Source: Verrucomicrobiales bacterium
GTDB taxonomy: Bacteria > Verrucomicrobiota > Verrucomicrobiia > Verrucomicrobiales > V1-33
Length of the DNA stretch: 42,317 nt
Assembly (NCBI GenBank): GCA_018003315.1
Contig: JAGNEJ010000036.1
Span: 1 to 42,317 of the forward strand
Reading direction: 5' to 3'
Made by a program: the position numbers and the translations under genes. Each line of letters begins with the position of its first letter. Position 1 is the stretch's first letter. Below are positions 1 through 42,317 of this stretch, piece after piece. The notes under the pieces were generated by a model that worked only from the letters and a program-made list of their open reading frames with translations, made no database searches and was not told the origin of the DNA.

Positions 1-1
1 T

Positions 2-199
2 CACGACCAGCCGCAGAGCATGAGCTGGTGCCTGGACTGCCACCGCAACCCCGAAAACAGACTGCGTCCTCTGGACAAGATTACGGATTTGAAGTGGAAG
101 CCGGAGAACGACGGCAAGACGCAGGCTGAAATGGGCGAAAAGCTGAAGAAAAACTGGCACATTGAAGCGCCGGAAAACTGCGCCGCCTGTCACCGTTAG
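2..199 (+). CDS. actA: ActA, alternative complex III multiheme cytochrome c (C-terminal fragment)
   Basis: The last 65 codons of a gene that begins before the window. Two CxxCH heme c motifs are visible (CLDCH near the start, CAACH four residues before the stop), the second lying at the extreme C-terminus. The fragment is soluble and rich in charged residues. The next gene, 47 bp downstream, is ActB, and ActA is normally encoded immediately upstream of ActB as the pentaheme subunit of alternative complex III, facing the periplasm. I cannot see the membrane anchor or the remaining hemes. The identification therefore rests on the two heme motifs plus gene order, and another multiheme cytochrome is possible but less likely. 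Confidence 0.75.
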   Translation, partial: HDQPQSMSWCLDCHRNPENRLRPLDKITDLKWKPENDGKTQAEMGEKLKKNWHIEAPENCAACHR

Positions 200-246
200 G
201 ATTCTCCCGCTCCCTGTTCACCATTTCCATCGCCCCCCTTTCCTAA

Positions 247-3200
247 ATGAAACGCGAAGTTATTCATCCCGAGGAACCAAAGACCGGCAAGCGCTACTGG
301 CGCAGTCTGTCGGAGTTTGCCCAAACCCCGGAATTCCAGGAAAAACTGGATCGCGAATTCCTCGACGGGCAGTCGGAAATGAAGGATGAGGCCGAGGCGG
401 AAACCAGCCGCCGCACCTTTTTGAAGCTGATGGGGGCTTCCACCGCAATGGGGCTTGCGGCGTGCCGCAGGCCGGAACTGTTCATCAAGCCGTATGCCAA
501 AAGCCCGGAATGGATGATTCCAGGCAAGGCGCTCTATTACGCGACGGCCATGCCGCGCCTGGGTGGCTGCACTCCGCTGGTCGTGACCACCTTCGAAGGC
601 CGCCCCACTCACCTCGCTGGCAATCCGCTTCACCCGGAATCCAACGGCGGTCTGGACGTGTATGCCCAGGCTTCGGTGCTCAACCTCTACGATCGTGACC
701 GGGCCACCCAGTTTTTGAAGGGCGGCAAGGAATCAACCAAGGCGGATTTCAAAGCCGCACTGGCCGAAAAAAAGACCGCCTGGGCCAAGGACGGGGGCAA
801 GGGCGTGGCGATCCTGCTGGATCATAACAATTCTCCGACCCGGGCCCGGCTGCTGGGCGAGGTGAAGAAAAAGTTTTCTGCGGTCAAAACCTACCGCTAC
901 GAGGCGCTGGCTCCGGTGAACGTCCACGCCGCGACAAAACTTGCCTATGGCGATGGCGTGGCCGTCGTCCACCACCTGGACAAAGCGGAACGAGTCCTCA
1001 GTCTGGACTGCGATTTCATGGGATTGGACCGGATTGGCAATAACACCACCAGCGATTTCATGAAGGGGCGCAAGGCGGAAAAACCGGGCGACCCGCTCAA
1101 CCGGCTCTACGTGGCGGAAGCCCGCTACAGTGTGACAGGAGGCATGGCAGACCATCGGTTGCGCGTTGCCCCCAGCCAGATTTTCCGACTGGCCGCGGAA
1201 CTGGCTTCGCTCCTCGGCGCCGCTCCAGCCTTGGCGGGCAACGAATTGCCCAACGCCAAGGTCTCCAAGCCATGGGTGGAAGAAGTGGCAAAGGACCTGC
1301 TGGCCTCCAAGGGCAAGGCGGTGGTGGTCGCCGGACAAGGTCAACCGGTGGAGGTGCATCTGCTGGTGGCTGCGATGAATCAGGCACTGGGAGCGGTGGG
1401 TTCGGTCATCGAACTCAAACAAGGTGAAAAGGATGAGGCAGGAACCCTTTCCGACCTTGCCAAGGCCCTCGAATCCAAGGAGATCACCACCGTGATTGGC
1501 ATCACCGAAGCCGATCCCGTTTACGATGCTCCGGCGGATTTGAAGTTTGCTGAAAAACTCGGCGGCGCGGAACTGATCTTGCTGGCCACCCGCCACCGCA
1601 CCGCCACGGCGCGGGCTGCGGCCTGGGTGGTGCCCGGCACGCACTATCTGGAACAGTGGGGGGACGCACGCTCCACCGATGGCACTTACAGCATTGTGCA
1701 GCCGATGATCCTTCCGCTGCACTCGGGTGTTTCCGACATTGACCTGCTCAATTCCCTGATTGTGGACAAGGAGGAGGAGCCCGCACCGGCGATTCCCGGC
1801 ATGCCGGAGGAGCCGGGTCCCGCCCACAAGGCGGTGCGAGCCACCTTCGACGCCATTTGTCAGGCAGCGAACAAGGAGGAGGCATGGAATTTTGCCCTGC
1901 GCGATGGGTTCGTTCCCAATACGGCCTACCCAGCCGCGACGACCGCGGCGAACCCCGCCGCCGTTCAGGCCGTGGCAAATTACAAGCCGCTGGCAGCACC
2001 GACCGCCGAAACGGTTGAGGTGAGCTTTGTTCCCTGCTCCAAAGTGTATGACGGACGCTACATCAACAATGCCTGGCTGCAGGAAGCGCCGGACCCGGTT
2101 TCAAAAGTCACTTGGGACAATTGTGCACTGGTCAGTTTTCGCACCGCGATGGAAGTGCTGAAGCTGGAACGCAAATTCCTGAGCGTGGATCAGGAAGCGG
2201 CGGTGATCCAGCTCGACGTGAACGGAGCCAAGCAGTATTTCCCCGTCATCGTCATCCCCGGCCACGCGGACCATGTGATCACCGTGACATTGGGCTACGG
2301 ACAGGGAACCGGCGAGAACGGCCCCGGTCTGGTGGGGCAGGGGACCGGTTACAATGCCTACGGGCTGCGCACCACAGCACAGCCGTATTTCGCCTCCGCC
2401 AAGTTGCGCCGCACGGTGGATACCTACCGGCTGGCTCTGACCCAGGAACACAGCGCCATGTATGGACGCGCGCTGGTTCGTGAGGGCACCCAGGATGACT
2501 GGAAAGAAAATGCGGACTTTGTCCTGGAAATGGGCAGTGACGCCCACGTCCACGGCACCCGCGAGGAAAAGAAAAAGCAGCAGGAATTCTCCCTCTACAA
2601 GCCTGTCGGAGCCAAGAAAACAAAGGACGACGAAGGATACGAGGGGAGCATCGGAGCGGGAGAATCCGAGGCGGAAAAGGAGCGAGTCGCCCACCTCAAC
2701 GACTCCCTGCACCAGTGGAGCATGGTCATCGACCTCAACCGGTGCATCGGCTGCTCCTCCTGCCTGGTGGCCTGCCAAAGTGAAAACAACATTCCGATCG
2801 TCGGCAAGGATCAGGTCATTCGCGGACGTGAAATGCACTGGATTCGCATGGATCGGTATTTCGCCACCGACCTCGACGACCATGTGCTGCCGGAGACCAA
2901 GTCGCCCGTGTCCTGGTTGGTGGGCGAGGACAAAGACGTCTGGGATGAAGACTTCATGGACGAGCCGGAAATGGTCGTGCAGCCGGTGGGCTGCCAGCAC
3001 TGCGAAAGCGCGCCGTGCGAAACGGTCTGCCCGGTCAATGCCACCGTGCACAGCCCGGATGGTTTGAACCTCATGGTTTACAACCGTTGCATTGGCACCC
3101 GGTATTGCGCCAACAACTGCCCGTTCAAAGCGCGCCGTTTCAACTTTTTCGATTACAACAAGCGCAATCCGCTCGCGAAAAACTCCATCGCTGGCATCGA

Positions 3201-3753
3201 GCACAATAACCTCTATTCCGGCCCGCTGGGAGAACGCTGGGACACCGAACTCAGCAAGCTCCAGAAAAATCCGAACGTCACCGTGCGGATGCGCGGGGTC
3301 ATGGAAAAGTGCACCTACTGCCTCCAGCGGATCGAGGGTGCCCGCTCCGAAACCAGAGCCCGCGTTCGCAGAAATGCGGCCCTGGCATCCGGCAAGTTCG
3401 ACGAATCCCTCGAAATCAAGAAAACCGACCTGCGCATTAAAAAGGACGGCGTCAAGGTCGCCTGCCAGGAAGCCTGCCCCGCAGATGCCATCATGTTCGG
3501 CAACATTGCGGAAGGCTCCGCCGATACCGTCAACGCCTGGCGGAAAAACAGCCGGAACTACGAACTGCTCAGCTACCTCTCCATCAAGGCGCGGACCAGT
3601 TACCTCGGCCGCATCAAGAACCCCAACCAGGCACTGGTCGCGCGGATTGACTACGAGAAGAAAAAGGCCGGCAATGCCAGCAAGCTGCACCCTGTCAGCA
3701 CCCATGGTGCTGGCCACGCGGGCGGATCTGAGACTCCGGCTGCTCACCACTAA
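247..3753 (+). CDS. actB: ActB, iron-sulfur/molybdopterin-oxidoreductase-like subunit of alternative complex III
   Basis: 1168 residues. The N-terminal part has a Tat-type motif ([10 protein letters not shown], residues 54-63) followed by AAC near residue 73, a possible lipidation or cleavage site, as usual for ActB. The middle part is the molybdopterin-oxidoreductase-like region, which in ActB is known to have lost its cofactor. The C-terminal third is a polyferredoxin-like domain: [11 protein letters not shown] near residue 832, [14 protein letters not shown] near 915, a third cysteine group ending NNCPFKA, and CTYC plus CQEACPAD near 1022-1075. These should hold Fe-S clusters that pass quinol electrons to the ActA/ActE hemes. 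The start is preceded by a CCCCTTTCC tract rather than a Shine-Dalgarno. The C-terminus is His-rich. Fusion of the two halves is normal for this family. Confidence 0.93.
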
Positions 3754-3779
3754 TTTCGAAACTGAATTCACCCATTTTC

Positions 3780-5309
3780 ATGGCTACAGCCACTGACATT
3801 CACGACCAGGGCCACGCTCCAGCAGGCGGGGGAAACACGGTTGCCCAAGTGCTGACCCGGGAGCCTCTGGTGCTCAACAACCGGTCGATGCACTGGATCA
3901 CCGAGAAAATCGCCGGCATTGTGGAGAAGCCCCAGCCAAAATTGTGGTGGGCGCTCTTCGTCCCCGGACTTCTCCTCAGCGGGGTGATGGCGTTTTGTTT
4001 CTTCTATCTGATCGTCACCGGCATCGGCGTGTGGGGGACCAACCATCCGGTCGCCTGGTGCTGGGACATCACCAACTTCGTTTTCTGGATCGGTATCGGA
4101 CACGCCGGCACCCTGATTTCCGCCATTCTCTTCATCACCCGCCAAAAATGGCGCACCTCGGTCAATCGCGCTGCCGAGGCCATGACCCTCTTCGCGGTCA
4201 TGTGCGCCGGTCTGTTTCCCGCACTGCACGTGGGACGGGTGTGGATGGTTTACTTTCTGGCTCCGGTTCCAAATGCCAACGGCATCTGGCAAAACTTCAA
4301 ATCGCCGCTGCTCTGGGACGTTTTTGCCGTATCGACCTATTTCACCGTCTCCATCATTTTCTGGTATCTCGGACTTGTTCCGGACCTTGCCACGCTAAGG
4401 GATCGCTGCAAAGGCGGCATCAAAAAACTCCTCTACGGCATGTTTGCCTTGGGCTGGCGCGGTGGCAACCGGCAGTGGCGTCATTATGAAGTGGCTTATC
4501 TGCTGCTGGCGGCGCTGTCCACTCCGCTGGTGCTCTCGGTGCATACCGTCGTCTCCTTCGACTTCGCCACTTCCATTGTTCCCGGCTGGCATACCACCAT
4601 CTTCCCTCCCTATTTCGTGGCCGGTGCCATTTTCGGCGGTTTTGCCATGGTCCTCACCCTGATGATTCCGGCCCGGAAAATCTACGGCCTTCAGGATCTG
4701 CTCACGGCAAAGCACGTGGATAACATGACCAAGGTCATTGCCCTGACCGGTTCCATTGTCGGTTACGCCTATCTCATGGAGCTGTTTGTCGCCTGGTTTT
4801 CCGCCAGCGACTATGAGCTGGATGCCTTTCGCTGGCGGACCCTCTACGGCCCCTACACCTGGACCTACTATGCGATGTTCTTCTGCAACGTCATTGCCCC
4901 GCAGTTTTTCTGGGTCAAGCGCTGCCGGGAAAACCTCTGGATCGTGATGGCCGTCTGCATGTGCGTCAACGCGGGCATGTGGTATGAACGCTTCGTCATC
5001 ATCGTGACCACCCTGGCCCGCGACTTCCTCCCCGGTCAGTGGGATGACTACCATCCAAGCTGGGTGGAGATCTGGACCTTCATCGGGACGCTGGGCTTTT
5101 TCCTGATGCTCTTCCTTGTCTTCCTGCGCTTCCTGCCCGTCATCGCCATGAGCGAAGTCAAAGGCGTTCTCCCGGAGGCGGATCCGCACTACGATCCGGA
5201 ACGCGCAAAGCGCAAAAACACCCACCGTCCATACCTCAGAGAGGTGGATCGTCCCGACCCGGGCGAATGCATTCCAGAAGCCCCCCCAGGCAATCCCACA
5301 ATGGCCTGA
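3780..5309 (+). CDS. actC: ActC, NrfD-family integral membrane subunit of alternative complex III
   Basis: 509 residues with roughly ten hydrophobic segments and the NrfD/PsrC-like pattern expected of ActC, the membrane subunit that forms a quinol-binding site. The N-terminus is soluble and contains the typical ActC segment around [11 protein letters not shown] before the first membrane helix. The start follows CCCATTTTC directly, with no Shine-Dalgarno. It lies 26 bp after actB and 48 bp before actD, in the standard act order. Paralogous ActF is encoded three genes later, so the pair would give the complex two NrfD-like halves. Function is inferred from family and context. Confidence 0.92.
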
Positions 5310-5357
5310 ATGTCAAGGTCGCCAACTTTCTGAACCCACGACTTTAGCAAACGAACC

Positions 5358-5918
5358 ATGGCCCAACCAACACCACTCAAACGAGTGCATGGCTACCTCG
5401 CCGAATTCGGCAGCGCGAAGGATCTCTATCACGCTGCGGAACAGGTTCGGGATGCCGGATTTTCCCACTGGGACGTGCACAGTCCGTTTCCCATCCACGG
5501 CATGGACCACGCCATGGGGCTTCCCAAAAGCATCCTCTCCACCTTCGTGCTCATTGGCGGCACTACTGGCACTTTGACCGCGTTTCTCCTCCAGCACATT
5601 ACCCAGGTCATTCTCTACCCCACGGTTGTTCAGAGCAAACCGCACAACATCTTCACCATTCCCGCGTTCTTCCCGGTGATGTTTGAACTGACCATCCTGT
5701 TCTCGGCATTCACCTGTCTGTTTGGAGGGCTCGCCCTCATGAAACTTCCGCGGCTGCACCACCCGCTCTTCAATTCCGACAACTTCAAGCGGTTCTCGGA
5801 TGATGGGTTCTTCCTCTGCATCGAGGCGCGGGATCCCAAGTTTTCCATGGAGAAAACCAAGGCGTTCCTCGGTGAAATCGGCGGCACGAATTTGGAACTC
5901 GTGGAGGACGAAATCTAA
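5358..5918 (+). CDS. actD: ActD, DUF3341-type membrane subunit of alternative complex III
   Basis: 186 residues. The N-terminal soluble half (KRVHGYLAEFGSAKDLYHAAEQ) has the DUF3341 appearance. It is followed by a two-helix membrane hairpin (about residues 55-125) and a C-terminal soluble tail ending in a short ferredoxin-like fold (FFLCIEARDPKF...). ActD is a cofactor-free subunit of alternative complex III. It sits between actC and actE as in other act operons. The ATG at 5358 is 48 bp after actC, with no clear ribosome binding site. Confidence 0.9.
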   Translation: MAQPTPLKRVHGYLAEFGSAKDLYHAAEQVRDAGFSHWDVHSPFPIHGMDHAMGLPKSILSTFVLIGGTTGTLTAFLLQHITQVILYPTVVQSKPHNIFTIPAFFPVMFELTILFSAFTCLFGGLALMKLPRLHHPLFNSDNFKRFSDDGFFLCIEARDPKFSMEKTKAFLGEIGGTNLELVEDEI

Positions 5919-5931
5919 TACCGGCATCTTC

Positions 5932-6675
5932 ATGCGTTACTTTTTTCTCACCCTCATCCTGCTCGCTGCAACCGTCGTCGGAATCGCCGGATTCCGTGGC
6001 GACAAGAGCATTCGCCGCCCGTTGGAGCTGCTTCCGGACATGGACCAGCAGGCCAAGGTCAAAGCGCAAGGTTCCAACTACTTTTTTGCCGACGGACAGG
6101 GAGCTCGACAGCCGGTGGCTGGCAGCGTGCCCATGGGGCTGGCCGTTCCCGAGGGACGATCCGCGGAGGGATTTGTGAACAAGGATCACCCGGAATTTAG
6201 CACCGGTCACGGGGCCGACTACTACCACACCGGCAAGGTGGAAAACGGCACTTTCTGGGGCGACGGGTTTCCCAAACAGATCGAACTAAGCGAAGCGTTC
6301 CTCCGGCTGGGCAAAAAGCAGTACGACATTCACTGCTTTATCTGTCACGGAAAGTCCGGAGACGGCAAGGGAGTCCTCGCCATCCGCACAGACACTCCCA
6401 AGGCTGCCTACGGCATTGCAAACATCGCCAACTTTCTCGATGCCGCTTACAGCAATCCCGAAAACGTGGCCTACCGGCCCGCCGGCTCCATTTTCGACAC
6501 CATCACCAATGGCAAAGGGCTGATGGGCCGGTATGGCGACAAGCTAAACGTGCAGGAACGCTGGGCAATCATTGCCTATATCCGGTCGCTGGCGCTCTCC
6601 AAGGCCGCCCCGCTCTCCGATCCCGCGGTCAAACAAGCCTGGGATGCTGCGGTTGCCGCAGGACTTGTCAAATAA
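5932..6675 (+). CDS. actE: ActE, monoheme cytochrome c subunit of alternative complex III
   Basis: 247 residues counted from the ATG at 5932, 13 bp after the actD stop. The open frame extends upstream into actD, but that part is a shadow. The N-terminus is a hydrophobic signal/anchor (MRYFFLTLILLAATVVG). One heme c motif, CFICH, lies at residues 135-139, followed by GKSGDGKG and a class I cytochrome c fold with a GLMGRYGDKL segment that could supply the axial Met. ActE is the periplasmic monoheme subunit that takes electrons from ActA/ActB and passes them on, here probably to the oxidase encoded downstream. Confidence 0.92.
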   Translation: MRYFFLTLILLAATVVGIAGFRGDKSIRRPLELLPDMDQQAKVKAQGSNYFFADGQGARQPVAGSVPMGLAVPEGRSAEGFVNKDHPEFSTGHGADYYHTGKVENGTFWGDGFPKQIELSEAFLRLGKKQYDIHCFICHGKSGDGKGVLAIRTDTPKAAYGIANIANFLDAAYSNPENVAYRPAGSIFDTITNGKGLMGRYGDKLNVQERWAIIAYIRSLALSKAAPLSDPAVKQAWDAAVAAGLVK

Positions 6676-6702
6676 CACTTTCCCTATTTTCCACCTTCAC
6701 CG

Positions 6703-8055
6703 ATGAGCCACTACGTTGCTGTTACTGATCTGCCCGCTGGCGGGGAGAAGCTCCAGACCGACAAGATCGCTGCGCTGAAGACGATTTGCCTTCTGGTGGG
6801 CGTTGTCGGCGCCGTCATTTCCGCCATGCTGCTTTTCTTTGCTGGAAAGGGTCAGGGCTCCGTCGGCGATGCCTTCGCGTTCTCATGGCTCTTTGCCTTT
6901 GAAGTCTTTTTCACGCTTGCCGTGGGGGCGCTTTTTTGGTGCCTGCTGCACAACGCCTCCAACTCCGGCTGGGGGGTGGCGGTGCGGCGCGTCATGGAAA
7001 CAATGGCGAACAGTTTCGGACTGTTGTTCGTGCTTGGTCTGCCGCTGATTTTTGTCCCCAGCATCAGGGAAACAGTGTGGACCTGGATTGGTCACCATGC
7101 CGTCATTCACGAGACCAAAGTGGAAGGCGCCCTGACTCTGCGCGACCAGCTTCACGCCGGCGGGCATGAGACCCACCTCCTGTGGCATAAGTACCCATAC
7201 CTCAACCTCTGGGGTTCGGGGATTTTGCCCGGCTGGTGCATCCGTTACATCATTTTCTTCGCAGCCCTGGCCTTTGGCGCATGGAAACTGCGCAGCTACA
7301 GCATCGGACAGGACAACACGGGCAATGTGCGCCTCACCTTCTCCGCACGCAGATTCAGTTGCGGCTGGCTTCCAATCATGGCCGTGTGTTCCACCTTCGC
7401 CGCCGTGGACTGGATCAAGACCCTCAACTATAAATGGTTTTCCACCATGTGGGGGGTCAATGTCTTTGCCGCCTCCGCACTTGCAAGCATGGCGCTCATC
7501 ATCATCCTGGTCGGTTTCCTCAAAAAAACCGGGCACTTCAAGCACGTCGTCTCCGATGAGCACTTCCACCTCATGGGGAAACTCATGCTCGCCTTCGTCA
7601 TCTTTTGGGCCTACATCGCTTTCAGCCAGTACTTTCTCATCTGGTATGCGAATGTTCCGGAAGAGACCCAGTTCTACGCCATTCGCAACACCGGCGGCTG
7701 GTGGTATTTCAGCATTGCACTAACGTTTCTGCATTTTGTGCTGCCGTTTGTCGCCCTTTTGAAGCGCGATGCCAAAAAGAACCTCAACGTCATCATGGGC
7801 ATCGCGGCGTTTGTGCTCTTCGTGCACCTGCTGGAGGTTTACTGGTGGGTGCTCCCGCAAAGGGGGCCGGTGGTTTACGATGACAGCGCCGCCAGCAGCA
7901 TCGGCCGTCTCTTCGCGGATTTTGGCATGGACCTGCTCGCGCTGGCGACCTTTGCCGGGCTTGCCGGTTTTCTCTTCTTCCGCCAGCTTGGCTCAGCCAG
8001 CATTTATCCCTGCGGTGATCCGCGCCTTGAGGAATCCGTCAACCTCGCCAACTAA
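6703..8055 (+). CDS. actF: ActF, NrfD-family membrane subunit of alternative complex III
   Basis: 450 residues with about ten predicted membrane helices, related to ActC but shorter and without the long soluble N-terminus. Recognisable ActF-like segments include WFSTMWGVNVFA and FSQYFLIWYANVPEE in the second half. It probably provides the second quinol/proton-path half of the membrane part of the complex. The ATG follows CTATTTTCCACCTTCACCG. It is 27 bp after actE and 32 bp before the next small gene, so one transcript is likely. Confidence 0.91.
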   Translation: MSHYVAVTDLPAGGEKLQTDKIAALKTICLLVGVVGAVISAMLLFFAGKGQGSVGDAFAFSWLFAFEVFFTLAVGALFWCLLHNASNSGWGVAVRRVMETMANSFGLLFVLGLPLIFVPSIRETVWTWIGHHAVIHETKVEGALTLRDQLHAGGHETHLLWHKYPYLNLWGSGILPGWCIRYIIFFAALAFGAWKLRSYSIGQDNTGNVRLTFSARRFSCGWLPIMAVCSTFAAVDWIKTLNYKWFSTMWGVNVFAASALASMALIIILVGFLKKTGHFKHVVSDEHFHLMGKLMLAFVIFWAYIAFSQYFLIWYANVPEETQFYAIRNTGGWWYFSIALTFLHFVLPFVALLKRDAKKNLNVIMGIAAFVLFVHLLEVYWWVLPQRGPVVYDDSAASSIGRLFADFGMDLLALATFAGLAGFLFFRQLGSASIYPCGDPRLEESVNLAN

Positions 8056-8087
8056 GCTCCCTTTTCGCAACCAACCCAAGACACCCC

Positions 8088-8483
8088 ATGGACGAGCATC
8101 CAGGAGACACTCTCGGCAAACGCTTCCTCACCTTCTGCGGAAGTATCCTCGCCATTCTTGCCTTCGGCGCGATTCTTTATTTTGGTGTTCGCGCCTTCGG
8201 CCCAGGAGACGGGGAAGTCGCCGATGGGGGAGCCGGTGAATTCCGGACGGAAAAACGCCGTCTCGTTGAGAAGGAACAGGATGCCGAACTCGGCAAATTC
8301 GCTAAGGATGAGGCCAAGGGCACGGTTCAGATGCCGGTCGATCACCTATTCTCCTACGCTGTCGCGATCCTCAAAAAGCAGCAGGAGTCCAAGAGCAAAG
8401 TGGGCGTGCCAGGTGCCGCTCCCGTCGTGCCCGAAGGCGGCACGCCCGCCCATGATCCGAATCTTTCCAAGTTCGAAGGCTAA
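8088..8483 (+). CDS. Small single-helix membrane protein in the respiratory operon
   Basis: 131 residues. One membrane helix (about residues 15-35) is followed by a charged periplasmic segment and a Pro/Ala-rich tail. The motif KGTVQMPVDHLFSYAV (residues about 78-93) resembles a segment I have seen in small accessory proteins encoded among heme-copper oxidase genes, but I cannot name the family. It lies where some operons carry the optional small subunit ActG, between actF and the ccoN-like gene, so it may be a complex III or oxidase accessory subunit. The start follows CCCTTTTCGC and a purine-poor leader. Confidence 0.8.
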   Translation: MDEHPGDTLGKRFLTFCGSILAILAFGAILYFGVRAFGPGDGEVADGGAGEFRTEKRRLVEKEQDAELGKFAKDEAKGTVQMPVDHLFSYAVAILKKQQESKSKVGVPGAAPVVPEGGTPAHDPNLSKFEG

Positions 8484-8521
8484 TCGTGCCCGCCTCCTCT
8501 TCATCCTTTTCCATTCCGCCA

Positions 8522-10024
8522 ATGAGCCAGGAAGTCACACCGCCGCAACGTCCACCGCTTTTCAGCCCGGAGGACATTCTCCAGCGGGCCGCCATCGACA
8601 AGACCACGAGGCTCCCAGTGTTGTTTTTCTACACCAGCGCTGCGGTATGGCTGATTATTGCCTCGCTGCTGGGACTCATCTCCTCGTTCAAGCAGTTTGC
8701 CCCGGGGTTGTTTGACTATGAATTCCTCAACTTCGGACGGAGCCAGCCGGCCTTCATCAACGCGCTCATCTACGGTTGGGCGATGCAGGCGGGCTTTGGC
8801 ACGATCATCTGGATCATGGCCCGCCTTTGCAGGGTTGCTCTCAAGAATCCCATCACGATCCTCGTGGCCGGTCACTTCTGGAATCTGGGCGTCACCATCG
8901 GCGTCTTCGGCATTCTCTCGGGCAATGGCACCGCTGCCAAGTGGCTGGAATTTCCCCCGGCTGTCTGGCCCATCCTGCTGCTCTCCTACCTGCTGATCAC
9001 GGTATGGATGGTTGTCATGTTCACCGCACGCCGCAAAGGACACGTGTTCATCAGCCAATGGTATATTCTCGCTGCCTGCTTCACGTTCCCTTGGGCCTAT
9101 TTCACGGCCAATCTGGTGATCAATACCCTGAAAGGGGCCGGAGTCATGGGTCCCGCCACAGCCTCCTGGTATGCCGGCAACCTGACGTTCCTCTGGATGG
9201 TGCCTGTGGGACTGGCGTCGGCTTACTTCATCATTCCCAAAATTGTTGGCAGGCCGATCTATTCCTACCATTTGGCAAAGCTGGCTTTTTGGACCCTGCT
9301 GGCGGTTGGAGGGTGGACCGGCATCCAGGAACACCTCGGAGGTCCGCTGCCCGCCTGGATGACCGCCGTTTCCGGAGGCGCACAGTTTCTCATGCTCATT
9401 CCCGTGGTGGCCGTAGGCATCAATCATTACCGGACCGTGGAAGGGAATCATGACCTGATTCAATTCAGTCCCGCGCTGCGCTTCACCTTCTTCGGGGCCG
9501 TGGGCTACAGCGTAGCCTGCGGAGTCATGGCCATCCTAGGCACGGCCACCATCGGGCGGTTTGGTCAGTATTCGATCGCCGGTGATGGTGCTTCATTCCT
9601 CGCGGTTTACATGTTTTTCACGATGATGATGTTCGGGGCGATCTATTTCATTGTCCCGCGTGTCACCGGCTGTGAATGGCTGAGCGGATCGCGCATCCGG
9701 TTTCATTTCTGGGCCTCCGCGTATGGCAGCATTGCCGTTGCGACGCTGCTCGTGGTCGGCGGTCTGTTTTACGGCAGTTCCGCAGCCAACTGGGATCGGG
9801 ATTTCCATGTGCCGGTGGAACTCGCCCGGAGTTTCCGCATCGGAACAACCATCGGCTGGGTTTTCCTGCTAGTGGCGAACGTATCCTTTTTCAACCATCT
9901 GCGGCTCATGGTCATGAACAAGGGACGGCAGAACGGCACCGCCACCCGTTTTCATGAGGCAGGCCATCCTGAAGCGGATCATGCCGAACTTGTTGTCACC
10001 CACGAGGGGGCAGAACCTGTATAA
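8522..10024 (+). CDS. CcoN-like heme-copper oxidase subunit I lacking all heme and copper ligands
   Basis: 500 residues from the ATG at 8522. A GTG at 8486 adds 12 residues and is less likely, because the ATG has the operon's usual TTTTCC leader. The fold is clearly CcoN: about 12 helices, with segments such as FGRSQPAFIN, SWYAGN, RPIYSYHLAK and FGAIYFIVP aligning without gaps to cbb3 oxidase subunit I. Yet the six histidines that bind heme b, heme b3 and CuB are all replaced: F78 (normally RPLHTN), G219 (WYGHN), Q269 and E270 (the HH pair), A357 and F359 (GHVH). It cannot be a normal oxygen reductase. It is followed by CcoO- and CcoP-like cytochromes, so it may be a structural membrane scaffold that docks them between complex III and the A-type oxidase. 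The family call is firm; the role is inference. Confidence 0.88.
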   Translation: MSQEVTPPQRPPLFSPEDILQRAAIDKTTRLPVLFFYTSAAVWLIIASLLGLISSFKQFAPGLFDYEFLNFGRSQPAFINALIYGWAMQAGFGTIIWIMARLCRVALKNPITILVAGHFWNLGVTIGVFGILSGNGTAAKWLEFPPAVWPILLLSYLLITVWMVVMFTARRKGHVFISQWYILAACFTFPWAYFTANLVINTLKGAGVMGPATASWYAGNLTFLWMVPVGLASAYFIIPKIVGRPIYSYHLAKLAFWTLLAVGGWTGIQEHLGGPLPAWMTAVSGGAQFLMLIPVVAVGINHYRTVEGNHDLIQFSPALRFTFFGAVGYSVACGVMAILGTATIGRFGQYSIAGDGASFLAVYMFFTMMMFGAIYFIVPRVTGCEWLSGSRIRFHFWASAYGSIAVATLLVVGGLFYGSSAANWDRDFHVPVELARSFRIGTTIGWVFLLVANVSFFNHLRLMVMNKGRQNGTATRFHEAGHPEADHAELVVTHEGAEPV

Positions 10025-10047
10025 CTTTCCACTCCCCACACCGCAAC

Positions 10048-10788
10048 ATGGACAGCCTGCGCAATTTCGTTTTTGGTCTCGGTGCCTGCTTTGGCGTTCC
10101 GTGGCTGCTACTCATCGTTCTGCCCTATCTGAAAGAAAAATCCAGACAGCCGGTGCCCTACACCTGGGCTGAATACCAGGCCACGCCAAAAGGCCAGCCC
10201 GCAGGCCCGGAAAACGACGTGGACTTCTATGAAAAGCCGGAACTGAAGGGAAGCTTCTACCCTTCCGCCGTTTCGGGTTCCCAGGCCCGCGGTGCGGTGG
10301 TGTATGCCGCAGAGGGGTGTGCCCAGTGTCACACCCAGGTCATCCGCCCCGTGGATCAGTTCAAACGCGGCATCGGTGCGGACCAGGAAGGCAAAGGACT
10401 CAGTGAAACCCGTGCCACGACGGCTTGGGATTATCTAGGCGAAGATTTTGCCATGATCGGCCAGCGCCGACTGGGGCCTGATCTGGCCAACGCGGGCTAC
10501 CGCTTCAAATCTGCCGGTGAACTGCATGCCAAATTGTATGCACCCTCATCCATTGTCTCCTGGACCAACCACCCGCATTACCCAGGGCTGTATGATGTCA
10601 TTCCCGTCGAAGGCAAGCGCCGTGCGGATGCCATCGACCTGCCGGCTTCGGTTTCCATCCCGGCGGGACGCCAGGTGGTTCCCACGGCGGATGCCAAGGC
10701 CCTGGCGGAATACGTGTTGGGACTGAAGCGCGACCTGCCATTGCCCATCGCCATCAGCGGTGCATCCGTGGCTGACAAAAAGAAGTGA
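10048..10788 (+). CDS. ccoO: CcoO-like membrane-anchored monoheme cytochrome c
   Basis: 246 residues with one N-terminal helix (about residues 5-27), then a periplasmic domain with heme motif CAQCH (91-95) in the CcoO context GCAQCHTQVIRP, followed by QRRLGPDLANAG as in CcoO. Canonical CcoO proteins supply the axial Met in a later SxMPxYxWL segment. Here the matching stretch reads SSIVSWTNHPHYPGLY and has no Met, so the heme may have a different sixth ligand, perhaps a His of HPHY. The gene follows the ligand-less CcoN-like gene by 23 bp. It probably acts as an electron carrier rather than as part of a functional cbb3 oxidase. Confidence 0.85.
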   Translation: MDSLRNFVFGLGACFGVPWLLLIVLPYLKEKSRQPVPYTWAEYQATPKGQPAGPENDVDFYEKPELKGSFYPSAVSGSQARGAVVYAAEGCAQCHTQVIRPVDQFKRGIGADQEGKGLSETRATTAWDYLGEDFAMIGQRRLGPDLANAGYRFKSAGELHAKLYAPSSIVSWTNHPHYPGLYDVIPVEGKRRADAIDLPASVSIPAGRQVVPTADAKALAEYVLGLKRDLPLPIAISGASVADKKK

Positions 10789-10803
10789 TACAGATTTTCT
10801 TCC

Positions 10804-11496
10804 ATGAGTGACAATATCGACTACGAGCACACCATGAACGTCGCTGGAGCCCATGCGGCTGTGGCGCGGGAAAAGGAGGACCAACCCGTGAGGAACGCCC
10901 CGCTGGGGAACCTTCCGCTCATTCTCTCCGCGATCATTCTGCTGGTCGGAGGCAGCTACGTCGGAGGAAACCTGAAGGGTGCCTATGCCAAGGAACGCCC
11001 GCTGGACGCCAGCGCCGCGCCGGAACTGCCTCCGGATGTAAAATGGCTCAAGGATGGCGAGGCAGCCTACACCACCACTTGTGGCGGCTGTCACCAAGGC
11101 AACGGGGTGGGGAATCCCGGTTCCGGTTATCCTCCGCTGGCAGGATCGGAGTTCGTCACCGGCGGCGAAAAACGCCTTTGTGCCATTGTTCTCAAAGGCC
11201 TCGCTGGTCCCATCCACGTGAAGGGGCAGGCTTTTGGCAGCGCCGTCATGAATGCCAAGGGCGGTCAAAACCTGACCGACAAACAGGTGGCACAAATCGT
11301 TTCCTACATCCGCAATTCCTGGGGAAACAAGGGGACCTTCGTCATGGATGATCAAATCAAGGCGCTGAATGCTGAAATTTCCGGCCTTGCATCACCCCTG
11401 CCGACTTCCGAATTGGACAAGATCAAGGCGGATGAAAACCTGCCTCCTAGCAAGAAGCCGCTCGCCCCTGGCGGTGCCCCGGCCCCAGTTAAGTGA
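10804..11496 (+). CDS. CcoP-like/class I membrane-anchored cytochrome c
   Basis: 230 residues. The N-terminal cytoplasmic tail is followed by one membrane helix (about 38-60) and a cytochrome c domain with CGGCH at residues 93-97. An SAVMNAKGG segment should provide the axial Met, and the LTDKQVAQIVSYIRNSW helix is typical of class I cytochrome c. Normal CcoP has two hemes and this protein has one. It is third in the CcoN-CcoO-CcoP order, 15 bp after the CcoO-like gene and 25 bp before subunit I of the A-type oxidase, so it is a plausible donor to the CuA or blue-copper centre of that oxidase. The C-terminus is Pro/Ala/Lys-rich. Confidence 0.85.
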   Translation: MSDNIDYEHTMNVAGAHAAVAREKEDQPVRNAPLGNLPLILSAIILLVGGSYVGGNLKGAYAKERPLDASAAPELPPDVKWLKDGEAAYTTTCGGCHQGNGVGNPGSGYPPLAGSEFVTGGEKRLCAIVLKGLAGPIHVKGQAFGSAVMNAKGGQNLTDKQVAQIVSYIRNSWGNKGTFVMDDQIKALNAEISGLASPLPTSELDKIKADENLPPSKKPLAPGGAPAPVK

Positions 11497-11521
11497 TTTC
11501 ACCAGCAACCCCCATTTTTTC

Positions 11522-13402
11522 ATGAGCGCAGCAGCAACAGCCCACGGTGATGAATCCCATGATCACGATCATGGTCATGAACACCACGAAGTTTCGTGGA
11601 TCAGAAAATACGTCTTCAGCACCGATCACAAGGTAATCGGCATCCAATATGGCATCAGCGGATTGATCTTCCTCGCCATTGGATTCATCCTGATGCTGGC
11701 CATGCGTCACAGCATTGCCCACACCGGGCAGCCGCTGCCGGACTGGATCCGCACGCTGCTCGGCGTGCTGGGGCCGGACTTTCTGGAGCGTTGGGCGCCC
11801 AACGGAGTCATGGACGGGCAACTCTACAACATGTTCGGAGCCATGCACGGCACCATCATGGTCTTTTTTGGCGTGGTGCCGCTCGGAGTCGCCTGTTTTG
11901 GAAATTTTGTCATGCCGCTGCAGATTGGTGCGCCCGACATGGCGTTTCCGCGCCTGAACATGTGGAGTTACTGGCTGTTTTTCATTTCCGGCGTGCTCAT
12001 GTTTGGCAGCTTCTTCGTCCATGAAGGGGCGGCCCAGTCCGGATGGACCAACTACTCTCCGCTGGCCTCAACGGTGGGTGCGCATTCGGCCAATCAGTGG
12101 TGGCACGGGCAAACCATCTGGCTGCTGGCCATGGTCTTCAACATCTCCGCCTCACTGCTCGGCGCGGTGAACTTCATCACCACTGTCATGAACCTGCGTG
12201 CCAAGGGGATGACTTGGATGCGCGTCCCGTTCTTCTCCTGGGCGATGATGGTCATTGCTTTCCTCCTGCTCCTGGCGTTCCCTCCGCTTGAAGTGGCCGC
12301 CCTGCTGCAGCTTTCGGACCGAGTGTTTGGTTCCTCGTTCTACCTGCCCAGTGGATTGTTCGTGCAGGGACAGCACATGGATCTTTCTGGTGGCGGCAGT
12401 CCGCTGCTCTACCAGCATTTGTTCTGGTTCCTGGCTCATCCGGAGGTTTACGTGCTCATCCTTCCTGGAATTGCCATCTGTGCGGAAATCATTCCCGCCA
12501 ACACCCGGCGGCCGCTCTGGGGCTATAAATCCATGGTGGGAGCGGTGCTGGTTCTTGGATTCCTCAGCTTCATTGTCTGGGCGCACCACATGTATATGAC
12601 GGGAATGGGACAAACCATCTCCACCTTCTTCCAGTTCACCACCGTCATCATTTCCGTGCCCTCGGTCATTCTCCTGACCTGTCTCATGATTTCGCTCTGG
12701 GGCGGTTCCATTCGCTTTACCGTTCCCATGCTCTGGGCCACCGCATTCCTTCCCATGTTCGGCATCGGGGGTCTCACCGGCATCCCCCTCGCATTCAACC
12801 TGGTGGATCTCTTCCTGCATGACACCCTCTATGTCATCGGTCACTTCCATTATGTCGTGGCTCCGGGGACCATTTTTGCCATGTTTGCCGGCATCTACCA
12901 CTGGTTTCCAAAGGCCACTGGCAGGCACATGAACACGTTGTTGGGGCATCTCCACTTCTGGCCCAGCCTCTTGGCGATGAATTTGATTTTCGGTCCCATG
13001 TTCATTCAGGGCATGGCCGGCTTCCACCGCAGATGGTACAATGGCGGACTTGGCTTCCCCGCCACCAGCGAGAAATATCTCTATCTCAATGATGTCATGA
13101 CCTGGGGCGCCTATCTCCTGGCCGCCGGACAGATTCCGTTCATCATCAATTTTTTCGCCAGCATCTTTGCTGGACGCAAGGTCAAGAGTGACAATCCCTG
13201 GCACGCTACCACCCTGGAATGGGCCACGCCCACACCGCCGCCGCATGGGAATTTTACCACGGAACCAGTGGCCAATCGCAGCCCCTACGAATACAGCTCG
13301 CCGCACAACCCGGATGAGGATTTCCTGCCCCAGTGGGCGCCCCTCACCGAGGGTGAAAAGTCAGCGGCTGCACCGGCGGCTGTTCATGCGGGAGCACACT
13401 GA
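11522..13402 (+). CDS. ctaD: Cytochrome c oxidase subunit I (A-type heme-copper oxidase)
   Basis: 626 residues from the ATG at 11522, which has a CCATTTTTTC leader; the 51 codons upstream overlap the preceding gene and are rejected. Metal ligands are intact: H109 (low-spin heme), H306 with the crosslink Tyr in HPEVY (306-310), H355/H356 (CuB), and H441 and H443 in GHFHYV. D-channel residues D139 (GAPDMAFPRLN) and E308 are present. The K-channel lysine of the VPTGIK motif is replaced by Leu (VPSVIL, L384), which is unusual for an A-type enzyme. The first 22 residues are very His/Asp-rich. This should be the working terminal oxidase of the operon, reducing O2 with cytochrome or blue-copper electrons. 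Confidence 0.95.
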   Translation: MSAAATAHGDESHDHDHGHEHHEVSWIRKYVFSTDHKVIGIQYGISGLIFLAIGFILMLAMRHSIAHTGQPLPDWIRTLLGVLGPDFLERWAPNGVMDGQLYNMFGAMHGTIMVFFGVVPLGVACFGNFVMPLQIGAPDMAFPRLNMWSYWLFFISGVLMFGSFFVHEGAAQSGWTNYSPLASTVGAHSANQWWHGQTIWLLAMVFNISASLLGAVNFITTVMNLRAKGMTWMRVPFFSWAMMVIAFLLLLAFPPLEVAALLQLSDRVFGSSFYLPSGLFVQGQHMDLSGGGSPLLYQHLFWFLAHPEVYVLILPGIAICAEIIPANTRRPLWGYKSMVGAVLVLGFLSFIVWAHHMYMTGMGQTISTFFQFTTVIISVPSVILLTCLMISLWGGSIRFTVPMLWATAFLPMFGIGGLTGIPLAFNLVDLFLHDTLYVIGHFHYVVAPGTIFAMFAGIYHWFPKATGRHMNTLLGHLHFWPSLLAMNLIFGPMFIQGMAGFHRRWYNGGLGFPATSEKYLYLNDVMTWGAYLLAAGQIPFIINFFASIFAGRKVKSDNPWHATTLEWATPTPPPHGNFTTEPVANRSPYEYSSPHNPDEDFLPQWAPLTEGEKSAAAPAAVHAGAH

Positions 13403-13446
13403 ATTCCAGGCACACTTCGAAGCATCCAACTCGACCACTTTTCCGA

Positions 13447-15006
13447 ATGGAGATTCCCTACACCGTCAAACCAAGGCCCGACACCGGGCTTCCCAACCCC
13501 AAGATCGGCATCTGGCTGTTTCTGGCATCCGAAGTCATGCTGTTCGGCGGCCTGTTCTCTGCATACATCTTTTTGCGCCTGGGGGCGGATTACCCCTGGC
13601 CATTCCACGATCTCGTGGTGCCGCCGGGGCTGTTTAACACGGCCAACCTCATCATTTCCTCGGTGACGGTGGTCATGGCTTGGGCATCGCTCAAGATGCG
13701 CAAGTACGGGGCCTACAAAATTTACATGTCGATCACGCTCCTCTGCGCTGTGATCTTCATGGCGATCAAGTTCTTTGAATACAAGGGCAAGTTCGAACAC
13801 TACGGAGTCACCTTCAAGGACGGCTCCGTCGTGGAGGGACATGTCGGACATCATAAGCAGGGGGACAAAATCGTGTTTGGCGAAGGAAAGACGCTGAGCT
13901 TTCATCTGGACCACAGCGATCTGCGGATCCTCGACCACCTGGCGGTGAAAAACCCCGCGTTTGATGCGCAGAGCCATGCCGCAGACAATCATCTCTACCA
14001 TGCCCTGCATGAGTCGAAGCCTGTCAAGGTGCGTTACACTCCGAAAAAAATGCCGTTTGAAGGGGTGGCGAACTACGATGCCAAAACGGGGAAATTCAAG
14101 GTTCCGTACAAGGATTGGAAGGACGATGTCTCCCAGGAGGCGGAACTGACGGAAGCCTGGCTCAAGGAGCGGAAAAAGGAGTGGTGGAATTTTTACAAAT
14201 TGGGCAACAAACTCGACCGGCCCGGACGTGAAGAACGCTGGGCGAAGGTGGCTGCCGGGAGCATGACCAAGGAGGAAGCGCAGAAGGCCGATTCCGATTT
14301 CACACTGGAGCGCCTGCCCGATACCATTCGGGTCGAGATCATCGGAGAACCATTGCTGCTTTGGGTGGATGAACGGGAACTGTCCGGTTATGACAATGCT
14401 TCCCTGACATTCCGGGACCATTCCAAAGTAGAAGGCGCTCTGGTCACCGACAAGATTGAATTCATTCCAGACCGCGTGGACCTCCGGCAGGCAAAGAACA
14501 TGGAGAAATCCACGGTGTGGAAATACATGCCGGGGCTGAAGGATGAATTCTTTAAGTCGCGCAAAGACACCATTACCCGCCTGAAGGAGGACAAACCCTG
14601 GCTGTTTCATGGCGACAAGGCGATTGATCCCGACGACCACTCCGTTTCCCACGGCGACGGCGATGTGACTCGCTACTCGGATCGCTATGACCACGAAGAC
14701 AATCTCAAATTCGGCGATCTGGAGCACACTCCATCCATTGAGTTTGACCGCGCTGACAAGCGTTTCTTCTCCAATTTCACCCCCCGCTATAGTCCCTACT
14801 ACGCCATCTATTTCACCATGACCGGTCTTCACGGTCTCCACGTCATCGGGGGTGCCCTGGTCCTGGGATGGTTCCTTTTCACCGGCAGGAAAATGTATGA
14901 GACCAATCCCGAACAGCTCTGCAACCGGGTTGAGGTGGGTGGACTCTTCTGGCACTTCGTCGATCTCATCTGGATCTTTCTCTTCCCGGTTTTCTACCTC
15001 ATGTAA
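13447..15006 (+). CDS. ctaE: Cytochrome c oxidase subunit III with a large hydrophilic insertion
   Basis: 519 residues, more than twice the usual length of about 200. Residues 1-114 give the first helices (IGIWLFLASEVMLFGGLF is diagnostic) and residues 446-519 the last ones (YAIYFTMTGLHGLHVIGG and the FWHFVDLIWIFLFP end). Between them lies a charged, non-membrane insertion of about 330 residues. It contains two similar short motifs, VTFKDGSVVEGHV (121-133) and LTFRDHSKVEGALV (320-333), which hint at a duplicated beta unit. The membrane framework joins cleanly on either side in one frame, so this is an insertion and not an assembly artefact as far as I can see. The insert may cap the complex or contact a partner. 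Confidence 0.93.
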   Translation: MEIPYTVKPRPDTGLPNPKIGIWLFLASEVMLFGGLFSAYIFLRLGADYPWPFHDLVVPPGLFNTANLIISSVTVVMAWASLKMRKYGAYKIYMSITLLCAVIFMAIKFFEYKGKFEHYGVTFKDGSVVEGHVGHHKQGDKIVFGEGKTLSFHLDHSDLRILDHLAVKNPAFDAQSHAADNHLYHALHESKPVKVRYTPKKMPFEGVANYDAKTGKFKVPYKDWKDDVSQEAELTEAWLKERKKEWWNFYKLGNKLDRPGREERWAKVAAGSMTKEEAQKADSDFTLERLPDTIRVEIIGEPLLLWVDERELSGYDNASLTFRDHSKVEGALVTDKIEFIPDRVDLRQAKNMEKSTVWKYMPGLKDEFFKSRKDTITRLKEDKPWLFHGDKAIDPDDHSVSHGDGDVTRYSDRYDHEDNLKFGDLEHTPSIEFDRADKRFFSNFTPRYSPYYAIYFTMTGLHGLHVIGGALVLGWFLFTGRKMYETNPEQLCNRVEVGGLFWHFVDLIWIFLFPVFYLM

Positions 15007-15024
15007 GTTTTTGCCCACTCCATC

Positions 15025-15393
15025 ATGTCCGACCCTTCCGCCCAGACCTCCCATGACGATGGCCACGATGACCATCACTGGAATCACCACATCAAGACCT
15101 ATCTAAAAATCGGCGGCATCCTGATTTTTTGCACCGCATTTACTTGGATCGCGGCCTATTACATCGATTTGCGAGACCGTCACATCAACATTGCTTTCGG
15201 CCTGCTCATTGCGGTGTTCAAAGCCAGCCTGGTGGCCTTGATCTTCATGCACCTCAAGGATGAGCGGAGACTCATCTATAAAGTGCTGGTCTTCACCGCC
15301 ATCTTTGTCACCGGTCTTGTCTTTTTGATCCTCTACACCCAGCACGATCCCATTCCCCACGACAAGACAAAGAACCTGATCTACAGCAAATAG
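15025..15393 (+). CDS. ctaF: Cytochrome c oxidase subunit IV
   Basis: 122 residues with three membrane helices and the subunit IV pattern (IAFGLLIAVFKASLVALIFMHLKDE, with the conserved Lys-Ala and MHLK). The N-terminus is strongly His/Asp-rich within residues 10-23, like subunit I. It lies 18 bp after subunit III. The family is a small structural subunit of caa3/aa3-type oxidases without cofactors. Confidence 0.88.
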   Translation: MSDPSAQTSHDDGHDDHHWNHHIKTYLKIGGILIFCTAFTWIAAYYIDLRDRHINIAFGLLIAVFKASLVALIFMHLKDERRLIYKVLVFTAIFVTGLVFLILYTQHDPIPHDKTKNLIYSK

Positions 15394-15397
15394 CATC

Positions 15398-15604
15398 ATG
15401 TCTCTGAAAGGATTCCACCTATTCTTCATCACCTTCGCTTCGCTTGCCTGTCTGGCTTTCGCGGCGTGGGCGCTGCTTGGAAATACCGAAGGTTTCGGGA
15501 GTTCCATGAAACTGTTTGGCATCCTCGCCGCTGCCGGAGGCGTGGTTCTTCCGTGCTACGGAATTTGGTTCGTGAAAAAAACTGCTGCTAAAATCACGGC
15601 ATGA
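15398..15604 (+). CDS. Small two-helix membrane protein in the oxidase operon
   Basis: 68 residues with two hydrophobic helices (about 6-28 and 37-60) and a short basic tail. It starts 4 bp after the subunit IV stop, so translation is probably coupled. I do not recognise the family. Position and size suggest a minor oxidase subunit or an assembly helper. Confidence 0.7.
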   Translation: MSLKGFHLFFITFASLACLAFAAWALLGNTEGFGSSMKLFGILAAAGGVVLPCYGIWFVKKTAAKITA

Positions 15605-15608
15605 CCCC

Positions 15609-15812
15609 ATGAACTCTGCGTTTCTTTCCACAGACCTGCTTGCCTGCGCCACCTGCATCGCCGATGGCGGAGGAGGTGCCCAACAGGCAACCAACAATGC
15701 CATCTTCCTCATGCTTGGAGCGCTGGTGGTGGTATTTTCCGGCCTCGGGTGGGCCGCATTCTCCTTCATGCGCCGTTCGTCCAGGCTGGCTGCCGCGCAG
15801 ACTTCACCCTGA
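15609..15812 (+). CDS. Small single-helix membrane protein preceding oxidase subunit II
   Basis: 67 residues. Residues 11-16 read LACATC, followed by a glycine run and one helix (about 32-54) ending in FMRRSS. The CATC pair could be a redox or metal site, or part of a short exported N-terminus. It begins 4 bp after the previous small gene and ends 33 bp before subunit II. I do not recognise the family. Tight spacing argues that it is translated, and two Cys in a small membrane protein beside a CuA-bearing subunit make a copper-handling role worth testing. Confidence 0.65.
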   Translation: MNSAFLSTDLLACATCIADGGGGAQQATNNAIFLMLGALVVVFSGLGWAAFSFMRRSSRLAAAQTSP

Positions 15813-15845
15813 TTTTTTTTACTTCAAACCCGCAATCGTTTTTCC

Positions 15846-17030
15846 ATGGGAATTCTGAACAAACTTTTTGGCATCCAGGATTGTGCTTCGGTTCACGGCG
15901 AACAGCTCGACTGGATGCTCGAACTGATCCACTGGTTCATGGCCGTGCTGTTTGTAGGCTGGTCCATTTTTCTGGTGTATGTGCTCGTGCGCTATCACCG
16001 GCGGAACAACCCGCAGGCGATCCATTCCGGAGTCAAGAGCCACGCTTCCAGCCACCTCGAGGTGGGGGTGATCATCGTGGAAGTCGTTTTGTTGCTCGGT
16101 TTTGCCTTTCCACTGTGGGGTCAGCGCGTGGACGACATTCCCGTGGATCCAGACGTGCAGGTGCGGGCGGTGGGGCAGCAGTTCAGTTGGACATTTCATT
16201 ATCCGGGAGTGGATGGCAAATTCGGCAACACCAGCCCCTTCAATTACAGTGGCAGCAACCCCGCCGGAATTGATCCCGATGACCCCAACGGCAAAGATGA
16301 CGTCACCGCTGCCGAGTTGGTGCTTCCCGTGAAGAAAAAAATTGTCATTGGAGTCACCTCCAAGGACGTGATTCACAATCTGGCCCTCAAGGCTGCACGA
16401 ATGGCGACGGATGCAAATCCCGGTCAGATGAACCGCATCTGGTTTATTCCAACCAAGGTTGGCGAAAGTGAAATCATCTGCGGACAATTGTGCGGTCCCG
16501 GCCATGCGAACATGCTCGGCAAGCTGCGGATTGTCAGCGACAAAGAATACGGCGATTGGGCCAAGGAACAGAACACCTTTGGTGGTGGCACCGCGGCCGA
16601 AACTCCGGCTGCGCCAACAGGAGGGGCAACGGCTCCCGCGGCGGACTCGGTGGAAATCGCCATCGGCGTCATTCCCGGAGTCTTGAAGTTCGACAAGGCA
16701 GGATTCGAAGTGCGTTCCGGACAGAAGGTCAAACTGGTTATCAAAAACGAGAAGGATCCGATTCCTCACAACATCATGATCGGCAAACCCGGTTCCGTTG
16801 AGAAAATGACCTCTGCGGCCAATGCCGGAACCTCCAATCCGGACTACATGACCAAGATGCAGTGTTTCCCGGAGTCTCCCGACATTCTGTTCAAAGGTAC
16901 CAAACTGGTCAACCCTGGCCAGAGTGATGTGCTTGAATTCGTGGCTCCCGAAGCCGGCGAATACCCATACATCTGTGGATTCCCAGGCCACCCCATGCTG
17001 ATGCGTGGAATCATGAAGGTGACCAAATAA
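15846..17030 (+). CDS. ctaC: Cytochrome c oxidase subunit II fused to a C-terminal azurin-like cupredoxin
   Basis: 394 residues. Two membrane helices (about 27-50 and 73-92) are followed by the CuA domain with H177 (DVIHN), then CGQLCGPGHANM giving C212, C216, H220 and M223; position 214 is Gln where Glu is usual. After an Ala/Pro/Thr-rich linker (about 245-268) comes a second copper-type domain, residues about 270-394. It has H308 (PHNIMI) and CGFPGHPMLM giving C377, H382 and M386, the azurin/auracyanin C-x4-H-x3-M arrangement. Where caa3 oxidases fuse cytochrome c here, this enzyme carries a blue-copper domain, probably the electron entry module. Unusually, subunit II is the last gene of the oxidase set, after subunits I, III and IV. 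Confidence 0.94.
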   Translation: MGILNKLFGIQDCASVHGEQLDWMLELIHWFMAVLFVGWSIFLVYVLVRYHRRNNPQAIHSGVKSHASSHLEVGVIIVEVVLLLGFAFPLWGQRVDDIPVDPDVQVRAVGQQFSWTFHYPGVDGKFGNTSPFNYSGSNPAGIDPDDPNGKDDVTAAELVLPVKKKIVIGVTSKDVIHNLALKAARMATDANPGQMNRIWFIPTKVGESEIICGQLCGPGHANMLGKLRIVSDKEYGDWAKEQNTFGGGTAAETPAAPTGGATAPAADSVEIAIGVIPGVLKFDKAGFEVRSGQKVKLVIKNEKDPIPHNIMIGKPGSVEKMTSAANAGTSNPDYMTKMQCFPESPDILFKGTKLVNPGQSDVLEFVAPEAGEYPYICGFPGHPMLMRGIMKVTK

Positions 17031-17295
17031 CCCGGACTGCAAAGGGGAGGAGATGAAGGTGCAAGCTGTTGGCTTGACCGAAAAGCGCGGTTGACCGTGA
17101 GAGTCTTCGAACGACACCACCGGTCAGCAGTTGGCTGGTAAGCCTTCGGATTGCAACCGTTCTCAAGCCCTCCATTCAGAACCGGTTGGTCCGTTATTGG
17201 CGGAAATCCCAAGGGTGGGGGAGATGGAATTCGCATTGCGCATCGCGGGGGGCCGCCCCACTGTCGATTCCGAATCTCCGTCCACTTTTCCTGCC
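17031..17295. other. Intergenic stretch after the respiratory operon
   Basis: 265 bp between oxidase subunit II and the OPT transporter. The transporter's open frame extends into it, but its last 15 bp contain the TCCACTTTTCCTGCC leader and the preferred ATG. I see no convincing rho-independent terminator or sigma70 promoter. A GC-rich palindromic patch (GGGGGGCCGCCCC near 17248) is the only notable motif. Confidence 0.4.
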
Positions 17296-19275
17296 ATGTC
17301 CCATTCATCCCAGATTGGAAAGGATCCCGCCTCCGAACCCGGCATACCGGAACTCCCGGACGACGCAACACCGGAGGAAAAGGATCTGCACTGGTTCCGC
17401 CACGTTTATCAGGGGGACAACCAGCCGCAGTTGACGGTGCGGGCCGTCCTGACCGGGGGACTGCTCGGCATGTTCATGGCCGCCTCCCACATTTATACCT
17501 CACTGAAGATCGGCTGGGGGTTTGGGGTGGCCATCACTGCCTGCGTGCTTTCCTATGTCCTCTGGAACGGGTTCGGGCGCATTTTCGGGGGGAAACAACT
17601 GAGCATTCTGGAAAACAACTGCATGCAGTCCACCGCCTCGGCTGCCGGTTATTCCACGGGATCGCTCGTGGTCGCTGCTTTCGGAGCGCTCCTGCTGATG
17701 GAGGGGGAACACCGTCCGTGGTTTGTGGTGGCTCCAGTCATCCTGTTGACTGCGGCCCTGGGGGTCTTTCTGGCCATTCCCATGAAGCGTCAGATGATCA
17801 ATCATGAACAACTGCCGTTTCCCAGTGGCATTGCCGCTGCCGCCACGCTCAAGAGCCTTTATTCCGCAGGGAGAGAAGCGGTCGCCAAGGCCTGGGCGCT
17901 GGTCTGGGGATTGATCGCCGGAGCCGTCATCGGTGTACTGCGCAATTATGTGGGCATGGTCGATGCCCTGGAGGAAGTGGGCAGGGCACCGCGCTGGATG
18001 CTCTGGCTGCGCGAGCACAAGTGGTTTGTTCCGGACACGCTGCCGCTTCCGGGCAACCCCACCCGCGCCAACATTTACGGCTACGCTTTCGAACCCAGCT
18101 TTCTGCTCATTGCTGCGGGCATGATTGTCGGGCTGCGGGTGTCCCTGTCGATGCTGGCGGGAGCGGCCGGGCTTTATTTCATCGCTGCTCCCATGCTGGA
18201 AGCGTCCCTCATGGATTTCGATGCGGCGCACCAGTCCGTTCAGGGTTTCAAACCCTACATTGCCTCGACCCCGGCAGGGTCGCTCTTCAAGATCACCCAG
18301 TGGTCACTCTGGGGAGGCACGGCGGTCATGGTGTTTTCCAGTCTGACGTCCGTCGCTCTGCAATGGAAAACGATTTCCAGGGCATTCCGCCGCGACAAAT
18401 CCGGCGCTGGCACCGGCACGGAACAGGATGCCTTGGCTCGCATCGAAGTTCCGGGGAAATGGCTGTGGATGGGGCTCATTCCCGTCGGCATCGGCCTGGT
18501 CTGGGTGCAATACTGGGCGTTCCAGATTTCCATTCCGCTCGGCATCATCGCGGTGCTGCTGTCCTTCGTCCTGGCGCTGGTGGCCTGCCGCGCCACTGGC
18601 GAAACAGACACTACGCCGCTGGGAGCAATGGGCAAGGTGACGCAACTGCTCTATGCAGTGCTTCCCGGCGCCAAGGGCGTGGGGTCCATCAACCTCATGT
18701 CCGCCGGAGTCACCGCTTCCGCCGCTGGCAGCGCCGCAGATTTGCTGACCGACCTCAAGAGCGGCTATCTGCTGGGAGCCAATCCCCGCAAGCAATTCCT
18801 GGCGCAATTTTACGGCATCTTTTTCGGCACTCTGGCCGTGGTGCCCGCCTGGTTTTTGATGGTGCCTGACAAGGCGGCTTTGGAAAAATTTCCGGCCATT
18901 CCGGCCGTCATGTGGAAAGCGGTGGCGGACCTGCTAACACAGGGCATCCACATGCTGCCGGCTTCCGCCGCCTGGGCAATCGTCATCGGCGCCATCGTGG
19001 GCGTGGCGCTGCCGGTCGGCGAGGCGCTGTTTCCCAAGGCGAGGAAGTATTTCCCCTCTGCCATGGGACTGGGCCTGGCCTGGGTGGTTCCGTTTCAAAA
19101 TGCACTCGCCTTTGCCATCGGTGCGGTCATCGCCTGGCTCTGGTCGGCAGCGAATAAAAAACAGGCGAACGACTACACGGTGCCATCCGCCTCTGGCCTC
19201 ATTGCGGGGGAATCCCTCATTGCGGCGCTCATTGCCATCGCCTGCACCATTGTCGGCCTTGCCCTCAAATCATGA
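17296..19275 (+). CDS. OPT-family oligopeptide/metal-chelate transporter
   Basis: 659 residues from the ATG at 17296. The open frame runs 55 codons further upstream, but that part is not protein-like. About 14-16 membrane helices, with the OPT-type opening after a soluble N-terminus (QLTVRAVLTGGLLGMFMAASHIYTSLK is split over the first helix) and a late MSAGVTASAAGSAADLLTDLK segment typical of bacterial OPT proteins. Substrates in the family range from oligopeptides to metal-siderophore chelates, and the sequence does not decide between them. Its stop overlaps the start of mog by 4 bp, suggesting coupled expression. Confidence 0.85.
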   Translation: MSHSSQIGKDPASEPGIPELPDDATPEEKDLHWFRHVYQGDNQPQLTVRAVLTGGLLGMFMAASHIYTSLKIGWGFGVAITACVLSYVLWNGFGRIFGGKQLSILENNCMQSTASAAGYSTGSLVVAAFGALLLMEGEHRPWFVVAPVILLTAALGVFLAIPMKRQMINHEQLPFPSGIAAAATLKSLYSAGREAVAKAWALVWGLIAGAVIGVLRNYVGMVDALEEVGRAPRWMLWLREHKWFVPDTLPLPGNPTRANIYGYAFEPSFLLIAAGMIVGLRVSLSMLAGAAGLYFIAAPMLEASLMDFDAAHQSVQGFKPYIASTPAGSLFKITQWSLWGGTAVMVFSSLTSVALQWKTISRAFRRDKSGAGTGTEQDALARIEVPGKWLWMGLIPVGIGLVWVQYWAFQISIPLGIIAVLLSFVLALVACRATGETDTTPLGAMGKVTQLLYAVLPGAKGVGSINLMSAGVTASAAGSAADLLTDLKSGYLLGANPRKQFLAQFYGIFFGTLAVVPAWFLMVPDKAALEKFPAIPAVMWKAVADLLTQGIHMLPASAAWAIVIGAIVGVALPVGEALFPKARKYFPSAMGLGLAWVVPFQNALAFAIGAVIAWLWSAANKKQANDYTVPSASGLIAGESLIAALIAIACTIVGLALKS

Positions 19276-19751
19276 TCACTGTTGGCATCATCACCATTTC
19301 GGACCGGGCCTCTGCCGGTCAATACGAAGACCTGGGCGGCCCTGCCCTGAAATCCGCTGCGGAATCGCGGGGATGGCAGGTGGCCGCGGAAGCGATTGTG
19401 CCCGATGACAAATACCGGATTCAGGAAACCATCCGCGCCTTCAACGCCCAGGGATGCGGGCTCATTCTCACCACCGGCGGCACTGGAATCGCCTCGCGCG
19501 ACGTGACGCCCGAGGCGATTCGTGAAATCATGCGCACTGAGCTGCCGGGGTTTGGCGAAGCCATGCGGATGCAATCGCTGCCCCTGACGCCCTATGCCAT
19601 CCTCTCGCGCAGTCTTGCCGCCGTCTGCGCTTCCTCACTGGTCATCGCCCTGCCTGGAAAACCACAGGGTGCGGTCGATTGCCTGGGATTTGTCGCGGAG
19701 GCCATCCCTCACGCGGTGAAGGTCGCCCAGGGCGTACCGACTTCGTGCTGA
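19272..19751 (+). CDS. mog: Molybdopterin adenylyltransferase (Mog/MoaB family)
   Basis: 159 residues. MogA/MoaB family marks are present: the N-terminal ITISDRASAG, the central TTGGTGIASRDVTPEA, and the C-terminal ALPGKPQGAVDC loop. It adenylates molybdopterin so that molybdate can be inserted. The ATGA overlap with the OPT transporter suggests translational coupling, but I see no other cofactor genes here. The complex III subunit ActB resembles a molybdoenzyme but does not bind the cofactor, so the proximity need not be functional. Confidence 0.9.
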   Translation: MITVGIITISDRASAGQYEDLGGPALKSAAESRGWQVAAEAIVPDDKYRIQETIRAFNAQGCGLILTTGGTGIASRDVTPEAIREIMRTELPGFGEAMRMQSLPLTPYAILSRSLAAVCASSLVIALPGKPQGAVDCLGFVAEAIPHAVKVAQGVPTSC

Positions 19752-19808
19752 GCCCCGGCGGCGGATTCCGCACAGCATCCAGCTTGAGGGAAGCGCGCAG
19801 AGCGTGCG

Positions 19809-20114
19809 TCAGGGGCTTTCGAAATCGTAAACGACCACGCGGTTGCAGAGTTTTTTGAATACCGTTTCCACAAAGACCACATGCTCCGGATGGTCTTGGT
19901 AGGCGTCCTGCGCGGCCTTGTCCGTAAAGACCAGATTCAGGCCTACTTGATAGGATTGATCCACCACCGGACGGTGGCTGGGCGTCATTTTTCCGACGTG
20001 AAAGTGCAGCGTGCCGGGAATGCCGCGCAGGTATTTTTCGCAGCCTGCGAGCAGTTCCTCCACTGCGTTGGGGATGCTGGGATCGGTGAAAAAGATGACG
20101 ACGTGGGAAAACAT
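19809..20114 (-). CDS. Stress-responsive A/B-barrel (Dabb) domain protein
   Basis: 101 residues, matching the Dabb fold: N-terminal FSHVVIFF strand, then a helix, then HFHVGK and the DQSYQVGLNLVFTDKAAQDAYQDHPEH motif in pieces, as in this dimeric ferredoxin-like family. The family function is poorly defined; members are stress-induced or act as small cyclases. It is convergent with mog (57 bp between stops) and lies 63 bp after the end of the upstream hydrolase gene on the same strand, so it may be co-transcribed with it. Confidence 0.85.
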   Translation of the reverse strand: MFSHVVIFFTDPSIPNAVEELLAGCEKYLRGIPGTLHFHVGKMTPSHRPVVDQSYQVGLNLVFTDKAAQDAYQDHPEHVVFVETVFKKLCNRVVVYDFESP

Positions 20115-20177
20115 GCTTTGGCGTGGGTGGTGGCAGCGAAAAAGCGCGGTGCAGGCGTCGGTGCAAGCAGTTTCCAG

Positions 20178-22880
20178 CTACCGGAGGCGGATTTTTGCCA
20201 GATAGACCGCCGATTTTCCTTCATGGCTTGAATAATAGGAAATCCACACCTGCCCATCCGGTCCCGGCGTCATGCCGGGATAACTGGTGTCGCCTCCGCT
20301 GGGCAGAACCAGCAGCGGGGTGGCGGCACCATCCAGGCTGAGGCGGCCGACGGTGGTATTTGGTTTCCCGGCAGCGAAATCCCTTCCGGCGTAAATCATC
20401 CGCCCATCTTCCAACCGCAGGAAATTTGGCCCGTGCGACGGGTGGCCGGTGTCGGTCCACGACCAGTTGGAATACGGCGGAGCGGATCTGCCAAACAGGG
20501 TGCTGCCACCTCGTTTTTCGTTGCGCACCAGAGCCAGCAGGGTCTGATCCGGCAGCAGTCGCAGCGTGGTTTCATTCGGCCAGCACTGGCGTCCGGGATT
20601 CGGTGAGCTGATTTCTTCAAAGCGCATTCCGTCCTTGGTTTTCCACAAGGTGAGTTTGATGTCTGCGTGGGAGTCTGCGGTGGTGTAGCTCATGCCGAAG
20701 GCGGATTCGCCCGCTGGAGTGACGCGCCAGAGCCAGTCGCCTTCCCGGCACACGGGATGCGGTGCGGTCCAGACACGCCCATCCTCGGAAAAGGCGGTGC
20801 GGCTGCGGGCGCCGGTGGGTTTGCGGCGGGCGTCGGCGGCTTCCGTGCCGTCATATACCGAACCGCCCATGGTCAGCATCAGCCGCCCGGCAGGAAATTC
20901 GCAGATTTTTGGATCGCGCAGGTCGATTCCCGGTTCGGCGAGCAGGGCGGCGGATTCCCAGGCGGTGCCGTCTGTTGATGTCAGGACCCGGATGGTTCCG
21001 TTCAGCCCGGGAACGTGGCTGCTGCCTTCCCGGAAGACGCAAAACCATGCATCTTTGAACCGAATCAGATCGGTAAAGGCATTGTGCGGAGCGGCATCCC
21101 AGATTTTCCGCGCCTCCACCAACTCCATTTCCGGGAGAATGGTCAGGTTTTTGGCGAATCCCATCCGTTCCGCCGTCTGCACCGCCCACGTCCAGTCATC
21201 GGGTCTTCCAGTTAGGGTGATCCGGCATTTTTCCGCCGCCATGGCCACGGCCTGGGGGAGATCGAGGTGCCGGAGGATGTTGAAATAATACGGTCCCTGG
21301 CGGTGGGTGACCGGCAGGCGGGCCAGCGTCAATGCGGTGGTGCCCTCACAAAAAAGCGCTGCGTAAATGGCCCGGGCAGCCTGGATGCCGTCGCCGGTGA
21401 AGTCCGCCGGGCCGGTGGCGGCAACGCGGCGCAGTTGACTGCACAGCCGCCAGGTTTCCAGGGCATCTGCGGTCATGCCAATGAGGTTGAGCCGCCGCAG
21501 AAGGGCTGGGTTTGGCGGCGACGAATCCGGCGGCGACGAATTCGGCGGAGGCGCTTCCTGGGCCATCCAGGGTCCGAAGACCTTGGTTCGCAGCGCTTCC
21601 ATCCAGACCTTTTTCAGGTTTTCCCACTGCTCGCGCGATTCTGGCACTGGCGGGGCTTGGAACGGCGGCACGAAATGCTCGTCGATGCGCGTATCGATTT
21701 CATCCGCCGGCAGTTGCGCAAAGACTCTCAGATCATCCTTTTGGAAAAGCGGACGGGCCGGTTCATCAATCAAATCCATGGGGCGGCCACCTTTCAGAAA
21801 CCGGTTGAACCATTGGAAGGCTCCGAAGTTCAACGGCTGCGTGTCCTGGTGCGGGCCTTCCGAAATCTGCAGCCCAATGGATTTCTCAATTCCCAGCAGC
21901 CGGTAAAGTCGGCGGGTGCTGTTGTAGATGCGCATGACTCCGCCGAGCGGAAAAATTTCATCCTTGTCCGTATTGAGGATGCAAAGCGGCCGCGGCGCGG
22001 TGAGGGCGGCCACCTTGTCAAAGTCCCAGCGGTGGAAATTGTTCATGAACATGCAATCGCAATGTCCGTCGATGCAGCCGCCTACGACGTGGTCGCGCAG
22101 TGTGGTGATGCCTGCTGTGGGGCAGGCCACGCTGATGCGGTCATCCACGGCTGTGACGAACCAGGTGTAGGCTCCGCCGCCGCTGCGGCCCGTGCAGCCG
22201 ATTTTTGCCATGTCCACTTCCGGACGGGTGGCCAGATAATCCAGCGCCCTGACGCCGGACCACGTTTCGACGCCGGCGGGCGTGTAACCCCGGCAGACCC
22301 ACCACCAGCGGTTCAGACGGTAGGTGCCCCAGTGCTCTCCCAGGAACTCACCCCACTGGACGGTGTCGATGATCAGGCAATTGTAGCCGTGGCGGGCAAA
22401 CCATGCTCCGTGGTGCTGATAGTGGGTTTTGTTGCCGTTGCTGCGTCCGTCCGCACCCATTTCCTGTCCATGTCCACAGAGATACAGGATGGTGGGCAGT
22501 GGTCCCGCGGCGGTTTTGGGTCGGAAAAAATTCGCCGCCACATACAGTCCCGGCACTGCCTGAAAGTGCAGTTTTTCCACAATCACCCCATCCGCTTCCA
22601 GGATTCCGGTGATGGTCGCTTTCAGATCGTTCCGCGGCGGCGCCGGTTCGAGGCCCAGCATCTCCTTCAACTCCTTGCGGTAGTTTGCACGTTTTTTTTC
22701 CCAATCCGCAGCACTGGTGATTTCACCGTCAAACTGCTGCTCCAGGCGGACGATTTCGCTTTCGATCCAAGGTGGGCAGGCCGGGACTTCCGAACTCTGA
22801 GCAGGGCTGGAGATGGCTGCCGACAGGGCAAGCAATCCACCAACAAAAACAGAACGGCAAAACAAAGGCATCCGCTTCAT
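20178..22880 (-). CDS. Secreted alpha/beta-hydrolase (acetylxylan-esterase-like) fused to a sialidase-like beta-propeller
   Basis: 900 residues from MKRMPLF. The open frame extends 69 codons further, but that part is not protein-like. Residues 1-28 are a signal peptide. Residues about 35-600 form a large alpha/beta-hydrolase of the acetylxylan esterase kind: nucleophile S233 in GRSGGGA, acid D305 or D307 in NTDKDE, His H344 in EGPHQDT. Residues about 620-900 look like a BNR/sialidase propeller with repeated SxDGxxW-type motifs (TSTDGTAWES, FSEDGRVWTA). A Pro-Ser linker of repeated SSPPD/NSSPP units lies near residues 443-457. The fusion suggests deacylation and glycan cleavage of the same extracellular polysaccharide. 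The precise substrate is unknown. Confidence 0.85.
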   Translation of the reverse strand: MKRMPLFCRSVFVGGLLALSAAISSPAQSSEVPACPPWIESEIVRLEQQFDGEITSAADWEKKRANYRKELKEMLGLEPAPPRNDLKATITGILEADGVIVEKLHFQAVPGLYVAANFFRPKTAAGPLPTILYLCGHGQEMGADGRSNGNKTHYQHHGAWFARHGYNCLIIDTVQWGEFLGEHWGTYRLNRWWWVCRGYTPAGVETWSGVRALDYLATRPEVDMAKIGCTGRSGGGAYTWFVTAVDDRISVACPTAGITTLRDHVVGGCIDGHCDCMFMNNFHRWDFDKVAALTAPRPLCILNTDKDEIFPLGGVMRIYNSTRRLYRLLGIEKSIGLQISEGPHQDTQPLNFGAFQWFNRFLKGGRPMDLIDEPARPLFQKDDLRVFAQLPADEIDTRIDEHFVPPFQAPPVPESREQWENLKKVWMEALRTKVFGPWMAQEAPPPNSSPPDSSPPNPALLRRLNLIGMTADALETWRLCSQLRRVAATGPADFTGDGIQAARAIYAALFCEGTTALTLARLPVTHRQGPYYFNILRHLDLPQAVAMAAEKCRITLTGRPDDWTWAVQTAERMGFAKNLTILPEMELVEARKIWDAAPHNAFTDLIRFKDAWFCVFREGSSHVPGLNGTIRVLTSTDGTAWESAALLAEPGIDLRDPKICEFPAGRLMLTMGGSVYDGTEAADARRKPTGARSRTAFSEDGRVWTAPHPVCREGDWLWRVTPAGESAFGMSYTTADSHADIKLTLWKTKDGMRFEEISSPNPGRQCWPNETTLRLLPDQTLLALVRNEKRGGSTLFGRSAPPYSNWSWTDTGHPSHGPNFLRLEDGRMIYAGRDFAAGKPNTTVGRLSLDGAATPLLVLPSGGDTSYPGMTPGPDGQVWISYYSSHEGKSAVYLAKIRLR

Positions 22881-23049
22881 AAAGTGCAACATTACCGGCT
22901 GGCAGGGGAATTTGGCAATGGCCTGCTCTGACGGAAGTGAGGGATGTCCATGAACGGCCCCCGCGACCGCCAGTCCGGGTCCGGTTTCCCAGGATTGATG
23001 CGGAATTGATGCGGGGTTGTCAGCGAGTCGCCCAAGAAAGCATGCAAAA

Positions 23050-23075
23050 CCCCACCGGAGAGACCTCCGGTGGGG
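23050..23075 (-). terminator. Rho-independent terminator of the pilin gene
   Basis: A perfect 11-bp stem (CCCCACCGGAG / CTCCGGTGGGG) with a four-base loop, 42 bp past the pilin stop. Read on the - strand it is followed by TTTTGC. It lies upstream of the hydrolase gene on the same strand, so it separates the two units. A short T-run (ATTTT) also follows on the + side, so it could work in both directions. Confidence 0.85.
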
Positions 23076-23116
23076 CGATTTTAGCACATCGGGAACCGGC
23101 GTGAGCCGGCTCTGGA

Positions 23117-23527
23117 TTAGTTGGCGGTTGCGCCGGTGTAGTTGATCGTGTCGTTGACCGCGTCGTAAGTCAGGTAGGTATTTGCGGCAGTCACTTCCGC
23201 GGTGTCCAGCGAGCTGATCTTGAACTGGGTGCTGGCGAAAGCGCCCAGGCCATTCACTCCTGAAATGAGGGTCGCTACCTTGCCAGCGACCGTGGTTCCC
23301 GCGACCGTCGCACCAGCAGCACGGGCGGCGGCGAAGGTGGACGCGATGTTTTGGGCATTGCGCTTGGCCTTGGCCTTGGAGCTGTTTTCAAAGACATTGG
23401 AGAGGGCCGGGATGGCGATCGCCGCGAGAATGCCGATGACGGCAATCACGACCAGCAATTCCACCAAGCTGAATCCACCTTTGTTCCGGCGGGCAAGACG
23501 AGCATTGAGTTTTTGTGTCAGTTTCAT
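23117..23527 (-). CDS. Type IV pilin-like/pseudopilin protein
   Basis: 136 residues. A basic leader is followed by the prepilin cleavage and methylation motif G-FSLVELLVVIAVIGILAA (about residues 18-38), with Phe at +1 and Glu at +5. The remainder is Ala/Thr-rich and of low complexity and has no cysteines. This leader and the short Ala-rich body are common among Verrucomicrobia prepilins, often present in many copies. It has its own AT-rich upstream region and a strong terminator, so it is probably a well-expressed single gene. Confidence 0.9.
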   Translation of the reverse strand: MKLTQKLNARLARRNKGGFSLVELLVVIAVIGILAAIAIPALSNVFENSSKAKAKRNAQNIASTFAAARAAGATVAGTTVAGKVATLISGVNGLGAFASTQFKISSLDTAEVTAANTYLTYDAVNDTINYTGATAN

Positions 23528-23552
23528 TGGTTTTGGTTCTGTGGTTTGGTTG

Positions 23553-23580
23553 TTATATTATCAATTTAATTGATAGTATT
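23553..23580 (-). promoter_or_regulatory. Pilin promoter region with a 17-bp palindrome
   Basis: Just upstream of the pilin start lies TATCAATTTAATTGATA (23559-23575), a perfect 17-bp palindrome, overlapping a -10-like element on the - strand (GATAATATAAC). The surrounding 150 bp are much more AT-rich than the neighbourhood. The palindrome is placed where an operator would be; the binding protein is unknown. Confidence 0.5.
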
Positions 23581-23720
23581 AAAATTATACATTTTGCGAT
23601 ACAGAAGGCAAGCGTTTTTTACAAAAATTATGGTTTTTCTCCAAAATCACCGGAAATCGACCCGCGCATCGGGGAATTCCCGATGGTGATTCGCAAATCT
23701 TGACGCAATTCTCAGATAAT

Positions 23721-24737
23721 CTATTGTGCTTGAATTTTAGAAAAATCCAAATCTAAGGAATTTCTAATGAATCCTTTAAGTCGTTGAGCGGTCGCGACTG
23801 GATCGTGATAGGTCGAGTAGGTCATCACCGCGACGCGCTTCGGAGCCCGGTGGTCGGTGAAGTATCCGAACGAATCGATGTTTCCTCGGCAGTCCGGATA
23901 GGCGAGTTCGAGAAAATGCTGGATGCGCGATTCCTCCGCGTAGTTGTCTGCGAGCTGATCGAATGGCCCGTCGAAATAGTTGTTTTCCTCCCGGCTGCGA
24001 TGGCGGACGGCCGCAAGAATTTTGCGTTCTCCATCCTGCCAAAACAGAAATCCCGTGCGTTCTCCCAAGGCAAAACCACCGGGAAGCAGGGTGAACTGAT
24101 CCGGCACGGGTTCGGCCTCGTCGAGCACCCAGGAGAGGAAATGGCGTTCGGCGTGCCACAACAACAGGAAGCGCAGTCCGGATTCGTCGCAGGTGCGTTG
24201 GATGAACATTTCGTGCAGACGAACGATCGGGAAAGGAGGCGGTTGCTGGGAGATCTCTTGGAAGTGGAAGACGACCGATTTCGAACCGACCGTGACGATG
24301 CTCGAAAAGGGAGTGGGACACCGGACAATGACTCCATCGGCGGCCGAAAAATGGCGAATCTGAGGCGAACTGGGAATGGTGAATTCTTTCAAATGTTCCT
24401 GAAATCCAAAACTTAAGAACCCTTTTTCGCGTTGTCCGGAGGCCAACCGAATGTTTCCCCAGATGTCCTTCCCACGACAGTGCATTCGCCAGTAATAATA
24501 ATTCTCCGTGGGGAAAACGGACACTTCGGGAGGAAGCTGGGAAAAAACCTCGTGAAAAACGGCCTGTGGATCCTGCAGGTCAAGGTGAGGCGCATCGATT
24601 GCTTGCAATTGTTGCAGGTGCCATTGCGGGACGGGTGCTCCAGCGGCAGTCGGTGGCGGCGTTTTCGAATCGGGTGGTCGCCGACAGGCCGTAGCGAGCA
24701 TCAGCACCAGCAGGAGTTTGAAAGCAGGTGCCTTCAT
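23721..24737 (-). CDS. Predicted lipoprotein of unknown function
   Basis: 338 residues from MKAPAFK. The N-terminus is a signal sequence ending LATAC, a weak lipobox, followed by a Pro/Thr-rich stretch (RRPPDSKTPPPTAAG). The body is a soluble, aromatic-rich domain with no motif I recognise. Tyr/His-rich C-terminal segments such as MTYSTYHDP may mark the fold. The open frame continues upstream on the - strand opposite exonuclease III, but that is a shadow. It diverges from the exonuclease gene with 99 bp between starts. Confidence 0.7.
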   Translation of the reverse strand: MKAPAFKLLLVLMLATACRRPPDSKTPPPTAAGAPVPQWHLQQLQAIDAPHLDLQDPQAVFHEVFSQLPPEVSVFPTENYYYWRMHCRGKDIWGNIRLASGQREKGFLSFGFQEHLKEFTIPSSPQIRHFSAADGVIVRCPTPFSSIVTVGSKSVVFHFQEISQQPPPFPIVRLHEMFIQRTCDESGLRFLLLWHAERHFLSWVLDEAEPVPDQFTLLPGGFALGERTGFLFWQDGERKILAAVRHRSREENNYFDGPFDQLADNYAEESRIQHFLELAYPDCRGNIDSFGYFTDHRAPKRVAVMTYSTYHDPVATAQRLKGFIRNSLDLDFSKIQAQ

Positions 24738-24836
24738 GCGAAACAAAATGGGATGGGATTGGCCGTCCGTCATGGTTGTCATTCTGCCGGACTGGGAAAT
24801 AGTGCAGGCAAACCACCATCCCCACCTGCCACCTGC

Positions 24837-25604
24837 ATGAAACTGGTCACTTGGAATGTCAATGGTCTGCGTTCGGTGCTTGGAAAAGGATTCCGTGAAT
24901 TCGTTGCCGACCACCAACCGGACATCATGTGTCTGCAAGAAATTAAGGCTGAGGAAGATCAGGTGGATTTGGACTTTTTGGACGGATACCAGCGCATGTT
25001 CAATCCGGCGGTAAAAAAGGGATACAGCGGCACTGCCATTTTTGCCAAGCCAAAACCAAAAGCCGTGGTGTGTGGCATGAGATTGGAAGCCCACGACAGC
25101 GAGGGGCGGGTGATTGCCGCCGAATTTGCCGATCTGTTTTTGGTCAACTGCTACACTCCGAACAGTCAGCGGGAGTTGGTGAGACTGGACTACCGGCAGC
25201 AGTGGGATCACGCTTTCCGGAACTATCTCATCCGCTTGGCCCAGCGAAAACCAGTGTTGTTTTGCGGAGATCTCAATGTTGCTCACAAGGAGATCGACCT
25301 CGCCAACCCCAAAAGCAACCGGCGCAATGCGGGATTTACCGACGAGGAGCGGGCTGGGTTTGATGCCTTGCTGGAGGCGGGATTCGCGGATGTATTTCGG
25401 GAATTTGATCCCGGACCAGGCAACTACACCTGGTGGACCTACCGCGGCGACGCCCGGCAACGGAACATCGGGTGGCGCATCGACTACTGGTGCGCCTCTG
25501 CGGGGCTGCAGACTTTTCTCAAAGCGTGCCGCATTCTCCCCGAGGTGATGGGGTCGGACCACTGTCCCGTTTTGTTGGAGACGGATCGGAAATTGAAATT
25601 TTGA
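24837..25604 (+). CDS. xth: Exonuclease III / AP endonuclease (ExoA-Xth family)
   Basis: 255 residues from ATG 24837. All key motifs of the family are present: TWNVNGLRS (Asn metal region), LQEIKAEEDQ (catalytic Glu), YTPNSQRE, GDLNVAHKEIDL, and the C-terminal WRIDYW with GSDHCPV (catalytic Asp-His). It cleaves abasic sites and exonucleolytically degrades duplex DNA in base excision repair. The frame is open 135 codons upstream, but that is not coding. Divergent from the lipoprotein. Confidence 0.93.
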   Translation: MKLVTWNVNGLRSVLGKGFREFVADHQPDIMCLQEIKAEEDQVDLDFLDGYQRMFNPAVKKGYSGTAIFAKPKPKAVVCGMRLEAHDSEGRVIAAEFADLFLVNCYTPNSQRELVRLDYRQQWDHAFRNYLIRLAQRKPVLFCGDLNVAHKEIDLANPKSNRRNAGFTDEERAGFDALLEAGFADVFREFDPGPGNYTWWTYRGDARQRNIGWRIDYWCASAGLQTFLKACRILPEVMGSDHCPVLLETDRKLKF

Positions 25605-25684
25605 ACAGGCAAAAGTGATTGAAGAGTAAGGAGTTGGGGAAAGTGACATCTCAGAAATGAGAGAATTATTACTTATCCACCTTA

Positions 25685-25718
25685 ATTGTTTGACAATACG
25701 GGATTGTCCGGCAAAATA
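25685..25718 (+). promoter_or_regulatory. Promoter with ATTGT/ACAAT half-site cluster upstream of the HTH regulator
   Basis: TTGACA at 25690-25695 is followed after 17 bp by AAAATA (25713-25718), a plausible sigma70-like pair 48 bp before the ATG at 25766. Overlapping the -35 are inverted half-sites: ATTGT (25685-25689) with ACAAT (25693-25697), and GACAAT (25692-25697) with ATTGTC (25703-25708). A further ACAATT lies near 25732. Overlap with the promoter suggests repression, perhaps by the encoded HTH protein itself. Inference only. Confidence 0.5.
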
Positions 25719-25765
25719 AGAATTACCCAACACAATTCAAGAACCTTAACCTCAACATATTTGCC

Positions 25766-26467
25766 ATGTTTATTAGAGTTGCTCGTTCCATTGCCCGACC
25801 CCAGACTTTTGCCATTCTCGACCTGTTGAAGCGTTCTACCGGGATGTCCGTTAAAGACATAGCGAAACATTTGAGGATGAGCTACATGGGGATTAAACAA
25901 CACTGTGTGGATCTGGAAAAGAAGGGTCTGCTCGACACCTGGCGCAATCCCAAGCAATTGGGTCGCCCGGAGAAACTTTACCGGCTCACGCCGAAGGCGG
26001 GTGCGTTTTATCCGGAAGTGGGGAATGAATTGACCCTGGACCTGCTCAATTCCATCCAGCAGCTTTACGGACCGACCGCGCCTGACAGATTGCTCTTCAG
26101 CTACTTCTCGAAGCGTGCGGACTACTATTTGAAGAAGGTGAAAGGCAACAGTGTCTCGGAGCGTGCCGCTTCGTTCTGCAAAATTCGCGAGGCCGAGGGG
26201 CACTGCGCCGAAATTGAATACGATCACAATGCTGGCTTGCGGATTGTGGAATTTCACAGTCCGTTCAAGGAAATCGCCCAGACCTATCCGAGTGTGCGCC
26301 GCATGGAGGAGCTGATGGTAAACCGGGTGCTCGGAATCACCGTGAAGCGCTCGGAGGAGAAGGCATCCGGTCTGACCAAATACGTCTTCCATATTCCAAC
26401 GCTGGGACACGCTGAAGAGAATGGGGGCGCAGCCTCAGCGGCCTCAGCCACCTTTCGCTTGGAATAG
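25766..26467 (+). CDS. Helix-turn-helix transcriptional regulator (winged helix, SufR/ArsR-like)
   Basis: 233 residues. The N-terminal winged HTH spans about residues 10-85 (AILDLLKRSTGMSVKDIAKHLRMSY, then IKQHCVDLEKKGLL and RLTPKAG). The C-terminal domain (about 95-220) resembles the ligand-binding part of SufR-like regulators, but I see only CKIREAEGHC and not the four-cysteine Fe-S pattern, so an iron-sulfur sensor is not supported. It stands alone, with its own promoter and terminator. The target is unknown; the half-site cluster in its own promoter is a candidate. Confidence 0.85.
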   Translation: MFIRVARSIARPQTFAILDLLKRSTGMSVKDIAKHLRMSYMGIKQHCVDLEKKGLLDTWRNPKQLGRPEKLYRLTPKAGAFYPEVGNELTLDLLNSIQQLYGPTAPDRLLFSYFSKRADYYLKKVKGNSVSERAASFCKIREAEGHCAEIEYDHNAGLRIVEFHSPFKEIAQTYPSVRRMEELMVNRVLGITVKRSEEKASGLTKYVFHIPTLGHAEENGGAASAASATFRLE

Positions 26468-26491
26468 CGGGCCGCCGTCTGATTTGCCGCG

Positions 26492-26527
26492 AAGCCGGTC
26501 TCTCGGATAACGAGGGACCGGCTTTTT
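26492..26527 (+). terminator. Rho-independent terminator after the HTH regulator
   Basis: A 14-bp stem (AAGCCGGTCTCTCG / CGAGGGACCGGCTT) with one G-T wobble and loop GATAA, followed by TTTTT. It is 24 bp after the regulator stop and separates it from the ABC ATPase. Confidence 0.9.
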
Positions 26528-26594
26528 GCTGGTTGCTGCGCGGCCATGCATTGGGGAGGGATGAATTCCAATCGCGCCGGGGTCGGTTAAACGA

Positions 26595-27458
26595 ATGCTG
26601 GCAACCCACGGAATGCGGCCTATCAGTCTGCGCATGGAGGGCAAGCCACCATTTTTGAGCATTGAGGATTTGCATGTCCACTACCAGCGGCGGCAGGGAA
26701 CCCTGGGACGGGCGGATGCAGTGCGTGCGGTGGATGGCGTCACCCTGCACATGAGGCGGGGAGAAATCCTGGGTCTGGTGGGCGAATCCGGGTGCGGCAA
26801 GTCCACCCTCTCCCGCTGCATCCTGCAACTGGTGCCCCCGACATCCGGCCGTGTGCGGCTGGAAGGCGTGGATTTGTCAAAACTTGACCGAACCGCCTTG
26901 CGCAGGGCCAGGCTGGACTTTCAGATGGTGTTTCAGGATCCGTATGCCTCGCTCAATCCGCGGATGACGGTGTTCAGCACGCTGCTGGAGGCGCTGCAAA
27001 CCCGCGGGCCGCTTCCTGCCGCCCAGCACACCTCCGCCGTGGCGGCGCTGATGCACAAGGCTGGACTGGATCACCGCGCCATGCTCAAATATCCCCACGA
27101 ATTTTCCGGTGGGCAGCGCCAGCGCATCGCCATCGCCAGGGCGCTGGCTCCGCAGCCGAAGCTGCTGCTGGCCGACGAGCCGGTTTCTGCATTGGATGTC
27201 TCCATCCAGAGCCAGATCATCAATCTGCTGCTCGGGCTGTCCCGCGAGATGGGCCTGACAATGATGTTCATTTCGCATGACCTTGGCGTGGTGCGATATT
27301 TGGCTGACCGCATCGCCGTCATGCATGCGGGGAAAATTGTTGAATCCGGCACCTCGGATGAGGTGATGCTCCGCCCGCAGCACCCCTACACGAAAATGCT
27401 GCTTTCGGCGGCTCCGCGCATTGATCTGGAAGCGATCTGCCGCCGACTGGCCTGCTGA
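26595..27458 (+). CDS. Peptide-type ABC transporter ATP-binding protein (DppF/OppF-like)
   Basis: 287 residues, or fewer from internal ATGs at 26613 or 26634. The family's motifs are all present: Walker A GESGCGKST, Q-loop VFQDPYASLNPR (diagnostic for dipeptide/oligopeptide importers), signature FSGGQRQR, Walker B LLLADEP, H-loop FISHD, and the C-terminal HPYTKMLLSA tail. It energises peptide or sugar-oligomer import with permeases and a second ATPase, none of which is encoded beside it here. It ends in the first bases of the apionate-lactonase-like gene, so the two are probably translated together. Confidence 0.9.
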   Translation: MLATHGMRPISLRMEGKPPFLSIEDLHVHYQRRQGTLGRADAVRAVDGVTLHMRRGEILGLVGESGCGKSTLSRCILQLVPPTSGRVRLEGVDLSKLDRTALRRARLDFQMVFQDPYASLNPRMTVFSTLLEALQTRGPLPAAQHTSAVAALMHKAGLDHRAMLKYPHEFSGGQRQRIAIARALAPQPKLLLADEPVSALDVSIQSQIINLLLGLSREMGLTMMFISHDLGVVRYLADRIAVMHAGKIVESGTSDEVMLRPQHPYTKMLLSAAPRIDLEAICRRLAC

Positions 27459-29116
27459 TGCGTTTTTCGACGACGTTCACCGCCATGGAACTGCTGCCCT
27501 TGCGATCCGGACCCGTTTCGCTGCGATTCGATGCCCGGCTGGGCAGTCTGCGCTACCTGCGGATCGGAAATGAGGAAATCCTGCGGCATGTGTATGCCGC
27601 CGTTCGCGATGAAAACTGGACCACCATTCCGGCTCGAATCGACGTCGAAACCGTCACATCCACGCAGGCGGAGTTTTCCATTCGCCTCCGGGGAATCTGT
27701 GATGCGCCGCCCGTTCGCTACAGGTGGACGCTGGATTTGGCTGGCAATGCCAGCGGTGAAATCCAGATCCGATTCCACGGCGTTGCGGAATCTGCATTCC
27801 TCCGCAACCGCATCGGCCTCTGCCTGCTGCATCCCATCAGCGGCGGGCAGTTTGAACGGAAAGATTCGGATGGCACCGGACGGATGGTGGAATTTCCCTC
27901 TGAGCGAGTGAGTCCCTGGCAGCCCGCCACCGACATCGCCGAAATGCGCTGGATGACTGCGGGCGGAGTGGCGGTGGAAATTCAGTTTGGCGGAGAACTC
28001 TTTGAAATGGAGGACCAGCGCAACTGGGGCGACCATTCACTCAAAACCTACGCTACGCCGCAGCATCTGCCGAAACCCATCCGGGTTCATCCAGGCGAGG
28101 AAGTTCATCAGTGCATGCAGATTCGCATGAGAGCACCGTCGGCCGGGATTTGGGAGCCGATCGGATCCGTGGCGGCATTTCCATTGGCCGCGGTACCGAA
28201 GCCGCGCCTTGGCCTGCTGGCCGGGCCGGGTGACGGCTTGCACCTTCCCGGTGTCAGGGATCGCCTGGCGGAACTTCGGCTGGACCACATCCGGGTTGAT
28301 CTGCGATTGCAGGCACGCGGCTGGAAAGAAACATTCCGCGCTGCCGCAGCGTGTGCCGCCGCACTGCGGACGAATCTTCATGCCGCGCTGTTCGTTAGCG
28401 GAGATGCAGCCCGCGAACTAGCCGAAGTGGCGGCCATCACCGCAGGCTCATCAACTGCCGTTTTTCTCGTTTTCCAGGAAGGAGCGCCGCTCACGCCCGT
28501 TTCGCTGTTGGAACTGGCGCGTGAAATGTTAGGTGAAGATGCCGTGCTGGCGGGCGGAAGCGACGGATTGTTCTGTGAAATCAACCGTAATCCACCGTCC
28601 GGGGACGCGTTTTGGCTGCCGTGTTTCTCTGCGATGCCGCAGGCCCACCTGACGGATGAGGAAACCATGGTGGAAAACCTGCCGGCGATCGCGGATGCCC
28701 TGCGCACCCTGCAAAATCGGCTACCTCAACCGGTGCTGATTTCGCCCATTTCGATGGGGCCACGTATTCCGGCGGATCCACGTCAGGAAACTTCGTTCGG
28801 GGCGGCCTGGCTGCTGGGGTGCCTCCGCTGGCTTTGCGCGTCTGCGAACCTTCGATCCGCCACCCTTTTCCCGACGCATGGACCGGGCGGAGTATTGACC
28901 GCATCCGGCGCGCCGAATCCGCCGTGGGCGGTGTTGCGGTTTTTGGCCGATGCGGAAATGCTGACGCCGTGGCAGGTGACGGATTTCCTGAACGTGAGTG
29001 CCGTTTCTGCCTGTGGAAAGGTTTGCGTGGCGAACCATGGCCGCACAGCGCTGGAATGGTTCGGACACCGCCTTGCCCCGCAGCAGGTGAGTGTTTTTGA
29101 TTCCACCGCAGGATAG
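27458..29116 (+). CDS. D-apionate lactonase-like protein
   Basis: 552 residues, ATG overlapping the preceding stop by one base; an alternative ATG lies at 27485. The N-terminal beta-rich domain contains the stretch FEMEDQRNWGDHSLKTY (about residues 182-198), and its position and neighbours match what I know of ApnL D-apionate lactonases, which open the lactone formed in catabolism of the plant cell-wall sugar D-apiose. A central TIM-barrel-like region and a C-terminal small domain follow. I see no other apiose genes, so the substrate could be a related sugar lactone. The pairing with a transporter ATPase fits uptake and use of a sugar. Confidence 0.75.
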   Translation: MRFSTTFTAMELLPLRSGPVSLRFDARLGSLRYLRIGNEEILRHVYAAVRDENWTTIPARIDVETVTSTQAEFSIRLRGICDAPPVRYRWTLDLAGNASGEIQIRFHGVAESAFLRNRIGLCLLHPISGGQFERKDSDGTGRMVEFPSERVSPWQPATDIAEMRWMTAGGVAVEIQFGGELFEMEDQRNWGDHSLKTYATPQHLPKPIRVHPGEEVHQCMQIRMRAPSAGIWEPIGSVAAFPLAAVPKPRLGLLAGPGDGLHLPGVRDRLAELRLDHIRVDLRLQARGWKETFRAAAACAAALRTNLHAALFVSGDAARELAEVAAITAGSSTAVFLVFQEGAPLTPVSLLELAREMLGEDAVLAGGSDGLFCEINRNPPSGDAFWLPCFSAMPQAHLTDEETMVENLPAIADALRTLQNRLPQPVLISPISMGPRIPADPRQETSFGAAWLLGCLRWLCASANLRSATLFPTHGPGGVLTASGAPNPPWAVLRFLADAEMLTPWQVTDFLNVSAVSACGKVCVANHGRTALEWFGHRLAPQQVSVFDSTAG

Positions 29117-29123
29117 GAAAGCT

Positions 29124-29140
29124 GCCAGTCGAGGACTGGC
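29124..29140 (+). other. Short hairpin after the lactonase-like gene
   Basis: A perfect 7-bp stem (GCCAGTC / GACTGGC) with loop GAG, beginning 8 bp after the stop. There is no T-run, so it is not a standard intrinsic terminator; it may stabilise the transcript 3' end or be chance. Confidence 0.35.
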
Positions 29141-29258
29141 GAGGTCATCCGGCCAAAGGCGGAGCATTCCGGGCCACTTCGGAGTCGCTTCCTGGACGAA
29201 TTCAGCGTATGACCACGTCATGCCGGTTGCTCGTTTCAGTTGCCCTCGGAGGAAGCTC

Positions 29259-31493
29259 ATGGCGCAGGGATGCCTGTGGCTGTTGGCCGCGCTTTCCCTG
29301 CTGCGCGGGCAGACCGATTCCACCGCTGCACCACCGCCTCCGGCTCCGCCGGAAACCAGGGAGAATGCTGCTCCAATGGGTGAAAAACTCCTGAAAATGC
29401 GCGGCACCGTGGCGTTTGTCAGCCAGATGGGAAGGTATTTCATGATGATCCGGGAGCGTGCGGCCCAGGGATTCCGAGTAGCCCCAGCGCAGCCCCTGCC
29501 ATCGTTTGGTGCCGAAGTGGAAATCGAGTATGATCCGGCGAGCTTCGCCAGCGGCGGCTGGGACGCCCGGAGCATTCGGAGCCTTGGCCCTGGAAAATTT
29601 CCAGAACCCGTTCAATGCACTCCGGATGATGTCATGGTAGGAAAATTCGACACGAAATGGGTGGAAGTGGATGCCGTGGTCCTGCAGGTCAAATACGCCA
29701 TGGGCTTTCTCTGGGTGCAGCTTGCTGGACGGGGCGGCTGGGGCATGGCTAACATTTATCAGTGGCCGACGGGACCATTGAAGGAGGACTGGTGGGGTGC
29801 CAGGGTGAAAATCCGCGGACTCAACATCGGCCACGGCCAGAATGCATTCCGGGTCAACGATCCCAGCCTGCTGACCATCGTGAAGCCGGGTGTGGCGAAT
29901 CCCTTTTCCATTCCGGAGTCGGACATTGTCCAGGTGGCCTCCGCTGCGGAATCGTCCGCGGACCGGGTCAAAATCAAAGCCACCGTGCTGGGGTCGCTGG
30001 GGACCATTGTCTATCTGCGCTCGGGGACCACCGCATTTCAGGCGGACATTCTCTACCCGTTTGACACCCAGCAGGATCCCTCCGGACAGTTCCTCAAGGC
30101 ACCGAAACTTCCCTACCTGGACCGCGGAGCCGAAGTGGAAATGATCGGATCGCCGCTGCGCCTGCACGCATTTACCCGGCTGAATTACGCCCAGTTCAAG
30201 GTGCTGAAGCGCGGAGGAACCGCAGTGCCGAGGGCGGTCACCTTGGAGGATGCCGCCCTTGGCAGGGCCGGAAATGATCTTGTCATTCTGCGCGGACGAC
30301 TGCTGGCTCACCATGAAACGTCGTCCGGCAAAATGCGCCGCGAGACGCTCGAACTAACCGATGGACGGCGCGAAATCAATGCCGTGCTGGACAGCGCAAC
30401 GGGCGGCAGGCTCTCCAAATTGTCAGTGGATGACCTGGTGGAAGTAACCGGGCTGGTCGAACCGGCCAGCGGCTCGCCTCCCTGGATGATCCGTCTTTCT
30501 TCCATCAAGGAGGCGTCATCACTGGGGCTGGCACCAGAAGTGATGTGGCGGCGACTTCTGGAGGTGCTGGCAACAATTGGACTGGCCTTGGTGCTGGGCG
30601 GAGGGCTGCTGTGGTGGGTGCGGTGCCGCCGGAGCCGCTCCCGCGAACGCGAGGCGGCCATCAGGGATGAACATGCCGCCTTGGAGCGCAGAGTGGCCGA
30701 GCGCACCAGGGAACTGGAGGGTGCCAAGGAGGAACTGGGCAGGGCGTTGCTCCAGGAGCGGGAACTCAGCGAATTGAAAAGCCGTTTTGTCACCATCGTC
30801 TCGCATGAGTTCCGCACGCCGCTCGGCATCATCATGTCAGCAGTGGAACTGCTGCGGCACTATCATGATCGCCTTCCCGCGGAGCAACGCCAGGAGCTTT
30901 GTGAAGATATTTTCGCATCCACCCGACACATGGGCGGACTGATGGAGCAGGTGCTGCTGCTGGGGCGTGTCGAGGCTGGAAAACTGGGCTGCCGTCCTGC
31001 GCCGCTGGACCTCCAAATGCTGGCGGCCAAGCTCATCGACGAAACCTTGTCCGCGACCAACCGGCGCTGTCCGATTCACTGGAAGCCAGAGGGCGACATC
31101 CGCGGCGCGGTGGGTGACGAAGCGCTGCTGCGGCATGTCTTTTCCAATCTGATTTCCAATGCCGTGAAATACTCGCCGGAAGGCGGAGAGGTCGAATGGC
31201 GCTGTCGCCGGGAGGATGACGCCGCTATTTTTACCGTGACGGATCGCGGCATTGGCATCCGCAAGGAGGATCTGCCCCGGCTCTTCGAAGCCTTTCAACG
31301 CGGCGGAAATGTGGGGGAAATTCCGGGTACCGGCCTCGGTCTGGTGATCGTCAAACGCTGTGTGGAACTGCACGGCGGCAGCGTCACCATCGCCCCCAGG
31401 TCAGGCGGTGGCACGGCATTCACCGTGCGTATTCCCATGTTCGCCGCCACCCGGGCGGCGAGCCCCGAAGCAGCGGAATTGTCACCGGTTTGA
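29259..31493 (+). CDS. Membrane-bound sensor histidine kinase (orphan)
   Basis: 744 residues from ATG 29259, chosen because TCGGAGGAAG, a good Shine-Dalgarno and one of few in this window, lies 4-11 bases upstream. An upstream ATG at 29220 is less likely. Residues 1-20 are a signal peptide, followed by a Pro-rich linker and a large periplasmic sensor region of repeated small beta domains (about 45-435). One helix (about 430-455) leads to a coiled coil. The HisKA box SHEFRTPLG puts the phospho-His at H516. The ATPase domain has NLISNAVKYSP (N-box), DRGIGI (G1) and GTGLGLVIVK (G2). No response regulator is adjacent, so partner and signal are unknown. Confidence 0.9.
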   Translation: MAQGCLWLLAALSLLRGQTDSTAAPPPPAPPETRENAAPMGEKLLKMRGTVAFVSQMGRYFMMIRERAAQGFRVAPAQPLPSFGAEVEIEYDPASFASGGWDARSIRSLGPGKFPEPVQCTPDDVMVGKFDTKWVEVDAVVLQVKYAMGFLWVQLAGRGGWGMANIYQWPTGPLKEDWWGARVKIRGLNIGHGQNAFRVNDPSLLTIVKPGVANPFSIPESDIVQVASAAESSADRVKIKATVLGSLGTIVYLRSGTTAFQADILYPFDTQQDPSGQFLKAPKLPYLDRGAEVEMIGSPLRLHAFTRLNYAQFKVLKRGGTAVPRAVTLEDAALGRAGNDLVILRGRLLAHHETSSGKMRRETLELTDGRREINAVLDSATGGRLSKLSVDDLVEVTGLVEPASGSPPWMIRLSSIKEASSLGLAPEVMWRRLLEVLATIGLALVLGGGLLWWVRCRRSRSREREAAIRDEHAALERRVAERTRELEGAKEELGRALLQERELSELKSRFVTIVSHEFRTPLGIIMSAVELLRHYHDRLPAEQRQELCEDIFASTRHMGGLMEQVLLLGRVEAGKLGCRPAPLDLQMLAAKLIDETLSATNRRCPIHWKPEGDIRGAVGDEALLRHVFSNLISNAVKYSPEGGEVEWRCRREDDAAIFTVTDRGIGIRKEDLPRLFEAFQRGGNVGEIPGTGLGLVIVKRCVELHGGSVTIAPRSGGGTAFTVRIPMFAATRAASPEAAELSPV

Positions 31494-31533
31494 TTGTGCA
31501 TTGAACCATTGCAGGCATTCCCTATTTTCGAAC

Positions 31534-31836
31534 ATGGGCAGGTATCTGAATTCACGCTCCAATCGATTCTTCCACTGCGGTGTGTGCGCTGCGGAAGTCA
31601 AACGCGGTGCCTTGGCTTGCCCGGATTGCGGGGCGGACCGCCGCACCGGACTCTTCGGGTTTGATGGCGCGGAGGGAGATCTTCCGGAAACGCAGGAGGA
31701 TTTTGACTATGACGCATTTATCAAAAGGGAATTCGGACGTTCGCCGCGTCCTGCCGGACTGCATCTGGTCTGGTGGATCGCCGGCGTGCTGCTGTTCGCC
31801 GCCCTGGTGGTCGGTGCGCTGAGCGGATGGTTGTAA
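31534..31836 (+). CDS. Zinc-ribbon small membrane protein
   Basis: 100 residues from ATG 31534, which has the local CCCTATTTTCG leader. Residues about 15-34 form a zinc ribbon (CGVC ... CPDC), followed by an acidic, Tyr/Asp-rich linker and one C-terminal helix (about 77-99). Many bacteria have such zinc-ribbon plus helix proteins without known function. Confidence 0.75.
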   Translation: MGRYLNSRSNRFFHCGVCAAEVKRGALACPDCGADRRTGLFGFDGAEGDLPETQEDFDYDAFIKREFGRSPRPAGLHLVWWIAGVLLFAALVVGALSGWL

Positions 31837-31866
31837 ATCACCGGCTGACGGCTAGAGTGCCCGCTT

Positions 31867-32736
31867 ATGAGGAGGCGACTTCAAGTTTTGAAAACCTACA
31901 AGCTGTTCATTGGCGGCAAGTTTCCCCGTAGTGAAAGCGGACGGTTTGCGGCGGCGACCGCCCACGGCGGCGAGCACCTTGCCAATTTTTCTCTGGCCTC
32001 CCGCAAGGATTTGCGCGAAGCCGTGGTCGCTGCGCGCAAGAGCGCCGGAGCCTGGGCCGCCACTTCCGCCTATCTCAAGGGGCAGATTCTCTACCGCCTG
32101 GCGGAAATGCTGGAAAGCCGAGCCGCTGCGCTGGCCGATGAAATTTCCCGCGCCACGGGTGTCACTCAGGAGGCGGCTTGTGAGGAAGTTGGGGCAGCGA
32201 CTGACCGGCTGGTTTATTATGCTGGCTGGACGGACAAACTTCAGCAGGTGCTGGGGGCGGTGAATCCAGTCGCTTCGTCACATTTCAATTTCACCACGCT
32301 GGAGCCGACCGGAGTGGTGGCGTTGGTTGCCCCGGACCAACCCTGCCTGCTGGGGCCCGTGACCATGATGGCTGCGGCGCTGGCGGGAGGCAATGCCGTG
32401 GTCCTGCTGGCTTCGGAAACCTTTCCGCTGCCCCTTGTCAGCGTTGCGGAAGTCATTGCCACCAGTGATGTCCCGGCAGGAGTGGTGAACATCCTGACTG
32501 GACGGCGCCGAGAGCTGGCAAAAACGCTGGCCGAGCACATGGACATCAACGCCATTGCCGACGGGTCAGGCGATGCCGCCCTGCACGCGGAACTTCAGGG
32601 CGGGGCTGCATTCAACCTCAAGCGCGTCAGGGCGTGGGGCACGGCCAACTGGGCGGAGGATGCCGCCTGTGCCACGCCGTGGCAGGTCGCAGGCCTCATG
32701 GAAGCAAAAACGGTTTGGCATCCCGTCGGTTTCTAA
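31867..32736 (+). CDS. Half-length aldehyde dehydrogenase-family protein lacking the catalytic cysteine
   Basis: 289 residues, against about 480 for the family. The N-terminal coenzyme-binding half is recognisable: YKLFIGGKF, the substrate-binding helices, and the TTLEPTGVVALVAPDQPCLLGPV segment where NAD-binding residues normally sit, then DVPAGVVNILTG. The region carrying the catalytic Cys and the second Glu is absent, and the protein ends MEAKTVWHPVGF, so it ends naturally and is not cut by a frameshift. Short ALDHs of this kind occur beside nucleoside-catabolism genes, as here with a pyrimidine phosphorylase 16 bp downstream. It may be a regulatory or dimer-partner subunit. A TTG alternative start near 31888 has an AGGAGG upstream. 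Confidence 0.75.
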   Translation: MRRRLQVLKTYKLFIGGKFPRSESGRFAAATAHGGEHLANFSLASRKDLREAVVAARKSAGAWAATSAYLKGQILYRLAEMLESRAAALADEISRATGVTQEAACEEVGAATDRLVYYAGWTDKLQQVLGAVNPVASSHFNFTTLEPTGVVALVAPDQPCLLGPVTMMAAALAGGNAVVLLASETFPLPLVSVAEVIATSDVPAGVVNILTGRRRELAKTLAEHMDINAIADGSGDAALHAELQGGAAFNLKRVRAWGTANWAEDAACATPWQVAGLMEAKTVWHPVGF

Positions 32737-32752
32737 GAAAACCGCAGTCCGC

Positions 32753-33994
32753 ATGGAATGGCACATTCCCACCCTCATTGAACGGAAACGGGATGGCGGC
32801 GATCTGTCCGCCGGGGAAATCGCCCACCTGGTCCGCGGGCTGACGGACGGTTCCATTCCGGAATATCAGTGGTCGGCGCTGGCGATGGCCGTTTATTTCC
32901 GCGGCATGACTGCCGCTGAGACCTGGCAATTGACGCAGTCCATGCGCGACAGCGGCCGCGTCCTGACATACCGGAGCGACCACCCGCTCATTGTGGACAA
33001 GCATTCCACCGGCGGGGTGGGGGACAAAGTTTCACTGATTCTGGCTCCGCTGCTGGCCTGTTCCGGAGTGTGGGTGCCGATGATTTCCGGTCGCGGTCTG
33101 GGCATTACCGGCGGGACGCTCGACAAGCTGGAAAGCATTCCCGGATTCAACACCCAACTGCCGGAGCAAACGCTGCTGGAGATTCTGGATCGCATCGGCG
33201 TGTTCATGGCCGGGCAGACGGCGGAACTTTGCCCTGCCGACAAAAAGCTCTACGCCTTGCGCGACGTGACCGCTACCGTGCCCAGCCAGCCGCTCATTGT
33301 TGCCAGCATCATGAGCAAAAAACTGGCGGAGTCGCTCGACCGACTGGTGCTGGATGTCAAATTCGGCACGGGAGCATTCATGAAATCCCGCACGGAAGCC
33401 GCCGCCCTGGCAGCGGCCATGGAGGAAGTCGGACGTTTGTCAGGAGTGGCCGTTTCGGCGGTGCTCAATTCAATGGATGAACCTCTGGGGCGCACTGCGG
33501 GTAATGCGCTGGAAGTCCGGGAATGTGTGGAGGTGCTGTGCGGCGGTGGCCCGGAGGACCTGGTTTCGCTCACGCTGGACTTGGCGGAGAAAGTGGCTCC
33601 GGCTCCGCGTCACCAACTGGCGCACTGGCTGAAGGACGGCGCTGCCTGGCGGAAGTTTCAGGAATTGACCGCCGCTCAGGGCGGGAATCCCGACGATCTC
33701 GAAAACATCGGATGCAGCATTCACCGCGCACCGGTGATCCACGAAGTGGGTGCTCCTTGTTCGGGAATGGTCAGGAATTTCGACGCACTGACTGTTGGCC
33801 GCGCCATTGTCCGCCTGGGTGGAGGGCGGGCATGCGCGACGGACGCCGTGGATTATGCGGTGGGATTTGACGAAATGAAGAAGTGCGGAGAATCCGTGAC
33901 TGCAGGCGAGCTGCTGTGCCGCATTCATGCTAGGTCCCGCGAGTCTGCCCTGGAAGCCTCGGCGGCAGTACTTTCTGGATGCCAAATTGTCTGA
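32753..33994 (+). CDS. deoA: Pyrimidine-nucleoside / thymidine phosphorylase
   Basis: 413 residues from ATG 32753; the frame is open upstream, but that is a shadow of the ALDH gene. Family signature motifs are present: KHSTGGVGDK (phosphate site), SGRGLGITGGTLDKLE, DVTATVPSQPLI, KFGTGAFMK. It splits thymidine, uridine or deoxyuridine with phosphate to base and (deoxy)ribose-1-phosphate. Somewhat shorter than the usual 430-440 residues. The sequence alone does not separate thymidine-specific from broad-range enzymes. Confidence 0.92.
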   Translation: MEWHIPTLIERKRDGGDLSAGEIAHLVRGLTDGSIPEYQWSALAMAVYFRGMTAAETWQLTQSMRDSGRVLTYRSDHPLIVDKHSTGGVGDKVSLILAPLLACSGVWVPMISGRGLGITGGTLDKLESIPGFNTQLPEQTLLEILDRIGVFMAGQTAELCPADKKLYALRDVTATVPSQPLIVASIMSKKLAESLDRLVLDVKFGTGAFMKSRTEAAALAAAMEEVGRLSGVAVSAVLNSMDEPLGRTAGNALEVRECVEVLCGGGPEDLVSLTLDLAEKVAPAPRHQLAHWLKDGAAWRKFQELTAAQGGNPDDLENIGCSIHRAPVIHEVGAPCSGMVRNFDALTVGRAIVRLGGGRACATDAVDYAVGFDEMKKCGESVTAGELLCRIHARSRESALEASAAVLSGCQIV

Positions 33995-34003
33995 CGCCGC
34001 ACC

Positions 34004-34765
34004 ATGAGAACATCCTGCATCCTGGCTCTTGTTTGCTTGGGTCTCCCCCTGACGGCGGAGGAGGCTCCCAAAACGACGTCCTCTCAGGCGAAATCCATCT
34101 CCGAGCTAATTGCATGGTTGCTGGAGGATGAAGACCGCCTGGAGAACATTCCGTTTCCGGATGTCATCGCTGCCACCAGCGGGAAGAAGGTTCTCCCGCT
34201 GGACATGAGGGAAGAAATCGGGCGGCAAATTCACGACTGGGTGAGCCGCGCCGGAGCTGCGGTGCTCCAGAAGATGAATGCCAGAAACAGTCCGGTGAAG
34301 GGCCTGCGCCGGATCAATGAAGCCAGCCGGTTTTTTGAGGATGCGTTGATGGAGGAACTCAACGGCGGGGATTTCTCCTGCGGATTTCCCAAAACGGCAG
34401 CGGGCGACACCCAGCGCTCCGGCTATCCGGATCTGGAACTCATTCACAAGCCCACCGGACGGGTGGCCTACGTCGATCCCAAGCTCTTTGAGGAGAGTTC
34501 CCGCACCAGCACGCTGCGCACATTCTATTTCGAGCCCCGCCGCAGGACCAACAAAGTGACCCGCGATGCCCACCATCTCATCCTCGGTTTCTCCCACGAT
34601 GGAAAGGACGGCGACTGGACTTTTCTGCGGTGTGATGTGGTGGACGTTTCACACCTAAAGGTTCGTCTGAAGGCGGAGTTCGACGCTTCGAACAAGGAAG
34701 TCTATCGCACCGGCAGCCGGACGGAAGCCTCTGGCAGACCATCGGGTCAGCAGTCAAAACCCTGA
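34004..34765 (+). CDS. Exported protein with a PD-(D/E)xK nuclease-like signature
   Basis: 253 residues. Residues 1-18 form a signal peptide (MRTSCILALVCLGLPLTA). The mature part contains FFEDALMEELN with E112, SGYPDLELIHKPTGRVAYVD with P142-D143, and VDPKL with D158 and K160. That is an E...PD...(D/E)xK arrangement in a strand-loop-strand, like type II restriction-enzyme cores. A secreted nuclease or a decayed one is therefore possible. I cannot confirm the fold, and the Pro in D-P-K is unusual. Convergent with pcp, overlapping it by 12 bp. Confidence 0.6.
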   Translation: MRTSCILALVCLGLPLTAEEAPKTTSSQAKSISELIAWLLEDEDRLENIPFPDVIAATSGKKVLPLDMREEIGRQIHDWVSRAGAAVLQKMNARNSPVKGLRRINEASRFFEDALMEELNGGDFSCGFPKTAAGDTQRSGYPDLELIHKPTGRVAYVDPKLFEESSRTSTLRTFYFEPRRRTNKVTRDAHHLILGFSHDGKDGDWTFLRCDVVDVSHLKVRLKAEFDASNKEVYRTGSRTEASGRPSGQQSKP

Positions 34766-35317
34766 CAAGTCACGCAGAATCTCGAATACGAAGGGGCCAA
34801 AGGTCCGGGCGTAATCGGCACTGCGCATGTTACCCTGGGGCGGCAGGTGGAGGAAGGCGCTCTGCGTGGCTGGGAAGTGGCGCAGGACTTCCCAAAGGAT
34901 GCGGTTGCACAAAAAGGTTCCGGCATCCGAACTACGAACCAAGGGAACGGGCAATGCCCAGCTGGAAGGTGAACGAAGCTGCAAGGTTGAAGCGAGCGAG
35001 TCGGGGCTCTGCGGGCAGATGCTTCCAGCGGGACCTTCGCATCCGATTTCATCCGTTCCTTCCATGCGGTTCCGGGCCAGGGTTTCCCATGCCACCTGAC
35101 CGGATTTGCCTTCCCCAAGGCCAAGAAACCAGCGGGGACGGCCGCGTTGCAGGCAGTTTTGCAGGAACCGCGGAGCCTGCTCCCAAGTGACTGGCAGGAT
35201 GCGGGTCTGCGCAGTTCCTGCCGGCAGATGTCTGCGCAGCCAGCACAGCACCGTGGAGCTTCCATTGATCCCGCGCCCCGCGAACGGCTTGAAGGAGGTG
35301 AGCAAAATGGGCTTCAC
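34754..35317 (-). CDS. pcp: Pyroglutamyl-peptidase I-like cysteine peptidase (C15)
   Basis: 187 residues from a GTG start (MKPILLTSFKPFAG). The C15 pattern is visible: N-terminal LLTSFKPFAGRGINGSS, LGLGEG, and the triad E78 (WETLARN), C137 (DAGTFLCN) and H157 (AFLHLP). The family removes N-terminal pyroglutamate from peptides. The central third is divergent, with Pro/Ser-rich loops, and it is shorter than the usual 200-215 residues. It follows ribF by 15 bp, so it is probably the last gene of the rpoZ-smpB-ribF operon. Confidence 0.8.
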   Translation of the reverse strand: MKPILLTSFKPFAGRGINGSSTVLCWLRRHLPAGTAQTRILPVTWEQAPRFLQNCLQRGRPRWFLGLGEGKSGQVAWETLARNRMEGTDEIGCEGPAGSICPQSPDSLASTLQLRSPSSWALPVPLVRSSDAGTFLCNRILWEVLRHFPATQSAFLHLPPQGNMRSADYARTFGPFVFEILRDLSGF

Positions 35318-35332
35318 GCAGAGGGAGGCTGG

Positions 35333-36307
35333 TTAGGAATCGTCCGCCTCGTCGCAAGCCGCAGCGTACTGCGGGGCATCCGCTCCCAGAATCAGCCGTG
35401 CGGAGTTGCAGTCTCTGGAAATCTGCTCTTTCAGCGCTTCAAGACTTGGCAGGCGCAGCTCGTCACGCAGCCGCTGGACGAAGCGCACTTCCATTTCTTG
35501 ACCATACACGTCGCCGTCGAAATCAAAGAGGTGAACCTCTAGCTGCCGCTGCGAGACACCTTCGTTCAGAGTTGGCCGGAAGCCAAGATTCGCCACTCCG
35601 GGCAGGATTTCGCAACCCATGGCCACCCGGACTGCATAGACTCCAACGGGCGGAAGCTGTTCGGTTAATGAATCCAGATTGGCGGTGGGGAAGCCGAGTT
35701 TGCGTCCCAGTTTGCGGCCGTGCACGACGGTTCCCAAAACGGAGTAGTCGCGTCCCAGCAGACTGCGGGCGGCAATGAAATCGCCTGCTTCAACTACCTG
35801 GCGGATGCGAGTGCTGCTGACGGGGTCCCCGGCGATTTGTAGCAAGGGAACTGCGACCACCGAAAAACCATCGCGCAGGCCGAACTGCTTCAAGGTGGCC
35901 ACCGTTCCGCTGCGTTCGCACCCAAACGCCCAGTCGTGACCGACGCTGATGCTGCCGAGCGGCTGGCAATGCTTGTGCAGCAGGGCGACGAACGATTCCG
36001 CGGACAGGGCAGCGAATTCTGCGGTGAAGGCAATTTCCAGCAGGTGCCGGATGCCCAATCGTTCCAGAATGATTTCCTTGTGCCGTGTGGAGGTCAGTAT
36101 GCGCGGCACTGACTCCGGCCTGAGTACTCGCAGCGGGTGAGGGTCAAAGGTGGCGACGACGGCGGTGCCGTCGGTGGCTTCCGCCGCCTGACTGGCCTGG
36201 CGGATGACTTCCTGGTGTCCCAAGTGGATGCCATCAAAAACGCCGATGGCCAGGTGAATCGGTCCAGGAAGTGTTGACAGGGAATGGATGGAACGGTGGG
36301 TTTCCAC
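35333..36307 (-). CDS. ribF: Bifunctional riboflavin kinase / FAD synthetase
   Basis: 324 residues. The N-terminal FAD synthetase half has GVFDGIHLGHQEVI and the SSTRIRQ motif. The C-terminal riboflavin kinase half begins at GRKLGRKLGFPTANL and includes GVANLGFRPT, followed by the FDFDGDVYG segment. It converts riboflavin to FMN and then FAD in the cytoplasm. Same strand as smpB, 25 bp downstream of it. Confidence 0.94.
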   Translation of the reverse strand: METHRSIHSLSTLPGPIHLAIGVFDGIHLGHQEVIRQASQAAEATDGTAVVATFDPHPLRVLRPESVPRILTSTRHKEIILERLGIRHLLEIAFTAEFAALSAESFVALLHKHCQPLGSISVGHDWAFGCERSGTVATLKQFGLRDGFSVVAVPLLQIAGDPVSSTRIRQVVEAGDFIAARSLLGRDYSVLGTVVHGRKLGRKLGFPTANLDSLTEQLPPVGVYAVRVAMGCEILPGVANLGFRPTLNEGVSQRQLEVHLFDFDGDVYGQEMEVRFVQRLRDELRLPSLEALKEQISRDCNSARLILGADAPQYAAACDEADDS

Positions 36308-36332
36308 TGGGAGGACGGCGAGTGGTGGGGAC

Positions 36333-36794
36333 TTATTTTCCCTTGCGTTGAAAGCGGCTGACCTCGCGTTCGATTTCCCGCTGGTGCGCCTTCTTCTTGA
36401 GATCTTCGCGGCGGTCTGCCTGGTGTTTGCCCTTGCCGACGCCCAGTTCGAGCTTTACGCGCGACCCTTTCCAGTAGGCGCGCAGGGCCACCAGGGTGTT
36501 GCCCTTGATCTGGCTGGCGGAAAAGAGGCGGTGAATCTCACTCTTGTGGAGCAGAAGCCGCCGCACCCGTTTGGGTTCGTGCTGTTCCCAACTGGCCTTT
36601 TCGTAAGCCGGAATGTCGCAGCCATACAGAAAGCATTGGCCGTTTTCCACCCGGGCAAAGGCATCCCGCAGATTGATGTGACCGGCGCGGATAGCTTTGA
36701 CCTCGGTTCCCTTCAGTTCGACTCCGGCCTCCACTTTTTCCAGGATGTGAAAATCAGCGAAGGCCTTGCGGTTGGTGACAATTTCGGGAGTCAT
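36333..36794 (-). CDS. smpB: SsrA-binding protein SmpB
   Basis: 153 residues. SmpB motifs: IVTNRKAFADFHILEKVEAG, the GTEVKAIRAGHINLRDAFA strand, the PKRVRRLLLHKSEI region, and a basic C-terminal tail. It binds tmRNA and ribosomes in trans-translation. I saw no ssrA in the window, although it is often nearby. It lies 84 bp after rpoZ. Confidence 0.95.
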   Translation of the reverse strand: MTPEIVTNRKAFADFHILEKVEAGVELKGTEVKAIRAGHINLRDAFARVENGQCFLYGCDIPAYEKASWEQHEPKRVRRLLLHKSEIHRLFSASQIKGNTLVALRAYWKGSRVKLELGVGKGKHQADRREDLKKKAHQREIEREVSRFQRKGK

Positions 36795-36878
36795 GGGCGC
36801 GGGGGGCGCACAGGAACGGGTGATGCGGCATCAGCCCAAATGGGACCGGCAGGAGAACGAAGGTCCTGCGATAGCGAC

Positions 36879-37094
36879 TTATTCCTTTTCCTCGACTGAC
36901 TGGACGCTGATTTTCCCTTCGATGATTTCCAGCAGGGCAATGTCGCCCTGACCGAGCCGTGTTCCGTGGGAGGCAACATTGATCAACGGGGCCCGGCCTT
37001 GGTTCAACTGGCGCACCCGCCGTGACACCAAATTGATGAGCAGCGGTGCGTGTGGAATGACTGCGGAGGCTTTTTCGATCAATTCGCTCTTCAT
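36879..37094 (-). CDS. rpoZ: RNA polymerase omega subunit
   Basis: 71 residues from MKSELIEKAS; the frame is open 42 codons upstream, but that part is not conserved-looking. The segment LLINLVSRRVRQLNQGRAPL and the C-terminal DIALLEIIEGKI are omega-like. Omega helps RNA polymerase assembly and is a ppGpp-site component. The GRAPL sequence replaces the usual variant after RQL. First gene of the probable rpoZ-smpB-ribF-pcp operon. Confidence 0.85.
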   Translation of the reverse strand: MKSELIEKASAVIPHAPLLINLVSRRVRQLNQGRAPLINVASHGTRLGQGDIALLEIIEGKISVQSVEEKE

Positions 37095-37502
37095 GGAACG
37101 TGCAGCAAAAGAAGGGGTCGTTGACACAGATCGGCCTTCAGCGGTTCCAGGAAAGGGAATGACGTTGGAAGCGGACATGTGCGGATGGTTGCGTGGGGAG
37201 TCGAAACAGGGCTTTGCCAATCGACTGGATTTTGGCAGAACCGGAAACGAAGAATCCAGTGCATAGCATGACCGGGCATGCCTGCAACCGATTTTTTCTT
37301 CGAATCACGCTCTGACCTGGTTTGAACATTGAGTTCACTGGCCTCGCCAAGCAGGAAGCACACGGCTCCGAATGATTTGACTGGGAGGTGGGCATTGGCG
37401 GTGATCGCGCCGCTGTTTTCTGCGGCGAGACCACTGGGACATTTGCGCAAGGATGTCTGTTTTGCGGAAATTCCTGACAGGTTCAGCACCTGCCGGGGTG
37501 CG
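37095..37502. other. Intergenic region upstream of rpoZ
   Basis: 408 bp between rpoZ and the small ORF at 37503, with long open frames on both strands that show no protein-like composition. The rpoZ promoter must be here, but I could not place -10 and -35 boxes with confidence. No hairpin with a T-run was seen. Confidence 0.4.
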
Positions 37503-37925
37503 TCAGGGGAAGGGCTTCCGCAGACGGCAATAGCGCCGAGGGGGGGCGAAGACATCGCGGAACTCGAAGACACCTGGGTCCACGGTGTCGCTGAACTGGG
37601 CGGCGGTGCGGCGGGTGGTCCAGTTGATGAGGTTTTCGGAAGATTCCATGCCGGTGGCGTCGCCGGGCAGCGAGAACCAGCGGACTTCCGGTGCATCGCC
37701 TGGGGCAAACGTGACACCGAGCATGCGCGGAGAGTCAGTGAGGCGGTAAAAGCGCACTCCGCTGGATTGCCGCCCCCCCTCGGCCTGCGCTGGTGCCATT
37801 AGCCCACGCCCATCTGACGGCAAGCGATCACCTCGCATGGAAATAACGGCGGGAGATCTCACGAAACTCGGCACGCGGCGATTGCATGGAGGAGATTTTA
37901 CTGATTCAAATGAAAACGGTTTCAC
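37503..37925 (-). CDS. Small ORF resembling a C-terminal domain remnant of a larger exported protein
   Basis: 140 residues from a GTG (or 111 from an internal ATG). The last third, SENLINWTTRRTAAQFSD then FEFRDVFAPPRRYCRLR, resembles the 'SSTNLVNWT ... RFYRL' type C-terminal module that ends many long exported Verrucomicrobia proteins. No signal peptide and no upstream domains are present. It could be a real small protein, but a decayed remnant is more likely. Confidence 0.4.
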   Translation of the reverse strand: MKPFSFESVKSPPCNRRVPSFVRSPAVISMRGDRLPSDGRGLMAPAQAEGGRQSSGVRFYRLTDSPRMLGVTFAPGDAPEVRWFSLPGDATGMESSENLINWTTRRTAAQFSDTVDPGVFEFRDVFAPPRRYCRLRKPFP

Positions 37926-37961
37926 TTGGCGTGGCTGCGGCCAATGAAGCCTCGGTTGGCA

Positions 37962-38873
37962 TTATTTTTGCGCCTTGGGCAGCGCCGCTTCTCCCTGGCG
38001 CAGTTCTTCCAGGAATGCCTGGACTGGGGGCGTCAAGGCGCGGGAGCGCCGACGCAGGGCGCCGAGCGGACGCCGGGCCTCGTCCGAATGGTCCCCCACC
38101 GCCAGAATGCGCAGGGTGCCGCTGGCCACTTCACGGGACACGGCACGGCGCGGCACGATGGAAATGGCGTCCTCCACTTCCACGGCGCGCTTCACCGTTT
38201 CCACGTTGTCGAATTCCATGGTTCTGCGGATCACGACCTGGTGCGCCTTCAACAGCCGGTCCAGCGCCTGCCGTGTGGGCGTGTCCGGCTCGAAGGCCAC
38301 GAAATTTTGTCCTGACAAATCCGAGAACCGAACCGATTTTTTTCTGGCAAACGGATGGCTGGGATTGCAGATGACCACCAGTTGGTCCACCGCATAGACA
38401 TCCACCGCCAGTCCTCTGCGTGCCTTGGGAAACGCCACCAGCCCAATGTCCACCGTGCCCAGTGAAACATCCTGGTAAACCTGGCCGGACTTTCGGTAGC
38501 GGATCTCCACCTGGGCTTCGGGATGCTTTTCTCGAAAACGCCTGACATGCGGGGGCAGTTCGTGCAGGCCGATCGAATACACGGTGGCTACCCGGACCGT
38601 GCCGGCGATTTTTCCGCGCATCCGCTCGATCTGTTTCGCGGCGTCGGAATACACTTCGGTAATGCGCCGTGCCGCCTCCAGCAGCACCCGGCCTTCAGGT
38701 GTCAGGTCAACACCGTGGTTGGTGCGTTCCAGCAGCTGACTGCCCAGACGCTTTTCCAGACTGCGAATCTGCTGACTGACGGCACTCTGGGTGATGTGGT
38801 TGCGCGCGGCGGCCTCGGAAAAGGTGCCGGTGTTCGCCAGATCGCAGAAGACTTGGAGAGATTCGATGTGCAT
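37962..38873 (-). CDS. LysR-family transcriptional regulator
   Basis: 303 residues from MHIESLQVF; the frame is open far upstream, but that is not coding. The N-terminal LysR HTH (FCDLANTGTFSEAAARNHITQ, then SAVSQQIRSLEKRLG) is followed by the two-lobed effector-binding domain (about 90-300). Target genes are unknown: it stands after a pseudopilin gene with 8 bp between them, on the same strand, which is unusual for a LysR regulator, normally divergent from its target. Confidence 0.9.
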   Translation of the reverse strand: MHIESLQVFCDLANTGTFSEAAARNHITQSAVSQQIRSLEKRLGSQLLERTNHGVDLTPEGRVLLEAARRITEVYSDAAKQIERMRGKIAGTVRVATVYSIGLHELPPHVRRFREKHPEAQVEIRYRKSGQVYQDVSLGTVDIGLVAFPKARRGLAVDVYAVDQLVVICNPSHPFARKKSVRFSDLSGQNFVAFEPDTPTRQALDRLLKAHQVVIRRTMEFDNVETVKRAVEVEDAISIVPRRAVSREVASGTLRILAVGDHSDEARRPLGALRRRSRALTPPVQAFLEELRQGEAALPKAQK

Positions 38874-38881
38874 GCGCCGCG

Positions 38882-39337
38882 TCAGTCGAAGTCCACTGGA
38901 AATGGGTCCCAAAAGTCGGTAGGCACGACATCCTGCAGCATTTCCGCGGAGGTTTTGGGCACGGATGGCTTCACTTCCGCTTTTTGCGGTCCGTAAGGGG
39001 TGCCGAACGGATCCATGCCGGTTTTTTCCAGGGCGCTGCCTTTTTTCAACCGTTTGCGGTACTGCTCCACTGCAACCACCGTTCCAGCGGTCAGCCTTTC
39101 CTCCTTGGCCACGGCATCCACGGCTTTTTCGATCATTTCCAAATCCTCTTTCAGCTTGCGCCCCTTCTCGCGCAACCCGGATCGCTGCCAGCCCGGATAC
39201 ACAATCACCACCAGCAGGGCGGCCAGCCCAAGACACAGCAGGACCTCCAGCAGGGTCAGGCCGCTGCGGTGCGCTGTGGGAATGAAGGGGGAGGACCGTT
39301 TCACTTTGACAGCAGGACTAGAACGCCCGCAGGCCAT
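38882..39337 (-). CDS. Pseudopilin (prepilin-type) protein
   Basis: 151 residues from MACGRSS, or shorter from a GTG at 39302-39304. The methylation motif is G-LTLLEVLLCLGLAALLVV, with Leu at +1 and Glu at +5, then a long helix rich in Lys/Glu (EKGRKLKEDLEMIEKAVDA). The C-terminal part has DPFGTPYGP, reminiscent of the calcium-binding loop of GspG-type major pseudopilins. It lies between the WXG100-like pair and the LysR gene, all on one strand. A type II-like or pilus system is possible, but no core secretion genes are visible. Confidence 0.8.
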   Translation of the reverse strand: MACGRSSPAVKVKRSSPFIPTAHRSGLTLLEVLLCLGLAALLVVIVYPGWQRSGLREKGRKLKEDLEMIEKAVDAVAKEERLTAGTVVAVEQYRKRLKKGSALEKTGMDPFGTPYGPQKAEVKPSVPKTSAEMLQDVVPTDFWDPFPVDFD

Positions 39338-39398
39338 CCTTCCACTGGAAATGCAACAAATCTGCGTCGGGAAAAGCCGCAGCCAAAAATCACATGTG

Positions 39399-39947
39399 TC
39401 AGCGTTCGGCGGAGGGCGGGGGAGTGCCGGGTTCTGGACTGTCAGAAACCTTGGGCACCACGCCGGAGGGCAGCGGAGTGGTCTCCGCATAGGCATCCAG
39501 GATCTTGATCATCTGTCCCAGCAGGGCGATGCCCTTGGGAATGTCATGGACCAGGAAATGATTCAGGCCGTCCAGCCGTTTTGTCAGGGGATCAAACACG
39601 GTTTCGAAATTCCGGCTCCACCGGCGCACTGCCTTCAGTTTCTCGGTTGCCTCATCCAGGGCATACTTGGCCTTGCGGAATGCGGCCTGCTGGGCGGACG
39701 GAGTGTCGATGAGAGCCGACAACCGGGCGGTCATGAGTTCCGCCTGGGCTTGTTCAAAGGCGCGGGTGCGGCGTTTGACCTGCCCTTCCCAGAAGGCCGC
39801 CTGGTCTCCCTGCACCCATTGCTGGGCGCGCCGCACCGTGTCGGTCACCTGGTCCACCGCCTGCCGCGCCCTGGTGTGAAACACGATGAGCGTGGAACGG
39901 AATGCCACAAGGACATCTATGGACCGGATTTTTGCTTCGGTGGCCAT
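39399..39947 (-). CDS. Helical protein encoded with the WXG100-like gene
   Basis: 182 residues from MATEAKIRS. Almost entirely predicted helical and charged, with a coiled-coil-like middle (EGQVKRRTRAFEQAQAELM and KAKYALDEATEKLKAVRRW) and a Pro/Ser-rich end. No family recognised. It starts 13 bp after the WXG100-like gene, so the two are very likely co-expressed partners. Confidence 0.75.
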   Translation of the reverse strand: MATEAKIRSIDVLVAFRSTLIVFHTRARQAVDQVTDTVRRAQQWVQGDQAAFWEGQVKRRTRAFEQAQAELMTARLSALIDTPSAQQAAFRKAKYALDEATEKLKAVRRWSRNFETVFDPLTKRLDGLNHFLVHDIPKGIALLGQMIKILDAYAETTPLPSGVVPKVSDSPEPGTPPPSAER

Positions 39948-39960
39948 GCCGGTTTTTGGT

Positions 39961-40233
39961 CTAGCGCTGGTCGAGGTATTCCTCAATGCGCTGCGCCTTG
40001 CGCAGCAGAAACGGCGTGTGCTTCTCCGCCACTTCCACGAATTTTTTCAGAACCTTCATCGTGGTGATGAATTCCTCGGCGAATTTTTCGTGTTCCTGAT
40101 CCTGCCAGGTGGCGGAGAGGGCGGCGAATTTCGACTGCAGGGAGGATGCCTTTCCCTGCACGTCGTCATTGAAGCGCTTGAGTTCCTTGGCGAACCGCCG
40201 CACTTCCTCGGGATCCATGATTGCCTGGGCCAT
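39961..40233 (-). CDS. WXG100-like small helical protein (type VII-secretion-target-like)
   Basis: 90 residues, the size of WXG100/ESAT-6 proteins, with two long helices around a central turn. The turn contains TWQDQEHEKF (W43-Q44-D45), a W-x-D variant of the W-x-G motif used by many diderm members I know of. The N-terminus DPEEVRRFAKELKRFND and the C-terminus LLRKAQRIEEYLDQR fit the pattern. No FtsK/EssC-type ATPase or other secretion component is encoded here, so export by a type VII-like system is unproven. The leader has no Shine-Dalgarno. Confidence 0.75.
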   Translation of the reverse strand: MAQAIMDPEEVRRFAKELKRFNDDVQGKASSLQSKFAALSATWQDQEHEKFAEEFITTMKVLKKFVEVAEKHTPFLLRKAQRIEEYLDQR

Positions 40234-40433
40234 AACAATGCGGGTGGTGTGGGTTGTGCTGTGTGAATGTGCCTGCGGGCCGCAGCTCCGGTGTCAGGCG
40301 GGGCACTGTTCCTTTACCATGCTCTCCGCCGCCGGGCAATCGCGGGTTTGCCCAAAGTAGCAAGGGAAGAGCCGAACAACAGTGGTGTTCCACTCGTTCT
40401 CCCGGCGGGGCGAAAGGTGCGAAGGGCTGACAG

Positions 40434-40521
40434 GTGGCGCATTGGAACCGCCGTGCTACGGATCCGTACGGCCAGTGGTGTGGGGGGCGGGAGTTAAAAC
40501 CAAGCCTCCGGCCTACCCGAT
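40434..40521 (+). mobile_element. 3' end of a bacterial class C group II intron (remnant)
   Basis: Domain V-like sequence at about 40445-40479 folds as ACCGC / GTGGT closing a TACG-GATC-CGTA hairpin. It is followed by GTGTGGGGGGCGG, a domain VI hairpin and the ending CCTACCCGAT, which is the typical 3' end of class C introns, with the bulged branch-point A seven bases from the end. No reverse-transcriptase ORF precedes it; only about 200 bp separate it from the WXG100-like gene, so the 5' part is lost. The base after the end begins TAGCA, consistent with insertion in an attC R box. Confidence 0.65.
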
Positions 40522-40532
40522 TAGCAGAACAA

Positions 40533-41126
40533 CTACTCAAGACTGTACGTTACCTTATTATCCGAAACCACAATGTAGCCTTGTTGTTCCAACGCCTTGA
40601 CCAAACCAGTCAACTCGTTTTCCGTGAGGCCCTTTTGGAACAGTGAATTGACCGTACTGGAAAGCGTCTTGGTTGTTCGCGGACGTGAATTGCCTCGTTG
40701 CTTGAGATTTTCCACGACGGCAGAGACACGTTCAGGCAAGCTCGCAGAGTTGGCCGCCTTGATGATTGGAATGTCGTGGATGCTCTTGGAGCGACAGGCG
40801 TAAATCTTGTTGGCTTTGAGGTAAGCAATGAGCGGATCAAAGCCCGTGTCTTTTGAAATGATGTGGAAGAAGGGTGATTCGTCTTGGGCCGCGAGTTTGC
40901 CGATGAAGTAGGCAATGTGAAAGTCCAAGGCATTCGGCCCGTTGCCTGAAATTTTGATGTACTTGCCATTGGGACCGAGACGCTGCAACGCCTCGACGAC
41001 TGCGAAGTTGACCTTGGCCTGATTGGCACCAACAAACACATAGACCTTGAAGAACTCCTTGTCCAACGCTGCGAGCGCGGACGGCTGCACGTTCTCGTAG
41101 TCGATGAGCACATAGTTGGTTCGCAC
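40533..41126 (-). CDS. NYN/PIN-like domain protein (predicted nuclease)
   Basis: 197 residues from a GTG start, supported by GGGAGAAG about 6 bases upstream. The NYN/PIN-type core is recognisable: VLIDYENVQP with the first acidic pair, the central ISGNGPNALDFHIAYFIGKL and IISKDTGFDPLIAYLK with the later acidic residues, then a C-terminal OST-like or wHTH segment (NELTGLVKALEQQGYI). Such proteins are predicted metal-dependent RNases. It is in a gene-cassette-like setting, where small nucleases of this kind are common. Confidence 0.8.
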   Translation of the reverse strand: MRTNYVLIDYENVQPSALAALDKEFFKVYVFVGANQAKVNFAVVEALQRLGPNGKYIKISGNGPNALDFHIAYFIGKLAAQDESPFFHIISKDTGFDPLIAYLKANKIYACRSKSIHDIPIIKAANSASLPERVSAVVENLKQRGNSRPRTTKTLSSTVNSLFQKGLTENELTGLVKALEQQGYIVVSDNKVTYSLE

Positions 41127-41144
41127 GTAAAACTTCTCCCGTAT

Positions 41145-41241
41145 TGCTAACGATTCAGCTCGCCGATGGCGGCCCCTCCGTGTCTCCCGGACTTCAAAGC
41201 GGCGTGGCGGGGCCGCCATTCGATGCCGCGCTTGGTTGGCC
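41145..41241 (-). repeat. attC-like recombination site 1
   Basis: Boundaries TGCTAAC (41145-41151) and GTTGGCC (41235-41241) are imperfectly complementary (5 of 7). Inside them is a perfect 11-bp stem, ATGGCGGCCCC (41166-41176) with GGGGCCGCCAT (41209-41219), around a 32-base loop. Size (97 bp), end motifs and stem fit an integron attC. The stop of the upstream ORF lies in its loop, and the NYN gene starts 19 bp after it. Confidence 0.5.
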
Positions 41242-41484
41242 CTTCTTGGTCTTGCTCCGCTGAACCTTGCGCCCACGGCGCGAACCACTGGGCGGCGGAA
41301 CCGGATACGGCTCGGGGTACTCCAACAGTCTCGCCCCGTTGACGAAGCGTGCTTGGTTGGCGTGCTCCTGCAATTCCCGGATGATCGCGTCCACCGTATT
41401 TGGAGGGAGTTCCAACTCCATGGTGAGTGTGGTGGAACCGGACGGCGCGTAGCTCAGATACAACCGCTTGGTGAATCTGGTCAT
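41194..41484 (-). CDS. Small cassette ORF, possibly frameshifted
   Basis: 96 residues from ATG 41482-41484. The protein-like part is LYLSYAPSGSTTLTMELELPP, then VDAIIRELQEHANQARFVNG, and a basic tail ending in the attC-like loop. An ORF in another frame begins at 41572 (MPNSFDQFMPKTRMQFSDGA) and looks protein-like for about 38 codons before turning into low-complexity sequence. A frameshift near 41480 may therefore join the two. No family recognised. Confidence 0.5.
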   Translation of the reverse strand: MTRFTKRLYLSYAPSGSTTLTMELELPPNTVDAIIRELQEHANQARFVNGARLLEYPEPYPVPPPSGSRRGRKVQRSKTKKGQPSAASNGGPATPL

Positions 41485-41597
41485 CACAGGACACCGTGCC
41501 GACAGACAGGATGGCACCATCTGAAAACTGCATGCGAGTTTTCGGCATGAATTGGTCAAATGAGTTCGGCATAGCAATTGCGGATCGCATTCAAGCG

Positions 41598-41655
41598 GGC
41601 CAACGTTTGAGCGGACTCAGCGCGGGACGCGCTTGAGTCCCGCGCCTGGTTCTCC
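41598..41655 (-). repeat. attC-like recombination site 2
   Basis: 58 bp, bounded by GGCCAAC (41598-41604) and GTTCTCC (41649-41655), which pair at 5 of 7 positions. Inside are equal 8-base unpaired spacers, then a stem GGACTCAGCGCG (41613-41624) / CGCGC-TGAGTCC (41628-41640) around loop GGA, with a single extrahelical T (41633). This is the attC pattern, near its smallest known size. The zinc-ribbon ORF ends inside it. Confidence 0.55.
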
Positions 41656-42009
41656 CGTATGATGGTGGGTGATCTTTTCAAGTTCTTTCTCGAGCTTTCT
41701 GATTTGGCGGGTTCTGTCGCGATTTTCGGGCATCTCACGGAGATGGAGAATCTCGTGTTCGACAAAGTGTTGCCTCCGAACTCTCCGCAAAGCAAGCGCC
41801 TCGTCGCTTGCGAGTTCGCGCCGACGACACTCCGCTCGCAGATCCCGCCATGCCTTGATGTCATCATGCTTCGGAATTTCGACTTTGTAACCAAGACAGA
41901 AGCACTCCTCTCCACATTCTCGGCACTTGGGTGCGTTCGGTGCAGTCTTTGGATGGCGAATCGCCGTCCTGCACGCAAAGCAGACGTAGTTATGGTTGCT
42001 CGCTGACAT
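41617..42009 (-). CDS. Zinc-ribbon cassette protein of unknown function
   Basis: 130 residues from MSASNHNYVC. The N-terminal zinc ribbon is CFAC, then CRECGEECFC, giving C-x2-C pairs at about residues 10-42. The rest is helical and highly charged (KAWRDLRAECRRRELASDEA and following coiled coil). No family recognised. The stop falls inside attC-like site 2, and a possible R-type box, TGCTAAC on the + strand (42065-42071), lies 56 bp upstream of the start. Confidence 0.65.
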   Translation of the reverse strand: MSASNHNYVCFACRTAIRHPKTAPNAPKCRECGEECFCLGYKVEIPKHDDIKAWRDLRAECRRRELASDEALALRRVRRQHFVEHEILHLREMPENRDRTRQIRKLEKELEKITHHHTGEPGAGLKRVPR

Positions 42010-42317
42010 GCCGATTAGTTTTGGGGAGAACGTCACGGATCAGGCGACGGCGAGCGCCAGACGTTGCTAACACGAGAGATCGCCTTCGAGCCGTTGCCTG
42101 CATCCGTTTTGTTCGCCTTGTCGTTCGTGGATTGCATCACTTTGCGTCAATTTGAAATAATGGATCAACTGAGGAGTCCTTGGTTTCAAGCTCCAAGCCG
42201 AACGGCTTGGAGCCGGGGCAGGTCGAATGGGGTGACTTGATTGGTTGGGAGCGTTGCACAGTTGCGGGGTGGTCGCAAGCACCAAGAAGGCGCTGCACCC
42301 CCGGATAAAGTTAGGGT
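42010..42317. other. Non-coding right end with possible integron R-box
   Basis: 308 bp without a convincing gene; the short ORFs here read as low-complexity sequence. TGCTAAC (42065-42071) matches the R-box seen at 41145, and the last bases, GTTAGGGT on the + strand (ACCCTAAC on the -), resemble another R-type box. I found no full attC between them. Confidence 0.35.
42191..42212. repeat. Perfect 10-bp hairpin
   Basis: CTCCAAGCCG and CGGCTTGGAG surround a two-base AA spacer. There is no T-run on either side, so not a typical terminator. It lies in the non-coding right end of the window and could be part of a further recombination site. Confidence 0.4.

Follow-up and report, generated by a model that had tools for sequence, protein, structure and literature searches.

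The stretch of DNA analysed here (the window, 42,317 nucleotides) is a whole contig of a Verrucomicrobiales bacterium (GCA_018003315.1, JAGNEJ010000036.1). It begins at actB, the first gene found of an operon for alternative complex III (ACIII), and actA would lie beyond the contig start. The following genes were annotated.

247-3753, + strand: ActB of ACIII, fused B1/B2 iron-sulphur protein, with 4Fe-4S domains and a weak Tat signal; at the same place in all act loci
3780-5309, + strand: ActC, NrfD-like (PF03916, 73.9 bits)
5358-5918, + strand: ActD (PF11821, 198.9 bits)
5929-6675, + strand: ActE, mono-haem cytochrome c (PF13442, 41.1 bits)
6703-8055, + strand: ActF, NrfD-like, without a Pfam match and named from position and homology to act loci
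8088-8483, + strand: small protein with a single TM, encoded between actF and N, without a Pfam match; a small ORF lies at the same place in many relatives
8522-10024, + strand: ligand-less CcoN homologue (pseudo-CcoN, here N), with F78, G219, G263, Q269, E270, A357 and F359 in place of the ligands and the Tyr
10048-10788, + strand: CcoO/FixO-like membrane-anchored mono-haem cytochrome c (O; PF02433, 37.4 bits, cut-off 29.6), CXXCH kept
10804-11496, + strand: CcoP-like membrane-anchored cytochrome c with one haem (P; PF00034/PF13442; TIGR00782, 27.8 bits), CXXCH and Met kept
11519-13402, + strand: CoxA, A-type oxidase subunit I (PF00115, 415 bits)
13447-15006, + strand: CoxC, subunit III (PF00510), 519 aa with a long insertion, as judged from lengths in relatives
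15025-15393, + strand: CoxD, subunit IV (PF03626)
15846-17030, + strand: CoxB with a CuA domain (PF00116), followed at the C-terminus by an additional cupredoxin domain (PF00127)

The order actB-actC-actD-actE-actF is that of an ACIII operon, and it is followed by the small TM protein, N, O, P, coxA, coxC, coxD and coxB. In several relatives the small TM protein carries a motif like W-I/V-D-x-x-x-G-x-x-x-x-P-I-x-x-A-M (compare L227:8570-8941). The extra domain of CoxB, placed after CuA, is of the plastocyanin/azurin type (PF00127), and the CoxB proteins of relatives, 250-330 aa long, seemingly lack it. The insertion in CoxC is hydrophilic. CoxC has 400-600 aa in most Verrucomicrobiales with a ligand-less N, and 266-292 aa in L184 (full-ligand N) and L166. 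Because subunit III contacts ACIII in Flavobacterium, the insertion could be a docking domain.

The ORF of N is open throughout and encodes 500 aa. The protein matched Pfam COX1 (PF00115) with 118.8 bits (cut-off 34.8), and its top phmmer match among PDB chains was CcoN (3mk7, E 3.5e-25). In that alignment, which has no gaps near these sites, H60, H207, Y251, H257, H258, H345 and H347 of Pseudomonas stutzeri CcoN align to F78, G219, G263, Q269, E270, A357 and F359 of N, and an independent family alignment recovered the same seven columns. In cbb3 oxidase H60 and H347 are the ligands of low-spin haem b, H345 that of haem b3, H207, H257 and H258 those of CuB, and Y251 is the cross-linked Tyr. 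Both alignments thus confirmed the original prediction that all six haem and copper histidines of CcoN are substituted without gaps. Its statement that the flanking motifs are conserved held as well: FGR..P, SWYAGN, WTG, P.W and GAIYFIVP are still present. It had overlooked a seventh substitution, that of the active-site Tyr in TM7 (equivalent to Y251), which is G263 in N. None of the three CcoN cofactors (CuB, haem b and haem b3) can be bound by N through the known ligands.

The fold was examined with an AlphaFold2 model built with 57 relatives (pLDDT 93, pTM 0.92). The model superposed on 3mk7_D with Z 48.4 and an rmsd of 2.0 A over 443 residues at 22% identity (Foldseek and VIA-align), and CcoN chains outranked nitric oxide reductases and A- and B-type oxidases as structural matches. 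The CcoN fold is therefore intact in the predicted structure. N belongs to the 12-TM COX1 fold but lacks the six His required for the haems and CuB, and also the active-site Tyr in TM7 that defines cbb3 oxidases; on the NCBIfam ccoN equivalog it scored 103.1 bits against a cut-off of 583. By these measures N is classed as a true CcoN homologue but no cbb3 oxidase, and would work like a cbb3 pseudo-subunit. A separate full-ligand CcoN-CcoO-like fusion is encoded on another contig of the source genome.

Orthologues were collected from 388 genomes of the phylum and from a scan of 84,980 species, in which the best 80 loci were all from Verrucomicrobiota. This gave 152 distinct act-linked N orthologues in Verrucomicrobiae. 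The typical locus order was actBCDEF-(small TM protein)-N-O-P. The order N-O-P was present in 144 of the 152 loci, and the remainder meet contig ends or have no O or P match. The original prediction had proposed to see how often a ligand-less CcoN occurs with CcoO and CcoP in act operons; the survey found O and P with the ligand-less N wherever the DNA reaches, except for a few loci without a P match. All six His and the Tyr were kept in 26 of the 152. These full-ligand proteins (e.g. L095, L106, L182) share the slot, the neighbours and a single clade with N of the window, but differ from it in having the six His and the Tyr.

The remaining 126 had no complete active site in any case: the Tyr and the CuB trio were found in none of them, and the haem b3 His in one. 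None of the six His remained in 24, the window included, and the nearest relative of the window protein (L116, 62% identical) is likewise without any of the six. Seven, of Chthoniobacterales type, keep only both low-spin haem b ligands. A further 67 retain H78 but not H359, the other ligand of the low-spin haem b. In one further variant, L062, the seven sites read QQGRHQQ, with H270 as the sole remaining ligand.

We analysed the history of the losses with a careful tree of N (56 rows), from which the seven ligand and Tyr columns had been removed. The long-branch rows L049, L057, L064, L066, L070 and L073 were omitted; less certainty attaches to where they belong and to individual residues in them. 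The tree needs four changes between the full and the lost state: at L041, which lies beside full-ligand L044 (support 100/98); at L047, beside full-ligand L108 (97/95); at an f6 clade of ten rows (100/100), whose neighbours are full-ligand f6 rows; and at the clade that holds the window (100/99). A single ancient loss was rejected, as forcing all ligand-less rows into one clade cost 145 units of lnL (p-AU 1.7e-14). The outgroup CcoNs all read HHYHHHH at the seven sites; therefore, the direction of change is loss. The N tree thus places ligand loss on at least four branches. A quick tree of ActC, weakly supported in places, also scattered the ligand-less rows, with 11 changes; the exact count was not used.

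Within the window clade, H78 and H359 both persist in Chthoniobacterales. Most Verrucomicrobiales retain H78, and F78 takes its place in the window group. This pattern, from a single clade, suggests that the active site was lost before the low-spin haem. One gene slot thereby shows a series from all ligands, through the low-spin haem b pair only (Chthoniobacterales) and one His, to none.

The retained histidines raise the alternative that N still binds a haem, by different ligands or by one His only, and serves as a haem b relay. Both low-spin ligands at seven loci and H78 alone at 67 are in its favour, and so is the gain of two His, H118 and H459, in many Verrucomicrobiales rows. The protein of the window, however, has neither H78 nor H359, and no residue was at least 85% conserved in the ligand-less rows of the family alignment yet variable in the full-ligand rows. 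H118 and H459 did not occur together in excess of independence. Shifted or replacement ligands were therefore rejected: those at shifted positions, which the original prediction had named as the finding that would count against it, were looked for in the alignment and none was shared. The loss of the ligand positions was also set against chance. Over the 126 positions with conservation of 95% or more in full-ligand orthologues, the median retention in ligand-less rows was 76%, and the four least retained were Y263, H269, H357 and H359 (0-2% of the ligand-less rows). Retention was 7% for R75, which sits in the haem-facing RLRP motif, 11% for H270 and 15% for H219, while G446 was replaced by W in 70%, a change consistent with the interior being filled. 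The changes at R75 and G446 also speak against a relay. We regard a haem b relay as improbable.

Whether N is maintained or is a gene on its way out was judged from reading frames and substitution rates. In favour of decay, N has lost its catalytic residues, and row L041, where the change is recent, sits on a long branch (0.52; that of its sister is 0.13). The frames of N were, however, intact in more than 100 genomes, with an internal stop in one assembly, and in the large clades the losses date far back. Simple NG86 counts over 29 close pairs (about 25 of them ligand-less), some of them near saturation, gave dN/dS of 0.02-0.15 for ligand-less N and 0.013-0.074 for full-ligand N; O, P and ActF from the same pairs were mostly similar to or above N. 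The low dN/dS and the intact frames led us to reject the pseudogene reading, and we give decay hardly any credence. N is, from these counts, under purifying selection as a family. The earlier proposal of selection for the fold without the catalytic site is supported by the structural match of the model together with dN/dS.

The cytochrome partners were examined in the same loci. Each O and each P found among the act-linked loci has one CXXCH, and the axial Met of P was present in every P with a readable segment. CcoP of cbb3 oxidases is normally di-haem; P of the window has a single CXXCH. O of the window exceeds the Pfam FixO cut-off but falls below that of NCBIfam ccoO, and its axial Met motif reads NHPHY instead of NMPxY. 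Full-ligand loci have the Met motif of O (MPxY or a near variant) unaltered; it is lost in the window, in L116, where NSPRY is found instead, and in many rows of Akkermansiaceae type. The NHPHY sequence suggests a His ligand or an altered haem potential, and O may be changing its role in part of the ligand-less range. The original prediction that CcoO- and CcoP-like cytochromes are kept stands in that both accompany N with their CXXCH, but has to be modified for the axial Met of O, which is lost in the window. An extra P-like cytochrome c gene lies between actF and N in L083-L085, L088-L091 and others of Akkermansiaceae type.

A coxA gene was found downstream at 89 of 125 ligand-less loci and at 2 of 26 full-ligand loci (raw Fisher p 1e-9). 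Phylogenetically independent pairs gave no signal for this association, with four pairs only and thus little power. As the raw association vanishes under independent pairs, we rejected the idea that coxA in the operon drove ligand loss. At 36 ligand-less loci no coxA was present in the downstream DNA examined, some segments of which end early. At the genome level, 27 of the 28 ligand-less genomes and 21 of the 24 full-ligand ones yielded a coxA-like A-type gene; these figures show no clear contrast, and a restriction of the loss to genomes with an A-type oxidase was rejected. In the sole ligand-less genome without an A-type match (G385), another haem-copper oxidase gene is present but broken up by contig ends. 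These data do not establish the proposed coupling of ACIII to the A-type oxidase through N, since the coxA association is phylogenetically confounded and 36 loci are without downstream coxA.

The full-ligand relatives point to the ancestral function. In one genome (G001, 1.7 Mb, 99% complete) no haem-copper oxidase gene besides the full-ligand act-linked N was found, and no cydA, so that this N is very likely the working terminal oxidase. Relatives of the ancestral type, in which this slot codes for a protein with the Tyr and six His, are in all likelihood genuine oxidases linked to ACIII.

From the fold, the ligand loss, the selection and the linkage to ACIII, O and P, we infer a scaffold role for N. 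We consider it probable that N is a dead descendant of the CcoN that partnered ACIII, and a membrane platform for the O and P cytochromes beside ACIII that feeds an A-type oxidase. N would descend from a cbb3-type subunit that once served as the oxidase partner of ACIII. Its present task would be to keep O and P in place at ACIII, while it passes no electrons itself. Electrons from menaquinol would run through ActB, ActA, ActE and the CcoP/CcoO-like haems to CuA of an A-type oxidase, whose genes either adjoin this operon or lie at another site of the genome. The scaffold part is weakened because H78 is kept alone at 67 loci, which a pure scaffold leaves unexplained, and the reading as a whole because O has lost its axial Met in several lineages. 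Full-ligand genomes have A-type oxidases almost as often as ligand-less ones, which counts against the A-type acceptor.

Two other roles were weighed. N could be a structural or assembly factor outside the electron flow, which stabilises ACIII or matures the A-type oxidase, with O and P independent of it. A structural role has been proposed for the COX1-like protein of Acetobacter (for CtaB) and for the deranged bc1 (for Complex I) (PMC10715153), and ligand-less N also occurs at loci without coxA in the downstream DNA examined. The position of O and P directly 3' of N, with haem c kept in every locus that has them, would be expected if N still carried them and argues against this role, which we hold to be unlikely but worth keeping in mind. 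The other role is that N-O-P passes electrons to a different acceptor, such as a soluble cytochrome c, a B-type oxidase or N2O reductase, for which N would provide the platform for docking. The 36 loci lacking downstream coxA would fit it, as would the nos cluster inside the act cluster of M. caldifontis (PMC11102522), but coxACDB follows N-O-P directly in the window and in most Verrucomicrobiales. A different acceptor seems to us slightly more doubtful even than the haem b relay.

The ligand loss bears on Methylacidiphilum, whose ACIII-linked genes have been described as a cbb3-type oxidase (PMC6688271, PMC8498564) and tied to high oxygen affinity (PMC6688271). In the act-linked N of Kam1 (L227:8956-10398) and of SolV (L073), the residues at the seven sites are S, E, S, S, H, F and V. 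Five of the six ligands and the Tyr are missing, and one CuB His (H270) is kept. The model of Kam1 N (pLDDT 85) still matched CcoN structurally with Z 47.9. These proteins have the same operon position as N of the window and are likewise ligand-less, but they are more diverged (about 21% identity) and retain H270. No other CcoN was found in the Kam1 or SolV genomes. Their other haem-copper genes comprise two near 432-435 bits, with SolV's A-type by its match to CoxA of the window, and one or two at 250-270 bits, taken as B-type by score; NorB lies beside NorC in SolV, and a gene of the same score is present in Kam1. There are four pmoA copies in the Kam1 genome (G152) and three in the SolV genome (G042).

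Judged by its residues, the "cbb3-type oxidase" beside ACIII in Kam1 and SolV cannot be a cbb3 oxidase. Since the act-linked N is ligand-less and no other CcoN was found, the measured oxygen affinity must come from other oxidases. In the open-access literature, adjacency of ACIII and cbb3 genes was found for Methylacidiphilum and for Opitutaceae, the latter cited for a C-type oxidase beside ACIII, with no report of missing ligands. We see about even chances that a cbb3-like oxidase of Verrucomicrobiae was converted repeatedly into a cofactor-free scaffold, giving a wire of ACIII, pseudo-cbb3 and aa3 with at least four losses, Methylacidiphilum included. If so, the Methylacidiphilum protein was mistaken for a working high-affinity oxidase. 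The family has been named cbb3 oxidase by similarity, and predictions of oxygen affinity for many Verrucomicrobiota may thus be wrong. The use of an oxidase subunit for something besides catalysis becomes testable in cultured relatives.

Among known systems, CcoN of cbb3 oxidases resembles N in fold, in motif context and in the CcoO- and CcoP-like cytochromes encoded next to it. The ACIII-caa3/aa3 supercomplexes of Rhodothermus and Flavobacterium (PMC5928083, PMC8361435) share with the window an ACIII operon with an A-type oxidase alongside. In the accessible parts of these accounts no set like CcoN-O-P is described between the complexes. In the window, gene order is what suggests an association of ACIII with the A-type oxidase. 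The COX1-like protein of Acetobacter and the deranged bc1 of acidophilic Acetobacteraceae have, like N, lost metal ligands while the subunit was kept. The Acetobacter protein clusters with ctaB and is not CcoN-like, and the available part of that report describes no linkage to ACIII or to CcoO/CcoP (PMC10715153). The original claim of an undescribed kind of pseudo-oxidase therefore has to be narrowed, since a ligand-less COX1-like gene is known from Acetobacter; for the missing CcoN ligands, searches of the open-access literature found no report. Ligand-less respiratory subunits are already known, and the ACIII-linked ligand-less CcoN adds a variant to them.
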